Shown one piece after another: positions 1 through 64,000 of a stretch of DNA of 64,000 nucleotides. How positions within the stretch are numbered: position 1 is the first letter of the stretch; each line of letters starts with the position of its first letter. This DNA comes from Arthrobacter sp. Soil762 (GTDB lineage: Bacteria > Actinomycetota > Actinomycetes > Actinomycetales > Micrococcaceae): positions 62,841 through 126,840 of the forward strand of contig NZ_LMSG01000001.1 in the NCBI RefSeq assembly GCF_001428335.1, in the 5' to 3' direction. The notes under the pieces were generated by a model. It had not been told where the DNA came from. It worked only from the letters and a program-made list of their open reading frames with translations, and did no database searches. A program made the position numbers and the translations under genes.

Positions 1-378
1 CTTGAGGTCACGCCCGACCGGCTGCTGCCGGTGGCCACGCGGACGGTGGCGGGCCATCAGTTCGACTTCCGGGCGGCGCGGGCAATCGGCGGCACACAGA
101 TCGACCACGCCTTCACCGACCTTGAGTTCGACGACGGCGGCCGCGCCCACCTGATCGCCAGGGACCCCGGCGGAACCGGAGTGGGCATGGCCTGGGACCG
201 GGCATGCCCCTGGCTGCAGATACATACGGCAGACAAACCTGCCCCCGCAGCCAGCAGGCTGGGCCTGGCGGTTGAGCCGATGACATGTCCGCCGGACGCC
301 TTCAACAGCGGCCAGGACCTCGTACAGCTGGAGCCGGGCAGCAGCCACCAGGCCGGCTGGAGCATCTTCGCCGCCTGA
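1..378 (+). CDS. Aldose 1-epimerase-like protein, C-terminal part
   Basis: The reading frame is open from the first base and ends with TGA at 376-378, so only about the last 125 residues are present. The segment EPMTCPPDAFNSG followed by LVQLEPG is the typical C-terminal signature of galactose mutarotase-like (aldose 1-epimerase) proteins, which interconvert the alpha and beta anomers of sugars in the cytoplasm. The GTG at 31 is an internal codon and not the start. The gene runs convergently towards the RraA-like gene, and a long hairpin at 409-448 lies between them. The catalytic His and most of the beta-sandwich are outside the window, so the substrate cannot be judged. Confidence 0.85.
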   Translation, partial: LEVTPDRLLPVATRTVAGHQFDFRAARAIGGTQIDHAFTDLEFDDGGRAHLIARDPGGTGVGMAWDRACPWLQIHTADKPAPAASRLGLAVEPMTCPPDAFNSGQDLVQLEPGSSHQAGWSIFAA

Positions 379-408
379 TGCCGCGTGGTGGTGGCGTTGA
401 CACGCACA

Positions 409-448
409 GAAGCGGCCGGCCCCGGCAAACTGCCGGGCCGGCCGCTTC
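409..448. terminator. Bidirectional hairpin terminator
   Basis: An inverted repeat starting GAAGCGGCCGGCCC and ending GGGCCGGCCGCTTC closes an AAC loop, with a single bulged C in the left arm. It sits between two convergent genes. There is no strong T-run, which is common for actinobacterial terminators. It probably serves both the epimerase gene and the left-arm catabolic operon. Confidence 0.7.
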
Positions 449-494
449 AATGGACAAGCAGGTCAGTGCACAATCACGTCAGTGCATGCGCGGG

Positions 495-1121
495 TTAGTG
501 CGCCAGCAGCGTCTCGAGCGGTTCTCCCGCCGCGATCCGTGCCAGCAGCTCCGGCTCGGCCGCATCGGAGTCGAGCGCCTGCTCCAGGACAGCTGGCGCT
601 TCCTGCTGGGTCAGCACAATCACGCCGTTATCGTCGCCCAGCACCCAGTCGCCGGGGGCAACTTCCGCGCCCCCGCATGTCACGGGAACGTTGACCGCAG
701 ACTCCGTGCCGTGCAGGCGTTTGGTGGTGAGGCATGACGTGCCGCGGGCGAAGACCGGCAGGCCGGTGCTCCGCAGCTCCAGCAGGTCCGTTGCCACCCC
801 GTCCACCACGATGCCGGCGGCGCCCTGGGCCTTGGCGGCTGCGGCCGTCACTGCGCCGACGGGGGCATGGCGGCGATCGCCGTCCATGTCCACCACGAGC
901 ACCGCTCCGGGGTACAGCTCCAGCATCGCCCGGTTCATGGCGATCGCGTCATAGCCGACGATCCGGACGGTGACCGCAGGCCCGGCCACCTTCACGCCGT
1001 CCAGCAGCGACTGGATGGCCGGGTCAACGAATCCGTCTTCGAGGAAATGCCCGATGGTGGGGTAGCTGACGGCCTCCAGGCCAGCCAGGACCTGCGTGCC
1101 TGCGAGGACCTTGCTGCTCAC
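495..1121 (-). CDS. RraA-like / HMG-CHA aldolase family protein
   Basis: A 208-residue protein of the RraA superfamily, which includes the ribonuclease regulator RraA and class II pyruvate aldolases (4-hydroxy-4-methyl-2-oxoglutarate and 4-carboxy-4-hydroxy-2-oxoadipate aldolases). The glycine-rich core GAAGIVVDG around residue 100 matches the family. Where aldolases normally show a DG-x-x-R-D pattern this protein reads DGVATD: the metal-ligand Asp is kept but the Arg that holds the pyruvate carboxylate is Thr. It may therefore not be a standard aldolase. It is the last gene of a tight operon, since its ATG overlaps the ridA-like stop by four bases. Linkage to catabolic genes argues against an RNase-regulator role. 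Confidence 0.85.
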   Translation of the reverse strand: MSSKVLAGTQVLAGLEAVSYPTIGHFLEDGFVDPAIQSLLDGVKVAGPAVTVRIVGYDAIAMNRAMLELYPGAVLVVDMDGDRRHAPVGAVTAAAAKAQGAAGIVVDGVATDLLELRSTGLPVFARGTSCLTTKRLHGTESAVNVPVTCGGAEVAPGDWVLGDDNGVIVLTQQEAPAVLEQALDSDAAEPELLARIAAGEPLETLLAH

Positions 1122-1528
1122 TGTCCCGCCTCAGCCAGGACCGCAACACATTCGATTTCCAGGGAGACTCCCCAGAGGCTGACACAGACGGACGTGCGTG
1201 CCGGCTTTGCGTCGCCGAAGAACTCCGCGTAGACGCGGTTGTACTCCTCCAGCTGCCCCGGGTCGGTGAGGTAGGTGTTGACTTTGACCACATGGGCCAG
1301 GCCGGATCCGGCGGCCTCCAGCACTGCGGTGAGGTTCCGGAGTGTCTGGCGGACCTGTTCCTCGAACGTTTCCGGCTGGTTGTCCAGCCCCGTGATGGCG
1401 GGGATCTGACCGGCCGTGAAGACGAACCCGTTGGCCACCACTGCCTGGGAGAAAGGCCCGACGGCGGCCGCCCCGCCGGGGATCTCAGCGATCCGCAGGA
1501 TGGATCTGGCGGGGGAGGCTGCCGTCAC
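1118..1528 (-). CDS. RidA family (YjgF/UK114) imine/enamine deaminase-like protein
   Basis: A 136-residue protein with the RidA hallmarks VFTAGQIP near residue 35, HVVKVNTYLTD in the middle, the substrate-binding arginine in KPARTSV, and the terminal EIECVA segment with its conserved Glu. RidA proteins form trimers that hydrolyse reactive enamine/imine intermediates to ketones and ammonia. Several subfamilies sit in catabolic operons and act on pathway intermediates. The gene overlaps both neighbours by four bases (MFS upstream, RraA-like downstream), so the three are almost surely co-translated. A pathway-specific deaminase role is inferred from that context. Confidence 0.9.
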   Translation of the reverse strand: MTAASPARSILRIAEIPGGAAAVGPFSQAVVANGFVFTAGQIPAITGLDNQPETFEEQVRQTLRNLTAVLEAAGSGLAHVVKVNTYLTDPGQLEEYNRVYAEFFGDAKPARTSVCVSLWGVSLEIECVAVLAEAGQ

Positions 1529-2877
1529 TTCGCCGCCGCCTCAACGGGGGACTCGTCGACGGCGTCGATGTTGCCGTAGCGGGTTTCCGTCAGGATCACG
1601 AGCGCCGCGAGCGAGACCAGGGAGGCTCCCATGATGTACCAGGCGATGGACGAACTCTGGTGCGTGACGCCCAGGAGCCAGGTGGTGATGAACGGTGTCG
1701 CGGCGCTGCCCAGGAGTCCTGAGAGCATGTACGCGACCGACAGGCCCGAGTAGCGGACCTTTGAACCGAACAGCTCGGCCAGGAACGTGGCGATGGGGCC
1801 GTAGTTGGCGGCGAACGCGGTCATCATGGCCAGGTAGGCGACGAAGAGGAGCGCCACAGACTTGGTGTCCATCATCCAGAACATCGGGAAGGCAAGGGCT
1901 GCCTCGGCTGCGACACCCGCGAAAATGATGGGTTTACGGCCGTATTTGTCGGAGAGGCGTCCGAAGAACGGGATGAGGAAGAGGCACAGGGCGCACGCGG
2001 CGAGGACCACCCACAGCATCAGGCTCTCGGAGTGGCCGAGTTCCTTCTTGCCGTAGGAGACGCCGGACGCCACCAGGAGCGTGAACGTGCTGCCCGTAGA
2101 GAGGGTGGCAACGCCGCCCAGGATGACCTGCTTCCAGTACTTGGCCATGAGGGCCGCGAACGGCAGCTTGGCTTTGGCGCCGGCATCCTTGACCGCCTGG
2201 AATGAGGGGGTCTCTTCAATGTGGAGCCGGATGTAGATGCCCACGGCCACCAGGAGCGCGGAGGCGAGGAACGGGATGCGCCAGCCCCAGCTGAGCAGTG
2301 CCTCGGTGCTGACGCTTGAGGCGACGATCAGGAAGGCCACGTTGGCGATCAGTGTTCCGGCGGGCACTCCCACCTGGACCAGGGAACCGTAGAACCCGCG
2401 CTGTGAGGCGGGTGCATGTTCCACTGTCATCAGCACGGCCCCGCCCCACTCGCCGCCCAGGGCCAGGCCCTGGATGACGCGGAGGAAGAGGAGGAGCACC
2501 GGGGCCATGATGCCGATGCTGTTGTAGTCCGGCAGCAGTCCGATGGCGAACGTGGCGGCGCCCATGGTCAGGAGCGAGATCAGGAGCATGGACTTGCGTC
2601 CCAGCCTGTCCCCGAAGTGGCCGAAGATGATGGCACCCACCATGCGGGCGATGTAGGCCGAGGCGAACGTGCCGAATGCGAGCATGGTGCCCACCAGCGG
2701 GTCGAAGCTGGGGAAGAAGATTTTGTTGAAGACGAGCGCGGATGCTGTTCCGAAAACGAAGAGGTCGTACCACTCGACGGTGGTGCCGATGACGCTGGCG
2801 AGGGCGATCTTGCGCATTTTTGTGAGGTCCAGCCGTGCCGTAGCAGCGGCGGTGGTGGTATTTACCATGTTGGCCAT
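1525..2877 (-). CDS. MFS transporter, metabolite:H+ symporter (MHS) type
   Basis: A 450-residue membrane protein with about 12 transmembrane helices. The features EWYDLFVFG near the first helix, GDRLGRK in the loop between helices 2 and 3, and the LRVIQGLALGGEWGGA stretch are typical of the MHS branch (ShiA, ProP, citrate and dicarboxylate carriers). These import organic acids or betaines with protons. The start has a good ribosome site (TGGAGAA) seven bases upstream. It heads the operon MFS - RidA - RraA-like. A CRP-like box lies upstream at 2936-2951. It is related to the second MHS gene at 4877-6211, and both probably serve the same catabolic island. Confidence 0.9.
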   Translation of the reverse strand: MANMVNTTTAAATARLDLTKMRKIALASVIGTTVEWYDLFVFGTASALVFNKIFFPSFDPLVGTMLAFGTFASAYIARMVGAIIFGHFGDRLGRKSMLLISLLTMGAATFAIGLLPDYNSIGIMAPVLLLFLRVIQGLALGGEWGGAVLMTVEHAPASQRGFYGSLVQVGVPAGTLIANVAFLIVASSVSTEALLSWGWRIPFLASALLVAVGIYIRLHIEETPSFQAVKDAGAKAKLPFAALMAKYWKQVILGGVATLSTGSTFTLLVASGVSYGKKELGHSESLMLWVVLAACALCLFLIPFFGRLSDKYGRKPIIFAGVAAEAALAFPMFWMMDTKSVALLFVAYLAMMTAFAANYGPIATFLAELFGSKVRYSGLSVAYMLSGLLGSAATPFITTWLLGVTHQSSSIAWYIMGASLVSLAALVILTETRYGNIDAVDESPVEAAAK

Positions 2878-2935
2878 CAGTTCTCCAGATGGGGTGCGGG
2901 GACGATTGTCCGGTGCAGGTAGTTACCAACTATTC

Positions 2936-2951
2936 TGTGTCATCCATCACA
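2936..2951. promoter_or_regulatory. CRP/GlxR-like operator candidate
   Basis: The 16-mer TGTGTCATCCATCACA fits the CRP-family pattern TGTGA-N6-TCACA with one mismatch in the left half. It lies 59 bases before the start of the MHS transporter operon in an AT-richer intergenic stretch. A shorter inverted repeat, TGTGAGTTCACA, lies nearby at 2990-3001. A regulatory role is inferred, not shown. Confidence 0.4.
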
Positions 2952-3035
2952 GTTCAATGGCAAAAAATCCACCAGAAAACGCCGATAAATGTGAGTTCAC
3001 ACAAAACACCCCTCAGGGCATTAACGGGCCGCTAC

Positions 3036-3067
3036 GCGCAGGCCACCACCAGTCGGGTGGCCTGCGC
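3036..3067 (-). terminator. Hairpin terminator
   Basis: Twelve-base arms GCGCAGGCCACC and GGTGGCCTGCGC around an 8-base loop, starting 12 bases after the stop of the 117-residue minus-strand gene. No T-run follows on the minus strand. Its position suggests it ends that transcript and shields the MHS promoter region. Confidence 0.55.
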
Positions 3068-3079
3068 CGGATCAGTGCG

Positions 3080-3433
3080 TCACACCTGGGCAGAAAGTTC
3101 GTGCCGGGTCAGGCTCAGGTACACCTTTCCGTCTTCGACCCGGTTGATGGCATCAGCAGCCGCATAGGAGTCGCTGGCCCAGAATCCGCGGGCATCGATT
3201 TTGATGTAGCCCGAATGGAACAACCGCCGGGCCATCAGCTCCGGTACTTTCGGTTCCCTGCCGAAGACAGCACTCAGCCCGAGGTTGATCAAATCCTGTT
3301 CGGAAGCCGTGGCGGCTTCTTCGAACACTTCTGCCTTAATGTTGGGCGGAACGATGCGCTCAACGGCACCGATATCATCGCCCGACGCATCCACAACGCG
3401 CATTCCCTTGGACACGGATTCCAAGACGTCCAC
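3080..3433 (-). CDS. Hypothetical protein, 117 residues
   Basis: Starts with GTG behind a strong ribosome site (GGAGGA, six bases away). The N-terminal half, with GMRVVDASGDDIGAVERIV, resembles the short beta-barrel segments of PRC-barrel or DUF2171-like proteins, where a surface-exposed strand pair begins with 'MxVxDxxGxxIG'. The C-terminal half contains ARGFWASDSYAAADAINRVEDGKV. No signal peptide, membrane segment or catalytic motif is visible. It lies between the left-arm transporter and the PucR regulator on the same strand, but has its own ribosome site and terminator, so a link to the catabolic island is uncertain. Confidence 0.7.
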   Translation of the reverse strand: MDVLESVSKGMRVVDASGDDIGAVERIVPPNIKAEVFEEAATASEQDLINLGLSAVFGREPKVPELMARRLFHSGYIKIDARGFWASDSYAAADAINRVEDGKVYLSLTRHELSAQV

Positions 3434-3533
3434 GATCGTCCTCCTCCACTCAACTTCATTACGGCACCGTTGCGCCCCACGGTCAAGGGGATGTGGCTTG
3501 GGCAGGCGCTGCCAATAGTGGCGCTCGCAGACG

Positions 3534-4718
3534 TCAGGCCCACGCCACTACCAGCCTGGCAACCTGGGCGGGAACGGCGAGGTCGATCCCGGTCAGGTCC
3601 TGGAACCGGTTGAGCCGGTTGAGAATGGTGTTGCGGTGGCAGAAGAGGGCCTGGGCAGTGGTGGTGATGTTGCCTGTACACAGGAAATGGCGCACCGTCT
3701 CCTCCAGGCGTTCGCGTTCCCCGCCGCGGCACGGTGAGAGTGCCGCGTCCAGATCCGCCCACAGGTCCAGGCCGGCGTCCTGGAGCCGCTGCTTGGCCAG
3801 CCGGGCCCACGCCGCGGTGGCCGTCAGGGGTCCACGGTCCGATGGGTGGAGCAGCAGGGCCAGCCGCTCAGCGGTCCGGGCGGCCGACGGGAGGCCGCGC
3901 AGCCCGGAGAAGCTCTCCACATAGCCGCAGGGGATTCCGGCGATGCCGGCCGGGATGAACGGCCCCGCAGGTTGCCGTCCGCCGGCCGCTGGTTTACCCA
4001 ATGCCCAGAAGACGTACGTGCTGCCGCCGAACTCGTGGACAAAAAGCCGTTGCGAGGACTGGGGGCCCTGGGCAAACGCGCGGAGTGTGGCGGCTGCCTC
4101 GCCGCTGGCGGCCACAATCGAATAGTGGGCGTCAGGATCGGTGACCAGGGCGGCGGATGCCTGGCTGATGGTGTCCGCCGAGAGTTCCGATTTGCTGAAC
4201 AGCCGGGCGATGAATTCGCGCCGGATGTTGGATTCCTCCTGCGCCATGCGGACCCGTTCGGCCGAATAGCTCGAGTGTGTGTGCGCGGCGAATTCGTCCA
4301 CCACCCGCCACACCCGGTCCACCCGGGACGTGAGCAGCGCCGCGTCCTGGGGCTCGGAGATCTGCAGCAGGTCCTCCCACAGGATGCTGAAATCAAGCCG
4401 GACAGCCGAGGTGAGGGCTTCGGGTGAGATTCCGGCGCGGGCCCTTTTCGCGCCCAGCTCCAACGAGAACCGCATCAGTGAGTCTTGGTCGCCGTTGCGT
4501 CCGGACCGCTGCAGTTCCTTGTCGCGGAGCCCGTCCACCAGCCGGTGGAACGTTTCGCGCGCCGTATCCCGTAGTTCCGCCATCTCCACGGTGCTGCCGG
4601 AGTATTCGGGAATCTCCTGCACCCTCGCCAAAAACAGCTCGGTCAGTTCGTCAACGCGGCCATGCAGCCGCTCCACCAACTCTCCCCAACGGGCGCCATA
4701 ATCCTGATCATTGTGCAT
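3534..4718 (-). CDS. PucR/CdaR-type transcriptional regulator
   Basis: About 394 residues. The C-terminal 60 residues hold the PucR-type helix-turn-helix: HFLCTGNITTTAQALFCHRN followed by TILNRLNRFQDLTG. The N-terminal region (residues 1-160) is helical and resembles the RsbRD-like domain found in many PucR-family proteins. These regulators usually control purine, amino-acid or organic-acid catabolism from a divergent position. Here it is divergent from the transporter - ThDP - ALDH - hydrolase operon, which is its likely target. A GTG at 4724 is possible, but the TAGAAT complementary to 4725-4730 followed by six bases and ATG at 4718 suggests a leaderless start at 4718. Confidence 0.85.
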   Translation of the reverse strand: MHNDQDYGARWGELVERLHGRVDELTELFLARVQEIPEYSGSTVEMAELRDTARETFHRLVDGLRDKELQRSGRNGDQDSLMRFSLELGAKRARAGISPEALTSAVRLDFSILWEDLLQISEPQDAALLTSRVDRVWRVVDEFAAHTHSSYSAERVRMAQEESNIRREFIARLFSKSELSADTISQASAALVTDPDAHYSIVAASGEAAATLRAFAQGPQSSQRLFVHEFGGSTYVFWALGKPAAGGRQPAGPFIPAGIAGIPCGYVESFSGLRGLPSAARTAERLALLLHPSDRGPLTATAAWARLAKQRLQDAGLDLWADLDAALSPCRGGERERLEETVRHFLCTGNITTTAQALFCHRNTILNRLNRFQDLTGIDLAVPAQVARLVVAWA

Positions 4719-4802
4719 TTCCACATTCTAAGACCAATATCCCGTGGTGCATTGCTAGTTTTTTTGGGTGAACCTACTGGAAGAATGGAGTGAGGCCAAC
4801 GG

Positions 4803-4816
4803 GTGAGCCACATCAC
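4803..4816. promoter_or_regulatory. CRP/GlxR-like operator candidate
   Basis: GTGAGCCACATCAC matches the CRP-family half sites GTGA-N6-TCAC exactly. It lies 60 bases before the second MHS transporter start, in the region divergent from the PucR gene. Together with the box at 2936-2951 it suggests cAMP-receptor or GlxR control of both arms of the island. This is inferred from pattern and position only. Confidence 0.45.
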
Positions 4817-4876
4817 GCGGCAAGCGGCGAAAAGGGCGTGTTCGCAGCACCCGGTCCGAAACTATCTGGAGTAATC

Positions 4877-6211
4877 ATGGCAATCAACGACAGTACAGCG
4901 ACGGGCGTGGACCAGCAGGTCCCGCGCATCGCGGATGAGAGTGTCACCCGCAAGGTGGCCGTGGCAGCCCTGGTTGGCACAGCCCTCGAGTGGTACGACT
5001 TCTTCCTGTTCACCACCGCCGCGGCACTGGTGTTCAATGCCCAGTACTTCGTTTCCGACGACCCATTTGTGGCCGCCATGAGCTCGTTCGCCACGCTCGC
5101 TGTCGGCTTCGTGGCGCGCCCCATCGGCGGCTTCATCTTCGGCTCGCTCGGGGACAAGGTGGGCCGGAAAAAGATCCTGATGGTCACCATCGTGGGGATC
5201 GGGGTTGTGACCGGCCTGATCGGGCTCCTGCCGAACTACATGACCATCGGCGTCGCAGCTCCCATCATCCTGGTGGCGCTGCGCATCCTACAGGGCCTGG
5301 CAGTAGGCGGCGAGTGGAGCGGTGCGGTGATTATCGCCGTCGAAAACGCCCCCGTTGCCAAACGTGCACGCTACGCGGCCCTGCCGCAGATCGGTTCCCC
5401 GATCGGCACCATCCTTTCCTCCGGCGGCTTCTTCGGAATGCTGTACCTGGTGGGCCAGACCAATTTTGACGCCTGGGGCTGGCGGATCCCGTTCGTGGCG
5501 GCCATCCCGCTGCTGGCCATCTCTCTCTGGATCCGCAGCCGCCTCAGTGAATCCCCCGAATTCGAAGCCCTCATGGAAGCCGGCGAGACCGAACATGCGC
5601 CCATCCGTGGTGTCCTGAAAAACAGCTGGCGGCAGATCCTGGTGGGCATGTGCTCGGCGCTGCTTGGTATCGGCGGCTTCTACCTCATCACCAGCTTTGT
5701 GGTCTTCTACGGCACCAAGGTCCTCAAGATGCCCTACGAAACCCTTTTATTGGGCTCGCTCCTCGCCGCGGTCTTCGAGATCTTCGTCCTCATCTGGGCC
5801 GGACGCATGGGCGAGAAGTACGGTGCCAGCAAGGTGATCCTTTGGGGCGGCGTCGCTTCCGCGCTTGTGGCCGTCCCGGTCTTCCTGGCCATTAACACCG
5901 CGAACCCGGTGCTGGTCATCGGCGCCATGATCATCGGCGTGGCCACTCTGTCCATTCCCTACGCCGTCTCGGGCACAGCCCTGACGGCCCTTTTCGCCAC
6001 CCGTGTCCGCTACACCGGAGTAGCCATCACCTCCAATAGCGCCGGCGTTATTTCCGGTTTTATTCCACTCATCGCCACGGCCCTCGTGGCTGCCAGTGGC
6101 AACTCATTCTGGCCCGGGGCCATCATCCTGCTGGTCGTGTCGGTCCTGACCGCACTCTCAGGCCTGGTCCTGCCCGCCCTCAGTATCGAAGAAGAAGGTA
6201 TGAAGCATTGA
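4877..6211 (+). CDS. MFS transporter, MHS type (second copy)
   Basis: About 444 residues with 12 predicted membrane segments. It shows LEWYDFFLF in the first helix, GDKVGRKK in the loop between helices 2 and 3, and the LRILQGLAVGGEWSGA motif of MHS family carriers. An in-frame ATG exists at 4790, but ATG 4877 has a proper ribosome site (GGAG, five bases away) and begins where the family normally does. It is the first gene of a five-gene operon and its stop overlaps the next start by two bases. It probably imports the acid or amide substrate of the downstream enzymes. Confidence 0.9.
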   Translation: MAINDSTATGVDQQVPRIADESVTRKVAVAALVGTALEWYDFFLFTTAAALVFNAQYFVSDDPFVAAMSSFATLAVGFVARPIGGFIFGSLGDKVGRKKILMVTIVGIGVVTGLIGLLPNYMTIGVAAPIILVALRILQGLAVGGEWSGAVIIAVENAPVAKRARYAALPQIGSPIGTILSSGGFFGMLYLVGQTNFDAWGWRIPFVAAIPLLAISLWIRSRLSESPEFEALMEAGETEHAPIRGVLKNSWRQILVGMCSALLGIGGFYLITSFVVFYGTKVLKMPYETLLLGSLLAAVFEIFVLIWAGRMGEKYGASKVILWGGVASALVAVPVFLAINTANPVLVIGAMIIGVATLSIPYAVSGTALTALFATRVRYTGVAITSNSAGVISGFIPLIATALVAASGNSFWPGAIILLVVSVLTALSGLVLPALSIEEEGMKH

Positions 6212-7827
6212 GCACAACAACCACCGCCGGCCACCTGATCGTGGCCCAGCTCGAACGTGCCGGCGTCAAGCGGGTCTACGGCGTCCCCGGCGAAAGCTTC
6301 CTGGATGTCCTGGACGGTCTGCACGGCTCCTCCATTGAAATCGTGGTGACCAGGCATGAAGGCGGCGCCGGATTCATGGCCCTCGCCGAGGGCCGGCTCA
6401 CCGAGCTGCCCGGCGTGGCCATGGTGACCCGCGGCCCCGGTGCGGCCAACGCATTCATCGCCATCCACACCGCACACCAGGACGCCACCCCCATGATCCT
6501 CTTCGTGGGCCTCATCCCCGTGGCGGACCGCGGCCGCGAATCCTTCCAGGAATTCGACATCAACGCCTGGTTCGGCAGCACCGCCAAGAAAGTGGTAACG
6601 CTCGACGACGCCGCGTCCGCCGCCCGCGTCGTGGACGACGCCATCTTCACCGCAATGAGCGGACGCCCCGGACCGGTGGTGATCGGGCTTCCCGAAGACG
6701 TCCTGGTCCACGCGATTGAATCCGGGACTGTGGAACCGCGCAAGGTCTCCCGCCCGGCCCCGGCCGCGCCGGACCTGGCCGAACTGGAAGCCCGCCTCGC
6801 CGCCGCGAGCAAGCCCCTCATCGTGGTGGGCGGCGAAGGCTGGACCCAGGAATCCGGCGAAGCGCTGGCTGGCTGGGCTGCTCGTCACGGCGTCCCCGTC
6901 CTCGCGGATTTCCGCGCCTACGACGCAGTTCCGCACCACTCCGACGCCTACGCCGGCTTCCTCGGCTACGGCCGCAGCGACGCCAATGCGGCCCGGCTTG
7001 ACGCGGTGGACCTGATTGTCTTCCTCGGCTGCGTCCGCGGCGACGTTCTCTCCGACGGCTATACCCGCGGCCTCGACGCCCACACCGTAGTGGTCAACGC
7101 AGACGCCGACCTCCTGGGCCACTTCGGCCGGATGGACCAGCACATCACCGCAGACGTCACCGCATTTTCCATGGCGCTGGCAGGCATGGATTCCGCCGTG
7201 CGGCCGGCCGCCGGCTGGTTCGCCGACGCCCGTGCCGACTACCTCAAGTTTTCCTCCGCCCAGCCCGACGGGGGGACGGGTGTGGACCTCGGCGTTGTGA
7301 TGGAAATCCTCAAGCAGGAAATGGCCGACGACGCAGTCCTCACTTTCGGCGCCGGGAACCACGCCCTGTGGCCGGCCCGCTACCTGCAGCACAACAGCGC
7401 CAACTCCCTGGCGGCGCCCCGGAACGGCGCCATGGGCATGGGCATTCCGGCAGCGGTGGCCGCCTCGCTGGCCTACCCGGGCCGGCAGGTCATTTCGGTG
7501 GCCGGTGACGGCTGCTTCATGATGAACGGCCAGGAAATCGCCACTGCCATGGGCCACGGAGCGAAGTTCATCGTGCTGGTGGTGGACAACGGCATCTTTG
7601 CCACCATCCGCGAACACCAGGAAGCCCACTACCCGGGCCGCCCCTCCGGCACTCACATGACCAACCCGGACTTCGCTGCACTGGCCCGCTCTTACGGCGG
7701 CTACGGCGAGCGCATTGAGAAGGCGGAGGACTTCGCCGGTGCGTTCCGCCGCGCCGTCGAATCCGGTGTGCCCGCCGTGCTGCACCTGCCGCAGGATCCC
7801 ACCACCCGTTCCCCCAAGAGCAACTGA
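6208..7827 (+). CDS. Thiamine diphosphate-dependent enzyme (acetolactate synthase-like / 2-oxo acid decarboxylase)
   Basis: A 539-residue protein with the three-domain ThDP architecture. The cofactor-activating Glu is in TRHEGGAGFMA (about residue 50), and the ThDP/Mg motif GDGCF...DNG is at about residues 432-462. Family members carboligate pyruvate or decarboxylate 2-oxo acids such as benzoylformate. An IHTAHQD segment replaces the usual IATAYMD of acetolactate synthases, so biosynthesis of branched amino acids is unlikely. It starts at TTG 6208, overlapping the transporter stop, behind AAGAAGG. The aldehyde dehydrogenase follows directly, as expected if this enzyme makes an aldehyde from a 2-oxo acid. 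That pairing is inference. Confidence 0.88.
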   Translation: MSTTTTAGHLIVAQLERAGVKRVYGVPGESFLDVLDGLHGSSIEIVVTRHEGGAGFMALAEGRLTELPGVAMVTRGPGAANAFIAIHTAHQDATPMILFVGLIPVADRGRESFQEFDINAWFGSTAKKVVTLDDAASAARVVDDAIFTAMSGRPGPVVIGLPEDVLVHAIESGTVEPRKVSRPAPAAPDLAELEARLAAASKPLIVVGGEGWTQESGEALAGWAARHGVPVLADFRAYDAVPHHSDAYAGFLGYGRSDANAARLDAVDLIVFLGCVRGDVLSDGYTRGLDAHTVVVNADADLLGHFGRMDQHITADVTAFSMALAGMDSAVRPAAGWFADARADYLKFSSAQPDGGTGVDLGVVMEILKQEMADDAVLTFGAGNHALWPARYLQHNSANSLAAPRNGAMGMGIPAAVAASLAYPGRQVISVAGDGCFMMNGQEIATAMGHGAKFIVLVVDNGIFATIREHQEAHYPGRPSGTHMTNPDFAALARSYGGYGERIEKAEDFAGAFRRAVESGVPAVLHLPQDPTTRSPKSN

Positions 7828-7839
7828 CTGGAGCCCCAC

Positions 7840-9246
7840 GTGATCACGCTCAAGAACATCATCAACGGCCAGGCCGTTGACTCCCCGGCCAGCCTGCCCT
7901 TCTTCGACCCGGCAACGGGACTCCAGATCGGCACCGCCCCGGACAGCGACACGGCCGCCGTCGACCTCGCCTTCCAGGCCGCGCAGCAGGCATTCAAGAG
8001 CTACAAGCGCACAACGCCGGGCGAACGCCAGGCCATGCTGCTCAAGCTCGCAGACCTCATCGAAGCCAACGTGGACCGCCTGCTTGACGCCGAAGTGGCG
8101 TGCACCGGAAAGCCCCGTGCCGCGACCCGAGAGCTGGAGATCCTGCGGGGCGCCGACCAGCTGCGCTTCTTCGCCGGCGCCTGCCGGGTGGTATCCGGCA
8201 CGGCGTCCACGGAGTACGTCGAGGGCTTCACTTCCTCCATCCGGCGGGAACCGCTGGGCGTGGTCGCACAGATCACCCCGTGGAACTATCCCTTCATGAT
8301 GGCCATCTGGAAGATCGGCCCGGCCCTCGCCGCCGGCAACACCCTGGTCCTCAAACCGGCAGACACCACGCCGTGGTCCACCGTGGTGCTGGGCGAACTG
8401 GCCCAGGAAGTGTTTCCGGCCGGCGTCGTGAACATCGTCTGCGGCGGCCGCGACGCCGGTGCCGCCATGGTTGAGCACGAGATCCCGGAAATGGTCTCCA
8501 TCACCGGATCCACCCGCGCCGGGGCACAGGTCATGTCCGCCGCGGCCAAAACGCTCAAGGACGTCCACCTCGAGCTCGGCGGCAAGGCACCCGCGATCGT
8601 CTTCGCGGACGTGGATATCGCCCGGACCGCACAGGAGATCGCGCTGAGCGCCTTCTTCAACGCAGGCCAGGACTGCACCGCTGTCACCCGCGTGCTGGTG
8701 GAACAGTCCATCCACACCGAGTTCGCCGCGGCGCTCGGAGCCGCGGCGGCCGCACTCAGTGTAGGCGGCGACGACGCGGACCTCGGCCCGCTGAACAGTG
8801 CCGCCCAGCTTGAGCGCGTGGAGGGCTTTATGACCCGCCTACCGGCCAACGCCACCGTCATTTCCGGCGGCAAGCGCACCGGCACCGGCTACTACTTCGA
8901 GCCCACCGTGATCGACGGCGTCTTCCAGAGCGACGAGGTGGTGTGCGACGAGATCTTCGGTCCCGTGCTCACCGTGCAGCCCTTCGCCACGGAGGAAGAG
9001 GCCATCGAGCTGGCCAACGGCACCAAATACGCGCTGGCTTCCAGCGTCTGGTCCGAGAACCATGGCGTGGTCACCCGGGTATCCATGGAGCTGGATTTCG
9101 GCGCAGTCTGGATCAACTGCCACCAGGTGATCCCGGCCGAGGCGCCGCACGGCGGCTTCAAGCAGTCCGGCACCGGCAAGGACCTCTCCGTCTTCGGCCT
9201 GGAGGACTACACCCGCATCAAGTCCGTCACCACCTCACACCGGTAG
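7840..9246 (+). CDS. NAD(P)-dependent aldehyde dehydrogenase (aminobutyraldehyde dehydrogenase-like)
   Basis: A 468-residue ALDH with all main elements: PWNYP (oxyanion region, about residue 148), the general base Glu in LELGGKAP (about 246), the catalytic Cys in NAGQDC (about 280), and EIFGPV near residue 370. The overall look resembles gamma-aminobutyraldehyde/betaine aldehyde dehydrogenases, which act on small amino- or hydroxy-aldehydes. It starts with GTG behind TGGAG. It lies 12 bases after the ThDP enzyme and 15 before the amidohydrolase. It probably oxidises the aldehyde product of the ThDP enzyme to a carboxylate. Confidence 0.92.
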   Translation: MITLKNIINGQAVDSPASLPFFDPATGLQIGTAPDSDTAAVDLAFQAAQQAFKSYKRTTPGERQAMLLKLADLIEANVDRLLDAEVACTGKPRAATRELEILRGADQLRFFAGACRVVSGTASTEYVEGFTSSIRREPLGVVAQITPWNYPFMMAIWKIGPALAAGNTLVLKPADTTPWSTVVLGELAQEVFPAGVVNIVCGGRDAGAAMVEHEIPEMVSITGSTRAGAQVMSAAAKTLKDVHLELGGKAPAIVFADVDIARTAQEIALSAFFNAGQDCTAVTRVLVEQSIHTEFAAALGAAAAALSVGGDDADLGPLNSAAQLERVEGFMTRLPANATVISGGKRTGTGYYFEPTVIDGVFQSDEVVCDEIFGPVLTVQPFATEEEAIELANGTKYALASSVWSENHGVVTRVSMELDFGAVWINCHQVIPAEAPHGGFKQSGTGKDLSVFGLEDYTRIKSVTTSHR

Positions 9247-9261
9247 GCCAGGCATCCGATC

Positions 9262-11031
9262 ATGAAACTCGACCTCCTGCTGCGCAACGCGGACATCATC
9301 ACGATGGACGCGGACCGTCCGCGCGCCACCGCGCTGGGGGTGTGGCAGGGACGCATCGTGGGCTTTGACGGCGACCTCGACGGGCTGGCCGCGGCCGAGG
9401 TCCGGGACCTGGACGGCGCCACAGTGACGCCGGGCTTCATCGACGCCCACTGCCACACCGCCTGGTTCGGCCTCGGCCTGGCGGAACTGGACGTGTCCGG
9501 TGCCCGCGGGCTGCACCAGCTGTACGCGCTGCTGGAAGCGGAAACAGCCGTGGACCCCGGAGCGGCCGGGTCCGGCGACGGCGGTGGCTGGCTGATGGCC
9601 ACCGGCTTCAGCCAGCACCACCACGGCGGGGCTTTCCCCGACATCGCGGTGCTGGACCGGATCACGGGCGGCCGTCCGCTGTTCATCCGGCACAACTCCG
9701 GGCATATGGCGGTGGTCAACACCGCCGCGCTGCGGCTGGCAGGTGCGCAATCGCCGTCGTTCCCGGATCCCGACGGCGGCGTGATAGTCCGCGACGCCGG
9801 CGGCAGGCCCACAGGCCTCCTCCAGGAAACGGCGCAACAGCTGATCCAGGAGCTCATCCTGCCGTACTCCCTCGGCGCCCTGGAAGATGCGCTGGACCGC
9901 GCCACCCTGCACTATGCCTCGGAGGGCATCACCAGTTTTACGGAAGCGGGCATCGGCGGCGGCTGGATCGGCCATAGCCCCGTTGAATTCGCGGCATACC
10001 AGCGCGCCCTCGCCAACGGCAGGCTGCATGCCCGGGCGCAGGTCATGCCGGTGCTGGACGTCCTTCATCCCCTTGAGGGGCACAGTTCGGGGACTGCCGG
10101 GGTTCCCGGGACTGCCGGGGTTCCCGGGCCGGAAGGCCTGGACCTGGGCATGGCGAGCGGTTTCGGCAACGATTTCCTCTCCCTCGGGCCCGCCAAGGTT
10201 TTCCTCGACGGCTCGCTGCTGGGGGAGACAGCGGCCGTCAGCCAGGATTTCTGCAGCCACGGCCAGCGTGACAACACGGGCAACCGGGGCTACTTCCAGG
10301 CCGATCCGGACCAGCTCAGGGACAGGATTCAGGCCGCCTACGCCGCTGGCTGGGCCATCGCCGCCCATGCCATCGGCGACCGTGCGGTGGACCTTGCCAT
10401 TGGCATCCTGGCGGACTGCACGGCCAAATACGGCCACAGAGCGCTGCCGAACCGGATCGAACACGCCTCCATGGTCAGGCCCGACCAGCTGGCCGCCCTG
10501 GCAGCGGCAGGCATCGCCGTGACCCCGCAGGCAAGCTTCTTCCGGGACGGCGGCGACGGCATGACGGAGTCCCTCGGCACCGCGCGGCTGGGCTGGGCCT
10601 ACCGTGCGGCGACGTTCCTGGCGGCCGGCGTGACGCTGGCCGGCAGCTCGGACCGGCCCGTGGCCGACGGCAACGTACTCAAGGGAATGCAGGCCTTTGT
10701 GGATCGCCGGATGGCCTCGGGCGGCGTGTTCGGCAATCCGGACGAACGGCTCACCCCGTTCCAGGCCCTCGCCGCCTACACCACCGGGGCGGCCGCAGCC
10801 ACCGGCGCTTCGGCCACTAAGGGGTCATTGACACCCGGCAAACTGGCGGACTTCACCATCCTGTCCGGATCGCCCTTGACCACCGGCAACATTGCGGACC
10901 TCCGGGTCCTGGGCACCGCCGTCGGCGGCTCCTTCACTTACCAGACGGATGCACCGCCAGCCGTGCCAACGATTCACCATCCACTGACTACTACCGTTCA
11001 GACCACCACCGTTCATAGGGGAACATCATGA
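9262..11031 (+). CDS. Metal-dependent amidohydrolase, YtcJ-like
   Basis: A 589-residue member of the amidohydrolase superfamily (Amidohydro_3/YtcJ type). Visible metal-site elements are DAHCHT near residue 60, VFLDGSLLGETA in the middle, AHAIGDRAVD and RIEHASM with the later His ligands, and GSSDRPVADG with the terminal Asp. Such enzymes hydrolyse amide, formamide or cyclic amide bonds with Zn or another divalent metal. Between the first and second metal motifs is a six-residue unit, GTAGVP, present twice because of an 18-base tandem repeat at 10090-10125. The stop overlaps the following hydrolase start by four bases. Confidence 0.88.
   Translation: MKLDLLLRNADIITMDADRPRATALGVWQGRIVGFDGDLDGLAAAEVRDLDGATVTPGFIDAHCHTAWFGLGLAELDVSGARGLHQLYALLEAETAVDPGAAGSGDGGGWLMATGFSQHHHGGAFPDIAVLDRITGGRPLFIRHNSGHMAVVNTAALRLAGAQSPSFPDPDGGVIVRDAGGRPTGLLQETAQQLIQELILPYSLGALEDALDRATLHYASEGITSFTEAGIGGGWIGHSPVEFAAYQRALANGRLHARAQVMPVLDVLHPLEGHSSGTAGVPGTAGVPGPEGLDLGMASGFGNDFLSLGPAKVFLDGSLLGETAAVSQDFCSHGQRDNTGNRGYFQADPDQLRDRIQAAYAAGWAIAAHAIGDRAVDLAIGILADCTAKYGHRALPNRIEHASMVRPDQLAALAAAGIAVTPQASFFRDGGDGMTESLGTARLGWAYRAATFLAAGVTLAGSSDRPVADGNVLKGMQAFVDRRMASGGVFGNPDERLTPFQALAAYTTGAAAATGASATKGSLTPGKLADFTILSGSPLTTGNIADLRVLGTAVGGSFTYQTDAPPAVPTIHHPLTTTVQTTTVHRGTS
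10090..10125. repeat. 18-base tandem duplication inside the amidohydrolase gene
   Basis: Two perfect head-to-tail copies of GGGACTGCCGGGGTTCCC. The unit length is divisible by three and encodes GTAGVP twice in a Gly/Pro-rich loop, so the frame is kept. It looks like a recent slippage duplication in a tolerant surface loop. Confidence 0.9.
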
Positions 11032-12293
11032 CCACAACACCCACCTTCACCGCCCCCGACGCCGCCTTCGTTGAAGACTTCCGCGTTATGAGCCAGTTCG
11101 GCGCCACCGAAAACGGCGGTGTGGACCGCCAGGCGGCTACCGCCGCGGACGGCGAGCAGCGCCGCTGGCTGACTGGCCTGCTGGAGGCCCGCGGGTTCAC
11201 CGTGAAGTTCGACCGCGCCGGCAACCAGTGGGGCCTCTTCGAGGCCGTCCCGGGGGCACCGTTTGTCGTAGTGGGTTCGCACATGGATTCGCAGCCGACG
11301 GCGGGCCGCTACGACGGCGCGTTCGGCGTCCTGGCGGCGGCGCACGCAGCGTTCCGGCTGGTGGAGAACTGGGCCGCCGGCGGCGGCGCTTCCGGGAAGC
11401 CGAAGTTCAACATCGCCGTGGTGAACTGGTTCAACGAGGAAGGTTCCCGCTTCAAGCCGTCCATGATGGGCTCCTCCGTCTACACTGGGAAGCTCGCCCT
11501 TGAAACAGCCCTCAACACCACGGACACCCAGGGGATCAGTGTCCGAGAGGCGCTGGACGGGGTTGGCTGTCGGGGGGACTACGGCGGACCTACGGCCGCT
11601 TACTGCGCCGAAATCCACATCGAGCAGGGCCGCAGCATGGAGCGCGATGGCATCACCATCGGCCTGGTGCAGTCCAGCTGGGCGGCCAACAAGTACGAGT
11701 TTGTGGTCCACGGCGAACAGGCCCACACCGGCTCCACCGTGATCGCGGACAGCAAGGACGCCCTCCTCGGCGCCGCCATGCTGGTGGTGGCCGCCCGCGA
11801 ACTGGCAGACAGGTTCCCCGGCGTGCTGCACACCTCGGTGGGTGAGCTGACCGTCTACCCCAACTCGCCGGTGGTGGTCCCGTCCAGGGTCAACCTCCTG
11901 CTGGACCTGCGCAGCGCGGACGAGTCCGTCCTGGCCGAGGCCGATGCGCTGCTCCACGAACGGATCCCCGCGATTGAACGCGCCGCCAACATCAGCGTGG
12001 AACGGAACCACTCACACTCCTGGCCGGTCACCCGGTACCAGACCGAAGGCGTGGAGCTCGCCGCCAAGGTGGCCGCGGACCTGGGCCTGTCCAGCAAGCA
12101 GGTCATGACCCTAGCCGGGCACGATTCAATCAACATGAAGGACCTGGTGCCCACCGTCATGCTGTTCGTCCCGAGCGTGGACGGAATCTCCCACAACGAA
12201 CACGAATACACCACGGACCAGGACATCGTGGCCGGACTCGCCATGCTCACCGAGGTAGTCAACCGTCTCTGCAACGGGGTCCTGGAGGACTAG
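11028..12293 (+). CDS. M20 family Zn hydrolase, N-carbamoyl-L-amino acid hydrolase / allantoate amidohydrolase type
   Basis: A 421-residue enzyme of the hydantoinase/carbamoylase group. Metal and substrate motifs are visible: GSHMDSQPTAGRYDGAFG (about residues 82-100), NWFNEEGSRF with the catalytic Glu pair (about 134), AEIHIEQG (about 196), HTGST in the dimerisation lid, and GHDSINM near the C-terminus. The family cleaves ureido groups from N-carbamoyl amino acids, allantoate or ureidoglycolate, releasing ammonia and CO2. It is the last gene of the right-arm operon and overlaps the amidohydrolase by four bases. The pair suggests stepwise opening of a cyclic or acyl amide and then removal of a carbamoyl group. 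Confidence 0.9.
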   Translation: MTTTPTFTAPDAAFVEDFRVMSQFGATENGGVDRQAATAADGEQRRWLTGLLEARGFTVKFDRAGNQWGLFEAVPGAPFVVVGSHMDSQPTAGRYDGAFGVLAAAHAAFRLVENWAAGGGASGKPKFNIAVVNWFNEEGSRFKPSMMGSSVYTGKLALETALNTTDTQGISVREALDGVGCRGDYGGPTAAYCAEIHIEQGRSMERDGITIGLVQSSWAANKYEFVVHGEQAHTGSTVIADSKDALLGAAMLVVAARELADRFPGVLHTSVGELTVYPNSPVVVPSRVNLLLDLRSADESVLAEADALLHERIPAIERAANISVERNHSHSWPVTRYQTEGVELAAKVAADLGLSSKQVMTLAGHDSINMKDLVPTVMLFVPSVDGISHNEHEYTTDQDIVAGLAMLTEVVNRLCNGVLED

Positions 12294-12294
12294 G

Positions 12295-12790
12295 TCATGA
12301 AACACAGCTAGCCCGGTGCGCGGCAACTTCCTCGGGAACGCCGGCGGTGTGGACGGTCTCGTAAAGTGCCTCGTTGAGCAGGGTGCCGATCATGCACGCG
12401 ACGGTTTCCACGAGAGTGGGCTCGAGGATGGTGAGCTACCTGACGGTCACCCAGTGCATGTCGATGACGGGGGCGTAGATGGTGCGGATGACGGCCTCGG
12501 CCGCCTCGCGGGTGTCCGCCGGGGCGTCCTCGTCGATCGCGGCAACCACGTTCTGAGGGCGCCCTCGCCGCCGAAGGTGTCGGCCCTGTGTTCCTTGGTG
12601 GTGCGCTCCAGGAATACGGACGGGTGGCACGGGTGCGCAACGGCCTGGACGACGTCGTCGCGCTTTGCCAGCAGGCCGGCGTAGGCGGCAGCGGGGTCCA
12701 GGGTGAGCAGGATCGCGCCGGCGTTCTTGACTGCCTCGTCAGTGGAGGTGATTTCGCGGCCTTCGGCCTGGATGCGTTCTGCTGTGCTGG
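12295..12790 (-). pseudogene. Decayed NAD-binding dehydrogenase (phosphogluconate dehydrogenase-like, ApnO-like)
   Basis: Read on the minus strand, pieces such as LDPAAAYAGLLAKRDD, VAHPCHPSVFLERTT, DEDAPADTREAAE and IDMHWVTVR line up as one protein of the 6-phosphogluconate dehydrogenase-like group. That group includes D-apionate oxidoisomerase-type enzymes. Damage is multiple: an apparent internal deletion joining the end of the Rossmann domain to LLTLDPAAAY, a frameshift near 12557, and a TAG at 12436-12438 where the family expects a Gln codon. The tail after EEVAAHRAS is also lost. No start codon can be assigned. It is a remnant that should not be expressed as a full protein. Confidence 0.7.
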
Positions 12791-12834
12791 GTCGACTGGT
12801 TTTCGAGGCGGATGGTCTCCGCCTCGGAGTCCTG

Positions 12835-12966
12835 CTAGGGCAGCCAGTGTTCGACGATCTGGTTGATACTTCTTTGGTGGGGCTGGAACTTGCTGATCAT
12901 GTACTCGTAGTCGAGCAGGCCTTCGCCGAGCGGGTCGCCGGCATAGGTGAACCCGACCCGCACCAG
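12835..12966 (-). pseudogene. C-terminal remnant of a sugar phosphate isomerase/epimerase
   Basis: The minus-strand frame ending in TAG at 12835-12837 reads GDPLGEGLLDYEYMISKFQ and then INQIVEHWLP. This resembles the final barrel strands of xylose isomerase-like TIM-barrel (AP endonuclease family 2) epimerases, where 'GEG-x-LDY' and a late 'VEHW' are common. The sequence loses similarity at about 12966, where a plus-strand fragment begins. It precedes the decayed dehydrogenase on the same strand, so both may come from one lost sugar-acid operon. The assignment is by eye and approximate. Confidence 0.5.
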
Positions 12967-13330
12967 TACCGTCCGTTGGACCGACCCCGAAACCCCAGGC
13001 ATCAGGTACGAGACCGGGACGGGATTCTCGCTGTTTGGCTTCCTGGTCCTTGTTGCGGCGCTAATACTGCTGTCCAGCGGCCGCTACCAGCGCCCGCTGT
13101 TCGACCTGCTCATGGACTTCAACCGCTGGATCTACCGCGTCATCACCTACGCAGCCCTGATGCGCGATGAATATCCGCCGTTCCGCCTGGACCAGGGCGC
13201 ATCAGAACTCCAGGCGTGGCAGCCAGATGCCGGCGACGGGAGCACACTGCCCGCCCCGGCCCCACCGGCTGGCCCCCTTCCGCCGGCCACCGCCGCCGTC
13301 GGACCTACGGTCCGCGGTCAGGGTCAATGA
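12947..13330 (+). pseudogene. DUF4389-like membrane protein, 3' fragment
   Basis: The plus-strand frame contains FGFLVLVAALILLSSGRYQ, then PLFDLLMDFNRWIYRVITY and DEYPPFRLD, the pattern of the last repeat of DUF4389 membrane proteins. Those are usually at least twice this size with several such units. The upstream half is missing and the frame opens only from GTG 12947, inside remnants on the other strand. A Pro/Ala-rich tail follows. It is most likely a truncated gene left by a rearrangement whose junction lies near 12966. Confidence 0.6.
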
Positions 13331-13334
13331 CGGC

Positions 13335-14531
13335 TCAGCGCCGCTTACGTTTGGACCGTTGCTCCTCCCGTCGCTCGGAACTGTCACGTTCAGCGGAACG
13401 CTGCGATTTGGCTGCCACCACCACCTTCTGGTGCCACTCGCGTTGGTAGGCCCGGCGGGCGGCGGCATCCGTGCGGCGGGCCAGCGCGGCGAGTTCGCGC
13501 TGGAGTTTTCCGTAGCTGAGCCAGCGGCGCTCCTCCAGCGTCCCGTCCGCCAAGGCCGCCTGCACGGCGCAGCCGGGCTCCTGCTGGTGGGCGCAGTCAG
13601 AGAACCGGCAGCGGCTGGCCAGATCCTCGACGTCGCCGAACATCTCGACCAGGCCTTCACCGGCGTCGAACAGGCCGAATCCGCGGACGCCCGGCGTGTC
13701 CATGAGGACGGCGCCGTTCGCCAGCGGCACGAGTTCCCGGGACGTGGTCGTGTGCCTGCCCTTGAAGTCGTCGGAGCGGACCTCGCCGGTGTGCTGGACG
13801 TGGTGGCCCACGAGGGCGTTGATGAGCGTGGATTTGCCGGCACCTGAGGGACCTAGGAGGACCAGTGTGCTGTGCGGCGGCAGGTGCGAAAGTAGCGCAT
13901 CGATCCCGTCACCGTTCTCGGCTGACGTGGTGACCACCTCCACGCCTGCAGCCTGCAGGATCACCTTCCCGACGACGTCGTCTGCTATGTCAGCAAGGTC
14001 GGCTTTGGTGATGATCACCAGCGGAACCGCGCCGGAATCCCAGGCTGCAACGAGCGTGCGTTCGAGGCGGTTGTGCGTGAGCGGCCGGTCCACCGGGACC
14101 ACCACACCCACCACATCCATGTTCGCGGCCAGGACCTGCGCCTCCGAGGAATCTTCAAAGGCGCGCTTCCGGCTGAGCTCAGACCGGCGCGGGAGGATCC
14201 CTGTGATCTGGCGGCCGCCCGCGCGGTTGGGCCCGATCCAGACCCAGTCCCCAGTGACCGGAACGCCGGCATCGAGCGGGTACGGCAGATGGAGAAGCTC
14301 GCGGCCGACGGCTGTGAGGACGAGGTTGCGGTCCAAGCGCACCACCCGGCCTCGCTCGTAGCGCTGCTCCGCGGGGTGACTGGTCTGGTGTTCGGGTTGC
14401 GGTTGGTGCGCGTCAAAATACGCGGCGACGGCGGGGGAGTAGCCGTACGTGGCGGGTCCTTCGGGCCCGGGGGTCGTGTCGGAGGTTGATAGGGAATAGC
14501 TGTCCAGGCTGATGCCTGAGGAATTGTTCAA
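13335..14531 (-). CDS. rsgA: Ribosome small subunit-dependent GTPase A
   Basis: A 398-residue circularly permuted GTPase of the RsgA/YjeQ group, which checks late maturation of the 30S subunit. In order it has an OB-fold region with LTAVGRELLHLPYPLD, the G4 motif TKADL (before G1, as expected for the permutation), the P-loop GPSGAGKSTLIN, the G3 motif DTPGVRGFG, and a C-terminal zinc-binding region with CRFSDCAHQQEPGC. The tail is very basic (ends SKRKRR), suited to rRNA binding. It starts with TTG behind GAGG seven bases upstream. It ends four bases from the DUF4389 fragment in a convergent arrangement. Confidence 0.93.
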   Translation of the reverse strand: MNNSSGISLDSYSLSTSDTTPGPEGPATYGYSPAVAAYFDAHQPQPEHQTSHPAEQRYERGRVVRLDRNLVLTAVGRELLHLPYPLDAGVPVTGDWVWIGPNRAGGRQITGILPRRSELSRKRAFEDSSEAQVLAANMDVVGVVVPVDRPLTHNRLERTLVAAWDSGAVPLVIITKADLADIADDVVGKVILQAAGVEVVTTSAENGDGIDALLSHLPPHSTLVLLGPSGAGKSTLINALVGHHVQHTGEVRSDDFKGRHTTTSRELVPLANGAVLMDTPGVRGFGLFDAGEGLVEMFGDVEDLASRCRFSDCAHQQEPGCAVQAALADGTLEERRWLSYGKLQRELAALARRTDAAARRAYQREWHQKVVVAAKSQRSAERDSSERREEQRSKRKRR

Positions 14532-14615
14532 GGTGAGTCCTCGGGAGAGGTCTCCAGACTCCGGAATCAGCGTAGCCCTGCGGCCGTTAGGCCTGTCCGT
14601 TGGTGAGTTGCGCGC

Positions 14616-14696
14616 TTACGTCGTGCGGGTGCTGGAGACGGTGGTGATTGGTTTGATGTGTGCGGGGCGCTCTGGGCGCACGGCTGTAGCAGTCAT
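14616..14696 (-). CDS. Candidate 26-residue small ORF upstream of rsgA
   Basis: An ATG at 14696 on the minus strand follows a near-ideal ribosome site (GGAGGT, seven bases away). It opens a 26-residue frame, beginning MTATAVRPERP and rich in Thr, Arg and Pro, that ends with TAA at 14616-14618. It lies 85 bases before rsgA and reads in the same direction. It could be a leader peptide or a stand-alone small protein. It could also be chance: only the ribosome site supports it. The rest of 14532-14818 shows no other gene. Confidence 0.35.
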   Translation of the reverse strand: MTATAVRPERPAHIKPITTVSSTRTT

Positions 14697-14818
14697 CAAA
14701 ACCACCTCCGTTTCTCTCCAAATGTCCGGATGCTGTCACGGACGCTCGGCTCTGAGTCTAGCTGCCAGCGGCTACGTTGAGTATGGCAACGTCCGCTTGG
14801 TTCCGGCGCCGGTTCCCG

Positions 14819-15358
14819 TTAGCCCGTGGGGCCGATCAGTTGGTAGTTCAGCAGCACGATGCCGGACGGAAAGGAGCGGCACTCCCGGAGCGCAAGTTTT
14901 GTCCGCTCGCTGATCCTGCCGAAGAAGGGCACCCCGCCGCCGAGGATGACCGGCACGACGGCGACGCCCAGTTCGTCCAGTAGACCCAACTCGATGAATT
15001 CAGTGATGAGCTGACCGCCGCCGAACACGCAAATGTCCTTCTCCTCAGGGATGGCGGGCTTTATCAGGGCGACAAGATCGCGCAAATCGCCGGAGTACAG
15101 GTGCGTGTTCCGTCCCGTGGCCAGGGTTTCATCGTGGGAGAGAACATACGTGGGAACCGCGGAGCCCCGGCCGCCCATTGCCGCCATTTCCCGGTAGGTA
15201 TTGGCACCCATGACATAGGCTCCGGTTCGGCGCTCAGTTGCCTCGAATCCGTAATCCTCATTCTTGGCCATGGCATCGTTCAGCCATGACAGGTCTCCGC
15301 TCTCTGAACGGATGTAGCCATCGAGGCTTACCGCCATGCCGCCAAAGATAGTGCCCAT
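14819..15358 (-). CDS. Dihydrofolate reductase family protein (RibD C-terminal-like)
   Basis: About 179 residues. It shows MAVSLDGYIRSESGDLSWL at the start, VMGANTYREM in the middle, and VFGGGQLITEFIELGLLDEL near residue 125, all typical of the RibD_C/DHFR-like reductase family that binds NADPH. Most members have no known substrate. The frame extends upstream to 15418, but ATG 15358 begins the conserved fold. A TAGCGT complementary to 15366-15371 lies seven bases before that ATG, which fits leaderless transcription. It is similar in type, not closely in sequence, to the gene at 41014-41571. Confidence 0.85.
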   Translation of the reverse strand: MGTIFGGMAVSLDGYIRSESGDLSWLNDAMAKNEDYGFEATERRTGAYVMGANTYREMAAMGGRGSAVPTYVLSHDETLATGRNTHLYSGDLRDLVALIKPAIPEEKDICVFGGGQLITEFIELGLLDELGVAVVPVILGGGVPFFGRISERTKLALRECRSFPSGIVLLNYQLIGPTG

Positions 15359-15435
15359 AGTCGCGACGCTATCCAGCGCCGATGTCACGGTCAAGAACAC
15401 CGCGGCGCCGGCCGGCAACTCTGGCTTACGCCCTT

Positions 15436-15642
15436 GTGGTGGCGGCTCGGGTAGTCCGCTACCAGGTGGAACCGGAAGAAACGGAAACGGTCCTGGGCCT
15501 GCTGGGCGAGATGGCCGCAGCCACGCGTACGGAGGAGGCCAACATTTCCTGCGATTTCTTCCAAGGCGTGGAGGACCCCGCGCAGATCGTGATCCTGGAG
15601 CGCAGGACCATCCAAACGTTCGAGGTTACGGCGGACGCCTAG
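15436..15642 (+). pseudogene. Truncated antibiotic biosynthesis monooxygenase (ABM) domain protein
   Basis: The frame from GTG 15436 reads VVRYQVEPEETETVLGLLGE and later CDFFQGVEDPAQIVILER, the first two thirds of an ABM-fold putative quinol monooxygenase. Family members normally continue past 'ILERY' with a helix and an H-x-x-S-x-HF segment. Here the frame changes into RTIQTFEVTADA and stops, so about 25 residues are missing. No good ribosome site is visible. It is probably a degraded copy. It ends five bases before the convergent phosphatase gene. Confidence 0.6.
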
Positions 15643-15647
15643 GTTTA

Positions 15648-16232
15648 TCAGCCCTGGGCTGCAGCCACTACGCGCTCGCCGTTGAAGTATTCGAGGTGCC
15701 AGCCCTCGGTGGCATGGAAGTGGGCAAGGTTCAGCACCGCGTTGTCGATCCTGTGCAATGTGCGGCCGATGGCGCGGTTAAGGCTCACCCGGAGGAGTGT
15801 GCCATGTGCGACCACAAGGACGCGGCGGGCGGGGAATTCTTCGGCTAGCGCTTCCAGTGCACCCAACCCGCGCGCAGCCGCGTCTTCCTCGCTTTCGGCG
15901 CCGCGGTAACCACCGGGTATGCGCAGGGCCTCCAGCTCGGGGCCGGCCTGCAACCCCTCTGCCGGTCCGAAGCTGCGTTCGGCGAGCGCCGGAATGTGCC
16001 GCGTAACGCTCAGCCCCAGCCCGTCCGCAATCACGCTGGCGGTTTCCGCGGCACGGCTAAGCGGCGAGGACACGATCGCATCCCACTCGTAGTCTGACAG
16101 GACATCGACGGCGTCGCGCGCCTGCCGACGGCCGACGTCGTTCAGCGGAATGTCGGTGGCTCCCTGGAGCCGACGCTGCGCATTCCAGTCTGTCTGGCCA
16201 TGGCGGATCAGGGCGAAGGTCGTAAGGGTCAT
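15648..16232 (-). CDS. Histidine phosphatase family protein
   Basis: About 194 residues. The catalytic RHGQTDWN sits near the N-terminus, SSPLSRAAETA near residue 55, a conserved Glu in ERSFGPAEG, and the second histidine in VVAHGTLLR near residue 142. This is the phosphoglycerate mutase-like branch 1 fold; members dephosphorylate sugar phosphates or other small phosphoesters. The frame could start at ATG 16241, but CAGAAT complementary to 16240-16245 lies seven bases before ATG 16232, and this shorter start better suits the family. The exact substrate is unknown. Confidence 0.87.
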   Translation of the reverse strand: MTLTTFALIRHGQTDWNAQRRLQGATDIPLNDVGRRQARDAVDVLSDYEWDAIVSSPLSRAAETASVIADGLGLSVTRHIPALAERSFGPAEGLQAGPELEALRIPGGYRGAESEEDAAARGLGALEALAEEFPARRVLVVAHGTLLRVSLNRAIGRTLHRIDNAVLNLAHFHATEGWHLEYFNGERVVAAAQG

Positions 16233-16294
16233 GCTGTCCATTCTGCCCTGACGGCGGCACGGTCAGGGCAGCCGCGAGGATCAAGGCAACCTTT

Positions 16295-17110
16295 CTAGGC
16301 CCAAGGGTCCGGTCCGGCGTTCCGGTCGATGAAGTCCAAAACAGCCGGATGGGCGGGATCAATGAGATGCCCGCCCGGGACCAGAACCGTATGGGTAAAG
16401 GGCAACGCACCCGACAACCTTGCGTTCACGGACCGGCAGGCCTCGGGGGAGTCCTCGGCGGAGACGATCAGGGCGGGCCGGCGGATCCCGGCGAGTTGCT
16501 CCTCGTTCAGTTCCAATGCATCGTCGCTGAGATCCAGGCCGTGGCCGTTGATTTCGGCCAGGACAGCGTGGCTCATGCCGGCAAACATCTGTTTGACCCC
16601 GGGGGGAATCGACTCCCATGTCGCGTCCCCAAGGGCTTCCCGGATCACAATCTCGGCAGCAAGCCCGGGCTCACCGTCCGCGCGCTCAAGCACACGGCGC
16701 CGCAGGTCGCGGGCCCAGGCATCCGCATCAGCAGCAATGGTGAACAACGCAGGTTCCAGGAGGACCAGGGCTTTGACTTTGTCCGGGAAACGGCGGGCAA
16801 GTTCGACGGCGATCAGGCCGCCTGTGCTGCGGCCGATCACGATCGCCGGCCCGGCATGGAGCGCCGCCAGGACTGCCGCGGCGTCGTCGACATGATCCAC
16901 CAGGTCCAAGGTCGCGAACGGCCGCGGCGGGGCACTGCGGTGGAAACCCCTGCGGTCGTAGATGATGCAGCGGCCATGCCGGGCGAGTTCGGTTGCGGCG
17001 TCCGCCCACATCACAGCCGAACTGGGTGTTCCGTGCACGCCTAGTATTGGTGTCCCTTGGCCGCTCTCTTCGTAGTAGAGATCAACACCGTTGACGCTGA
17101 GGTGGGGCAT
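16295..17110 (-). CDS. Alpha/beta fold hydrolase
   Basis: A 271-residue alpha/beta hydrolase. The N-terminus has VDLYYEESGQGTP, the oxyanion-loop GVHGTP is near residue 28, the nucleophile elbow reads IGRSTGG (Ser near 94), and the catalytic His is in PGGHLIDP near the end. Cap-domain helices lie at about residues 130-190. The closest families are esterases and haloalkane dehalogenase- or peroxidase-like hydrolases, but nothing shows the substrate. It is downstream of no clear operon partner; the phosphatase gene follows 62 bases later on the same strand. Confidence 0.85.
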   Translation of the reverse strand: MPHLSVNGVDLYYEESGQGTPILGVHGTPSSAVMWADAATELARHGRCIIYDRRGFHRSAPPRPFATLDLVDHVDDAAAVLAALHAGPAIVIGRSTGGLIAVELARRFPDKVKALVLLEPALFTIAADADAWARDLRRRVLERADGEPGLAAEIVIREALGDATWESIPPGVKQMFAGMSHAVLAEINGHGLDLSDDALELNEEQLAGIRRPALIVSAEDSPEACRSVNARLSGALPFTHTVLVPGGHLIDPAHPAVLDFIDRNAGPDPWA

Positions 17111-17157
17111 GTCGTCAGCCTGGAGTTCGCGCGCTCATCGAAGGACACCACCCGGGC

Positions 17158-17334
17158 TCATGGGCCCGGCCAGTGCTCCCGGTCGAAGCCATAGGGGTTG
17201 GGAACAGCTTTCCGGTCTGCCGGTGCGGCGGGGCCGTTCCGGTCGTCGTCGTGATGACGTGACGGCGCGCGCCGGTCACTAACCTGTTTCAAGGGCACGC
17301 CGGGCGCGGTCTTTACGGGTGCATCTTCGGCCAA
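17158..17334 (-). CDS. Small hypothetical protein, 58 residues
   Basis: A short frame in the otherwise empty stretch 17111-17449. TTG 17334 follows GAGAGG at a spacing of seven bases. The product is hydrophilic and charged: DRRAPSRHHDDDR in the middle and NPYGFDREHWPGP at the end. No domain is recognised. The aromatic-rich end looks less random than a shadow frame, but an overlapping plus-strand frame also exists. Treat as tentative. Confidence 0.4.
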   Translation of the reverse strand: MAEDAPVKTAPGVPLKQVSDRRAPSRHHDDDRNGPAAPADRKAVPNPYGFDREHWPGP

Positions 17335-17464
17335 GGGGAAACCTCTCAACACGGAAGTTCTTGGTCCGCTGCTTGAACCGATAGAGGCATCCTAACCCCA
17401 TGGGAGCGTTCTGTCGCTGGTAAATGCTCGTAGCCCGGCAGCTTCTTCCGTGTCAGGATCAGGT

Positions 17465-18406
17465 ATGCCACACCGCCTGATGCTGCTTGATACTGCGTCG
17501 CTGTACTTTCGCGCCTTTTATGGTTTACCGGACACGATCCGCAGTGCTGACGGAACGCCGGTGAACGCGGCTCGCGGCCTCCTGGACATGATCGCCCGCC
17601 TCACCACGGATTACGAGGCAACGCATCTGATTGCCTGCTGGGACGACGACTGGCGTCCGCAGTGGCGCGTGGACCTCATCCCGACCTACAAGTCGCACCG
17701 GGTTGCCGAACTTGTGTCAGATGCCCCCGACGTCGAGGTCGTCCCGGACGCGCTCGAGGCGCAGCTTCCGATGATCCGCCGCGCGCTCGAACTCGCCGGC
17801 ATCGCCATCGTGGGGGCCGCGGAACACGAGGCCGATGACGTCGTCGGGACCTATGCCAGCCACGCGGACCTCCCAGTGGATGTGGTCACCGGCGACCGTG
17901 ATCTTTTCCAGACCGTCAACGATGACCGTCAGGTCCGGGTCATCTACACCGCGCGGGGCATGAGGAACCTCGAAGTCGTGACGGACGCCGTCGTCGTCGG
18001 GAAGTACCGCGTGCTGCCCGAACAGTATGCCGATTACGCGACCCTTCGCGGCGACGCCTCCGACGGGCTGCCAGGCGTTGCCGGCATCGGCGAGAAGACC
18101 GCCGCGTCGCTCCTGGGCGAGTACGGCACACTTAAGAACCTGCTCGCTGCAGCCGCCGACGGGGGAGGCGGAGTATCCGCGTCCGTGCGGTCAAAGCTCG
18201 CCGCGGCCGCGGACTACCTTACGGTCGCGCCAACGGTGGTGAAAATTGTGCGCAACCTCAAGCTTCCCACCCTCGAGGAAGCGGGTGCGCAGCTGCACCC
18301 CGTCGAAGGAGAATCGCGAGCCGAACTGGAGCGTCTCGCCGTCGAATGGAACCTTGGAGGCTCGGTCAAACGGCTGCTCGACGCGCTTGACCGTCAGAAA
18401 CAGTAA
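17465..18406 (+). CDS. Stand-alone 5'-3' exonuclease (FEN/PolA N-terminal-like)
   Basis: About 313 residues, equal to the 5' nuclease domain of DNA polymerase I without polymerase. The acidic active-site segments are present: LLDTASLYFRAFYG at the N-terminus, AAEHEADDVVGTYA near residue 120, and VVTGDRDLFQ. A helix-hairpin-helix follows with SDGLPGVAGIGEKTAASLL (about 205-223). Such enzymes remove RNA primers or DNA flaps. ATG 17465 begins the conserved fold; an in-frame GTG/ATG at 17450 is possible. A full polA is also present in this window, so this is an accessory nuclease, a pairing seen in other actinobacteria. Confidence 0.88.
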   Translation: MPHRLMLLDTASLYFRAFYGLPDTIRSADGTPVNAARGLLDMIARLTTDYEATHLIACWDDDWRPQWRVDLIPTYKSHRVAELVSDAPDVEVVPDALEAQLPMIRRALELAGIAIVGAAEHEADDVVGTYASHADLPVDVVTGDRDLFQTVNDDRQVRVIYTARGMRNLEVVTDAVVVGKYRVLPEQYADYATLRGDASDGLPGVAGIGEKTAASLLGEYGTLKNLLAAAADGGGGVSASVRSKLAAAADYLTVAPTVVKIVRNLKLPTLEEAGAQLHPVEGESRAELERLAVEWNLGGSVKRLLDALDRQKQ

Positions 18407-18468
18407 CTGCCGCATGCGTTTCCGGCTTGGGACGTCCGGTCCGCACGGGCAGCCGGGTCCCGGAGGAG

Positions 18469-20098
18469 CTAGACCAGCTGAGGGGCGCCCCACTCCGGCC
18501 ATGGTTCGTCGGCTGGTGCCTGTTGCCAGATCCATGCCGGAAGGGGATCCTCAGGCATGGACACGCCGAGACGATGTTCCAGCTCGTCAGGTGGGAACAG
18601 GTCAGATGAGAGCTCGTCCGGGGCAGGATCGTGGAGCGGCCACTGCAGCCAGACGCACTCCGGCATAGGATCTACCGGGCGCAGACCTTCAAGCGGTTCG
18701 CCGGGCAGGGAGTCTTCGGGCAGGGCAGGACCAACGTCCCGGTGCCATAGTTGGTTCAGGCTTTCGGATGGCCAATCGGGTGGTTCCCAGTCCTGTTGTT
18801 CGCTGGCGTACTGACGGCCTGTCGGTGAAATCCAGCCGGGTGGCTTGTCCCTGGTCGCCCCAGTGGGTGTCCAGCCGCTGGCGTGTTTCAGCCTGTGATG
18901 CTTGGTGCATGGCTGCCCGAGGTTAATGATGCCGGTGGTGCCGCCGTCGGCCCAGGCGAGGAGGTGGTCGGCCTCATTGTCCAGAGACTGGTTGCTGCAG
19001 CCGGGGAACGGGCATTTCCCGTCCCGCAGACGGAGCCATTGCCGCATGCTGACGGGGATGCGGTAGCTGGTCCGTCCGATCTCCAGCGGCGCCCCGTCGC
19101 GGGGATCAGTCAAGACACGGTGGAACGACGAGGAACTTTCGGCCATCAGACGGCTGGCCATCGACGCCGGGATGGGGCCGTACCCATCGAGCATTGCGGG
19201 TTCGTCGGTGAGGCCCATGAGGGCGAACACCGGCACGGTCACGAGCACCTGTGCCGACGGTGACGTCACGTGCTCCGCAGTGCCGCCAAGGAGCCACGTG
19301 GCGGCCACGTCGGCGCGGATTTGGCTCAGGTTCCGGTCCTCACGGGGCCCTTGGAGGGCGCGGGCCGCGGTGGTGGTGCGGTCCCAGATCCCGGCCGCCT
19401 GGTCCGCGGGGAGGTACGCGCTCAGCCAGGCCATGCCGTCCCGGTCCGGGGCGAACTCCAGCCGGCGGTCCAGGGCGCTTTTGGTGTGGCGTTTTTCGAT
19501 GCTGTCCGGGTGGTGGCGTTCGCGCCAGGTCCGGGCTTTGTGCCGGAACCGGGACGGCACGAGTTCCCCCCGCGGGGCACCCCTGTGCAGGGTTGGGTGC
19601 ATCGGGGTCCAGAAAGTGGGCTTCCAACGCGGCGGCGCCGGCGGCGTCCAAGTTCGCGGTTTCATCGACCATTGCCCGGGCGTGCTGCCACGAAATGCTC
19701 CCGTCCTGCAGGGCGGCCAGCGTCAGCGGGAGGGTGGTGGTCAGTTCGTGGGCCTCGGACAGAAGCGCACCGGCCGTCCGTTCGCTGACCGTCAGGACGC
19801 ACGCGACCTCGGAGGCCACTGCCATGTCCTGCGCGATGAGGCCTTGTGGCAGGGCATTCGGGGAGGCCATCGCCCGCGTAGTGTCAGCGAACCCGGCGGC
19901 GGCGTGGACTACGAGGGCAGCCGCGGCAGCTTGCAGTCGGGCAGCCTCCGCGAGGGTGTCCAGCCAGGCGTCGGACTGATGCCGCAGCGGATCCGGATCC
20001 CCTTCACCCGAAGGATCTGCGCCAGGGATCACCAGAGCAAGCGCAGCAACGGAAGCCCTAATGGCCTCCAACGCCTCCACCGCGGTTGTCCTTTTCAT
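18469..20098 (-). pseudogene. DUF222/HNH endonuclease (13E12-type) gene with a frameshift
   Basis: Two minus-strand frames make one protein: 20098 to about 19570 encodes the DUF222 half (RTTAVEALEAIRASVAAL, then LTLAALQDGSISWQHARAMV), and about 19570 to 18469 encodes the rest of DUF222 plus an HNH nuclease (RDGKCPFPGCSNQSLDNEAD, LLAWADGG, NLGQPCTKHHRLKH). The frames join cleanly if one base is removed from the run of six C at 19566-19571. The frameshift may be real, a phase-variable slippage, or a sequencing error. The family is abundant and repeated in actinobacterial genomes. An acidic Pro-rich tail follows the HNH motif. Confidence 0.75.
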
Positions 20099-20182
20099 AC
20101 TCACATCATCTTGCGAGGGTCTGACATTTAAGGTTCCTTCTAGCCAGTGACGAGAAATACTTTGGGAAGGTTTTTCGCGCGG

Positions 20183-20243
20183 GGCCTCAAGTGTCCGTTC
20201 GCGCACGGGTGTGGGGGAGTGGCCTCAAGTGTCCGTTCGCGCA
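20183..20243. repeat. Pair of 23-base direct repeats
   Basis: Two identical copies, each beginning GGCCTCAAGTGTCC and ending GTTCGCGCA, lie at 20183-20205 and 20221-20243 with a 38-base period. They sit between the start of the DUF222/HNH gene and the end of the 2H phosphoesterase gene. The spacer is CGGGTGTGGGGGAGT. They may be protein-binding sites or remains of a repeat element. Confidence 0.85.
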
Positions 20244-20287
20244 GCGTGCGGGCCTGGAAGGGTGCCGCGCTCTGACGCGTTGGCTGC

Positions 20288-20866
20288 TCAGTCAGCCGTG
20301 AGGAACCGGCCGTTCCTGATCCGCGACGGGCCAAAGACGAGGGTCACGGGGGCAATCGTCCGCGGCCGGTGATCCCGCGACAGGGGACGGCCGACGGCGA
20401 CATGGGGCACCCAGTGCGGGTACCGGTAGCCCAGCGCCGGGGAACTGAGGATGAAGTCGTCCACATTGTCCACGAGGAGCCGGTCCAGGAGATCATGCAG
20501 GCCCTGCACCAGGGACACCTGGTAGTCGTGCACGCGATCGGGCACATCCACTTCGAGCCCGGAGATGCCGCCGCCACCCAGCACGATCAGTTGTTCCGAG
20601 GTGCCCGCAAACCCGTCCAGTATGGGCAGGCCCTGCAACCAGCCCGTCGTGCGCCGGGCGGCTTCACCGGCCGGGGTGATCCCCTTGGTCCAGTCCGCGA
20701 CGTCCTGCGCAAAATCCGCCAGGATGCCGATATGCAGCAGCGTCAGGTGCAGCCCCTGCGGCCTGCGCGGGGCATTGACATAGCTGGCCAGCGCCTCGTA
20801 GTCGGACGGGCCCGCACCAACCGTGAGGACGGGAACCTCCACTGTGATGCGCGGAACCGGCGGCAT
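20288..20866 (-). CDS. 2H phosphoesterase / 2'-5' RNA ligase-like protein
   Basis: A 192-residue protein with two H-x-[ST/V]-x motifs: LHLTLLHIG near residue 40 and PHVAVGRPL near residue 155. These are the paired histidine signatures of the 2H phosphoesterase superfamily (LigT, cyclic phosphodiesterases), which act on 2',3'-cyclic phosphates of RNA or related nucleotides. The second motif has Val in place of the usual Ser/Thr, which may change activity. The start has GAGGGGG upstream. It is divergent from the EF-G paralogue with a 162-base intergenic region that shows no other gene. Confidence 0.7.
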   Translation of the reverse strand: MPPVPRITVEVPVLTVGAGPSDYEALASYVNAPRRPQGLHLTLLHIGILADFAQDVADWTKGITPAGEAARRTTGWLQGLPILDGFAGTSEQLIVLGGGGISGLEVDVPDRVHDYQVSLVQGLHDLLDRLLVDNVDDFILSSPALGYRYPHWVPHVAVGRPLSRDHRPRTIAPVTLVFGPSRIRNGRFLTAD

Positions 20867-21028
20867 GGGACCCCCTCACAGTGGCGCGGACTCTTGGGCT
20901 CTGGCTGCCATTATCCTCCGCTGCGGCCACGTCGTCCCGGCGCGTGCTCTTGCCCTTGCGCCCGCCAGGGTGTCGAATCAGAGAACACGATTCGGCCCGG
21001 TGCATGGCAAAGACGCCAGGAGGTTCCC

Positions 21029-23188
21029 ATGTCAGTGAAAGGCGCAAAGGACACAGCGCGGACACCGGGGCGTGGAGGGCCGGAAGTGCGCCGGGCTGAT
21101 GCTTCCAACGGCATCGCCGCAACGGATCCGGAACAGGTGCGCAACGTGGCGCTCGTGGGGCATTCGGGCGCCGGGAAAACCCTGCTGGTCGAAGCATTGC
21201 TGGCCGCCCACGGCATGATTACACGCAAAGGCTCCATCGCGGACGGCACCACCGTCAGCGACTCCGACGTGTCAGCAGTGCGGCAGCAGCGGTCGGTCAC
21301 GCTGTCCCTGGTCCCGCTGCTCATCAACGGCACTAAGGTGAACCTGCTGGATACGCCGGGGTATCCGGACTTTATCGGCGAACTTCGGGCGGGGCTCCGG
21401 GCTGCGGACGCCGCCCTCTTTGTTGTCTCCGCCGTTGACGGCATCGACGCCACCACTACGGCGCTCTGGGGCGAATGCGAAAGCCTCGGGATGCCGCGGG
21501 CTGTGGTCATCACCCGCCTGGACCACCCCCGGGCAGATTACGACGGCGTCCTGGCCGCCTGCCAGCAGGCGTTCGGCGACGCGGTGCTGCCGTTGTACGT
21601 CCCGGTCCGGTCCGGCGTCGAAACCACCGGGCTGCTGGGATTGCTGACGGGCACAGTCTCTGACTACTCCGCCGGGGAGGCGGACGCCAGTTCCCGGGAC
21701 GTTGACGCCGGTGAGCGCGCGGCGTCGGAAGCCGCCCGGGGCCGGCTCATCGAAGGGATCATCGCCGAGAGCGAGGACGAGACCCTGATGGATCGCTATC
21801 TGGGCGGTGAGGAAATCGATACCGATGTCCTCATCGCGGACCTGGAAACCGCCGTCGCCCGCGGCTCCTTTTTCCCAGTGGTGCCGGCCTCGGCTGTCAC
21901 CGGCCTCGGCACGGCGGAACTGCTGGAAGTCCTGACCCGGGGCTTCCCGTCGCCGGTGGAGGGCGGCCTCCCTGAGGTGACCGACCTGGCGGGCGCTCCA
22001 GCGGCGGCCTTGGCCTGTGACGCGGACGGGCCGCTGGCCGCTGAGGTGGTCCGCACTACCATTGATCCGTTCCTGGGGAGGGTCTGCCTGACGCGTGTAT
22101 TTTCAGGTACTTTGCGTGCTGACACTCCAGTGCACGTCGGCGGGCACGGGCTCGCGGACCGCGGCCATCAGGATCACGACACCGACGAGCGCGTCACCCA
22201 CCTGTATTCTCCGCTGGGCCCCACCCTGCGTCCTGTCGCGCACTGCGTGGCCGGTGACATCTGCGCGGTGGCGAAACTGGGAAGCGCCGAAACCGGGGAC
22301 ACCATTTCGGCGAAGGACCAGCCGCTCCTGCTGGCTACCTGGGAGATGCCGGAGCCGCTGATGCCAGTGGCCGTCGAGGCGGACTCGCGCAGTGACGAGG
22401 ACGCGCTGGCCCGGAGTCTGGCGAAGGTGGCCGCCGGCGATCCCACGCTGCGTGTTGAGCGGAACGCGGAAACACACCAGCTGATCCTCTGGTGCATGGG
22501 GGAGGCCCATGCCGAGGTGGTGCTGGACAGGCTGCGCGACCAGGGCGTGAAGCTGCACACCATTGACGTCGTGACGCCACTGCGGGAAACGTTCGCCGCC
22601 CCGGCTACGGGCCACGGCCGGCACGTCAAACAGTCCGGCGGCCACGGGCAGTATGCCGTCTGCGACATCGACGTGGAGCCGCTGGACCGTGGCGGCGGGT
22701 TCGAATTCGTCGACAAAACGGTGGGCGGGGTGATCCCCGGAACGTTCATCTCCTCCGTGGAGAAAGGGGTGCGTGCGCAGATGCAGAAAGGGCTGGCTGC
22801 CGGGTTCCCCGTGGTGGACCTCCGCGTCACCCTGGTGGGCGGCAAGGCCCACAGCGTTGACTCTTCCGACGCCGCCTTCCAGGCGGCGGGGGCCCTGGCG
22901 CTCCGGGAGGCTGCCGCGGCCGGTCGTATCCAGCTGCTCGAGCCGGTTTCCGCGGTCAGCATCACCGTGTCCGAGGCGCACGTGGGGGCCGTGATGAGTG
23001 ACCTCTCAGCACGCCGCGGACGGCTCACCGGCACGGCCACCTCCGGTAGTGAGCTGACCGAAATCAGCGCGGAAGTCCCGGACCAGGAACTGCTGAAGTA
23101 CGCTGTGGAGCTGCGGGCGCTGACTGCCGGGACCGGCCGGTTCCGGCGCCGGTACCTCCGGCATGACCCGGTGCCCAGCGGCTTATGA
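21029..23188 (+). CDS. Elongation factor G-like protein (FusA2 type)
   Basis: A 719-residue translational GTPase with the five-domain layout of EF-G. The P-loop GHSGAGKT is at residues 43-50, G3 is DTPGYPDF near 110, and domain IV has the GGHGQYAVCDIDVEPL stretch. The G4 site reads TRLDHP instead of NKxD, the pattern I associate with the second EF-G (FusA2) of mycobacteria and relatives, which is not the main translocase. ATG 21029 has a perfect AGGAGG five bases upstream; the frame is open much further upstream without meaning. The role may be in ribosome recycling or stress, unproven. Confidence 0.87.
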   Translation: MSVKGAKDTARTPGRGGPEVRRADASNGIAATDPEQVRNVALVGHSGAGKTLLVEALLAAHGMITRKGSIADGTTVSDSDVSAVRQQRSVTLSLVPLLINGTKVNLLDTPGYPDFIGELRAGLRAADAALFVVSAVDGIDATTTALWGECESLGMPRAVVITRLDHPRADYDGVLAACQQAFGDAVLPLYVPVRSGVETTGLLGLLTGTVSDYSAGEADASSRDVDAGERAASEAARGRLIEGIIAESEDETLMDRYLGGEEIDTDVLIADLETAVARGSFFPVVPASAVTGLGTAELLEVLTRGFPSPVEGGLPEVTDLAGAPAAALACDADGPLAAEVVRTTIDPFLGRVCLTRVFSGTLRADTPVHVGGHGLADRGHQDHDTDERVTHLYSPLGPTLRPVAHCVAGDICAVAKLGSAETGDTISAKDQPLLLATWEMPEPLMPVAVEADSRSDEDALARSLAKVAAGDPTLRVERNAETHQLILWCMGEAHAEVVLDRLRDQGVKLHTIDVVTPLRETFAAPATGHGRHVKQSGGHGQYAVCDIDVEPLDRGGGFEFVDKTVGGVIPGTFISSVEKGVRAQMQKGLAAGFPVVDLRVTLVGGKAHSVDSSDAAFQAAGALALREAAAAGRIQLLEPVSAVSITVSEAHVGAVMSDLSARRGRLTGTATSGSELTEISAEVPDQELLKYAVELRALTAGTGRFRRRYLRHDPVPSGL

Positions 23189-23212
23189 ACGCCACGTTAT
23201 GAACGGATCGTC

Positions 23213-24490
23213 ATGAACGCCGCCGCGCGGAAGATCCAGCGCATCTACCTCACCCTGACGCTGGGCAACACCCTTGCGGCCTCGTTCATCTGGGGCATCA
23301 ATACGCTGTTTCTGTTGGATGCCGGGCTGAGCAACCTGGAAGCATTCGCGGCCAACGCCTTTTTCACGGCCGGCATGGTCCTGTTCGAAGTGCCTACCGG
23401 GGTCATCGCGGACGGTTGGGGACGCCGGGTCTCATTCCTGCTCGGCACCGTGACCCTGGCTGCCTCCACCTACCTGTACTACCTGCTCTGGCAGTTGTCC
23501 GCTCCCTTCTGGGCCTGGGCAGTGGTGTCGGTCCTTCTGGGCCTGGGCTTCACGTTCTTCTCCGGGGCCGTGGAGGCTTGGCTGGTGGATGCGTTGCGTT
23601 TCTCCGGCTACGACGGTGAGTTGGAGGCAGTGTTCGGGCGGGCATTGATGGTCTCCGGCGTCGCGATGCTCGTCGGTTCGACGGCCGGCGGCGTGATTGC
23701 CCAGGCCACTGACCTCGGCGTGCCGTTCCTGTTGCGCGTTGGAGTGCTCCTGGCGATGTTCGGGGTGGCCTTTTGGCTGATGCGCGATGTGGGCTTCACT
23801 CCGGAACGTTCTCCCCATCCGCTCAAGGCGAGCCGGGACGTGTTGTCAGCCTCCATCGACAACGGCCTGAAAAACCCGCCCGTACGGTACATCATGCTCG
23901 CAGCGCCTTTCAGCGCCGGCGTCGGGATCTATGTTTTCTATGCCCTGCAGCCCTACCTGCTGGAGCTCTTCGGTGACCCGCGCGCCTACTCTGTCGCCGG
24001 CCTCGCGGCGGGCATTGTGGCCGGGGCCCAGGTGGTGGGCGGCTGGCTGGCGCCCATGGTCCGGCGCCTGGTCCGCAAACGCACCACGGTCCTGGTAGCG
24101 AGCAGCAGCATGGGCGCCTTGATCCTGGTGGCCCTCGGCGTTACGCGTGTGTTCTGGGTGGCGTTGCTGCTGCTGGTGCTGTGGGCCCTGATCTCAGCGG
24201 CGGGCACTCCGGTGCGGCAGGCCTATTTGAACGACATGATTGCTTCAAAACAGCGGGCAACGGTACTCAGCTTCGATTCACTCATGGGATCCAGCGGCGG
24301 AATTGTCGTGCAGCCGCTGATGGGCCGGGCAGCGGACGTATACGGCTACCCCCTTTCTCTGGCCATCAGCGGTGTGATCGAACTGTTCGCCGTGCCGTTC
24401 CTGCTGGCGAGCCGGCGGCGGCGCTCGCCGGCAGACACAGCAACCACCGAAGCCGGCACAGCATCCACCGAAACCGGCACGCCGGCCTGA
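23213..24490 (+). CDS. MFS transporter
   Basis: A 425-residue membrane protein with about 12 hydrophobic segments. It contains FEVPTGVIADGWGRRVSF, the MFS motif A equivalent between helices 2 and 3, and in the C-terminal half AGTPVRQAYLND and SFDSLMGSSGG. This type is usually annotated as a putative drug or sugar exporter, but the substrate cannot be read from the sequence. It starts 24 bases after the EF-G paralogue stop and may be cotranscribed. The C-terminal tail is a short Thr/Glu/Ala repeat (TATTEAGTASTETGT). Confidence 0.85.
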   Translation: MNAAARKIQRIYLTLTLGNTLAASFIWGINTLFLLDAGLSNLEAFAANAFFTAGMVLFEVPTGVIADGWGRRVSFLLGTVTLAASTYLYYLLWQLSAPFWAWAVVSVLLGLGFTFFSGAVEAWLVDALRFSGYDGELEAVFGRALMVSGVAMLVGSTAGGVIAQATDLGVPFLLRVGVLLAMFGVAFWLMRDVGFTPERSPHPLKASRDVLSASIDNGLKNPPVRYIMLAAPFSAGVGIYVFYALQPYLLELFGDPRAYSVAGLAAGIVAGAQVVGGWLAPMVRRLVRKRTTVLVASSSMGALILVALGVTRVFWVALLLLVLWALISAAGTPVRQAYLNDMIASKQRATVLSFDSLMGSSGGIVVQPLMGRAADVYGYPLSLAISGVIELFAVPFLLASRRRRSPADTATTEAGTASTETGTPA

Positions 24491-24592
24491 GGCCATGGCC
24501 TCGGCACAAAAGTTTGAGCCTTGAGAGTCCCAACCCGGCGGAGTATTGTGGCGCAAACCCACCCTGCGCAACACCCCGACTTGGGAGAGATC

Positions 24593-26446
24593 ATGCCTAG
24601 TGTGCGACGTCAATTAGCTGCTGTGACGGCTGTTCTGGCCTTGAGCGTGACGGGTGGGGCGGTGACCAGTCCCGCGTTCGCAGACCCCCGGGAAATCAAG
24701 AAGGAGGCGATGGCGGCCGGGTACGGCGGGGCGGTGAGCACCGTTGACCCGGAGGCGTCCGCTGCGGCTATCGAGGTCCTGCGCGACGGCGGCAATGCGG
24801 CGGATGCCGCCGTGGCCGCGGCCGCGACCCTGGGTGTGACCGAGCCTTACAGCGCCGGCGTCGGCGGAGGCGGATACTTCGTGTTCTACGACGCGAAGAC
24901 CGGCAAAGTGGGAACCATCGATGGTCGGGAAACGGCTCCGGCAACGATGCCGACCACTGCGTTCGTGAATCCGGCCACCGGCGTCGTCTACACGTTCGCA
25001 GAGCTCGTCTCGAGCGGCGTCTCCGTGGGCGTCCCCGGAACGCCGGCGACGTGGGAACGGGCGCTGGAGCGTTGGGGGACGCTGGACCTTGACGAGGCCC
25101 TCGAACCTGCCATCAAGGTGGCCAACCGCGGCTTCGTGGTGGACGAGACCTTCCGCCAGCAGACACTCGACAACAAAGTCCGGTTCTCGGCCTTCCCCGC
25201 CACGGCGAGTCTCTTCCTGCCCGGCGGTGACGCTCCCGCCGTCGGCAGTATTTTCCACAGCAAGGACCTCGCCAAGACGTACCGGCTCCTCGCGAAGGAC
25301 GGAACGGATGCCTTCTACGGCGGACAGCTCGCGACGGAGATCGCGGCAACTGTCAAGGACCCGCCGAAAGACCCCGCCTGGGTGCCTCCTGTGACTGTCC
25401 CGCCCACCAGCATTCCAGCCCTTCCGGGCTACCTGACGACGGCGGATCTCGCCGCATACCGGACGCTGGACCAGGAACCCACACATGTGGAGTACCGCGG
25501 TTATGACGTGTACGGCATGGCGCCCTCCAGCAGTGGCGGGACCACCGTGGGCGAAGCGCTGAACATCCTGGAACCGTTTGACTTGTCGCCCACGGCAAAA
25601 CCAGCTGCGTTGCACCACTACCTCGAGGCCAGCGCGCTCGCCTTCGCTGACCGCGCCAAGTACCTCGGGGACCCGGCATTTGCCGATGTCCCCACCGAAG
25701 CCCTCACTGACCCGGTGTTTGGCAAGGAGCGGGCGTGCGCCATTGACCCCGGGACGGCGGCAATCAAGCCTGTACCTGCCGGGGACGTGGCATCGTACGA
25801 CGGTGCGTGCACGGTTTCGCCTGCAGCGGCCGCAGACGAGAAGGACACCGAAAACATCTCCACCACCAACCTCACGGTCGCTGACAAGTGGGGGAACGTC
25901 GTGGAGTACACCCTCACCATCGAGCAGACCGGCGGTTCCGGCATCGTGGTTCCCGGCCGCGGGTTCCTGCTCAACAACGAGCTCACCGACTTCTCTTATA
26001 CGTCGACCAATCCGGAGGACCCGAACCGGATCGAGCAGGGCAAGCGCCCACGGTCCTCGATGTCGCCCACCATCATCCTTAAGGACGAGAAGCCGTTCCT
26101 GGCGCTCGGTTCGCCCGGCGGATCGACCATTATCACCACGTTGCTGCAGACCATCCTCAACAGGGTGGACCTGGGTATGAGCATCCTGGACTCGCTCGCG
26201 GCCCCGCGGGCGTCCCAGCGCAACACCGCCAACGTCACGGCAGAGCCGGACTTCATCAAGGCCTATGGAGACGCTCTGGCACCATACGGTCACAAGTTGG
26301 TGCCCGCAGGGGACGCCTTCACATCGGCAGCCGAAATCGGCGCCGCGACAGCCATCGAGTTTGGGCCTGGCAATAGCATGACCGCGGTTGCCGAGCCCCT
26401 GCGGCGCGGTGGCGGTGCTGCGATGGTGGTCAAACCGTCGCGATGA
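24593..26446 (+). CDS. ggt: Secreted gamma-glutamyltransferase
   Basis: About 617 residues. A signal peptide of about 30 residues (basic start, hydrophobic core, cleavage near SPAFA-DP) sends it outside the membrane. The GGT fold is clear: SGGTTVGEALNILE, the processing site ENISTTNLTVAD with the nucleophile Thr near residue 424, LLNNELTDFSY, and the late GSPGGSTIITT. GGT cleaves glutathione and gamma-glutamyl compounds after self-processing. The usual TTH at the processing site is TTN here. ATG 24593 has GGGAGA upstream; the longer frame from 24521 would spoil the signal peptide. Confidence 0.92.
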   Translation: MPSVRRQLAAVTAVLALSVTGGAVTSPAFADPREIKKEAMAAGYGGAVSTVDPEASAAAIEVLRDGGNAADAAVAAAATLGVTEPYSAGVGGGGYFVFYDAKTGKVGTIDGRETAPATMPTTAFVNPATGVVYTFAELVSSGVSVGVPGTPATWERALERWGTLDLDEALEPAIKVANRGFVVDETFRQQTLDNKVRFSAFPATASLFLPGGDAPAVGSIFHSKDLAKTYRLLAKDGTDAFYGGQLATEIAATVKDPPKDPAWVPPVTVPPTSIPALPGYLTTADLAAYRTLDQEPTHVEYRGYDVYGMAPSSSGGTTVGEALNILEPFDLSPTAKPAALHHYLEASALAFADRAKYLGDPAFADVPTEALTDPVFGKERACAIDPGTAAIKPVPAGDVASYDGACTVSPAAAADEKDTENISTTNLTVADKWGNVVEYTLTIEQTGGSGIVVPGRGFLLNNELTDFSYTSTNPEDPNRIEQGKRPRSSMSPTIILKDEKPFLALGSPGGSTIITTLLQTILNRVDLGMSILDSLAAPRASQRNTANVTAEPDFIKAYGDALAPYGHKLVPAGDAFTSAAEIGAATAIEFGPGNSMTAVAEPLRRGGGAAMVVKPSR

Positions 26447-26489
26447 GCCTGCCTGGCGCGGGTAAGCCGGATGGCCGCGGTGGCCCGGG

Positions 26490-26768
26490 TTACTGCGCCA
26501 TCCCGGGCCGGATGGGGACAAACTCGATAGTGGTCTGCACCTTTTTCTGCGGACCACGGGAAAAACCCTTGGCATCAAGCTGGTTCTGGGCGCGGTACAC
26601 CGCCAGGGCGTCGTCGTAGATCTCGTTGAGCCGGCGGCCGGAGAACTCCTCCTGGGAGCCGTCGCTGAACGTGACAGTCACGGTGGCACTGGCGGGAAAG
26701 TGCCTCTTCATGCGGATGAAGCCTTCGGGGTCCTGCTGGAGGTTGATCAAGGGAAATCCTGCTTTCAT
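26490..26768 (-). CDS. Hypothetical protein, 92 residues
   Basis: ATG 26768 begins a compact basic protein: FIRMKRHFPASATVTVTFSD near the N-terminus, then a helical RLNEIYDDALAVYRAQNQLD and a basic strand QKKVQTTIEFVPI. GGAGG lies upstream. The fold could be a small beta-alpha domain; no family is recognised. The gene is divergent from hrpB with only 77 bases between starts. In-frame extension to 26858 lacks support. Confidence 0.7.
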   Translation of the reverse strand: MKAGFPLINLQQDPEGFIRMKRHFPASATVTVTFSDGSQEEFSGRRLNEIYDDALAVYRAQNQLDAKGFSRGPQKKVQTTIEFVPIRPGMAQ

Positions 26769-26845
26769 GGTCGACGACCTCCAGTCTGACGTATCCCACC
26801 GCACGTGCGCTGACGACGGCGGGGGATTGCGGCGACAATGGACGG

Positions 26846-29668
26846 GTGACATCGCCAACCGACTCCGCCGCCGTCCCTGCTGGCACCCCTGGTGCCGGCA
26901 CCTTTGACCTGGCGGTCATCGGCACCGGCCTGGCCTTTGCCGAGTCGCTCGCGGAGCTGTCCTCTGTGCTGCGCGCCGGCGGAGCGTCGGGTACGGCAGT
27001 GGTGCAGGCACCGCCCGGCACCGGCAAAACAACGCTTGTCCCGCCGCTGCTCGCCAATCTTGCCGCGCCTGCAGGAATGGCCCGGCGCGTGGTGGTCACC
27101 CAGCCGCGGCGCGTCGCGGCGCGTGCCGCCGCCCGGCGACTGGCCTCATTGGACGGCAGCCGGATCGGAGACCGCGTGGGGTACACCGTCCGCGGTGAAC
27201 GCCACGCCGGGCCCGCCACCCTGGTGGAGTTTGTCACACCGGGCATCCTGCTGCGGCGCTTGCTCGATGATCCCGGCCTGGAAAGCACGGGCGCGGTCAT
27301 CCTGGACGAGGTCCATGAACGCGGCCTCGAGACCGACCTGCTGGTGGGGATGCTCGCCGAAGTTCGGCAGCTCCGCGGCGACCTCACGCTGGTCGCCATG
27401 TCCGCCACACTGGACGCGCCCCGCTTCGCCGCCCTGATCGGGGGCACAGCCGGGAATTCAGCAACCGGACCGACCGAGTCAGGACAGGCAGGGACAGCGG
27501 ACGACGGCGGCGGGCCGGCTCCCGTCGTCGACTGCCCCTCAGCGCTGTACCCCCTGGAAGTGGAGTGGGTACCCGCCGCCGGGGCGCGGCTGGATGACCG
27601 TGGGGTCACGCGCGGATTCCTCGACCACGTGGCCGATACCGCCGCGCAGGCCCACACCGCCGCCGTGGCGGAGGACGCGCGCACCGATGCGCTGGTCTTT
27701 GTCCCGGGAGCCTGGGAGGTTTCCTATGTGGCGGCCCGCCTCCGCGGCCGGGCTGCCCCCGGAACTGAGGTGCTGGAGCTCCACGGCCAGGTCAGTCCAG
27801 CCGAACAGGACCAGGCAGTGTCGGGGCGCCGGCCGGGCGGCCCGGCACGGATCATCGTGTCCACGGATCTGGCCGAGTCATCCCTGACCGTCCCTGGGGT
27901 GCGCCTCGTCATCGATTCCGGGCTGACCCGCGAACCCCGCCGCGATGCCAGCCGCGGCATGTCCGGACTGGTCACTGTTTCCTGCTCCCGGGCATCCGCG
28001 GAGCAGCGGGCCGGCCGGGCCGCACGGCAGGGCCCGGGCCGGGTGGTCCGGTGCTACGACCAGCGGACCTATGGCGCCGCGCCGGCGCACGTGACGCCGG
28101 AAATCGCCGTCGCGGACCTGACCGGTGCTGCGCTGGTCCTGGCCTGCTGGGGATCACCTGGCGGCGCCGGGCTGGCGCTGCCGGATGCGCCTCCCGCAGC
28201 AGCCATGGGCGAGGCTGTCGAAGTCCTGCGCGAGCTTGGAGCAGTGGCTGGCGACGGGCACGCCACTTCGCTGGGGAGGATGCTGGCCAGGGTCCCGGCC
28301 GATCCGCGGCTGGCCCGCGCACTGCTCGACGGCGCCGCGGCCGTAGGTCACCGCGCCGCAGCGGAAGCGGTGGCACTCGTAGCCGGGGACCAGCGGGCCC
28401 CGGGGGCCGACCTCACCAGGCTCCTGTCCGGCCTCCGCACCGGAAAGGACCCCGCCGCCAGGCGCTGGGCGGAGGACGTCCGCCGGCTGGAGGGCATTGC
28501 GCGGACTGAAGGCGCCGCCGTCGGCACATCCGGCATCGCCTCCCTGGTCAGTACCGCGCCGGTGACCGCGGCGGAGGCGGTGGGCGTCGTCGTCGCGCTG
28601 GCGTTCCCGGACCGTGTGGCCCGGCGCGTCCCGGGTGATGGCCCGGCCCGGTACCTGCTGTCGTCCGGCACACGCGCGGGGTTGCCGGCGGGCAGTCCGC
28701 TGACCGGGCATGAGTGGCTGGCGGTGGCGGAAGTTTCGCGTGCCGCCGGCCGGGACGCAGCCGGTACCGGCGCGGTCATCCGGTCCGCCGCGCCGCTGAG
28801 CGCCGACACCGCCGAGGCCGCCGCCGGGCACCTCCTGACCGACACGGTGGAAGCGCAATTCAGCCAGGGCCGGGTGAAGGCCAGGCGGGAACGCCGGCTG
28901 GGTGCCATCAGCCTGTCCTCCACCCCCGTCCGCCCCTCCGCCGAGGAGGGCCGTGGCGCCGTGGCCCGTGCCCTCGCCAAGGAGGGGCTGGGGACCATCG
29001 GATGGTCGACGGCGGCTGACACGTTGCGCCGCCGCCTCGCCTTGCTGCGCCGCGAACTGGGCGAGCCGTGGCCCGACGTTTCCGAACCGGCCCTGCTGGC
29101 CCGGCTGGACTCCTGGCTGGGACCCGAGCTTGAAGCGCTGGCCAGCGGCGCCGCCACCAACAGCATCGACCTCACCGACCCCCTGCGGCGGCTGCTGCCC
29201 TGGCCGGAGGCGGTCCGCCTGGCGGAGCTGGCACCGGAGGCACTGAAAGTACCCAGCGGATCGATGGTGCGGATTGACTACCCCGAGGTGTCGGACAAGG
29301 GGGCGTCAGGCGTTCCCGGGTCAGGCGGTGCGGGGTCAAACCTTGCCGCACCGGACCCGGCAGGACCCGAGGCAGCATCTGGGCAGAAAGGTACGGACGA
29401 CGGCGGCCGGCCGGTTGTCGCGGTCAAGCTGCAGGAGTGCTTTGGCTGGACTGAGACCCCCCGGCTGGTGGACGGCAGGGTTCCTGTCCTCTTCCACCTG
29501 CTGTCGCCCGCGCGGCGGCCGCTCGCCGTGACGGACGACCTGGCATCGTTCTGGTCCGGGCCGTACGCGCAGGTGCGGTCCGAGATGCGTGGCCGCTACC
29601 CCAGGCATCCCTGGCCGGAGGATCCGTGGACGGCACCGCCGACGGCCCGGACCAAAGCCCGCATGTAG
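26846..29668 (+). CDS. hrpB: ATP-dependent helicase HrpB
   Basis: A 940-residue DEAH-box helicase. Motif I is APPGTGKTTLVPPLL near residue 55, motif II is DEVHERG near 153, motif III is SATLD near 180, and motif VI is AEQRAGRAARQGPG near 390. HrpB_C-type regions follow with EPWPDVSEPALLARLDSWL and WPEAVRLAELAPEALKVPSG. HrpB proteins are putative RNA helicases of largely unknown role. A Gly/Ser-rich linker (about residues 815-850) looks like a lineage insertion. GTG 26846 lies six bases after GACAAT (26834-26839), so the mRNA may be leaderless. Confidence 0.93.
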   Translation: MTSPTDSAAVPAGTPGAGTFDLAVIGTGLAFAESLAELSSVLRAGGASGTAVVQAPPGTGKTTLVPPLLANLAAPAGMARRVVVTQPRRVAARAAARRLASLDGSRIGDRVGYTVRGERHAGPATLVEFVTPGILLRRLLDDPGLESTGAVILDEVHERGLETDLLVGMLAEVRQLRGDLTLVAMSATLDAPRFAALIGGTAGNSATGPTESGQAGTADDGGGPAPVVDCPSALYPLEVEWVPAAGARLDDRGVTRGFLDHVADTAAQAHTAAVAEDARTDALVFVPGAWEVSYVAARLRGRAAPGTEVLELHGQVSPAEQDQAVSGRRPGGPARIIVSTDLAESSLTVPGVRLVIDSGLTREPRRDASRGMSGLVTVSCSRASAEQRAGRAARQGPGRVVRCYDQRTYGAAPAHVTPEIAVADLTGAALVLACWGSPGGAGLALPDAPPAAAMGEAVEVLRELGAVAGDGHATSLGRMLARVPADPRLARALLDGAAAVGHRAAAEAVALVAGDQRAPGADLTRLLSGLRTGKDPAARRWAEDVRRLEGIARTEGAAVGTSGIASLVSTAPVTAAEAVGVVVALAFPDRVARRVPGDGPARYLLSSGTRAGLPAGSPLTGHEWLAVAEVSRAAGRDAAGTGAVIRSAAPLSADTAEAAAGHLLTDTVEAQFSQGRVKARRERRLGAISLSSTPVRPSAEEGRGAVARALAKEGLGTIGWSTAADTLRRRLALLRRELGEPWPDVSEPALLARLDSWLGPELEALASGAATNSIDLTDPLRRLLPWPEAVRLAELAPEALKVPSGSMVRIDYPEVSDKGASGVPGSGGAGSNLAAPDPAGPEAASGQKGTDDGGRPVVAVKLQECFGWTETPRLVDGRVPVLFHLLSPARRPLAVTDDLASFWSGPYAQVRSEMRGRYPRHPWPEDPWTAPPTARTKARM

Positions 29669-29790
29669 CGCCGGCCCGCCGGCGGCCCTTCTTTCGCTGG
29701 TTGCACCGGTGAGATGTCCGATACGTCGCCGAAACGTTGCGTCGACGCGCTGAAACATCGTGCAGTTAGGCTCGTTCCTACTTGGACAAC

Positions 29791-29804
29791 GTGGTCCAGA
29801 CCAC
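29791..29804. promoter_or_regulatory. DasR/NagR-like GntR operator
   Basis: GTGGTCCAGACCAC is an inverted repeat with six-base arms and a CA centre. It matches the dre pattern (TGGTC-TA-GACCA) bound by the GntR/HutC-family regulators DasR and NagR, which respond to amino-sugar phosphates. It lies 19 bases before the 50-residue ORF and after hrpB. The site is seen; the regulator is inferred and not in the window. Confidence 0.55.
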
Positions 29805-29823
29805 CACACGAAGGGACACAATA

Positions 29824-29976
29824 ATGTTGCTTTTGAGTAGCCTGAACTTCCTTTTTGACGCTGGCCGCGGAGAGGGTAGCCGCCCGCACAGTGGCGGGAT
29901 CGGGAAGACCGATTTCCCCACCGGCCGGCTGACCTCCACCGCCTGGGAAGGCTGGTGGCACGAGGACGCTGCGTAA
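29824..29976 (+). CDS. Small hypothetical protein, 50 residues, under a GntR-type operator
   Basis: ATG 29824 follows AAGGGA at nine bases. The product starts with a hydrophobic stretch MLLLSSLNFLFDAGRG and ends with LTSTAWEGWWHEDAA. It has no recognised domain. The first 14 residues are too short for a membrane span but could be a membrane-associated helix. The only regulatory signal before it is the DasR/NagR-like palindrome at 29791-29804. A weak -10-like TAGGCT occurs at 29767-29772. It could be a real small protein of amino-sugar metabolism, or a leader peptide with no downstream gene. Confidence 0.5.
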   Translation: MLLLSSLNFLFDAGRGEGSRPHSGGIGKTDFPTGRLTSTAWEGWWHEDAA

Positions 29977-30003
29977 CCGGGCCGTTACGGCTGGCCGGAT
30001 GGG

Positions 30004-30681
30004 TTAGCCGCGGCTCCTCATGAACTCGGCCACCTTCGGCGCCAGCGACGCTCCGATCTCTGCAGGGTCGCGTTTCTTTCCTGCGACGGCGAAGGAATGG
30101 TCACCGCCGGCGATCCAGTCAAGGACAGCTGACGGGCCGATCCGGGCGACCACGCCCTCCAGCAGATCCGGCGTCGCAAAGGTGTCGCGCGTGCCCTGCA
30201 GGAACAACATGGGGAGCGTGAGCCCGTAGAGGTGCTCGTCGCGGAGCTTTTCAGGCTTTCCGGGCGGGTGGAGGGGATAGCCGAGGTAGACGAGCCCGGC
30301 ACAGTCCATTCCGTCGGCAACTGCCATGGACGCCATCCGGCCGCCGAACGATTTGCCGGCAGCCCACACCGGTCCGGTATCACCGTGCTCGGTTCCTCGC
30401 CGAATTGCTTCATGCATGGCGGCGCGCCAGGCGGCGATGGCTGCCGGCGGCCGGTCCGGGAATTTTCGGCCGGCCTCGCGGTAGGGGAAGTTGAAGCGCA
30501 AGGTGGCAACGCCGTCGTCGTTCAGTCCACGGGTGAAACCGCTCATGAACGGGTGCTCCATACCGGCGCCTGCCCCGTGCGCCAGCACCAGGGTGGCGAA
30601 GGGGCTGTCCGGGCGGGCGTAAACGCCGGAGACCTCAACGTCGCCGACGGGAAAGGTGACAGGGGATTCAGCTACGGCCAT
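30004..30681 (-). CDS. Alpha/beta hydrolase, dienelactone hydrolase-like
   Basis: About 225 residues. It has TLVLAHGAGAGMEHPFM near residue 30, LRFNFPYREAGRKFPD, the nucleophile elbow AAGKSFGGRMAS (Ser near 108), and the catalytic His in GGDHSFAV near 200. This is the KANL3/Tex30-like alpha/beta hydrolase group in bacteria, mostly of unknown substrate. ATG 30681 is the sensible start; the frame is open to 30867 but that part is unlike the family. CATCAT lies six bases before this ATG on the minus strand. It is divergent from the LigD-type polymerase gene. Confidence 0.8.
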   Translation of the reverse strand: MAVAESPVTFPVGDVEVSGVYARPDSPFATLVLAHGAGAGMEHPFMSGFTRGLNDDGVATLRFNFPYREAGRKFPDRPPAAIAAWRAAMHEAIRRGTEHGDTGPVWAAGKSFGGRMASMAVADGMDCAGLVYLGYPLHPPGKPEKLRDEHLYGLTLPMLFLQGTRDTFATPDLLEGVVARIGPSAVLDWIAGGDHSFAVAGKKRDPAEIGASLAPKVAEFMRSRG

Positions 30682-30760
30682 AGGTCCATGATGCCGGATC
30701 ACCGGCAGCCCTGGGTGCCGAGGTGCTGACGCCACGCGTGGCGCAGGGTAGGTTGTCCCC

Positions 30761-31783
30761 ATGGCGAGCGAACAGACCACCCTCACTGTCCCGGGACCGC
30801 ACGGCGAGCGCGAGATGCGCGTTTCCAGCCCCAGCAGGGTGCTCTGGCCGGATCTCGGTCTGACCAAGCTGGACCTCGCACGCTACATGGTGGATGTGGG
30901 GGAGGCGTTCATCGCCGCGAACGGTGACCGGCCGGTGGCGCTGCAGAGGTACTCGGACAATGTCGAGGGCGACCAGTTCTTTTCGAAGAACCCGCCCAAG
31001 GGAGCACCTGACTTCATCCGGTCAGTGAATGTGACGTTTCCGAGCGCACGCTCGCACCCCATGCTGGTCCTGGACGAACCCGCCGCGGCCGTATGGGCCG
31101 TGCAGATGAATACAGTGGTGTTCCACCCGTGGCCGTCCCATACAGCGAACACCGATAACCCGGACCAGCTGCGCATCGACCTTGACCCGCAGCCGGGCAC
31201 AGACTTCGATGACGCCGTCCCGGCTGCCCTGGCGCTGAAGGAGGTGCTGGCGGAGGCCGGGCTGGAGACGTTCATCAAGACATCGGGGAACCGCGGCCTG
31301 CACGTCTACGCTCCCATCGAGCCCAACCACGAATTCCTGGACGTCCGCCATGCGGTGATCGCTGCGGCCCGCGAGCTGGAGCGGCGGATGCCGGACAAGG
31401 TCACCACGGCCTGGTGGAAGGAGGAACGCGGCGTGAAGGTGTTCCTGGACTTCAACCAGGCGAACCGCGACCGGACCATCGCCGGCGCGTACAGCCCCCG
31501 CGCGCTGGCCCATGCGCCGGTCTCCTGCCCCATCAGTTGGGACGAACTGGGCAGCGCGGATCCCAAGGAATTCACTATCCTGACGGTCCCGGAGCGGCTC
31601 AGGACCGTGGGTGATCCCTGGGCAGACATGAAGGAACATCCGGGCACCATGGACGTGCTGTTGGAGTGGTGGGAGCGGGACCTCAATGCCGGGCTCGGCG
31701 AACTGCCGTTCCCGCCGGACTACCCGAAGATGCCCGGTGAGCCCCCGCGGGTGCAGCCGAGCCGGGCCCGCAAACAGGACTGA
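30761..31783 (+). CDS. LigD-type DNA polymerase/primase domain protein
   Basis: A 340-residue stand-alone relative of the polymerase domain of DNA ligase D (archaeo-eukaryotic primase superfamily). It includes PSRVLWPDLGLTKLDLARY, the catalytic aspartates in RIDLDPQPG near residue 146, FIKTSGNRGLHVYAPI near 178, and TIAGAYSPRA later. In non-homologous end joining such domains fill gaps with ribonucleotides. No Ku, ligase or nuclease gene is next to it, so the role in repair is by family only. ATG 30761 lies six bases after TAGGTT at 30749-30754, which suggests a leaderless mRNA. Confidence 0.88.
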   Translation: MASEQTTLTVPGPHGEREMRVSSPSRVLWPDLGLTKLDLARYMVDVGEAFIAANGDRPVALQRYSDNVEGDQFFSKNPPKGAPDFIRSVNVTFPSARSHPMLVLDEPAAAVWAVQMNTVVFHPWPSHTANTDNPDQLRIDLDPQPGTDFDDAVPAALALKEVLAEAGLETFIKTSGNRGLHVYAPIEPNHEFLDVRHAVIAAARELERRMPDKVTTAWWKEERGVKVFLDFNQANRDRTIAGAYSPRALAHAPVSCPISWDELGSADPKEFTILTVPERLRTVGDPWADMKEHPGTMDVLLEWWERDLNAGLGELPFPPDYPKMPGEPPRVQPSRARKQD

Positions 31784-31798
31784 GTCCGTCCGAGCCCG

Positions 31799-32419
31799 CT
31801 ACTCGAACCGGGACGGGTCGCCGGTGCCGCGACGCACCACCTCGGCCACCCCGCTGGAATAGTCGATCACCGTGGTGGGCTCTGCCCCGCAGTCGCCGGA
31901 ATCGATGACGGCGTCCACCTCGTGCTCGAGCCGTTCCTTGATTTCCCAGCCTTGGGTCAGCGGGTCTTCTTCATCCGGGAGCAGCAGGGTGCTGGAGAGC
32001 AGCGGTTCGCCAAGCTCGGCCAGCAGCGCCTGGACCACGCGGTTGTCCGGGATCCGTACGCCCACGGTCTTCTTCTTCGGGTGCAGGAGCCGGCGCGGCA
32101 CTTCCTTGGTGGCCGGCAGGATAAACGTGTAGCTGCCGGGCGTGACGGCTTTGATGGCGCGGAAGACGTCGTTGCCGATGTTCACGAACTGGCCCAGCTG
32201 GGCGAAGTCCTTGCACACCAGCGTGAAGTGGTGCTTGTCGTCGAGTTTGCGGATATTCCGGATCCGGTCCAGCGCCTCCTTGTTGCCCAGCTGGGCCCCG
32301 AGGGCGTAGCAGGAGTCCGTGGGGTAGGCGATCAGCCCGCCGTCGAGCACGATCTTCACGGCCTGCATGATCGCGCGGGGCTGGGGATCCTGGGGATGAA
32401 CATCAAAGTATCTGGCCAT
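31799..32419 (-). CDS. Sua5/YciO/YrdC family protein (threonylcarbamoyl-AMP synthase-like)
   Basis: A 206-residue protein with the YrdC fold: GGLIAYPTDSCYALGA near residue 28, RIRNIRKLDDKHHFTLVC near 53, GSYTFILPAT near 95, and KKTVGVRIPDN near 116. YrdC/Sua5 makes threonylcarbamoyl-AMP for t6A tRNA modification. This sequence is of the YciO subtype, whose role in t6A formation is less certain. A TAGGCT complementary to 32427-32432 lies seven bases before the ATG, and AGGAG also precedes it. It converges with the LigD-type gene (15 bases between). Confidence 0.88.
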   Translation of the reverse strand: MARYFDVHPQDPQPRAIMQAVKIVLDGGLIAYPTDSCYALGAQLGNKEALDRIRNIRKLDDKHHFTLVCKDFAQLGQFVNIGNDVFRAIKAVTPGSYTFILPATKEVPRRLLHPKKKTVGVRIPDNRVVQALLAELGEPLLSSTLLLPDEEDPLTQGWEIKERLEHEVDAVIDSGDCGAEPTTVIDYSSGVAEVVRRGTGDPSRFE

Positions 32420-32561
32420 GCTCCTGAGCCTACGACAATTGGCGCCCTGGCCAGTAGACAGGCACGGCGCCGTGCGTGCAACGCTGAGGGAGGATAGGTT
32501 CAGGGCCTAGGGGTTCAGTCAGCAGGGTGAGTCCTGTGCGGGGCGAACGAAAGGTGGCAGC

Positions 32562-33317
32562 ATGCCGGTGTGGCTGCAGGCGTTGATGTGGGGAACCGTG
32601 TCCGGTGCCGCCCTGGTGCTGGGGGCCGCCGCGTCATGGAAATGGGCCATCCCCTCAAAACTTGTCTCCTCGATCATGTCCTTTGGGGCGGGCGTGCTGA
32701 TCTCGGCCCTGGCGTTCGAGCTCGTCGCTGACGCGGTTGAGGGAGGGGGCCTGTGGCCCACTGTGGCCGGCTTCCTGGCCGGCTCCGTGGTCTACGTCGG
32801 AGCAAACATGCTCCTGACCCGGGCCGGCGCAAAACACCGCAAACGCTCGGGTGGCCAGCAACCGTCGGAGCAGGACAGCCCGGGCAGCGGCACGGCAATC
32901 GCCTTCGGCGCCCTCCTGGACGGGATCCCGGAGTCCATAGTGCTCGGCGTCGGACTCATCACCGCGGGATCGGTCAGTCCGGCCATGCTTGTGGCCGTGT
33001 TCATCTCCAACGTTCCCGAGGGTCTGTCCGGAACTGCCGGGATGAAAAAGGCAGGCCGCAGTACCGGCTACATCTTTGGGGTGTGGGGAGGCATCGCCGT
33101 GATGTGCGGGCTCGCCTCACTGATCGGGTACGTGGCGCTGGAGGACGCTTCGGACGCCGTGATCGCCTTCATCACCGCGATCGCGGCGGGCGGGATCCTG
33201 GCGATGATCGCTGACACCATGATCCCCGAGGCGTTCGAAGAGCATCACAACCTGACGGGACTGACCGCTTCCGTAGGGTTCCTGACAGCCTTCACGGTCC
33301 ACCAGCTCAGGGGGTGA
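32562..33317 (+). CDS. ZIP family metal transporter
   Basis: A 251-residue membrane protein with about eight helices. Helix IV carries AFGALLDGIPESIVLG and helix V MLVAVFISNVPEGLSG, each with the paired polar/acidic residues that form the metal site of ZIP transporters. A variable loop lies around residue 90 (KHRKRSGGQQ). ZIP proteins move zinc, iron or manganese into the cytoplasm. A ribosome site AAGGTGG precedes the ATG. No Zur/Fur box was recognised in the 142-base upstream stretch, so regulation is unclear. Confidence 0.87.
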   Translation: MPVWLQALMWGTVSGAALVLGAAASWKWAIPSKLVSSIMSFGAGVLISALAFELVADAVEGGGLWPTVAGFLAGSVVYVGANMLLTRAGAKHRKRSGGQQPSEQDSPGSGTAIAFGALLDGIPESIVLGVGLITAGSVSPAMLVAVFISNVPEGLSGTAGMKKAGRSTGYIFGVWGGIAVMCGLASLIGYVALEDASDAVIAFITAIAAGGILAMIADTMIPEAFEEHHNLTGLTASVGFLTAFTVHQLRG

Positions 33318-33337
33318 CCTCCCGCCGTCGTCAACGG

Positions 33338-35311
33338 TCAGCCCACGTGCACCCACGGCCGCTTGGTGACATCCGGTTCGGCTTCGCGCAGGATCTCGCG
33401 CGTCACGGGAGCGATCTCGCCTTCGCCCAGCACCAGGAAGCGCAGGAGGTTCACGGCAGGATTTCCTTCGGTCCAGCGGAAGTAGACGTGCGGCATCAGC
33501 CCGGTCACATCGCGGATGTGCAGGAGCACCGAGGCGATGGTGTTGGGCACAACCGGTCCATGGACTTCCAGGACGGCGAACCCGTGCCGCACCACACCCC
33601 GGACCTCCAGGGCCGTCTCGAAGTCGGAGGAATCGTCCACAGTGACTTCCAGGAACAGGGGCCGGTAATCAGAGGGGAAATGGCTTGCTTCGGTGGATGA
33701 CGCCAGTTTCTGCCGGTAAGCGTCCGCCGACTGGCGAAGCGGTTCGTGGGCGATGATCCCGATGGGCCCGCTCAGATTCTCCGCCATGAACTCCAGGGCC
33801 TGGGTGTCCAGCCGGACGTGCGTGGCGTGCAGTTCGAAGGACCGCAGCACCCTCGAGAGCAGCGAGATGCTGATGATCCCCAGGATGAAGAAGCCGGCAA
33901 TCCGGATGCCTTCGGGACGTTCAAAGATATTGGCGACCGTTGTGTAGACAAACAGCACCGTGATGATGCCAAAGCCGATGGTCCGCTTGCGCTGCTGAAG
34001 CCGGCGGGCCGAGAGTGTCACGGCCACTGCAGCCGAGGTCATCAGTACCAGGACGCCGGTGGCGTACGCCCCGCCCTGGGCATCGACGTCGGCCTCAAAC
34101 AGCCAGGTGATCAGGAACCCGATCAGCGTGAAGACAAGCACAAGCGGCCGGACTGCCTTCGCCCACGCCGGGGCCATGCCGTACCGCGGCAGGTACCGGG
34201 GGACAAGGTTCAGCAGGCCGGCCATCGCGGACGCACCGGCGAACCACAGGATGGCGATGGTGCTCACGTCATACACCGTACCGAAGCCCGGCCCGAGGTA
34301 TTCATGGGCCAGGAAGGCCAGCGCCCTGCCGTTGGCTTCGCCGCCCGGCAGGAACTCAGCCTCGGGGATCAGGACAACCGTGGTGAAGCTGCTGGTCACC
34401 AGGAAGGAACTCATGATCACGGCGGCGGTGGTCAGCATCCGCCGGGTCCCCTGGATCCGCCCGGCCGGGTTCTCCTGGGTGTCGGCCGCGCCGCCGCGGA
34501 CCTGCGGCATCACCGCCACGCCGGTTTCAAAGCCGGACAGCCCCAGCGCCAGCTTGGGGAAGACGAGCAGGGCGATGGCTACCGCCATCAGCGGATTCCC
34601 GTGGGAGGTGTTAAGAGTCTGCCACCAGTCACCGACGGCCACCGGATGAGCGGCTGCCTCCGCGAGCGACCTCGCGATGACCACCACGTTGAGCCCCAGG
34701 TACAGGACCACCAGCACAACGGCGACGCCGATGGCCTCCTTGAACCCGCGCAGGAAAACGGCAGCGAGCAGGGCAAGCAGGATCAGCGTTACGGCCACCT
34801 CCTGCCCGTGCAGGGCGGCCGGTGCAAACGGATTCTCGATCAGGTGTGCCGTGGCATCGGCGGCGGACAGCGTCATGGTGATCATGAAGTCGGTGGCCGC
34901 GAAACCCAGCAGCACCAGCACCAGGAGCTTGCCCCGCCACTTGGGGAGCAGCCGCTCGAGCATGGCAATGGACCCTTCGCCGCGGTGGCTCTCGCCGGCA
35001 ACCCGGCGGTAGACGGGGAGGGCGCCGAACAGAGTCACGGCCACCAGGACTAGCGTTGCCAAGGGGGAGATGGCACCGGCCGCGAGCGCCGCAATGGCCG
35101 GCTGGTAGCCCAGCGTGGAGAAGTAGTCCACTCCGGTCAGGCACATCACCTGCCACCAGTGGTGCTTCTTTTGTTCGTCCGCGAGCCCGCCCGGCCCCTG
35201 ATGGGTGCCCTTGGCATCCTCCAATCCATGCAGCAGCCAACTGCCAAGGGCCTCCTTCCGCGTCGCACGGAGTGCCGAGGGATCGGCAGGGGGTCTGCTC
35301 ATGGTGGTCAT
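33338..35311 (-). CDS. APC superfamily permease, KUP/KimA-like
   Basis: A 657-residue protein with about 12 membrane helices (residues 50-500) and a cytoplasmic C-terminal part of about 150 residues. Conserved-looking parts are [18 protein letters not shown] near residue 57, the [17 protein letters not shown] loop, and [13 protein letters not shown] near 265. The layout, permease plus soluble C-domain, recalls KUP and KimA potassium uptake proteins, but amino-acid transport cannot be excluded. It is divergent from a KdpD-like kinase and KdpE-like regulator, which favours potassium. The neighbouring ZIP gene is convergent. Confidence 0.8.
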
Positions 35312-35489
35312 GAAAGCCTTTCAGTCTGCGGCACAGCACCGCGGGCACAGCCGAATCTAGTACTGCCCACTCGCCTTGGAACCGGATTCGGGCGGATCTT
35401 GACGCATCCTTAACGTCCGTATGACCAAAGCCACCAACCCCTGGAAAGGCCCGCACGGGACGTGGGGGTCCGGGTGGGAGAATGGCGGC

Positions 35490-37442
35490 ATGGCACGGGA
35501 ACGGATAGTCATTGGCCTCAACGGCAGCGATGACGCAGAACTGCTCATCCGGCGCGCCGCCAGGATTCTCGAAAGGACCGACGGCGGCGAGCTGGTGGCC
35601 GTCCACGTCCGCACCACGGGGGGAACCGCGGGGGAGTCTCCCCAGGTTTTGGAGGCACAGCGGCGGCTGGTCAATGACCTGGGCGGGACCTACCACACCG
35701 TTTCCGCGACGGATCCGGCCCCGGCCCTGCTCGATTACGCCCGCAAGTCCAGTGCCACCCATATTGTTGTGGGGCAGTCCCGCCGCGGACCGCTTGCCGG
35801 TGTGCTGGCAGGGTTGTTCGCCGGCGGCACCGTGGAAGCCCGGGTGGTCCGCGGTGCGGGGGACGTTGACGTCCAGGTTGTTCCCCGCGTCCCGCCCCAG
35901 CGGAACGCACCACGTCGGCGGCCTGACCTGGGCCGGACCAGGGTTGCTATTGGCTTTGCGCTCGCAGCAGCCCTGCCCGCCCTGCTGCAGCTGCTGCTCG
36001 CAGCCTTCGACCACAGCGTTGCCACCGCCGTCCTGATCCAGCTTGCCGGCGCCGTTGCGGTGGCGCTGGTGGGCGGGCTGTGGCCTGCCGTCGTCGGCGC
36101 GCTGTGGAGCAGCGTGCTGGTGAACTACTTTTCCACGCCGCCCCTGGCGGACCTGGCGATCAGTGATCCCCAGGACCTCCTGTCCCTGGCCGTTTTTGTG
36201 GGGGTGTCAGTGGCAGTCGCCGGGGTGGTGGACGGGTCTGCCCGCCGGTCCAAGGAGGCTGCCCGCGCGCAGGCGGAGGCTGCGACGCTGGGCGACCTCG
36301 CCCTGGGCGCCTCCCGTTCGGAGGACACCCTTGACGGGATCCTCGCAGAGGCCCTGGACGTTTTTGGCGCCACCGGCGCCGGTGTGTTCAGCTGCCGGGA
36401 GGGCACAGCGCAAGGTTCCGGTCCGACGTCGGGACCCTCCGGAGTCCGCGGTGCGGACGGCCGGATCTGGTCGCTTGTGGCCGCCGCGGGGGATACCGCC
36501 GGGTGGGAGCATGGCGTCACCGGACTGCCGGGCAGCACCGCGGAACCGGTCGACGCCGACACGCGGCTGGTGCTGTTCGGCCGGGACGTGCCATCAGGGG
36601 AAAGCCGGTTGCTGGGTGCGTTTGCGGTCCACGTGAAAGCCCAGCTGGAACGCCGCCAGCTGGCCGTCAGCCGGCGCGAGGTGCTGCGGCTGGCCGAAGG
36701 GAACTCCATGCGCACGGCGATCCTGCGGGCGGTGTCCCACGACCTGCGGACGCCCCTGGCGGGGATCAAGCTCGCCGCCGGTGGCTTGCTGCAGCGGACC
36801 GTCACCTATACGCCCGCGGAAGAACGGGAGCTGCTGGAAACCATTGACGAATGCTCGGACCGGCTGGACCAGCTGGTGGGAAACCTCTTGGACATGTCAA
36901 GGATCACCGCCGATTCCGTCCGGCCGCTGCTGGGACCCGTCCGGTGGAGCGAGGTTGTTGCCCCGGCCCTGCGCGGGCTCCCGGACGGTACAGTCCGGGT
37001 GGAGCTGCCCGCCAACATGCCCACAGTGGAAGCCGATCCGGTGCTGCTGGACCGCGTGATCGCGAACATTGTGGAGAACGCCGTCAAATACGCGCCGGGT
37101 TCGGGGATCACCATCACCGGCGCTTCCGACGGCATGGGTGCAGCCACGCTGGATGGCTATCCGTCCGGCGAACTGCGGATCATCGACCACGGCGCCGGTG
37201 TGCCCGCCGGGAAGGTGCTTGAGATGTTCCAGCCGTTCCAGCGGCTCCACGACCGGCCCCAGGCCACCGGAGTGGGTCTGGGCCTGGCCGTCGCCGACGG
37301 GTTCGTCAGGGCCATGGGCGGCACGCTGACTGCACAGGAAACTCCCGGCGGCGGGCTGACCATGGTGATCAGGCTGGCCCTTTCCACGGGCTCGCCGGGC
37401 GCGCGCCATGCGGCCGGCCAGCCGCGTCAGGAGGCCACGTGA
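35490..37442 (+). CDS. KdpD-like sensor histidine kinase lacking the N-terminal KdpD domain
   Basis: About 650 residues. Order: a universal stress protein-like domain (residues 1-125, with ATHIVVGQSRRGPLAGVL), a DUF4118 membrane region of about four helices (150-245), a GAF-like region, then the kinase with VSHDLRTPLAG (phospho-His near 416), NIVENAVKYAP (near 527), DHGAGVPAGK and GVGLGLAV. Full KdpD has an extra N-terminal domain with a Walker-type ATP site, which is absent. The frame is open from 35421, but ATG 35490 fits the USP fold and lies six bases after GAGAAT. The stop overlaps the regulator start by four bases. Confidence 0.88.
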   Translation: MARERIVIGLNGSDDAELLIRRAARILERTDGGELVAVHVRTTGGTAGESPQVLEAQRRLVNDLGGTYHTVSATDPAPALLDYARKSSATHIVVGQSRRGPLAGVLAGLFAGGTVEARVVRGAGDVDVQVVPRVPPQRNAPRRRPDLGRTRVAIGFALAAALPALLQLLLAAFDHSVATAVLIQLAGAVAVALVGGLWPAVVGALWSSVLVNYFSTPPLADLAISDPQDLLSLAVFVGVSVAVAGVVDGSARRSKEAARAQAEAATLGDLALGASRSEDTLDGILAEALDVFGATGAGVFSCREGTAQGSGPTSGPSGVRGADGRIWSLVAAAGDTAGWEHGVTGLPGSTAEPVDADTRLVLFGRDVPSGESRLLGAFAVHVKAQLERRQLAVSRREVLRLAEGNSMRTAILRAVSHDLRTPLAGIKLAAGGLLQRTVTYTPAEERELLETIDECSDRLDQLVGNLLDMSRITADSVRPLLGPVRWSEVVAPALRGLPDGTVRVELPANMPTVEADPVLLDRVIANIVENAVKYAPGSGITITGASDGMGAATLDGYPSGELRIIDHGAGVPAGKVLEMFQPFQRLHDRPQATGVGLGLAVADGFVRAMGGTLTAQETPGGGLTMVIRLALSTGSPGARHAAGQPRQEAT

Positions 37443-38158
37443 ATTCGGACCAGCCTGGTTCTTCCGGCATTCAAGGCAGCCGCCGGACCAGCGTGCTGGT
37501 TGTGGACGACGATCCCCACCTGCTGAAGGCACTCCGGATCACACTCCAGGCCCACGGCTACGCCGTGGAGTCAGCGTCCGACGGCGGCACAGCCCTGCGT
37601 GCTGTTTCCCACCGTCCGCCGGACGTGATGATCCTGGACCTCGGACTGCCGGACCTGGATGGCGCGGAAGTCCTGCGGGAACTCCGTCGGTGGAGCAACC
37701 TGCCCGTACTGGTGCTGTCCGCGCGCCACGGCTCATCGGACAAAGTCGACGCCCTCGATGCAGGTGCGGATGACTACATCACCAAGCCGTTCGGACTCGA
37801 CGAGCTGTTGGCCCGCCTGCGTGCGCTCCTGCGTCGCGTTCCGGATCCGGCGTCGGCACCCACGGTGGCCGCATCCTCCTTCACCGTGGACTTGGCCCAG
37901 CGGCAGGTCACGAGGGACGGGGACATCGTCCGGCTGACGCCGACCGAATGGAACATCCTGGAGCTCCTGGTCCGGAACCCTGCCCGGCTGGTGACCCAGC
38001 AGCAGCTGCTGCTGGACGTCTGGGGACCGGCCTACCAGACGGAAGCCAACTACCTGCGGGTGTACATGGCCCAGTTGCGGCGGAAGCTGGAGGCCGACCC
38101 CGGGAAACCCCGCCACCTCCTCACGGAGCCCGGTATGGGGTACCGTTTTATGCCGTGA
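37439..38158 (+). CDS. KdpE-like response regulator
   Basis: A 239-residue OmpR/PhoB-type regulator. The receiver domain has LVVDDDPHLLKAL, the phospho-acceptor Asp in VMILDLGLPDLDG near residue 65, and the switch Lys in DDYITKPFGLDELLAR near 114. The winged-helix DNA-binding domain follows (RLTPTEWNILELLVRNPARL, near 165, and YLRVYMAQLRRKLE). The GTG start overlaps the kinase stop. With no kdpFABC nearby, its likely local target is the divergent APC/KUP-like permease; that is inference. Confidence 0.9.
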   Translation: MNSDQPGSSGIQGSRRTSVLVVDDDPHLLKALRITLQAHGYAVESASDGGTALRAVSHRPPDVMILDLGLPDLDGAEVLRELRRWSNLPVLVLSARHGSSDKVDALDAGADDYITKPFGLDELLARLRALLRRVPDPASAPTVAASSFTVDLAQRQVTRDGDIVRLTPTEWNILELLVRNPARLVTQQQLLLDVWGPAYQTEANYLRVYMAQLRRKLEADPGKPRHLLTEPGMGYRFMP

Positions 38159-38268
38159 AACCTGCGGGGAAACAGAGCGCGGTGAGCCCTATGAACGCGG
38201 CGGGAAGTGCGGCAGGATGTTGACTGTTCCGATTCCGTTTCAGTTCTGTACTTCAAGGAGAACCGGCC

Positions 38269-38700
38269 ATGCCAACGACGCTCAACCCCTATCTTGGCTT
38301 CCGCGAAAACGCCCGTGAGGCGATGACCTTCTACCAGTCCGTCTTCGGCGGCGACCTGGCCCTCAGCACGTTCGGGGAGTTCCACGCCAGCGAAGATCCG
38401 GCGGAAGCCGACAAAATCATGCACGGCATGCTGACGGCCAGCAACGGCCTGGTCCTGATGGGGGCGGATACACCTAACGGCATGGACCTCGCGACCGGCA
38501 GCTCCATTTCGGTTTCGCTCAGCGGCGATGACGAAGCTGAGCTGCGCGGCTATTGGGAAAAGCTGTCCGCCGGCGGCGGCACGGTCACCGTTCCCTTGGA
38601 ACCGGCGCCGTGGGGCGACATCTTCGGCATGTGCACTGACCGATTCGGGACTGCGTGGCTGGTCAACGTCAACAACCCCCAGGCCGCTCCCGCGTCATAG
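38269..38700 (+). CDS. VOC family protein, PhnB/glyoxalase-like
   Basis: A 143-residue protein with the PhnB-like form of the vicinal oxygen chelate fold: LNPYLGFRENAREAMTFYQ at the start, HGMLTASNGLVLMGAD in the middle, and PWGDIFGMCTDRFGTAWLVN near the end. PhnB-like proteins are dimeric and often lack known substrates; some are enzymes of methyl transfer or fosfomycin-type resistance. AAGGAG lies upstream of the ATG, and a plausible -35 (TTGACT at 38220-38225) precedes it. No partner gene is evident. Confidence 0.85.
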   Translation: MPTTLNPYLGFRENAREAMTFYQSVFGGDLALSTFGEFHASEDPAEADKIMHGMLTASNGLVLMGADTPNGMDLATGSSISVSLSGDDEAELRGYWEKLSAGGGTVTVPLEPAPWGDIFGMCTDRFGTAWLVNVNNPQAAPAS

Positions 38701-38720
38701 GCTCCCACGTCAAAGCAGGA

Positions 38721-38750
38721 CAGAGAACGACGGACCAAAGGCGTTCTCTG
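38721..38750. terminator. Candidate hairpin terminator
   Basis: Nine-base arms CAGAGAACG and CGTTCTCTG around a 12-base loop, starting 20 bases after the VOC gene stop. The long loop and missing T-run make it a moderate candidate. The rest of 38751-38875 before the HAD-like gene shows no other feature. Confidence 0.4.
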
Positions 38751-38875
38751 CCGAGGAGACACTCCTTATTCGCGAGTCCTTGAGGAGGGGCTGGGCGCAG
38801 TGCAACCATTGATGCGTGCAGCCCCGCAATCACTTAGGGGCCGTTCCTGGCCTGCCGGCCTGACCGGGAGCGGCA

Positions 38876-39391
38876 GTGCGGAACGTCACCCTGTACCTGG
38901 ACGTCGACGGCGTCGTTTGCCCGTTCGGAGCAACGGGCACGACGCCATGGGGTTCCGGCTGGCTACTTGCGAACGCCGGCGTGCTCGAAGTGGCGTATGC
39001 GGGCCAGTTGGTTGACGGGCTGAACCGGCTTTCCCGGTTGCCTGGAGTCCGGTGCGTGTGGCTCACCAGCTGGGAGGAGATGGCCGCGGAATACTTATGC
39101 CCTGCCATCGGACTTGCGGGCGGCCACTGGCCCTGCCTGACAGCGGATGGTGCCGGAACGGGGGAGGGCTGGTGGAAGCTTGCCGCCCTCCTGGAGGACC
39201 TGGCGGCCAACACCCCGGATGGCATCGTGTGGATTGACGACCAGCTCCGCTATGAACAGGAAGCACTGGCGTGGGCCGGATTCCTGGGCCGACGCATCCT
39301 CACGGTGTCGCCCGATCCGCGCCGGGGAATCTCTCCCGCCGAACTGGCCGCCGTCGGTGGGTTTGTCACGGAGCAGCTGTTTTTGACCTGA
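38876..39391 (+). CDS. HAD-like hydrolase domain protein
   Basis: A 171-residue protein starting with GTG behind GGGAG. The N-terminal TLYLDVDGVVCPFG carries the DxD nucleophile motif of the HAD superfamily. A second motif position has VWLTSWEEMAAEY near residue 62, and the acidic motif IV is seen in IVWIDDQLRYE near 120. This form is common in actinobacteria, often annotated as HAD domain-containing or hypothetical. It lacks a large cap, so it may act on nucleic acid or protein phosphates. No substrate is known. Confidence 0.75.
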   Translation: MRNVTLYLDVDGVVCPFGATGTTPWGSGWLLANAGVLEVAYAGQLVDGLNRLSRLPGVRCVWLTSWEEMAAEYLCPAIGLAGGHWPCLTADGAGTGEGWWKLAALLEDLAANTPDGIVWIDDQLRYEQEALAWAGFLGRRILTVSPDPRRGISPAELAAVGGFVTEQLFLT

Positions 39392-39453
39392 TGCCATGGA
39401 CGCGTACGATCGATGAGGTTTCAAGCCGGTTCTGTTAACGCCACAGGTCATTT

Positions 39454-39475
39454 CACGTGAACTGCAGGTGAATTA
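39454..39475. promoter_or_regulatory. PHO box-like direct repeat upstream of the phosphate transporter
   Basis: Two adjacent 11-base units, CACGTGAACTG and CAGGTGAATTA, agree at eight of 11 positions. Read on the opposite strand they resemble the tandem GTTCAC-type units that PhoP binds in Streptomyces. They lie 65 bases before the Pit-type gene. This would fit phosphate-starvation control, but the match is by eye. Confidence 0.4.
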
Positions 39476-39539
39476 TTCTTTCCAGGGCCGCCGGGGGTTA
39501 TGGAACTGCTGAACCTCGACTCTGCAGATTGGGCAACAG

Positions 39540-40757
39540 GTGGATATCACCTTTATGGTGGCGCTGGTCATCGGACTGGCATTATTTTTCGACTTCACAA
39601 ATGGGTTCCATGACACCGCCAATGCGATGGCTACGCCCATCGCCACCGGTGCCATCAAACCGAAGACCGCCGTGACTCTCGCGGCAATCCTGAACCTGGT
39701 GGGTGCCTTCCTCTCGACGGAAGTGGCCAAAACAGTCTCCGGCGGCATCATCCGGGAAGGCTCCGACGGTGTCCAGATCACGCCGGACATTATTTTCGCC
39801 GGGCTTATGGGCGCCATCCTCTGGAACATGATCACCTGGCTCAAGGGACTGCCGTCGAGCTCATCCCATGCGCTCTTCGGCGGGCTGATCGGCGCGGCCA
39901 TCGCCGGCATCGGGTTCAATTCCGTGAACCTGGAAACCCTGCTGCAGAAGGTCATCCTGCCCGCCATTTTCGCCCCGCTCATTGCCGGCCTGGTGGCGTA
40001 CCTCTGCACCCGGCTCGCGTATGCCTTGACTTCCCGGCACGATCCGGAAACCGGCAGCAAACTGACGCAGAAGCGCGGCGGGTTCCGCACCGGCCAGATC
40101 TTCACGTCCAGCCTCGTGGCGCTGGCCCACGGAACCAATGACGCCCAGAAGACCATGGGCATCATCACCCTGGTGCTGATTTCCGCCGGCACCCAGTCCC
40201 CGGGTTCGGGCCCGCAGTTCTGGGTCATCGCGGCATGTGCCCTGGCCATCGCCGTCGGCACCTACGCAGGTGGCTGGCGCATCATCCGGACCATGGGTTC
40301 CGGGCTCACCGAGGTCAAGCCTGCCCAGGGCTTCGCAGCCGAGACCAGCACCGCCTCTGCCATCCTTGCGTCTTCCCACCTGGGGTTCGCCCTGTCCACT
40401 ACCCAGGTGGCGTCAGGGTCCGTCATCGGGTCCGGAATGGGCCGTAAGGGCACCACAGTGCGGTGGAACATGGTGGGCAGGATCGCCCTGGGCTGGCTGT
40501 TTACACTTCCCGCCGCCGGCGTTGTGGGCGCGCTGACCGCGCTTCTCGTGAAGACCGGCGTGGTGGGTGTGGTGATTGCCGCCGTCGCCGGCACCGCCGC
40601 GGTGCTGTTTATGTTCGCCTACTCCCGCAAGTCCGCGGTGGGCCACCACAATGCCGTGGAAGTCGAAGAAGCGGGCCAGGCCGTCCGCTTTTCCAAAAAG
40701 AAAGCCTTCGCCCGGGCCCGCGCCAAGGCGAACCAGCACAAGGATGTTCAGCGATGA
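39540..40757 (+). CDS. Low-affinity inorganic phosphate transporter, Pit family
   Basis: A 405-residue Pit/PHO4 family protein with ten or more membrane helices. The two family signatures are present as an inverted repeat: FDFTNGFHDTANAMATPIAT near residue 17 and VALAHGTNDAQKTMGIITL near 197. SSSSHALFGGLIGA near 105 and the C-terminal basic tail also fit. Pit proteins import metal-phosphate complexes with protons. GTG 39540 has no clear ribosome site. The stop overlaps the next small membrane gene (ATGA). A PHO box-like repeat lies upstream. Confidence 0.92.
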   Translation: MDITFMVALVIGLALFFDFTNGFHDTANAMATPIATGAIKPKTAVTLAAILNLVGAFLSTEVAKTVSGGIIREGSDGVQITPDIIFAGLMGAILWNMITWLKGLPSSSSHALFGGLIGAAIAGIGFNSVNLETLLQKVILPAIFAPLIAGLVAYLCTRLAYALTSRHDPETGSKLTQKRGGFRTGQIFTSSLVALAHGTNDAQKTMGIITLVLISAGTQSPGSGPQFWVIAACALAIAVGTYAGGWRIIRTMGSGLTEVKPAQGFAAETSTASAILASSHLGFALSTTQVASGSVIGSGMGRKGTTVRWNMVGRIALGWLFTLPAAGVVGALTALLVKTGVVGVVIAAVAGTAAVLFMFAYSRKSAVGHHNAVEVEEAGQAVRFSKKKAFARARAKANQHKDVQR

Positions 40758-40975
40758 AGTGGTTGGAACTCTTGACAGTGGCCGGCGCTACCCTGGTGTC
40801 CGCGGTGACCGTTGTGGTCCTGTACTCATTGGGCGTGCGGCTGACGGCCATCGCCGGTGACGCGCGGCAGGCCTCACCCCGGAGCAAGCGCTACTTCGCC
40901 TACACCTGCTTTGGCCTCTGCGGCATGGCTGTGATGTTCGGGCTGTACCTGATCATTCCTTACTTCAGCAAGTAG
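40754..40975 (+). CDS. Small membrane protein coupled to the phosphate transporter
   Basis: A 73-residue protein with two hydrophobic segments (LELLTVAGATLVSAVTVVVL and CGMAVMFGLYLIIPYF) separated by a short basic loop (RQASPRSKRYFAY). Its ATG overlaps the Pit stop in an ATGA, so translation is coupled. Nothing identifies a family beyond the membrane topology. A role as an accessory or stability subunit of the Pit transporter is suggested only by the coupling. Confidence 0.78.
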   Translation: MKWLELLTVAGATLVSAVTVVVLYSLGVRLTAIAGDARQASPRSKRYFAYTCFGLCGMAVMFGLYLIIPYFSK

Positions 40976-41013
40976 CCCTTCAGCCGTCCACACCGCAGCG
41001 CTACTCTGGTTCC

Positions 41014-41571
41014 ATGTCCAGGATCCAGTATTTTGTCGCGGCCTCCATCGACGGGTTCATCGCCACCACGAAGGATGACCTCGCCTGGCTTCTCGAGTTC
41101 GACGGCTTCGAGGGCGGCAAGGAAAGCTACGAAACCTTCATGGCCGGCGTCGGCTGCATTGTTATGGGCGGCGAGACGTACGCCTGGCTGATGGAGCACG
41201 AACCCGGCAACTGGCCGTACCCTTCCACACCTTGTTATGTGTTCACCCGGCACGAGCACGTTGCCCCGGCCGGCACGGACATCACGTTCGTCCGCGGTCC
41301 CGTCCAGGAGTTCATCCAAGACTTTAAGGATCACGCCGGCGGGAAGAACGTCTGGGTGGTGGGTGGCGGCAACCTCGCTGCGCAGTTCGCCAGCGCAGGA
41401 CTGCTGGATGACCTCATCCTTTCTGTCATCCCTGTGGTCCTGGGCGACGGCAAACGGCTGCTGCCATTGGAGGGCCCGACGTCGCCACTTGAGTTGACGG
41501 CGTCCCGCACCTTGGGACGGGGCATAGTGGAGCTCCGCTACACCTTCACGTCCCCGGTTCCGGCACGCTAG
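41014..41571 (+). CDS. Dihydrofolate reductase family protein
   Basis: A 185-residue RibD_C/DHFR-like reductase. It has YFVAASIDGFIATTKDDLAW at the start, GCIVMGGETYAWLMEH near residue 48, and NVWVVGGGNLAAQFASAGLL near 112. These are the NADPH-binding features of the group. The substrate is unknown. TACTCT at 41002-41007 followed by six bases and the ATG at 41014, with no ribosome site, suggests a leaderless mRNA. It ends in a 22-base gap before the convergent thioesterase. Confidence 0.85.
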   Translation: MSRIQYFVAASIDGFIATTKDDLAWLLEFDGFEGGKESYETFMAGVGCIVMGGETYAWLMEHEPGNWPYPSTPCYVFTRHEHVAPAGTDITFVRGPVQEFIQDFKDHAGGKNVWVVGGGNLAAQFASAGLLDDLILSVIPVVLGDGKRLLPLEGPTSPLELTASRTLGRGIVELRYTFTSPVPAR

Positions 41572-41593
41572 GGAGCTGAGCGGACTGAGGCGC

Positions 41594-42067
41594 TTAGGCC
41601 TCCGCGGGCTCGTTGTCCCGCAGCATGTTGGTGAGGCGTGCGGTGGAGAGGCGGCGGCCTTTTTCGTCGGTCATGACGATTTCATGCGTTGTCAGTGTCC
41701 GGCCCAGGTGGATCGCGGTGCAGGTACCTGTCACGGTGCCCGCGGCGATTGCACGGTGGTGTGTGGCGCTCACTTCGATGCCCAGGGCGTGCCTGCCTGC
41801 GCCTGCGTGCATCCCGGCGGCGAAGGACCCCAGGGTTTCGGCCAGCACCACATGGGCGCCGCCGTGCAGGATGCCCGCCACCTGGGTGTTCCCTTCCACC
41901 GGCATGGTGGCCACCGTCCGTTCCGGGCTCATCTCCAGGAAGTGGATGCCCATCTTCACCACCAGGGCACCGATGCCCATGTTGCCGAGCCAGCCGTGGA
42001 GGTCCGCCGGGACGCCGGCTGTGAGTAATTCCTCAGTGAAGGGCCCGGGCGTGAAATTGTCCATCAT
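41594..42067 (-). CDS. Hotdog-fold thioesterase (PaaI/MenI-like)
   Basis: About 157 residues of a single hotdog domain. The active-site region reads QVAGILHGGAHVVLAETLGS (about residues 61-80), with the catalytic acid in AETLGS, and GIEVSATHHRAIAAGTVTG follows. These enzymes hydrolyse acyl-CoA thioesters such as DHNA-CoA or phenylacetyl-type CoAs. Two adjacent ATG codons (42067 and 42064) are possible starts. The frame is open to 42544, but that part is the antisense of polA. Only 19 bases separate it from the divergent polA start. Confidence 0.85.
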   Translation of the reverse strand: MMDNFTPGPFTEELLTAGVPADLHGWLGNMGIGALVVKMGIHFLEMSPERTVATMPVEGNTQVAGILHGGAHVVLAETLGSFAAGMHAGAGRHALGIEVSATHHRAIAAGTVTGTCTAIHLGRTLTTHEIVMTDEKGRRLSTARLTNMLRDNEPAEA

Positions 42068-42086
42068 GGGAACTAGGCTGGCACCT

Positions 42087-44903
42087 GTGAGTGAAACTAC
42101 CAAACCGGCCCCCTTCCCGTCCGAGACCGCAGTGCTTGACGCTGAAGCTGCCCTGCAGGACATCAACGTCCTGCCGGCCGGAGGCCAGGTATCCGCCACG
42201 GAAGCCCCCGTGGTTCCCCTCACCGGCCAGCCGCGGCTTCTGGTGCTGGACGGCCACTCGATGGCGTTCCGCGCGTTCTTCGCCTTGCCGGCGGACAAGT
42301 TCTCCACCGCCAACGGACAGCACACGAACGCCATCCACGGTTTCACGTCCATGCTCATCAACCTGATCAAGGAACAGAAGCCCACCCACATTTGTGTCGC
42401 CTTCGACGTCTCGGATGAGACCACGCACCGCAAAGCGGAGTACAGCGAGTACAAGGGCGGACGCAACGAAACTCCGCGCGAGATGAGCGGCCAGATCGAC
42501 CTCATCGACAAGGTCATGGGCGCCTGGGGCATCAAGACCATCAAGCTGCCCGGCTATGAGGCCGATGACATCCTGGCCACCCTCGCCGCCATGGGGGAAA
42601 AGGCCGGTTTTGAGGTGCTGCTCGTCTCGGGCGACCGTGACGCCTTCCAGCTGATCACGGACAACGTTTTTGTGCTGTACCCGAGGAAGGGCGTCAGCGA
42701 CATTCCCCGGATGGACGCGGCAGCCATCCAGGAAAAGTATTTTGTGACGCCCGCGCAGTATTCGGACCTTGCCGCGTTGGTGGGGGAGACGGCGGACAAC
42801 CTCCCGGGCGTACCCGGCGTCGGCCCCAAGACGGCGGCAAAGTGGATCAACCTGTACGGCGGTCTCGAGGGGGTCCTGGAGCATCTGGATGCAATCGGTG
42901 GAAAAGTAGGGGAATCCCTGCGCGCCAACGTCGAGGACGTCAAGCGCAACCGTCGGCTGAACAGGCTCCATACTGACCTCGAACTCCCGCTTACGCTGGA
43001 CGATCTCGCCGAGCCGCGCCCGGACGAGGCGGCCCTGGAGACGCTGTTCGACGAGCTGGAATTCAAGACCATCCGTACACGGCTCTTTGCCTTGTACAGC
43101 AGCGAGGACGTGGAGTCTGCGGAACGCGAAAGCATCGCCACGCCGGACTTCGTGACTTCCGCCGACGCAGCCGGGCTGGGTGCCTTCCTGGCGGCCGGCA
43201 CCGGCAAGACGTCGGCAGTCGCCGTCGACCTTGTGCCCGGGCGGATCGGTGAAGACGCCGCCGCACTGGCCATTGTCCGTGACGATGCCGCCGTCTATAT
43301 CGACCTCGCCACCCAGGACGCCGCAGCCGAAAACGTCCTGGCGCACTGGCTGCGCGATGAAAGCTCGTCAAAGGTAATGCACGGCTACAAGGCTGCGCTG
43401 AAGGCCTTGTCCAGCCGTGGCCTGGCACTGGAAGGCGTGGTGGATGACACCTCAATTTCCGGATACCTCATCCAGCCGGACCGCCGCACCTATGAACTCG
43501 CGGAGTTGGCCCAGCACCACCTCAACGTCAGTGTTCCGTCCGAGGCCTCCAAAGCGGGCCAGCTGGAGCTGGCGTTCGACGGCGACGACGCCGCCGCTGC
43601 CGGCGCGCTGGTCCAGGTGGCGGCCGTGGTCCAGGCCCTGAGCCGGCACTTCGCATCAGAACTCACCGAACGCAAGGCGGGGGACCTGCTGACCACCCTG
43701 GAACTGCCCGTCAGCCGCGTGCTGGCCGACATGGAAACCGCGGGCATAGCCATCGACCTGCCGCGCATGGACGAGCAGATCGCCGATCTGGCCAAGGTGA
43801 TCGACAACGCGCAGGAACTTGCCTTCGCCGCGATCGGCCACGAGGTTAATCTCGGATCGCCCAAGCAGCTGCAGACCGTGCTCTTTGACGAACTCCAGTT
43901 GCCGAAAACCAAGAAGATCAAGTCCGGCTACACCACCGATGCCGCGTCGCTGAAGAACCTGCTGGAAAAGACCGGGCACGAATTCCTGGTCCAGCTGATG
44001 GCGCACCGGGAGTCCTCCAAGCTGCGCCAGATGCTGGAGTCGCTCAAGAAATCCGTGACCGAAGACGGCCGGATCCACACCACCTACGCGCAGAACGTGG
44101 CAGCGACGGGCCGGATCTCCTCCAACAATCCCAACCTGCAGAACATCCCCATCCGCAGTGAGGAAGGCCGTCGCGTCCGCGGCATCTTTGTGGTCAGCGA
44201 CGGCTACGAGTGCCTGCTGTCCGCGGACTACTCACAGATCGAAATGCGGATCATGGCGCACCTTTCGGGCGACGCAGGCCTGATCCAGGCCTACCAGGAC
44301 GGCGAAGACCTCCACCGGTTTGTGGGCTCGAACATCTTCCACGTGCCCACCGAAGAAGTCACGAGTGCCATGCGCTCCAAGGTCAAGGCGATGTCGTACG
44401 GCCTCGCCTATGGCCTGACCTCGTTTGGCCTGTCCAAGCAGCTGGAAATTTCCGTGGACGAGGCCCGCACGCTGATGAAGGATTACTTTGACCGGTTCGG
44501 CGCGGTCCGCGACTACCTCCGCGGAGTGGTGGACCAGGCCCGGGTGGACGGCTATACGGCCACCATCGAGGGGCGCCGCCGCTACCTGCCGGACCTCACC
44601 AGCACGGACCGGCAGCTGCGCGAAAACGCGGAGCGCATCGCCCTGAACTCACCCATCCAGGGATCGGCCGCAGACATCATCAAACGCGCCATGCTGGGCG
44701 TGCACGCTGAACTGGCGGCCCAGGGCCTGAAGTCGCGCATGCTCCTGCAGGTCCACGACGAACTGGTCCTTGAAGTCGCCGCCGGCGAACGTGTTGCGGT
44801 GGAGAAGCTCGTCACCGAGCAGATGGGCTCCGCCGCGGACCTCAGCGTCCCGCTGGATGTCCAGATCGGTGTGGGCCCCAGCTGGTACGACGCCGGCCAC
44901 TAG
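42087..44903 (+). CDS. polA: DNA polymerase I
   Basis: About 938 residues. The N-terminal 5' nuclease starts with LLVLDGHSMAFRAFFALP near residue 50 and has VLLVSGDRDAFQLITDN and the DNLPGVPGVGPKTAAKW hairpin. The 3'-5' exonuclease-like domain has lost its DxE motif (VAVDLVPG), so proofreading should be absent, as in mycobacterial PolA. Polymerase motifs are A: SADYSQIEMR near 711, B: KVKAMSYGLAYG near 762, and C: QVHDELVLEV near 888. GTG 42087 lies seven bases after TAGGCT (42074-42079). The open frame from 41613 is antisense of the thioesterase and is rejected. Confidence 0.96.
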   Translation: MSETTKPAPFPSETAVLDAEAALQDINVLPAGGQVSATEAPVVPLTGQPRLLVLDGHSMAFRAFFALPADKFSTANGQHTNAIHGFTSMLINLIKEQKPTHICVAFDVSDETTHRKAEYSEYKGGRNETPREMSGQIDLIDKVMGAWGIKTIKLPGYEADDILATLAAMGEKAGFEVLLVSGDRDAFQLITDNVFVLYPRKGVSDIPRMDAAAIQEKYFVTPAQYSDLAALVGETADNLPGVPGVGPKTAAKWINLYGGLEGVLEHLDAIGGKVGESLRANVEDVKRNRRLNRLHTDLELPLTLDDLAEPRPDEAALETLFDELEFKTIRTRLFALYSSEDVESAERESIATPDFVTSADAAGLGAFLAAGTGKTSAVAVDLVPGRIGEDAAALAIVRDDAAVYIDLATQDAAAENVLAHWLRDESSSKVMHGYKAALKALSSRGLALEGVVDDTSISGYLIQPDRRTYELAELAQHHLNVSVPSEASKAGQLELAFDGDDAAAAGALVQVAAVVQALSRHFASELTERKAGDLLTTLELPVSRVLADMETAGIAIDLPRMDEQIADLAKVIDNAQELAFAAIGHEVNLGSPKQLQTVLFDELQLPKTKKIKSGYTTDAASLKNLLEKTGHEFLVQLMAHRESSKLRQMLESLKKSVTEDGRIHTTYAQNVAATGRISSNNPNLQNIPIRSEEGRRVRGIFVVSDGYECLLSADYSQIEMRIMAHLSGDAGLIQAYQDGEDLHRFVGSNIFHVPTEEVTSAMRSKVKAMSYGLAYGLTSFGLSKQLEISVDEARTLMKDYFDRFGAVRDYLRGVVDQARVDGYTATIEGRRRYLPDLTSTDRQLRENAERIALNSPIQGSAADIIKRAMLGVHAELAAQGLKSRMLLQVHDELVLEVAAGERVAVEKLVTEQMGSAADLSVPLDVQIGVGPSWYDAGH

Positions 44904-44945
44904 GCTGGTGGGAACGGGCTGCTGGGAACGAATGGGCGGGGCGCG

Positions 44946-45068
44946 ATGGGCAAGTACGACGTCAAGAAACAGTTCAAGGATCCTCCGCCAACCCGTGCGG
45001 CGGCTCTGAGCCATTTCCCGCCGGTGCGTGCGTGTTGCTGCTCGCCAGGCCCCGGATTCATTGGTTAG
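44946..45068 (+). pseudogene. Short N-terminal remnant, possibly of a GyrI-like domain protein
   Basis: The frame MGKYDVKKQFKDPPPTR resembles the first residues of GyrI-like small-molecule-binding proteins, which often start with a KYDVKK...YK pattern. It then turns into unrelated Cys/Pro-rich sequence and stops after 40 codons. The region lies between polA and the Eis-like gene. It is probably a leftover start of a deleted gene. The match is short and weak. Confidence 0.3.
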
Positions 45069-45078
45069 GCTCGGCGGT

Positions 45079-46377
45079 GTGGCTGAACTGAGTGATGACT
45101 ATGAAATCCGGCGCTTCCCAGCGGCATCCCAGGGCGAAGCGGGTTATCCCGACGCCGAATCATGGGTAAAGGCGGTGGCCTTTGGCTTCCACGAATCAAC
45201 GCGGACACCGGAGCATGTTGCCAAATCCTTGGAGACCTACGCAGCTGACCGGCGGATCTTCACCGGCGCCTACCAGACGCGGGAAGTTGCGCCTGGGTCG
45301 CTCCCTGCGGACGTACCGGTGGCAACCTTCGGCACCCTGCGCAAAACACTCAACATCGGCTTCGGCCGGCTGCTGGAGACGCAACTGGTCACAGCCGTGA
45401 CGGTCCGGACTTCGCATCGGCGGCGCGGCCTGCTGCGCCGGATGATGTCCGAGGACCTGGCCATGGCGAAGGACGATGGCTTGGCAATGGCCGCCCTGAC
45501 AGCGTCCGAGGGCTCCATCTATGGGCGCTTTGGCTACGGTGTGGCCAGCTTCGAACGGACCGTGAAAGTGGACACCACCGCCCGGTTCCGGCTCAACCAC
45601 CACGCCGTCGGTACCGTGGACATCGCGGACCCGCGCGTGCTGCTGGACCTGGCGCCGGTCGTCTTCGACCGCGTGCACCGCCTGACGCCGGGATCGATTG
45701 GTCGCCAGGACTGGTACCGCCAGCTGGCTTCAGGGTCCTTGGGCCGCGAGGGCAAAGAAGATCCTGCCGTCAAGGTGGCACTGCACTACGGCCCTGACGG
45801 TGCCGTGGACGGCTACGTCTCCTACAAATTCCTCGGCTGGGACACCGAGCCCTACACCATGCAGGTGGTGGACCTCGTGGCGGCCACGAACGAGGCGTAC
45901 CTGGAGCTCTGGCAGTTCCTGGCCGCCATCGACCTGGTGGAACGCATCACGTGGGACGAAGCACCGCTGGATGACCCGCTCACGTGGGCACTGGCCGATC
46001 CCCGATGCATCGACTCCTCAGACAGCCGGGACATGCTCTGGCTCCGCATCCTGGACGTGGCCCAGGCGCTGGAAGCGAGGCATTACCCGCTGGACGGAAG
46101 GCTGGTGCTCGAGGTGCAGGACCCGCTTGGACTCACCGCGGGAACGTTTGCCGTGGACGTCAGCGGCGGCGAGGCCGTCGTCGTACGCCTGGACGTGCCA
46201 ACCGAGCCTGACCTGACGCTGGATGTCTCCGCTCTGTCATCAATTTATCTGGGTGCGGCCTGTCCGGTTACGCTGACGGCAGCTGGGCGGATCCGCGAAC
46301 TCAAGCAGGGCGCGTCGCTCCAGGCACGGGGGATGTTCGCGGTTGAGCGGGCCACCCACTGCCTGACCCACTTTTAG
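45079..46377 (+). CDS. Eis-like GNAT N-acetyltransferase
   Basis: About 432 residues, the size of the Eis group, which has two GNAT domains and a sterol carrier-like C-terminal domain. The acetyl-CoA site is visible as TAVTVRTSHRRRGLLRRMMS near residue 110, and the chain ends in CLTHF, with the terminal carboxylate expected as the catalytic base. Eis acetylates aminoglycosides and other amines. GTG 45079 lies seven bases after TAGGCT (45066-45071). An upstream in-frame GTG at 45028 is less likely because it precedes the -10 element. Confidence 0.85.
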   Translation: MAELSDDYEIRRFPAASQGEAGYPDAESWVKAVAFGFHESTRTPEHVAKSLETYAADRRIFTGAYQTREVAPGSLPADVPVATFGTLRKTLNIGFGRLLETQLVTAVTVRTSHRRRGLLRRMMSEDLAMAKDDGLAMAALTASEGSIYGRFGYGVASFERTVKVDTTARFRLNHHAVGTVDIADPRVLLDLAPVVFDRVHRLTPGSIGRQDWYRQLASGSLGREGKEDPAVKVALHYGPDGAVDGYVSYKFLGWDTEPYTMQVVDLVAATNEAYLELWQFLAAIDLVERITWDEAPLDDPLTWALADPRCIDSSDSRDMLWLRILDVAQALEARHYPLDGRLVLEVQDPLGLTAGTFAVDVSGGEAVVVRLDVPTEPDLTLDVSALSSIYLGAACPVTLTAAGRIRELKQGASLQARGMFAVERATHCLTHF

Positions 46378-46405
46378 GTGCCCCTGCCTCTTTCAAGGAC
46401 AATCC

Positions 46406-47341
46406 ATGGGGGATTCTGGTGTGCCCGGGCCGACGGGCCGCCGGGCCATTTTGCTCGGCCTTGCGTCCGGCGTTCTCGCGGCTGTGGCATCGTGTTCGTC
46501 GGGGGACACGATCGGGCTCGAGTCCGCGGCCCTTTCAGATGAACGCAGGGACCTCGCGGCATTTGCCCCGCCCGTGGCAGAAGCGTCAGCAGCACCGTCG
46601 CAGGTTCCGTCCGCCTCACCCGCTGCGGTCCTGCCGCCGTCGAAAGCCCAGCTTGTGACGGAATTCGACGGCCGCCAGCCGGCCGAGTGGGGCCTGGCGG
46701 TGACTGGCGTGGTCACGAGGTCGCACGCCAGCCAGACGGTGCTCACGCTGGATGCCTGCGGCGGCCCCGGCGGATCCGGCGTCGATAAGGATCTGCTCGC
46801 CACGCTCCGGCGGCTAAACATCCCGGCCACCCTTTTTGTGAATGCCCGGTGGATCCAGGCAAACCGGCAGGTCGCTGCCGAACTGGGGCAGGACCCGCTC
46901 TTTGAACTGGCCAACCATGGTTGGCAGCACCGGCCGCTGTCCGTCATCGGCAGATCCGCTTACGGCATCCCCGGCACCACAAGCGTGGCTGACGCATATG
47001 ACGAACTGACAGGCTGCGAGGACCTGCTGCGGGAAGTGGCAGGAGGACAGCCACGGTTCTTCCGCCCCGGCACGGCATATCTCGACGAGGTGGCCGCCGC
47101 GATGTCCAGGCGTCTGGGCATGTTGCCGGTCAACTTCAGCATCAACGCCGACGCCGGCGCCACGCTGGCGCCATCAGCGGTTGCCTCTGCCTTGGCCACA
47201 GCACGTCCTGGCGACATCGTCATAGCGCATTTCAATAAGCCCGGCGGCGGCACAGCCGCCGGCTTCCGGCAGGCGCTGCCACAACTTCAAGGCGGCGGAA
47301 CCACGTTCGCCCGACTGGGCGATGTGTTGCCTGCGCTTTGA
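46406..47341 (+). CDS. Polysaccharide deacetylase family lipoprotein
   Basis: A 311-residue secreted protein. A hydrophobic segment ends in a lipobox-like VASC near residue 30, preceded by GRRAI (Tat-like arginine pair), so it is probably lipid-anchored. A low-complexity Pro/Ser/Ala linker (residues 55-80) leads to a NodB-type domain: TLDACGG with the catalytic Asp near 113, NHGWQHRPLS with the metal His pair near 172, and FFRPGTAYLD near 214. The Cys after TLDA replaces the usual second Asp. Such enzymes deacetylate peptidoglycan or other N-acetyl sugars. Confidence 0.82.
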   Translation: MGDSGVPGPTGRRAILLGLASGVLAAVASCSSGDTIGLESAALSDERRDLAAFAPPVAEASAAPSQVPSASPAAVLPPSKAQLVTEFDGRQPAEWGLAVTGVVTRSHASQTVLTLDACGGPGGSGVDKDLLATLRRLNIPATLFVNARWIQANRQVAAELGQDPLFELANHGWQHRPLSVIGRSAYGIPGTTSVADAYDELTGCEDLLREVAGGQPRFFRPGTAYLDEVAAAMSRRLGMLPVNFSINADAGATLAPSAVASALATARPGDIVIAHFNKPGGGTAAGFRQALPQLQGGGTTFARLGDVLPAL

Positions 47342-47367
47342 CCCTCGTTGGCCGCTGCGACTAGAAT
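47338..47367 (+). promoter_or_regulatory. rpsA promoter
   Basis: A -35 TTGACC (47338-47343) and -10 TAGAAT (47362-47367) with an 18-base spacer make a strong housekeeping promoter. The -35 overlaps the stop codon of the deacetylase gene. The start would be near 47374, giving rpsA a leader of about 150 bases that holds no recognised riboswitch. Confidence 0.7.
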
Positions 47368-47522
47368 AAGTGGGCGCGTACTACGTGCGCGTTTCTAGAA
47401 TCCACAAATCAGGAAGACCCGGAAGATCCCTGCGATCGCCCGAAGACCTGCGCCTGCGTTCCATAACGCGGGCGCGGCGGTTTGCCTGACCGACTAACTA
47501 TCCACAACGGAGCCCCTACTAC

Positions 47523-49001
47523 ATGACCATCACCTCCACCGAGAAGCCCGGTACCCCCGTAGTCGCCATTAACGACATCGGTACCGCTGAGGACTTCCTC
47601 GCAGCAGTCGACGCCACCATCAAGTACTTCAACGACGGAGACCTCGTCGAAGGTACCGTCGTCAAGGTCGACCGCGATGAAGTTCTGCTCGACATCGGTT
47701 ACAAGACCGAAGGTGTCATCCCCTCCCGCGAGCTGTCCATCAAGCACGACGTTGATCCCGGAGACGTTGTCTCCGTTGGCGATCTCGTCGAAGCCCTGGT
47801 GCTCACCAAGGAAGACAAAGAAGGCCGCCTGATCCTCTCCAAGAAGCGGGCTCAGTACGAGCGCGCCTGGGGCGACATCGAGAAGGTCAAGGAAGAAGAC
47901 GGTGTTGTCACCGGTACCGTCATCGAGGTTGTCAAGGGTGGTCTTATCCTCGACATCGGTCTGCGCGGCTTCCTGCCCGCATCCCTCGTCGAGATGCGCC
48001 GTGTGCGCGACCTCGCTCCGTACATCGGTCAGAAGATCGAAGCCAAAATCATCGAGCTGGACAAGAACCGCAACAACGTTGTGCTGTCCCGCCGTGCCTG
48101 GCTCGAGCAGACCCAGTCCGAGGTTCGCTCCACGTTCCTCAACAAGCTGGAAAAGGGCCAGGTCCGTCCCGGCGTCGTTTCCTCCATCGTCAACTTCGGT
48201 GCATTCGTGGACCTGGGCGGCGTAGACGGCCTCGTTCACGTTTCCGAGCTCTCCTGGAAGCACATCGACCACCCGTCCGAGGTTGTCGAAGTTGGCCAGG
48301 AAGTCACTGTCGAGGTTCTCGAAGTCGACCTGGACCGCGAGCGCGTTTCCCTGTCGCTCAAGGCTACGCAGGAAGATCCGTGGCAGACCTTCGCCCGCAC
48401 CCACGCCCTCGGGCAGGTTGTTCCGGGTAAGGTCACCAAGCTCGTTCCGTTCGGTGCGTTCGTACGCGTCGAAGACGGCATCGAAGGCCTCGTGCACATC
48501 TCCGAACTGGCAGTCCGCCACGTGGAGCTGGCTGAGCAGGTTGTCTCCGTTGGTGACGAGCTGTTCGTCAAGGTCATCGACATCGACCTTGAGCGCCGCC
48601 GCATCTCCCTCTCCCTCAAGCAGGCTAACGAGGGCGTTGACGCCGAGTCCACCGAATTCGATCCGGCTCTCTACGGCATGTCCGCTGAGTACGACGAAGA
48701 GGGCAACTACAAGTACCCGGAGGGCTTCGACCCGGAGTCCAACGAGTGGCTTGAAGGCTACGAGAACCAGCGCGCCGTCTGGGAGCAGCAGTACGCTGAC
48801 GCCCAGACGCGCTGGGAAGCACACAAGAAGCAGGTTGCCCAGCACGCTGCCGACGACGCTGCAGCTGCAACGTCCGGTGACAGCGATTCCGGCACCACCA
48901 GCTACTCCTCGGAGCCGGCTGCTGAGTCCAACGCCGGTGCAGGCACGCTTGCATCCGACGAGGCTCTCGCCGCTCTGCGTGAGAAGCTGACCGGCAACTA
49001 A
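47523..49001 (+). CDS. rpsA: 30S ribosomal protein S1
   Basis: A 492-residue protein with four S1 RNA-binding repeats: about residues 35-105 (GTVVKVDRDEVLLDIGYKTE), 125-190 (GTVIEVVKGGLILDIGLRGF), 210-280 (GVVSSIVNFGAFVDLGGVDG) and 295-365 (GKVTKLVPFGAFVRVEDGIE). A long acidic, Ala/Ser-rich tail follows. S1 delivers mRNA to the 30S subunit. The gene uses more T-ending codons than its neighbours, as highly expressed genes often do. It has its own strong promoter upstream and a strong terminator downstream. Confidence 0.97.
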   Translation: MTITSTEKPGTPVVAINDIGTAEDFLAAVDATIKYFNDGDLVEGTVVKVDRDEVLLDIGYKTEGVIPSRELSIKHDVDPGDVVSVGDLVEALVLTKEDKEGRLILSKKRAQYERAWGDIEKVKEEDGVVTGTVIEVVKGGLILDIGLRGFLPASLVEMRRVRDLAPYIGQKIEAKIIELDKNRNNVVLSRRAWLEQTQSEVRSTFLNKLEKGQVRPGVVSSIVNFGAFVDLGGVDGLVHVSELSWKHIDHPSEVVEVGQEVTVEVLEVDLDRERVSLSLKATQEDPWQTFARTHALGQVVPGKVTKLVPFGAFVRVEDGIEGLVHISELAVRHVELAEQVVSVGDELFVKVIDIDLERRRISLSLKQANEGVDAESTEFDPALYGMSAEYDEEGNYKYPEGFDPESNEWLEGYENQRAVWEQQYADAQTRWEAHKKQVAQHAADDAAAATSGDSDSGTTSYSSEPAAESNAGAGTLASDEALAALREKLTGN

Positions 49002-49031
49002 TTGCCACCGGCCCGGGGCTTCCCGGGCCAA

Positions 49032-49067
49032 CACAGCGGGCCCCTGCGAAAGCAGGGGCCCGCTGTG
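49032..49067 (+). terminator. Strong rpsA terminator
   Basis: A perfect 16-base stem, CACAGCGGGCCCCTGC against GCAGGGGCCCGCTGTG, closes a GAAA tetraloop, followed by CTT. It begins 31 bases after the rpsA stop. The GNRA-type loop and perfect long stem make this one of the clearest terminators in the window. Confidence 0.85.
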
Positions 49068-49140
49068 CTTAATGCGCCATCCGTGGTTGGCCGGCCAGCT
49101 GACCAGCACTTAATGCTCCCAGACGAGGGTTTCGGTGCGT

Positions 49141-49665
49141 CTACTGCGAGTTAGTTGAGAGTACGACGACGGCACTCACCGCGCCGCCGTCGTCGTGCGT
49201 CAGGACCGCGCCAGCGGCGGTGAGGAGCCGCTGCGCGCCGATGTTGGCTGCCGTGGTGTTGGCCACCACCTGGTGCAGTCCGGCCCGGCGGGCTTCCGCC
49301 AGTACCAGCCGCAACGCGGCGCCGCCGACACCGTGGCCGCGGTAGCTCCGGCCCAGCCAGATGCCCGTCTCAGCTGTTTCGTGTTGCGCCGTTTCCTCGT
49401 CCGTCAGCTTGAGCCTGATCGCGCCGGCCGGGCTGCCGTCGCAGAGCACTGCCCAGCTCCTTTCCGCGGCCGGCCCCTCCAGCCCCGCGGCTGCAGACCG
49501 GTGGTAGGCGCGGAACCAGTCGACGCGCTCCGCATTCCAGCCCGTCCCGTTGCCCAGCGGCGGCGTGACGTCATCCGCGGACGCGTCCAGCCGCGCCAGC
49601 TCCAGCAGCCGCTCCAGCATGGGGTCGTCGACGTCTGCCAGACGGACTTCAGGGCAGCGGGACAT
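49141..49665 (-). CDS. GNAT family N-acetyltransferase
   Basis: About 174 residues. The acetyl-CoA pyrophosphate-binding region is ETGIWLGRSYRGHGVGGAAL (about residues 103-122), followed by HQVVANTTAANIGAQRLLTA, the pattern of RimJ/RimL-like GNATs that acetylate protein N-termini or small amines. The acceptor is unknown. ATG 49665 lies inside the end of the yigZ frame (17-base overlap), so the two are likely cotranscribed. The frame is open to 49755 without support. Confidence 0.85.
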   Translation of the reverse strand: MSRCPEVRLADVDDPMLERLLELARLDASADDVTPPLGNGTGWNAERVDWFRAYHRSAAAGLEGPAAERSWAVLCDGSPAGAIRLKLTDEETAQHETAETGIWLGRSYRGHGVGGAALRLVLAEARRAGLHQVVANTTAANIGAQRLLTAAGAVLTHDDGGAVSAVVVLSTNSQ

Positions 49666-50365
49666 CGAGCCACTCCGTTCCGGCCGGCGTGAGCACGGTT
49701 CTCCCGGCGGTGAGTGACAACACGCGATCGGTGGCGGCAGAAACTGCCGCGGCATCGTCAGGCACGGCCAGGCGAAGGACCGTGTCCTGCGCTCCGTAGG
49801 TGGTTTCCGCCATCACAAACCCGGCCGCGCGAAGATCGTTCTCCAGCCGTCCCGCGGCGGAGTGCGGCACCGACGCCGAACAGATCCGCAGCCGGCTGCG
49901 GCGAACCAGTGGGGCCTGTTGCAGGGCCGCGGAAACCGACTCGGAATATGCACGCACCAGCCCACCCGCCCCCAGCAGGATGCCGCCGAAGTAGCGGACG
50001 ACGACGGCGCTGACGTCGCTGAGGTCCGTCACGCCCGGCGCTGTTTCCCTCTTGATGATGGCCTCCAGCATGGGGATGCCGGCCGTGCCGGAGGGCTCGC
50101 CGTCGTCATTGGAGCGTTGGATGTCCCGATCCGGTCCCAGGACGAACGCCGAGCAGTGGTGGCGGGCATCGTGGAACTCGCGGCGCAGTGCGGCCACCAG
50201 ATCCCGCGCGGTGTCCTCATTGTCCGCGCGGCGCAGCACCGTGATGAACCTGGAGCGTTTGATCTCGATCTCGTGCCGGAACTCCGGCCCCAACGCGAGC
50301 GTGGTGTAGGCGGTGGCCCTGCTGTCTGCGGCGTCAGTGCTCTGTGTATCCGCTGTTTGTGCCAC
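49649..50365 (-). CDS. yigZ: YigZ/IMPACT family protein
   Basis: A 238-residue UPF0029/IMPACT-domain protein. The first domain (residues 30-145) holds IKRSRFITVLRRADNEDTAR, HHCSAFVLG, RSNDDGEPSGTAGIPML and VVVRYFGGILLGAGGLVRAY, the family signature. A second ferredoxin-like domain (150-235) follows. The bacterial role is uncertain; the eukaryotic homologue IMPACT inhibits Gcn2. GTG 50365 lies six bases after TAAACT (complement of 50372-50377), overlapping the -10 of the divergent coaE. Confidence 0.93.
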   Translation of the reverse strand: MAQTADTQSTDAADSRATAYTTLALGPEFRHEIEIKRSRFITVLRRADNEDTARDLVAALRREFHDARHHCSAFVLGPDRDIQRSNDDGEPSGTAGIPMLEAIIKRETAPGVTDLSDVSAVVVRYFGGILLGAGGLVRAYSESVSAALQQAPLVRRSRLRICSASVPHSAAGRLENDLRAAGFVMAETTYGAQDTVLRLAVPDDAAAVSAATDRVLSLTAGRTVLTPAGTEWLDVPLP

Positions 50366-50371
50366 GTCTTC

Positions 50372-50381
50372 AGTTTAGGGT
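50372..50381. promoter_or_regulatory. Back-to-back overlapping -10 boxes for yigZ and coaE
   Basis: TAAACT on the minus strand (50372-50377) and TAGGGT on the plus strand (50376-50381) share two bases. Each is followed by exactly six bases and the start codon of its gene (GTG 50365, ATG 50388). Both transcripts would be leaderless and RNA polymerase could bind for only one direction at a time. Confidence 0.6.
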
Positions 50382-50387
50382 GGTGGG

Positions 50388-51638
50388 ATGCTGAAGATCG
50401 GTTTGACGGGCGGCATCGCCTCAGGGAAGTCAGTGGTCGCCGCACGCCTGGCGGAGCTCGGTGCGGTGCTGGTGGACGCGGATTCGCTGGCTCGGGACGT
50501 CGTTGAACCGGGAACGCCGGGGCTGGCCAGCGTGGTGGAAGCCTTTGGAGCGGAAATGCTCGACGGCGGCGGCCGGCTGGATCGGGCCAGGCTGGGTGCC
50601 GTGGTGTTCGGCAATCCCTCGCAGCTGGCCGTGCTGAACGGCATTGTGCACCCGCTGGTCCGGGCCGCCGCGGCCAGGATCATCGCCACAGCTCCGGCCG
50701 GCGCCATTGTGGTCCAGGACATCCCACTGCTCGTCGAGACGGGCCAGGGGAGCGGCTTCCATCTTGTCCTTGTGGTGGACGCGTCCGATGACGTCAGGAT
50801 CGCCCGGATGCTCGAACACCGCGGCATGACGGCCGAGGACGCCCGGTCACGCATGGCTGCCCAGGCCTCGCGTGAGGCGCGGCTGGCCGCTGCCGACGTC
50901 GTGCTGGACAACTCCGGATCACTGGCGGAGGTGACGGCGCAGGTGGACAGGCTCTGGGCCGAACGACTGGTGCCGTTCGCGCGCAATCTCAGGCGCGGCG
51001 CCAGGGCGGTCAGGGCAGGCATGGCAGTCTTGTCGGTGCCGCAGCAGGATTGGGCGGTCCAGGCTGCACGGCTTGGCGCCCGAATCACGGCCGCAGCACC
51101 GGACGACATCCTGGCTGTTGACCATATCGGCTCCACAGCCGTGCCTGGCCTGGCAGCCAAGGACGTCATCGACCTCCAGGTCACGGTGTCCGATCTCAAC
51201 GCCGCGGACCGGATCGCACCGCTGCTGGCCGCTGCTGGCTTCCCGGCCGTGCCGGGGGTTGGCTTCGACACTCCGAAACCGACGGATCCGGACCCGGCGC
51301 AGTGGCAAAAACGCTTCCACGCCAACGCGGACCCCGGCCGCCCCGCCAACGTGCACGTACGGGCGGCCGGATCGTCCGGCTGGCGCTACGCGCTGCTCTT
51401 CCGCGACTGGCTCAGGAACGACCCGGAAGCCGCCGCCTTGTATGAAGACCATAAACGCGCGTTGACCGAACAGTTTGCCGGCAGTAGAGGTACCCATGCC
51501 TATGCGGAGGCGAAGGAGCCGTGGTTCACGGACGTCGCCTGGCCGCGTATGGACGGTTGGGCTGCGCGCACGGGGTGGGTGCCGCCGTCGTACGCGTCCC
51601 GATCCTGTCCGCCCGTTTCGGGTGATGTTCGCCGGTAA
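50388..51638 (+). CDS. coaE: Dephospho-CoA kinase fused to a GrpB/UPF0157 domain
   Basis: A 416-residue two-domain protein. Residues 1-205 are dephospho-CoA kinase, the last step of CoA synthesis: P-loop GLTGGIASGKS (5-15), VDADSLARDVVEPGTPG (29-45), and the lid with EHRGMTAEDARSRMAAQ. Residues 225-400 are a GrpB-like nucleotidyltransferase-fold domain (VDHIGSTAVPGLAAKDVIDL and DWLRNDPEAAALYEDHKRAL). The same fusion is known in mycobacteria. Transcription appears leaderless from TAGGGT at 50376-50381. UvrB follows after 44 bases on the same strand. Confidence 0.95.
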   Translation: MLKIGLTGGIASGKSVVAARLAELGAVLVDADSLARDVVEPGTPGLASVVEAFGAEMLDGGGRLDRARLGAVVFGNPSQLAVLNGIVHPLVRAAAARIIATAPAGAIVVQDIPLLVETGQGSGFHLVLVVDASDDVRIARMLEHRGMTAEDARSRMAAQASREARLAAADVVLDNSGSLAEVTAQVDRLWAERLVPFARNLRRGARAVRAGMAVLSVPQQDWAVQAARLGARITAAAPDDILAVDHIGSTAVPGLAAKDVIDLQVTVSDLNAADRIAPLLAAAGFPAVPGVGFDTPKPTDPDPAQWQKRFHANADPGRPANVHVRAAGSSGWRYALLFRDWLRNDPEAAALYEDHKRALTEQFAGSRGTHAYAEAKEPWFTDVAWPRMDGWAARTGWVPPSYASRSCPPVSGDVRR

Positions 51639-51682
51639 CTGATCCGGCTTTCACTGTCGGTCCCCGGTTGTAGATTAGAGGC

Positions 51683-53782
51683 ATGAGCCTTGCCCAGGAG
51701 ATCAACCGCGTCGTCGCTCCGTTTGAAGTCATCAGCGAGTTCCAGCCGGCCGGCGACCAGCCTGCCGCCATCACCGAACTCACGGAGCGGATCAGGAACG
51801 GCGAAAAGGACGTTGTCCTGCTGGGCGCCACCGGTACCGGCAAGAGCGCCACCACGGCCTGGCTCATCGAACAGGTCCAGCGGCCCACGTTGGTCATGGT
51901 GCAGAACAAGACCCTGGCCGCCCAACTCGCCAACGAATTCCGTGAACTCCTGCCCAACAACGCGGTGGAGTACTTCGTTTCGTACTACGATTACTACCAA
52001 CCTGAGGCCTACGTAGCGCAGACGGACACCTTCATTGAGAAGGACTCGTCCATCAACGAGGAAGTGGAACGGCTCCGCCACTCCGCCACCAATGCGCTGC
52101 TGACCCGCCGGGACGTTATTGTGGTGGCCACAGTGTCCTGCATCTACGGCCTGGGCACGCCGGAAGAGTACATTGCCGGCATGGTCACGCTCCGCAAAGG
52201 GGCGCAGATGAACCGCGACGACCTGCTCCGGAAATTCGTCTCCATGCAGTACGCGCGCAACGACATGGACTTCCACCGCGGCACGTTCCGGGTCCGCGGC
52301 GACACCGTGGAAATCATCCCGATGTACGAGGAACTCGCCATCCGCATCGAATTCTTCGGAGACGAGATTGAGAACATCCACACTCTCCATCCGCTGACTG
52401 GCGAACTGATCCGGGACGAAGAGGAAATGTACGTCTTCCCGGCCTCGCACTATGTGGCCGGGCCCGAGCGGATGGCCCGGGCCATCAAGCGGATCGAGGA
52501 CGAACTCGCCGAACGCCTGGCCGTCCTGGAAGGCCAGAACAAGCTGGTGGAAGCCCAGCGGCTCCGGATGCGCACCACCTACGACCTCGAAATGATGCAG
52601 CAGATGGGCTTCTGCAACGGCATCGAAAACTACTCGTCGCACATCGACGGCCGTGCCCGCGGGACCGCTCCGCACTGCCTCATCGACTACTTCCCGGACG
52701 ACTTCCTGCTGGTGATCGACGAATCCCATGTCACCGTGCCGCAGATCGGCGCCATGTACGAGGGCGACATGTCCCGCAAGCGGAACCTCGTGGACTTCGG
52801 CTTCCGCCTGCCGTCGGCCATGGACAACCGACCGCTGAAATGGGACGAATTCCTCCAACGCGTCGGCCAGACGGTCTACCTGTCGGCCACTCCCGGCAAG
52901 TACGAACTCGGCAAGGCTGACGGTTTTGTGCAGCAGATCATCCGGCCCACCGGACTGATCGACCCTGAGGTGGTGGTCAAGCCCACCAAGGGCCAGATCG
53001 ATGACCTCCTCGGCGAGATCAAGACCCGCACGGCAAAGAACGAACGCGTCCTGGTCACCACCCTGACCAAGCGGATGGCGGAGGACCTCACCGACTACCT
53101 GCTGGGCCACGGCATCAAGGTCGAATACCTGCACTCGGATGTGGACACCCTCCGACGCGTTGAACTGCTCCGGGAACTCCGGATGGGTGTCTTCGACGTC
53201 CTGGTGGGCATCAACCTGCTTCGCGAAGGCCTGGACCTGCCCGAGGTCTCCCTCGTGAGCATCCTGGACGCGGACAAGGAAGGCTTCCTGCGCTCGGCGA
53301 CTTCGCTGATCCAGACCATCGGCCGTGCTGCCCGCAACGTGTCCGGCGAGGTCCACATGTACGCGGACCGCATCACCGACTCCATGGCGAAGGCTATCGA
53401 CGAGACCAACCGGCGCCGCGCCATCCAGGTTGCCTACAACACGGAACGGGGCATCGATCCGCAGCCGCTGCGGAAGAAGATTGCCGACATTACCGACCAG
53501 CTGGCCAAGGAAGACGCAGACACCCAGGAGCTGCTCAACAACAACCGGCTGGCCAAGGGCGCCAAACGTGGCAAGTCCGCGGCAAAGGGCGCAGCACAGC
53601 TCCGCAAGGACGGCCTCGCCGCGGCACCGGCCGAAGACCTCGTGGGCCTCATCGAACAACTGACCGAACAGATGCACGGCGCTGCCGCCGAACTCCAGTT
53701 CGAGGTGGCCGCGCGGATCCGGGACGAGGTCAGTGACCTTAAGAAGGAGCTCCGCCAGATGCAGGCGGCCGGCCACGCCTAG
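51683..53782 (+). CDS. uvrB: Excinuclease ABC subunit B
   Basis: A 699-residue UvrB. Motif I is [11 protein letters not shown] near residue 49, the beta-hairpin that probes damage is [11 protein letters not shown] near 95, motif II is DESHV near 346, and motif VI is [12 protein letters not shown] near 540. The C-terminal UVR domain ([19 protein letters not shown], near 655) binds UvrC. ATG 51683 comes six bases after TAGATT (51671-51676) with no ribosome site, so a leaderless mRNA is likely. I saw no clear LexA box in the short upstream region. Confidence 0.97.
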
Positions 53783-53861
53783 TCCACTCCCGGGCGCCGA
53801 AGGGACGTGGCAGTCGGGGCATGTTTCCGCATGTCGGGACGCCTACTGTACAGTTAACGTC

Positions 53862-53980
53862 ACGTAGGGGAGTATCCCGAGCGCTACGATCGTCAACACG
53901 CCAGGCAAAGTTGCCTGGCCGGGCGTAGCGGGCCGCCATTTCAGCACCAAGTGCACAGGCTGGCCGGAGAGACTTACACC
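53862..53980 (+). promoter_or_regulatory. Probable yybP-ykoY manganese riboswitch
   Basis: The leader of terC has GGGGAGTATCCCGAG near its 5' side (53867-53881) and GGCCGGAGAGACTTAC near its 3' side (53962-53977). These are the two conserved internal-loop segments of the yybP-ykoY class. Between them is an eight-base hairpin, CCAGGCAA-AG-TTGCCTGG, suitable for the variable stem. The class binds Mn2+ and often precedes TerC-like Mn exporters, which fits the next gene. The fold was judged by eye. Confidence 0.75.
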
Positions 53981-54010
53981 ATTTCTCTGTACCCTGCGAA
54001 AGGCTAACCT

Positions 54011-55039
54011 GTGCCCGAATTACCAGTGTGGTTCGAGGTCGGCTCACTTGTCGTCCTTGGCCTGATCCTTCTCATTGACCTTCTGCTGGTCGTCCGACGC
54101 CCCCACGAGCCTTCCATGAAGGAAGCCGGCCTGTGGGTTGCGTTCTACGTCTCCCTGGCCCTGCTGTTCGCCGGGGCCATGTTCTTCTTTACCGGCGCCG
54201 AATTCGGCGGCCAGTTTGTGGCCGGCTGGGTCACTGAATACAGCCTCAGCATCGACAACCTGTTTGTCTTCATCATCATCATGGCCCGCTTCTCCGTGCC
54301 CCGTAAGTACCAGCAGGAAGTCCTGATGGTGGGCATCATCATCGCCCTGATCCTGCGCGGCATCTTCATCCTCCTCGGCGCCATCGTGATCGAGCAGTTC
54401 AGCTGGGTGTTCTACATCTTCGGCGCGTTCCTGCTCTGGACTGCCTGGAAGCAGGCCCAGGACGAGGGTGAGGACGAAGAGGACAAGGAAAACCCGCTCA
54501 TCGCCCGGATCCGCAAGGTTATCCCCATGGCGGAGAAGTTCGACGGCGGCAAGCTGCGCACCACGGTGGACGGCAAGAAGGTTTTCACCCCCATGCTGAT
54601 TGTGTTCATCACCATCGGCCTGACCGATCTCCTCTTCGCAGTGGACTCGATTCCCGCGATCTTCGGCCTGACGCAGAGCCCGTTCATCGTCTTCACCGCC
54701 AACCTGTTCGCCCTGATGGGCCTGCGCCAGCTGTACTTCCTGCTGGGCGGCCTGATGAACCGCCTGGTCTACCTGAAGCACGCGCTGTCCTTCATCCTGG
54801 CGTTCATCGGTGTGAAGCTGGTGCTCCACGCCATGCACGTGAACGAACTGCCGTTCATCAACGGCGGCAACCACATCGAGTGGGCCCCGGAGATTCCGAC
54901 ATTCGTCTCCCTGGCCGTCATTGTGGGCACCATCATCGTTGCCGTGATTGCCAGCCTCATGAGCTCCAAGGCAAAGACGGCCCACCTGGACCCCCGCCTC
55001 GAGGAAGACGCCAAGAAGAGCCTCAGCGAAGCCGAGTAG
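54011..55039 (+). CDS. TerC family membrane protein, probable metal exporter
   Basis: A 342-residue protein with about nine membrane helices. TerC-type metal-site residues are visible in NLFVFIIIMARFSVPRK near residue 80 and FAVDSIPAIFGLTQSP near 212, each with the conserved acidic/polar residues. An acidic cytoplasmic loop (DEGEDEEDKENP, near 155) and a charged tail are also present. TerC relatives such as MeeF/MeeY and Alx export Mn2+ or load it onto secreted proteins. The GTG start and the Mn riboswitch-like leader support metal-induced expression. The name derives from tellurite resistance, which need not apply here. Confidence 0.9.
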   Translation: MPELPVWFEVGSLVVLGLILLIDLLLVVRRPHEPSMKEAGLWVAFYVSLALLFAGAMFFFTGAEFGGQFVAGWVTEYSLSIDNLFVFIIIMARFSVPRKYQQEVLMVGIIIALILRGIFILLGAIVIEQFSWVFYIFGAFLLWTAWKQAQDEGEDEEDKENPLIARIRKVIPMAEKFDGGKLRTTVDGKKVFTPMLIVFITIGLTDLLFAVDSIPAIFGLTQSPFIVFTANLFALMGLRQLYFLLGGLMNRLVYLKHALSFILAFIGVKLVLHAMHVNELPFINGGNHIEWAPEIPTFVSLAVIVGTIIVAVIASLMSSKAKTAHLDPRLEEDAKKSLSEAE

Positions 55040-55074
55040 GCTGTTTCCGCGTTTCCTTGACGCACACTGCATTT

Positions 55075-55111
55075 CCACTGATCCCGGCCGCACTGCGGCC
55101 GGGATCAGTGG
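55075..55111. terminator. Terminator after terC
   Basis: A perfect 17-base stem, CCACTGATCCCGGCCGC against GCGGCCGGGATCAGTGG, with a three-base ACT loop, 35 bases after the terC stop. CTTAAT follows. It isolates the metal-regulated unit from the MFS gene downstream. Confidence 0.8.
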
Positions 55112-55160
55112 CTTAATCTGCCCCCTGTAGGACCTGGCCGCCCAGGACTATGCTCGGACC

Positions 55161-56596
55161 ATGGCCCGCACCCTGATCACGGAAAGAGGAGTGCGCCAGG
55201 TGCAACGGCGCACCGTGGTGCTGCTGAGCGCGGCCCAGGTTTTCGGTGGCATCGGCACAGGAGCCACGGTTTCGATTGGTTCCATCCTTGCCGTGGAACT
55301 TTCCGGTTCCAGCGTGTGGGCGGGTGCCGTGGCCACGGTTATGACATTGGGGGCCGCGCTGACAGCACTGCCCCTTGCTTCGTTGGCGGACCGTCGGGGC
55401 CGTCGGGCGGGGCAGGTCACGGGGCTTCCGCCGCCCTGGCCGGCACAGTTCTGATAGTGCTGTCGGTGGTGTCCGGCGTGTTTGTCCTGCTGGTACTGGG
55501 GGCGGTGGGCATCGGTGTGGGTACCGCGGCCAGCCTGCAGGCACGCTTCGCCGCCGTCGACCTTGCAGACGCTGAACACCGCGGCAGGGCGCTTTCCGCC
55601 GTGGTGTGGGCTGTGACGGTCGGCGCCGTGGCCGGACCCAACCTGATCCAACCCGGCACCGTGGTGGGCCTGGCCCTCGGCCTGCCTCCCGTCGCCGGAC
55701 CGTTCGTGATCTCCGCAGCCGGACTCCTGCTGGCCATTGTGCTGCTTTTCGCTGGTCTCAGGCCCGACCCGCTCCTGCTCGCGCGGGAAATCGCCGCCCA
55801 GGATCTTGCCGCCCGGGATCTTGCCACTCAGGAACCCGCCGCGCTGGATCTCGACCCCCAGCCAGCTGGCGGGGAGATGCAGGGCACGCCACCAGGTACT
55901 GCAAATCAGCAAGGCGCCACCGCGCGCAACGCAGTCGGGGGATCGCTCGTCCGCGGGCTGCGGGCCATCCGCCAGTCCAGGGCTTCCTGGCTGGCGCTTG
56001 CCGCCGTCGTCGGAGCGCACGCCGTGATGGTGGGCGTGATGTCCATGACCCCGCTGCATTTGCAGGAACTCGTGGCCGGGCCTGGTGCGTCCCATGCCGG
56101 CCACGCCGCCTCCGGCGATGTCCTGGTGATCATCGGCTTCACCATCTCCCTGCATATCGCAGGCATGTTCGCGTTGTCGCCGGTTATGGGCTGGCTGACG
56201 GACAAGGCAGGCAGGACTGAGACCATCATGATCGGCTTCGCCACGCTGATCGCTGCCGTCGCCGTCGCAGGGTTTGGCCAGACGTCCACCGTCGCGGTTG
56301 CCGTGGGACTTGTGCTGCTGGGCATGGGCTGGTCTGCGGCCACCATTTCCGGGTCCACGCTGCTGGCGGAGAGCGTCCCGCAGGAGTCCCGCGTGCTGGT
56401 CCAGGGGGTGTCGGACATGCTAATGGGCGCCGCAGGTGCGGTGGGCGGGGCCACTTCCGGACTGATCCTCAGCTGGGCCGGCTACCTGGGGCTCAACATG
56501 GCAGGCGGACTGGTGGGGGCTGCTGTCCTGACCGCCGCTGTCGTTGCCCTGGTGGCGCGCCGCCGCAGCCCGGCGGCTGGCTCAGCTGCCGGCTGA
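55161..56596 (+). pseudogene. MFS transporter gene with a single-base frameshift
   Basis: The first 87 codons encode TVVLLSAAQVFGGIGTGATV and LASLADRRGRRAGQVTG, a normal MFS start with motif A. The rest of the protein continues in another frame from ASAALAGTVLIVLSVVSGVF to the end (MGWLTDKAGRTETIMIGFAT, then QESRVLVQGVSDMLMGAAGA). Adding one G to the GGGG at 55421-55424 restores about 478 residues and 12 helices. It is either a recent inactivation or a sequencing error. A Leu/Ala/Asp-repeat loop in the middle (QDLAARDLATQEPAALDL) is unusual. ATG 55161 follows TATGCT by six bases. Confidence 0.75.
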
Positions 56597-57958
56597 GCCG
56601 GCAACCGAGCGCACCATACCCAGCAGCCGCCCGAAAATAGCCTCGCCGTCGTCAGCTATGCCGTCATGGTGGAAGTCGGCCGTCTCCCATACCCGGAGTC
56701 CGCGCACAGCAGCCGCCGTCTCCAGTGACAGGCAGCGGTCCACGTAAATGTCGTCCTGGTAGACCGCGGCGGCAACCGGCACGCTGTTCGCGGCCAACTG
56801 TGTGGGGTCATACAGCGGCCTCCAGTCCGTTTTGGCGGCCAGCAGATGGGCCACCTGCCGCAGCGGCACCAAGGCGGGATCCTGTTCGAAATACCACGGG
56901 TACACCATCTCGCCGGTCAGCAGCAGCGCCTCCGCATCCGGGTGGAATGCCGGATTTTCCTGCAGCACACGCCAGGCAGCCCAGTCAGTCGCCTGTCCCT
57001 GCCCGTAGATGGACTCGTGCAGCAGGGCGTAGAGCGGGTTCGCCAGGCGGGACACGATGCCCTGGACCTGCTCCAGGAAGGCATCGGAGAGCCTGTTCCC
57101 GTGTGGTGTCTCGGTGAAGGCGTCTTCCAGCAGGTAGTGCAGGCCATCCACCCGCGTGTTTCCGCCCAGGAAGGAGCCCACCATCTGGAACCGTTCAACC
57201 GTGAGCCGGCCGCCGTCGGGAAGGAACTCCTCGGACTGCCGAAGGTGCGATGCGATCGCGTTCACTGCCCGGCGGTCCTCCGGATACCAGCTGAAGTACT
57301 CGGTGTTGCGGGCTGCAACGCGCGCGAACGTGGCGCGGTAGACGTCGTCGGCATGGCCGGCTAGCGGCGCAAGTCCGCCCGTGATGAGAGCCTCCTTCAG
57401 ACCGTCCGGGGCAAAAGACAGGTACGTCAGCGCGCAGAATCCGCCGTAGCTTTGGCCGTAGATGCTCCAGGGGCCGGAGCCGAGCGCCGCGCGGATGAGC
57501 TCCGCGTCGGCCACGATGGAATCCGCACGGAAATGCTCGAGGTACGCAGCCTGTGCCTCGGCTGTTCCGCGCGCGGCCAGCGTGTTCCGGTCAAGGGGGG
57601 TCGACAGCCCGGTGCCGCGCTGGTCCAGCATCAGGATCCGGAAGTCCCGGGCAGCCGCCTTGCTCCAGCCGCCCAGCGAAGCCAGCCGGTTGCCGCGGCC
57701 GCCCGGCCCGCCCTGGAGGAACACCAGCCAGGGAAGCTCTTCGGCTTCAGCCTGGGTGTGGGCCGACGAGACGTACTCACGGGCGAAGACGGTGATGGTC
57801 TCGGCGTCGTCGCCGCTCCCTGGAGCGAAGTGGTCCAAGGGAACGGTGAAGTAGTGCTCGCCGGTGCGCATGCCACGGAATTCGTGCCTGGCCTTCACAA
57901 AATGCGGGACAGGGGTCCGCGTTTGCGTCGTTTGAGAGGAAGCGTCCTGCTCAGCCAC
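56582..57958 (-). CDS. Alpha/beta hydrolase, prolyl aminopeptidase (S33)-like
   Basis: About 458 residues. It has LVFLQGGPGGRGNR near residue 80, the S33 motif RILMLDQRGTGLSTP, the nucleophile elbow IYGQSYGGFCALTYL (Ser near 165), and the catalytic His late in ADFHHDGIADDG. S33 enzymes remove N-terminal proline or other residues from peptides. GTG 57958 overlaps the upstream GNAT gene by eight bases; ATG 57985 is also in frame. The 3' end overlaps the convergent MFS gene by 15 bases. Confidence 0.87.
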   Translation of the reverse strand: MAEQDASSQTTQTRTPVPHFVKARHEFRGMRTGEHYFTVPLDHFAPGSGDDAETITVFAREYVSSAHTQAEAEELPWLVFLQGGPGGRGNRLASLGGWSKAAARDFRILMLDQRGTGLSTPLDRNTLAARGTAEAQAAYLEHFRADSIVADAELIRAALGSGPWSIYGQSYGGFCALTYLSFAPDGLKEALITGGLAPLAGHADDVYRATFARVAARNTEYFSWYPEDRRAVNAIASHLRQSEEFLPDGGRLTVERFQMVGSFLGGNTRVDGLHYLLEDAFTETPHGNRLSDAFLEQVQGIVSRLANPLYALLHESIYGQGQATDWAAWRVLQENPAFHPDAEALLLTGEMVYPWYFEQDPALVPLRQVAHLLAAKTDWRPLYDPTQLAANSVPVAAAVYQDDIYVDRCLSLETAAAVRGLRVWETADFHHDGIADDGEAIFGRLLGMVRSVAGSAGS

Positions 57959-58451
57959 GGATGGACGCTGCCGTTCTGGTGCCAAAGCTCTCCAGAGCGT
58001 CGCCGGTCAGCCGGAACGTCGACCAGCCATCCAGGGGGCGGGCGCCGAGGCTGCGGTAGAAGTTGATGGACGGTTCGTTCCAGTCCAGGACGCTCCACTC
58101 AACCCGGGCGTAGCCCCTCTCGACGGCGGTGGCGGCCAGGTGCTGCAGGAGCGCCTTGCCGTGGCCCTCGCCGCGGGCGTGCGGGCTGACGTAGAGGTCT
58201 TCCAGATAGATGCCGTGGACGCCTTCCCAGGTGGAGTAATTCAGGAACCAGAGCGCGAAACCCCGGACCTCGCCTGCGCTGTTCTCAGCCAATGTGGCAA
58301 ACACGCGCGGGTTCTCGCCGAACAGGACCTCAGCCAGCATTTCCGGTGTGTTGCGGACCGCGTCCGGTTCCTTTTCGTAGATGGCCAGTTCGTGGATCAT
58401 CTGCAGGATGGCGGGGACGTCTTGCCGGGTGGCGGGGCGGATTACACTCAT
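57951..58451 (-). CDS. GNAT family N-acetyltransferase (diamine acetyltransferase-like)
   Basis: A 166-residue GNAT. It contains LAIYEKEPDAVRNTPEML near residue 27, FALWFLNYSTWEGVHGIYLE near 70, and the acetyl-CoA motif VSPHARGEGHGKALLQHLA near 97. These resemble spermidine/spermine or thialysine N-acetyltransferases. TAAACT complementary to 58458-58463 lies six bases before the ATG, so the transcript is probably leaderless. The following hydrolase start lies inside its last codons, so the two are likely coexpressed. Confidence 0.88.
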   Translation of the reverse strand: MSVIRPATRQDVPAILQMIHELAIYEKEPDAVRNTPEMLAEVLFGENPRVFATLAENSAGEVRGFALWFLNYSTWEGVHGIYLEDLYVSPHARGEGHGKALLQHLAATAVERGYARVEWSVLDWNEPSINFYRSLGARPLDGWSTFRLTGDALESFGTRTAASIRG

Positions 58452-58496
58452 GGTCCGAGTTTACTAGCGGGGCCGTGATCCCTGCTGCCAGGCTCC

Positions 58497-59867
58497 CTAT
58501 TGCCAGCGAAGCTGCGATGTTCCGTAGCGGACGGGTCCCTTGCTGTACTCCAGCGGCACGCCGTCCGCCATGATGGGCGGCCCAACATATCGCAGGCGGC
58601 CGTAGGAGCTGTCCATTACATGGAGTTCCGGGTCAGGCAGGGAACCGCCGTGACTGGCCACTGCGGGCAGCCGGAACAGTTCTTCAGCCGTGCGGGCCAG
58701 GGAAAGCCGGGCAGCGCCGCCACGTCCGCTTCGGAGCCGTTCGGCCAGCAAGGCAACTGCTGCCGCCGCCAGGCCATAACCGGTGGCATGATCCAGGGCC
58801 TGCACTGGAAGCGCCCCCGGCTGCCACCCGTCATCAGTCGTGCGGCCATACCGTTCGGCAATGCCGCAAGCGGCCTGTACCAGGCTGTCAAAACCGCGCC
58901 GTCCGTTCCAAGGGCCACCGCTGCCCCAGGCGCTGAGGGCGACGATCACGAGGTCGGGCCGGGCAAGCAACAGCGCTTCGGGTGCCAGCCCAAAAGGGTC
59001 CAGCCCGCCGTCGCGGTAGCCCGTGACCACCACGTCGGCAGACTCAATGAGCAGCCTGACCGCTTCCATGGCGGCAGGATCCCGGAGGTCCGCCTCGGCG
59101 CTGCGCTTGTCAAAGCCCGAGTCAATGAACACATCGCTCAACTCCGGAAGCTGGGGCGGGTCGATGCGCAGAACGTCCGCGCCCAGGGCGCCCAGGAGGC
59201 GTGTGGCAGTGGGCCCCGCAATGACGCGCGTCAGGTCCAACACCTTGAGCCCGGCCAAGGGGTGGCGCGGAACTGCCGATGGAACCCACCGGGAGAGCTG
59301 CGGACTTTCACTGGCTGACCGTGGCGGACGGGAGATTCTGATCCATGGTCCGGAGCACGCCGTCGCATACATGGGGGTCGCGATCCACTCGTCCCGTGTG
59401 CGCACGGCAGCCGCGACGCCGTTGTTTGCCGTGATGGTTTCCTCGGCGGCCACGGACGTCATTCGTAACAGGGCGTGTTCCACGTCCTGTGGTGTGCTCA
59501 CGGAGAGGGCCGACGTCAGCCGGGCTGCGTGGTGGGGGTAGTTGGCGTGGAGGCGGATCCAGCCGTCCGACGTGCGCCGAAAGCCGGACATCGGAGCGAA
59601 CCCTTCGGGTTTGACGCCCGCGATCCGCAGGTGTCCCAGCGAATCGAACGCCGCCGCGGTGGCGCCGGATGCCAGGGAGTACCTGCCCGGAACGCCAACA
59701 AGCGCGTTCAGCGACGTCGCTGCTGCCTGGACCGCCCCCAAAGCCAGTCCCTCGACGTCCAGCGGGCCCTTCCACCACTGCCGTGGACCGTTGGAAGGTG
59801 CCACGGGCTGGGCCTTCAGGGCTTCCACAACCCGAAGGCTGCCGGTCAGGTCGGGGACGGAGTCCAT
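58497..59867 (-). CDS. CoA-transferase family III (CaiB/BaiF) protein with unusual domain order
   Basis: A 456-residue protein. The usual N-terminal signature of family III, LAGLKVLDLTRVIAGPTATR, occurs only at about residue 203, followed by GADVLRID, GFDSLVQAACGIAERYG and LPVQALDHATGYGLAAAAVA. The first 200 residues contain SDGWIRLHANYPHHAARL and an ANNGVAAAVRTRDEWIA stretch that resemble the C-terminal domain of standard members. The order thus looks permuted or fused. Family members move CoA between carboxylic acids. TAGGCT complementary to 59876-59881 lies eight bases before the ATG. Confidence 0.8.
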   Translation of the reverse strand: MDSVPDLTGSLRVVEALKAQPVAPSNGPRQWWKGPLDVEGLALGAVQAAATSLNALVGVPGRYSLASGATAAAFDSLGHLRIAGVKPEGFAPMSGFRRTSDGWIRLHANYPHHAARLTSALSVSTPQDVEHALLRMTSVAAEETITANNGVAAAVRTRDEWIATPMYATACSGPWIRISRPPRSASESPQLSRWVPSAVPRHPLAGLKVLDLTRVIAGPTATRLLGALGADVLRIDPPQLPELSDVFIDSGFDKRSAEADLRDPAAMEAVRLLIESADVVVTGYRDGGLDPFGLAPEALLLARPDLVIVALSAWGSGGPWNGRRGFDSLVQAACGIAERYGRTTDDGWQPGALPVQALDHATGYGLAAAAVALLAERLRSGRGGAARLSLARTAEELFRLPAVASHGGSLPDPELHVMDSSYGRLRYVGPPIMADGVPLEYSKGPVRYGTSQLRWQ

Positions 59868-59878
59868 TCGGTCAGAGC

Positions 59879-62425
59879 CTAGAGCCGGTTGACGTCGGTG
59901 ACACGGACCACTGCCGTACCGGTTTCATCGGAGGCCGCCAGGTCCACTTCCGCGGAGATGCCCCAGTCATGGTTGCTCGCCGGATCGTCGAAAATCTGCC
60001 GGACCTTCCACAGGCCTGGCTCCTCGGTGATCATGAGCAGTCCGGGACCCCGGGCATCCGGGCCGGTGCCAATGTCGTTGTGTTCGTCGAAGTAGTCGTC
60101 CAGGACGTCTTCCCAGCGGTTGGCATCCCAGCCCGCGCCGCCGTCGAGCTCGCCCAGGGCTTCGGCGTTTTCGTCCGCGAACAGTTCCACGCGGCGGAAC
60201 ATCTCGTTGCGGACCATCACGCGGAAGGCACGGATGTTGGACGTCAGCGACGGCGGCGGGGGAGGGGGAGCGTCGTGCGGGGTGGGCATCGCGCCGGACG
60301 TCAGCTCCTCCCATTCGTCCAGGAGGCTGGAGTCCACTTGCCGCACCAGCTCGCCCAGCCAGGCGATGAGGTCTTCAAGGTCTTCCCGAAGCATGTCCTG
60401 CGGTACGGTCTGGCGCAGCGCCTTGAAGCAGTCGGCGAGGTAGCGCAGCACAATGCCCTCGGAGCGGGCCAGCCCGTAGAACTGGACAAATTCGCCGAAG
60501 TTCATGGCCCGCTCGTACATGTCGCGGACCACGGACTTGGGCGCCAGTTCAAAGTCGCCCACCCAGGGGGCGGCCTTGCGGTAGACCTCGAAGGCTTCGC
60601 CCAGGAGTTCGGCGAGCGGCTGCGGATAGGTGACTTCCTCCAGCATGGCCATGCGCTGGTCGTACTCGATGCCGTCAGCCTTCATCGCGGCAATCGCTTC
60701 CCCGCGGGCCTTCTTCTGTTGGGCGGAGAGGATCTGGCGGGGCTTTTCGAGGGTCGCCTCGATCACGGACACCACGTCCAGGGCGTACGACGGCGAATCC
60801 GGGTCGAGGAGCTCCAGCGCCGCCAGCGCAAACGGCGAGAGCGGCTGGTTCAGGGCAAAGTTTGCCTGCAGATGGACGGTGAGCCGTACTGTCCTGCCGT
60901 CATGGCCCTGCTCTTCTGCCGGGATGCGCTCCACCACCTCAGCGGCGAGGAGCTCACGATAGATTCCCAGGGCTTTCTTCATCAGCCGCAGCTGTGAGGA
61001 CCGGGTCTCGTGGTTTTCGGTCAGCAGCCGGCGGGCTGCTGTGAACGGGTCGCCGGGCCGTTCCATCAGGTTCATCAGCATCGAATGCGTCACGCTGAAG
61101 CTGGACGTCAAAGGATCGGGCACGGATTCCACGAGGCGCTTGAAGGTGGGTTCACCCCAGGAGACGAAGCCCTCCGGCGGCTTCTTTTTGACCACCTGGC
61201 GGAGCTTCTTCTGGTCGTCACCAAATTTGGCGGTGGCCTTGGCCATCGCCTTCACGTTTTCGATGACGTGCTCGGGTGCCTGGACCACCACTGTCCCCGC
61301 GGTGTCATACCCGGCGCGGCCGGCCCTTCCGGCAATCTGGTGGAACTCCCGGGAGTTAAGCGGGCGGGTGCGGACGCCGTCGTACTTGCTCAGTGCGGTG
61401 AGCAACACGGTGCGGATGGGCACATTGATCCCCACGCCCAGTGTGTCCGTACCGCAGATCACCTTGAGCAGGCCCGCCTGGGCGAGCTGCTCCACAAGCC
61501 TGCGGTACTTCGGCAGCATGCCGGCGTGATGGACCCCGATACCGTGGCGGACCAGCCGGTTGAGCGTCTTGCCGAAGCCTGCGGCGAAACGGAAATTCGC
61601 GATCAGCTCCGCAATTTTGTCCTTCTCCTCGCGGGTGCACACGTTGATGCTCATCAGTGTCTGGGCCCGGTCAATGGCCTCGATCTGGCTGAAGTGCACC
61701 ACATAGGCGGGCACCTGGCGCGTGGAGAGGAGTTCCTCGAGTGTTTCGTGGACCGGCGTCTGGTGGTAGTAGTAATGCAGCGGAATGGGGCGCTCGGCTG
61801 AACTGACGGTGGTGGTGGGGCGGCCCGTAAGTTCGGTGATGCCGGCCTCGAACCGGCTGACATCACCCAGGGTTGCGGACATCAGAAGGAACTGGGCCTG
61901 GGGCAGTTCCAGCAGCGGGACCTGCCAGGCCCAACCACGCTGGGGGTCGGAGTAGAAATGGAATTCGTCCATGATGACCGCACCGAGTTCGGCGTCGGCA
62001 CCTTCGCGGAGGGCGATGTTCGCGAGAATTTCTGCCGTGCAGCAGATGATCGGCGCGTTCTGGTTGACGCCGGAGTCACCCGTGATCATGCCGACGTTTT
62101 CTGCACCGAAGATGTCGCAAAGGGCAAAGAACTTCTCCGAGACCAGCGCCTTAATGGGGGCGGTGTAGTAACTGCGCTGGCCCCGCGCCATGGCCTGGAA
62201 GTGCGCCGCGATGGCCACCAGCGATTTGCCGGAGCCCGTCGGCGTGGCGAGGATGACGTTGGCTCCGGTGGCGAGCTCCATGATGGCCTCGTCCTGGGCA
62301 GCGTACAGTTCCAGGCCCCGGCTTTCGGTCCACTCAAGGAATTGGGTGTACAGGGCGTCCGGGTCGATGCCTGCGCCGGAGGGGTCTGAGGCGGACAGGA
62401 CAGGCAGCTGGTCAACGAGTTTCAT
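59879..62425 (-). CDS. DEAD/DEAH-box RNA helicase with DUF3516
   Basis: An 848-residue superfamily 2 helicase. Motif I is ATPTGSGKS (60-68), motif II is MDEFHFYSD near 151, motif III is LMSATLG near 182, and motif VI is FHQIAGRAGRAGYD near 366. This is the Ski2/Mtr4-like group; DUF3516 occupies the C-terminal half in actinobacterial members. A Pro-rich insert (APPPPPPS) lies near residue 710. These proteins are thought to unwind RNA, with no defined partner. TAAGCT complementary to 62434-62439 lies eight bases before the ATG. It ends 11 bases before the CoA-transferase start on the same strand. Confidence 0.92.
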   Translation of the reverse strand: MKLVDQLPVLSASDPSGAGIDPDALYTQFLEWTESRGLELYAAQDEAIMELATGANVILATPTGSGKSLVAIAAHFQAMARGQRSYYTAPIKALVSEKFFALCDIFGAENVGMITGDSGVNQNAPIICCTAEILANIALREGADAELGAVIMDEFHFYSDPQRGWAWQVPLLELPQAQFLLMSATLGDVSRFEAGITELTGRPTTTVSSAERPIPLHYYYHQTPVHETLEELLSTRQVPAYVVHFSQIEAIDRAQTLMSINVCTREEKDKIAELIANFRFAAGFGKTLNRLVRHGIGVHHAGMLPKYRRLVEQLAQAGLLKVICGTDTLGVGINVPIRTVLLTALSKYDGVRTRPLNSREFHQIAGRAGRAGYDTAGTVVVQAPEHVIENVKAMAKATAKFGDDQKKLRQVVKKKPPEGFVSWGEPTFKRLVESVPDPLTSSFSVTHSMLMNLMERPGDPFTAARRLLTENHETRSSQLRLMKKALGIYRELLAAEVVERIPAEEQGHDGRTVRLTVHLQANFALNQPLSPFALAALELLDPDSPSYALDVVSVIEATLEKPRQILSAQQKKARGEAIAAMKADGIEYDQRMAMLEEVTYPQPLAELLGEAFEVYRKAAPWVGDFELAPKSVVRDMYERAMNFGEFVQFYGLARSEGIVLRYLADCFKALRQTVPQDMLREDLEDLIAWLGELVRQVDSSLLDEWEELTSGAMPTPHDAPPPPPPSLTSNIRAFRVMVRNEMFRRVELFADENAEALGELDGGAGWDANRWEDVLDDYFDEHNDIGTGPDARGPGLLMITEEPGLWKVRQIFDDPASNHDWGISAEVDLAASDETGTAVVRVTDVNRL

Positions 62426-62522
62426 TGATTTCCAGCTTAGTGCCCAGCCGGTGCCGGATATCCGGGCGGGCCCGGGTTAGGCTCGCGGTACTGCCAGACA
62501 GCACCCGGCGATGGAGGTAACT

Positions 62523-63308
62523 GTGAAGTGGGACCCCGTAAAGTACGTCCAGTTCGGCGATTACCGTGACCGGCCGTTTTTCGACCTGACGGGGCGGATC
62601 CAGGCCAACCGGCCACAGCACGTTGTGGACCTGGGATGTGGTCCGGGAAACCTCACGGCCACCCTCGCCAGGAGATGGCCGGAAGCGCAAGTGGTGGGGC
62701 TCGATTCGTCCAGGGAAATGCTGGACAAAGCCGCCGCGCACGCAGCCAGGCATGCGGGCCTCACCTTCGAGGTGGCGGATATCGCAAACTGGACACCTCC
62801 CGCTGAAACCGACGTGGTGGTCACCAACGCCGCGCTTCAGTGGGTGCCGGGGCATCAGGATATGCTGGCCGGCTGGCTTGCGGCGCTCAAGCCCGGTGCC
62901 TGGTTCGCCATGCAAGTGCCGGGGAACTTCTATGCCCCGTCCCATGCCCTGATGCGGGAACTTGCAGGTTCGGCACGCTGGTCGCCCCAGCTCGACGGCG
63001 TACTTCGCGGTGGAGAGTCCGTGGGGGAGCCCGCAGATTACCTCGGCCTCATGCTGGACGCGGGCTGCACGGCGGACGCCTGGGAATCCACATACCAGCA
63101 GGTCCTCACTGGAACGGATCCGGTGCTGGACTGGGTGCGCAGCACGGCATTGCGCCCGGTCGTGGCGTTACTTTCAGCCGAGGACGGGCACGCCTTTGAA
63201 GCGGAGTATGCTGCAGCCCTGCTGTCCGCATACCCGGCAACGGCACATGGCACGGTGTTTCCGTTCCGGCGGATCTTTGCCGTGGCGCAAAAGCAGCCAC
63301 GCGCATAA
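62523..63308 (+). CDS. tam: Trans-aconitate 2-methyltransferase-like protein
   Basis: About 261 residues of a class I SAM methyltransferase. It begins KWDPVKYVQFGDYRDRPFFD, a typical Tam start, then VVDLGCGPGNLTATLA (SAM motif I, about residues 34-49), VVGLDSSREMLDKA, and VVTNAALQWVPGH. Tam methylates trans-aconitate, which otherwise inhibits aconitase. GTG 62523 has GGAGGT four bases upstream and is preferred over ATG 62511, which lies in that ribosome site. It is divergent from the helicase gene. Confidence 0.9.
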   Translation: MKWDPVKYVQFGDYRDRPFFDLTGRIQANRPQHVVDLGCGPGNLTATLARRWPEAQVVGLDSSREMLDKAAAHAARHAGLTFEVADIANWTPPAETDVVVTNAALQWVPGHQDMLAGWLAALKPGAWFAMQVPGNFYAPSHALMRELAGSARWSPQLDGVLRGGESVGEPADYLGLMLDAGCTADAWESTYQQVLTGTDPVLDWVRSTALRPVVALLSAEDGHAFEAEYAAALLSAYPATAHGTVFPFRRIFAVAQKQPRA

Positions 63309-63452
63309 ACTCCATTCGTTTGAAGTTCTCTGGTCGGTAATGCCTTATGACTGAGAAGAGAATGTGATGCTGGTTACAATGACGACAGCGGCTTCTGGGG
63401 ATGGCAAATGGCCGGACCCTCATCGGCCTCCCAAATCCGTCCTGGAGGTGCG

Positions 63453-64000
63453 ATGCTTTTCGGCTTGATGACCCGGCTGCTGGCTGGCCACAAGGGCGCC
63501 GTAACCGCGATCGTTGCTCTCCAGCTTGTCCAGACCGCAGGCAACCTGCTGCTGCCCACCATCAACGCCGCCATCATCGACGACGGCATCGTTGCGGGGA
63601 ACACGCCGGAAATCTTCCGCCTGGGCACTGTCATGGTTCTCATAGCTGCGGTCCAGGCTTCGGCGGCCATCGCCGCGGGCTACTTCGGGGCAGTGGTTGC
63701 CATGAAGCTCGGGCACCAGCTGCGCGGCGAGGTCTTCAGCAGGATCCAGTCGCTTTCTACGCAGGAAATCGCAGCCTTCGGCACGCAAAGCCTCGTTACC
63801 AGGGCCACCAACGACACCCAGCAGATCCAGTCGTTCGCCGTCCTGGTCTTCACCATGCTTGTGGCGGCCCCCGTGATGGCGGCCGGGGGCGTCTTACTGG
63901 CGTGGCAGCAGGACATGGTGCTTTCAAGCGTCGTGATGGTCATCATGCCCATACTTCTGCTCATCATGTATCTCATCGTCCGGCGCCTCGTTCCCCTGTA
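63453..64000 (+). CDS. ABC transporter, membrane domain of a half-transporter, 5' part
   Basis: ATG 63453 follows GGAGG and the frame stays open to the end of the window (about 182 residues). The sequence has hydrophobic helices with AIVALQLVQTAGNLLLPTIN, then LGHQLRGEVFSRIQSLSTQE and SLVTRATNDTQQIQSF, which is the coupling-helix pattern of type I ABC exporters (ABC_membrane domain fused to an ATPase). The nucleotide-binding domain would lie beyond the window. TACAAT at 63375-63380 may be its -10 box. Such genes often occur in heterodimer pairs for drug or lipid export. Confidence 0.88.
   Translation, partial: MLFGLMTRLLAGHKGAVTAIVALQLVQTAGNLLLPTINAAIIDDGIVAGNTPEIFRLGTVMVLIAAVQASAAIAAGYFGAVVAMKLGHQLRGEVFSRIQSLSTQEIAAFGTQSLVTRATNDTQQIQSFAVLVFTMLVAAPVMAAGGVLLAWQQDMVLSSVVMVIMPILLLIMYLIVRRLVPL

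Follow-up and report, generated by a model that had tools for sequence, protein, structure and literature searches.

What do nine catabolic and regulatory genes of a soil Arthrobacter break down, and do the two arms in which they lie serve a single compound or two? The genes occupy positions 495 to 12,293 of the window, a 64,000-nucleotide stretch of the 4.53 Mb genome of Arthrobacter sp. Soil762 (contig NZ_LMSG01000001.1, positions 62,841 to 126,840), together with one DUF2171-like gene. The enzyme families are known; the gene set is apparently undescribed. The first-pass annotation had named no described pathway with exactly this set, and among the papers searched there was likewise no assigned pathway with it. 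The reading that we favour, with moderate confidence, is that the whole island serves a single inducible pathway, which breaks down a small carboxylic acid of the N-acylated or ureido type.

Layout of the island

The left arm (MHS1-RidA-RraA) is read from the minus strand and the right arm (MHS2-ThDP-ALDH-YtcJ-M20) from the plus strand. Neighbouring genes overlap by 4 bp in the left arm (1118-1121 and 1525-1528) and in the right arm (6208-6211 and 11028-11031), and the other gaps in the right arm are 12 and 15 bp, so the arms look like two tight operons. All the genes listed by the first-pass annotation lie where it had placed them and match their family profiles (Table 1). It had also put a PucR-type regulator between two MHS-led operons, which is right as to position, but the regulator gene runs on the minus strand like the left arm. 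The DUF2171-like gene is not in the conserved set and is probably a strain-level insertion outside the pathway, because most related loci leave no space for it. A 75% homologue of its product is encoded at the far end of the island of another genome (G145; L137:512-913), adjoining a GlcD-like FAD oxidase and a succinate-semialdehyde dehydrogenase (SSADH). Directly upstream of the window (G000:C1:50000-63500), translations read by eye include an arabinose-utilisation-like kinase, epimerase and isomerase, and a cluster resembling that for 4-hydroxyphenylacetate meta-cleavage.

Table 1. Features of the island, in window coordinates
Feature	Position	Strand	Evidence or remark
RraA-like protein (PF03737), with VVDGxxTD in place of the RD motif of aldolases	495..1121	-	PF03737 1.7e-33
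RidA-type imine/enamine deaminase	1118..1528	-	PF01042 2.2e-28; has the catalytic Arg (in PART) and Glu
MHS1, metabolite:H+ symporter family carrier	1525..2877	-	MHS/MFS profile match
Candidate operator TGTGTGAACTCACA 5' of MHS1	2990..3003	-	palindrome
DUF2171-like small protein	3080..3433	-	between PucR and MHS1
PucR/CdaR-type transcriptional regulator	3534..4724	-	start GTG 4724 or ATG 4718
MHS2, second MHS-type carrier	4877..6211	+	ATG 4877; ORF open from 4790
ThDP-dependent enzyme, PRK08199 family, acetolactate-synthase-like	6208..7827	+	NF006052/PRK08199
NAD(P)-dependent aldehyde dehydrogenase (ALDH), aminobutyraldehyde-DH-like (PRK13473)	7840..9246	+	nearest NF010000
YtcJ-like amidohydrolase	9262..11031	+	Amidohydro_3 PF07969, 6e-79
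M20 hydantoinase/carbamoylase-family amidohydrolase	11028..12293	+	TIGR01879, NF006772

One pathway or two?

Do the two arms travel together? An M20-centred search gave named loci, with 80 matches listed, in which all island proteins were compared by tblastn; 19 of the 80 loci listed carry the full nine-gene set in an unchanged order. In a sample of 150 genus genomes, homologues of RraA, M20, ThDP and YtcJ were searched for and the results combined by distance (15 kb). Every one of the 31 RraA homologues has an M20, ThDP or YtcJ homologue within 15 kb (29 have M20 nearby, 28 have ThDP). Random placement of a gene would give this in well under 2% of cases; the clustering of the island genes is far from chance. 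A ThDP homologue also stands within 15 kb of 30 of the 33 M20 places and of 31 of the 34 YtcJ places (at least 75% identity). Close homologues of all four are present in 26 of the 150 genomes, and in 4 of the 33 genomes with M20 the right arm is present with no RraA detected nearby. Both arms are thus kept together in Arthrobacter and Paenarthrobacter, and the single-pathway idea of the first-pass annotation, which had made such co-conservation its own test, comes through it.

Elsewhere the core is found as one run. MHS1-RidA-RraA-ThDP-M20 are contiguous in Streptomonospora (L085), Agromyces (L086), Agrococcus (L089), Nocardiopsis (L091) and Leucobacter (L109, L113), followed in the first four by an SSADH-like ALDH. 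A single pathway is the best reading of both arms because they are co-conserved and their core is fused elsewhere. Streptomyces loci (L078, L107, L108, L110) carry some of these genes, beside PucR-type regulators that differ from that of the island. The MHS1-RraA pair persists in Proteobacteria, with M20, at 66-70% identity for MHS1 and 46-60% for RraA; identities are 40% for ThDP, 36% for M20, 37% for ALDH, 66% for MHS1 and 60% for RraA on Cupriavidus pBB1, and 37% for M20, 70% for MHS1, 46% for RraA and 39% for RidA in Methylobacterium. ThDP is missing near M20 in several distant loci (L064, L072, L084, L100, L105), and one cluster (L071) has a TRAP carrier in place of MHS1. TRAP carriers are typical of carboxylates.

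Two related loci have further neighbours or copies. On pBB1 (L132:15745-18319), the island version adjoins genes for a peptide-type ABC transporter, for a C45 acyltransferase/hydrolase and for the ATP-grasp protein PRK06524 ('biotin carboxylase'), the last of which is also encoded close to M20 in L067 and L139. In Arthrobacter sp. ok362 (L044:12665-14522+), a divergent copy of the left arm lies downstream, with three tandem RidA-like matches (60, 64 and 50%).

What, then, of YtcJ and MHS2? Both are absent from the single-operon versions, and the pair occurs without ThDP, RidA or RraA in seven loci (L073-L075, L077, L080, L081, L096); they are a separable add-on module. Could the island hold two co-travelling pathways? 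The core MHS1-RidA-RraA-ThDP-M20-ALDH would then handle one compound and MHS2-YtcJ, together with PucR, a second, and a common M20 product or regulator would have brought them together in the Arthrobacter lineage. This is unlikely, though it deserves to be taken seriously. The missing genes of the single-operon versions fit it, as do the loci in which MHS2-YtcJ-PucR keeps company with a second M20-type deacylase (PRK06837; L073-L075, L077, L081) or with M20 (L080, L096), and no operator is common to the two promoter regions. Against it, the ThDP gene is flanked by those of MHS2 and YtcJ in Arthrobacter and likewise in L097, L099, L101, L102, L104, L106, L111 and L118, which argues that ThDP and M20 are common to both modules, and YtcJ is close to ThDP across the genus.

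The regulator has a C-terminal HTH (PF13556, HTH_30; 3.3e-16) and an RsbRD_N-like N-terminus; a profile search gave no match to the PucR N-domain. The arms of the palindrome upstream of MHS1 are kept in about 20 of 24 loci, and TGTGTGAACTCACA is the sole exact copy in the genome. It was not found in the PucR/MHS2 intergenic region, and a search of both promoter regions for an operator common to the two arms gave none. The palindrome is a candidate operator of the left arm only, and PucR is likely to act locally, on the right arm at least.

What do the enzymes do?

Over 567 aligned positions, YtcJ shares 44% identity with the amidohydrolase encoded on plasmid p2MP of Arthrobacter sp. 68b, and the metal-site motifs are kept. 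This is its nearest relative in an understood setting, adjoining a flavin monooxygenase, a flavin reductase and an SSADH. The p2MP cluster reportedly degrades pyridine through an N-formyl enamine. Does the whole island then act as a lower pathway on what ring cleavage leaves of N-heterocycles, with YtcJ as a PyrC-type amidohydrolase that deformylates an N-formyl enamide, RidA on the enamine and ALDH on the semialdehyde? The YtcJ match runs nearly end to end, and the p2MP SSADH shares 64% identity with the ALDH that relatives have in the island cluster, but neither the island nor its conserved neighbours include an oxygenase or monooxygenase, and the p2MP RidA, at only 29% identity, is without the catalytic Arg; the idea is improbable. 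A ring cleavage of the KpiC type was also considered for YtcJ and set aside: KpiC, which makes 3-(N-formyl)-formiminopyruvate, belongs to Amidohydro_1 (PMC7356986), and nothing ties it to the island.

The ThDP enzyme scores 592 bits against NF006052/PRK08199 (cut-off 539) and so belongs to this family. It has the ThDP-activating Glu (in TRHEGGAG), and its nearest solved structures are acetolactate synthases. Relatives recur beside ALDHs, FAD-dependent or alpha-hydroxyacid oxidases, redox enzymes of 2-hydroxyacids and 2-oxoacids, and hydantoinase A/B. These neighbours fit the decarboxylation of a 2-oxo acid, and the enzyme is likely a 2-oxo-acid decarboxylase, which supports the earlier proposal of decarboxylation followed by aldehyde oxidation. 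The ALDH comes nearest to NF010000 (aminobutyraldehyde DH) at 598 bits, just under the cut-off of 615, and some relatives swap it for an SSADH-like enzyme. Against TIGR00883, MHS1 and MHS2 score 405 and 362 bits, below the cut-off of 443.

RidA carries the conserved Arg (R105) and Glu (E120) of an imine deaminase in its PART and LEIE motifs, and the Arg is present in at least 95% of 39 sequences. Imine hydrolysis of the RidA type needs this Arg (PMC4433059). The active-site residues are intact and fit imine hydrolysis; the role of RidA may be only protective, since some clusters (L071, L132) do without it. What of the RraA-like protein? Aligned with the HMG/CHA aldolase 3NOJ, it is gap-free in the motif stretch and has Thr in the column of the catalytic Arg that precedes the metal Asp. 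The motif VDGxxTD occurs in 39 of 41 homologues and RD in none. In the Pseudomonas putida F1 aldolase the catalytic Arg is R123, and R123K cuts kcat about 180-fold (PMC5065237). A canonical aldolase role is therefore unlikely for the clade, this identity was rejected, and the carbon-carbon cleavage that the first-pass annotation had allowed for is doubtful for the RraA-like protein.

Which group does M20 remove? The protein belongs to the hydantoinase/carbamoylase family TIGR01879 (269.9-270.1 bits, cut-off 204) and scores 435 bits against NF006772 (cut-off 424). The metal ligands and catalytic Glu (His85, Asp96, Glu137, Glu138, His197, His389) are invariant in 80 of 80 homologues, as is Arg295, the equivalent of R322 in beta-alanine synthase. 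At the position of Asn309 of that enzyme, 79 of the 80 have Val and one has Ile. N309 and R322 bind the substrate in beta-alanine synthase; of the Asn and Arg looked for as marks of an N-carbamoyl amino acid or allantoate hydrolase, the 80 homologues keep the Arg and lack the Asn. Val at this place is a trait of the clade and calls for caution in naming a substrate from the M20 family. In view of this and of the pyridine-cluster relative of YtcJ, the group removed may be carbamoyl, formyl or another acyl; a carbamoyl or ureido group, as first proposed, is one candidate among several.

The surroundings of related M20 proteins offer a hint. In L139 and L112 the neighbours of a paralogous M20 (62-65%) are an amino-acid permease, an amidase of the nitrilase type and an L-amino-acid oxidase/monooxygenase (3WE0, E 2e-239), and in Pseudoclavibacter (L092, L094, L095, L098) a 66-67% M20 shares an operon with DDAH-like, agmatinase-like and ThDP genes. 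By analogy with these neighbours, the M20 group is suggested to serve amino-acid-derived amides or ureides. The first two clusters (L139 being G122:C1:622000-640000) also hold the PRK06524 ATP-grasp protein and a beta-lactamase-like protein, and that of L112 directly adjoins the island; the Pseudoclavibacter operon also has a D-2-hydroxyacid dehydrogenase and an amino-acid ABC transporter. Around the only other hydantoinase/carbamoylase-type M20 of the host (51-52%; G000:C18:132000-148000) are two regulators, one LysR-like and one PucR-like, an MHS-like carrier, an ALDH, and genes resembling those of an amidase and an aminotransferase; this is possibly a second, different amide island.

Is M20 an allantoate or ureidoglycolate amidohydrolase, with RidA on the following imine and the ThDP enzyme on glyoxylate? 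NCBIfam places M20 in 'allantoate amidohydrolase' subfamilies, MHS1-RraA-RidA and M20 adjoin a ureidoglycine aminohydrolase and a ureidoglycolate lyase in Methylobacterium nodulans, and the allantoinase/Gcl operon of the host has no M20 (allantoicase was undetected in the host genome by a search run without a positive control, a negative that is given no weight), but such a ureide pathway is very improbable, since the M20 clade lacks the Asn309 equivalent and scores 175 bits as AllC against a cut-off of 598, allantoinase occurs in 137 of the 150 genus genomes against 33 for the island M20 (at least 75% identity), two genomes (G024, G044) have M20 without allantoinase, and a true glyoxylate carboligase lies elsewhere (C1:565266) with allantoinase. 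The island ThDP enzyme scores 125.8 bits against the glyoxylate carboligase profile TIGR01504 (cut-off 711). Allantoin was rejected as the main reading because the allantoinase/Gcl operon is separate and far more widespread than the island.

A proposed route

How would a single pathway for an N-acylated or ureido-type acid run? MHS1, with MHS2 in Arthrobacter, would import the compound. YtcJ and M20 would act on amide or ureide bonds as hydrolases, with YtcJ probably forming or supplying the substrate of M20; hydrolysis by M20 would yield an amine, enamine or imine. RidA would hydrolyse the imine to a 2-oxo acid, the ThDP enzyme would decarboxylate this acid, and ALDH would oxidise the aldehyde, perhaps a C4 compound, as the enzyme is aminobutyraldehyde-DH-like and relatives use an SSADH-like one. 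The step of the RraA-like protein is probably something other than canonical pyruvate-forming aldol cleavage. Imine hydrolysis by RidA would mean that no aminotransferase or oxidase is required in the cluster, and no aminotransferase is conserved there. The order of the steps and the substrate go beyond what gene content, conservation and active-site residues give directly.

The island is present in about one in six of the sampled genus genomes, and reduced forms occur in Streptomyces, Nocardiopsis, Leucobacter, Cupriavidus, Paraburkholderia and Methylobacterium. This wide spread points to a common nitrogen compound of soil or plants whose breakdown is unmapped. We suggest, tentatively, an undescribed cross-phylum route for such an N-acyl or ureido acid, in which the Arg-less RraA clade would carry out a new reaction and M20 with RidA would replace the usual aminotransferase or oxidase in the formation of a 2-oxo acid. 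Such a pathway would give functions to Arg-less RraA proteins and Val-type M20 amidohydrolases.

Comparison with known systems

The island shares pieces with several known systems. With the HMG/CHA (RraA-type) aldolases it has the fold family in common and the Asp of the RD motif, whereas the catalytic Arg of these enzymes is Thr in the island clade. Allantoin/allantoate degradation likewise combines a PucR-type regulator, an AllC-related M20 and a ThDP enzyme, but the allantoin operon of the genus lies elsewhere in the genome and is far commoner than the island. Hydantoin and N-carbamoyl-amino-acid utilisation uses the same M20 family, of which the island enzyme keeps the carboxylate Arg, the catalytic Glu and the ligands of the dinuclear metal site; that pathway has Asn309 where the island M20 has Val, and lacks the RidA, RraA, ThDP and ALDH of the island, which in turn has no hydantoinase or racemase. 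The 2-ketoarginine (AruI/AruH) route also pairs a ThDP enzyme with an aminobutyraldehyde-type dehydrogenase, and the ThDP gene of the Pseudoclavibacter operon is AruI-like. The island enzyme is of the PRK08199 family and not AruI (208 bits against a cut-off of 500), and the island has no transaminase or guanidino hydrolase. The pyr cluster of p2MP, unlike the island, starts with a flavin monooxygenase, has no MHS, RraA, ThDP or M20 carbamoylase annotated, and holds a RidA that is not orthologous to that of the island; what the two have in common is a YtcJ-related amidohydrolase, an SSADH close to the ALDH of related islands, and a RidA-family gene and PucR-like stretches nearby.
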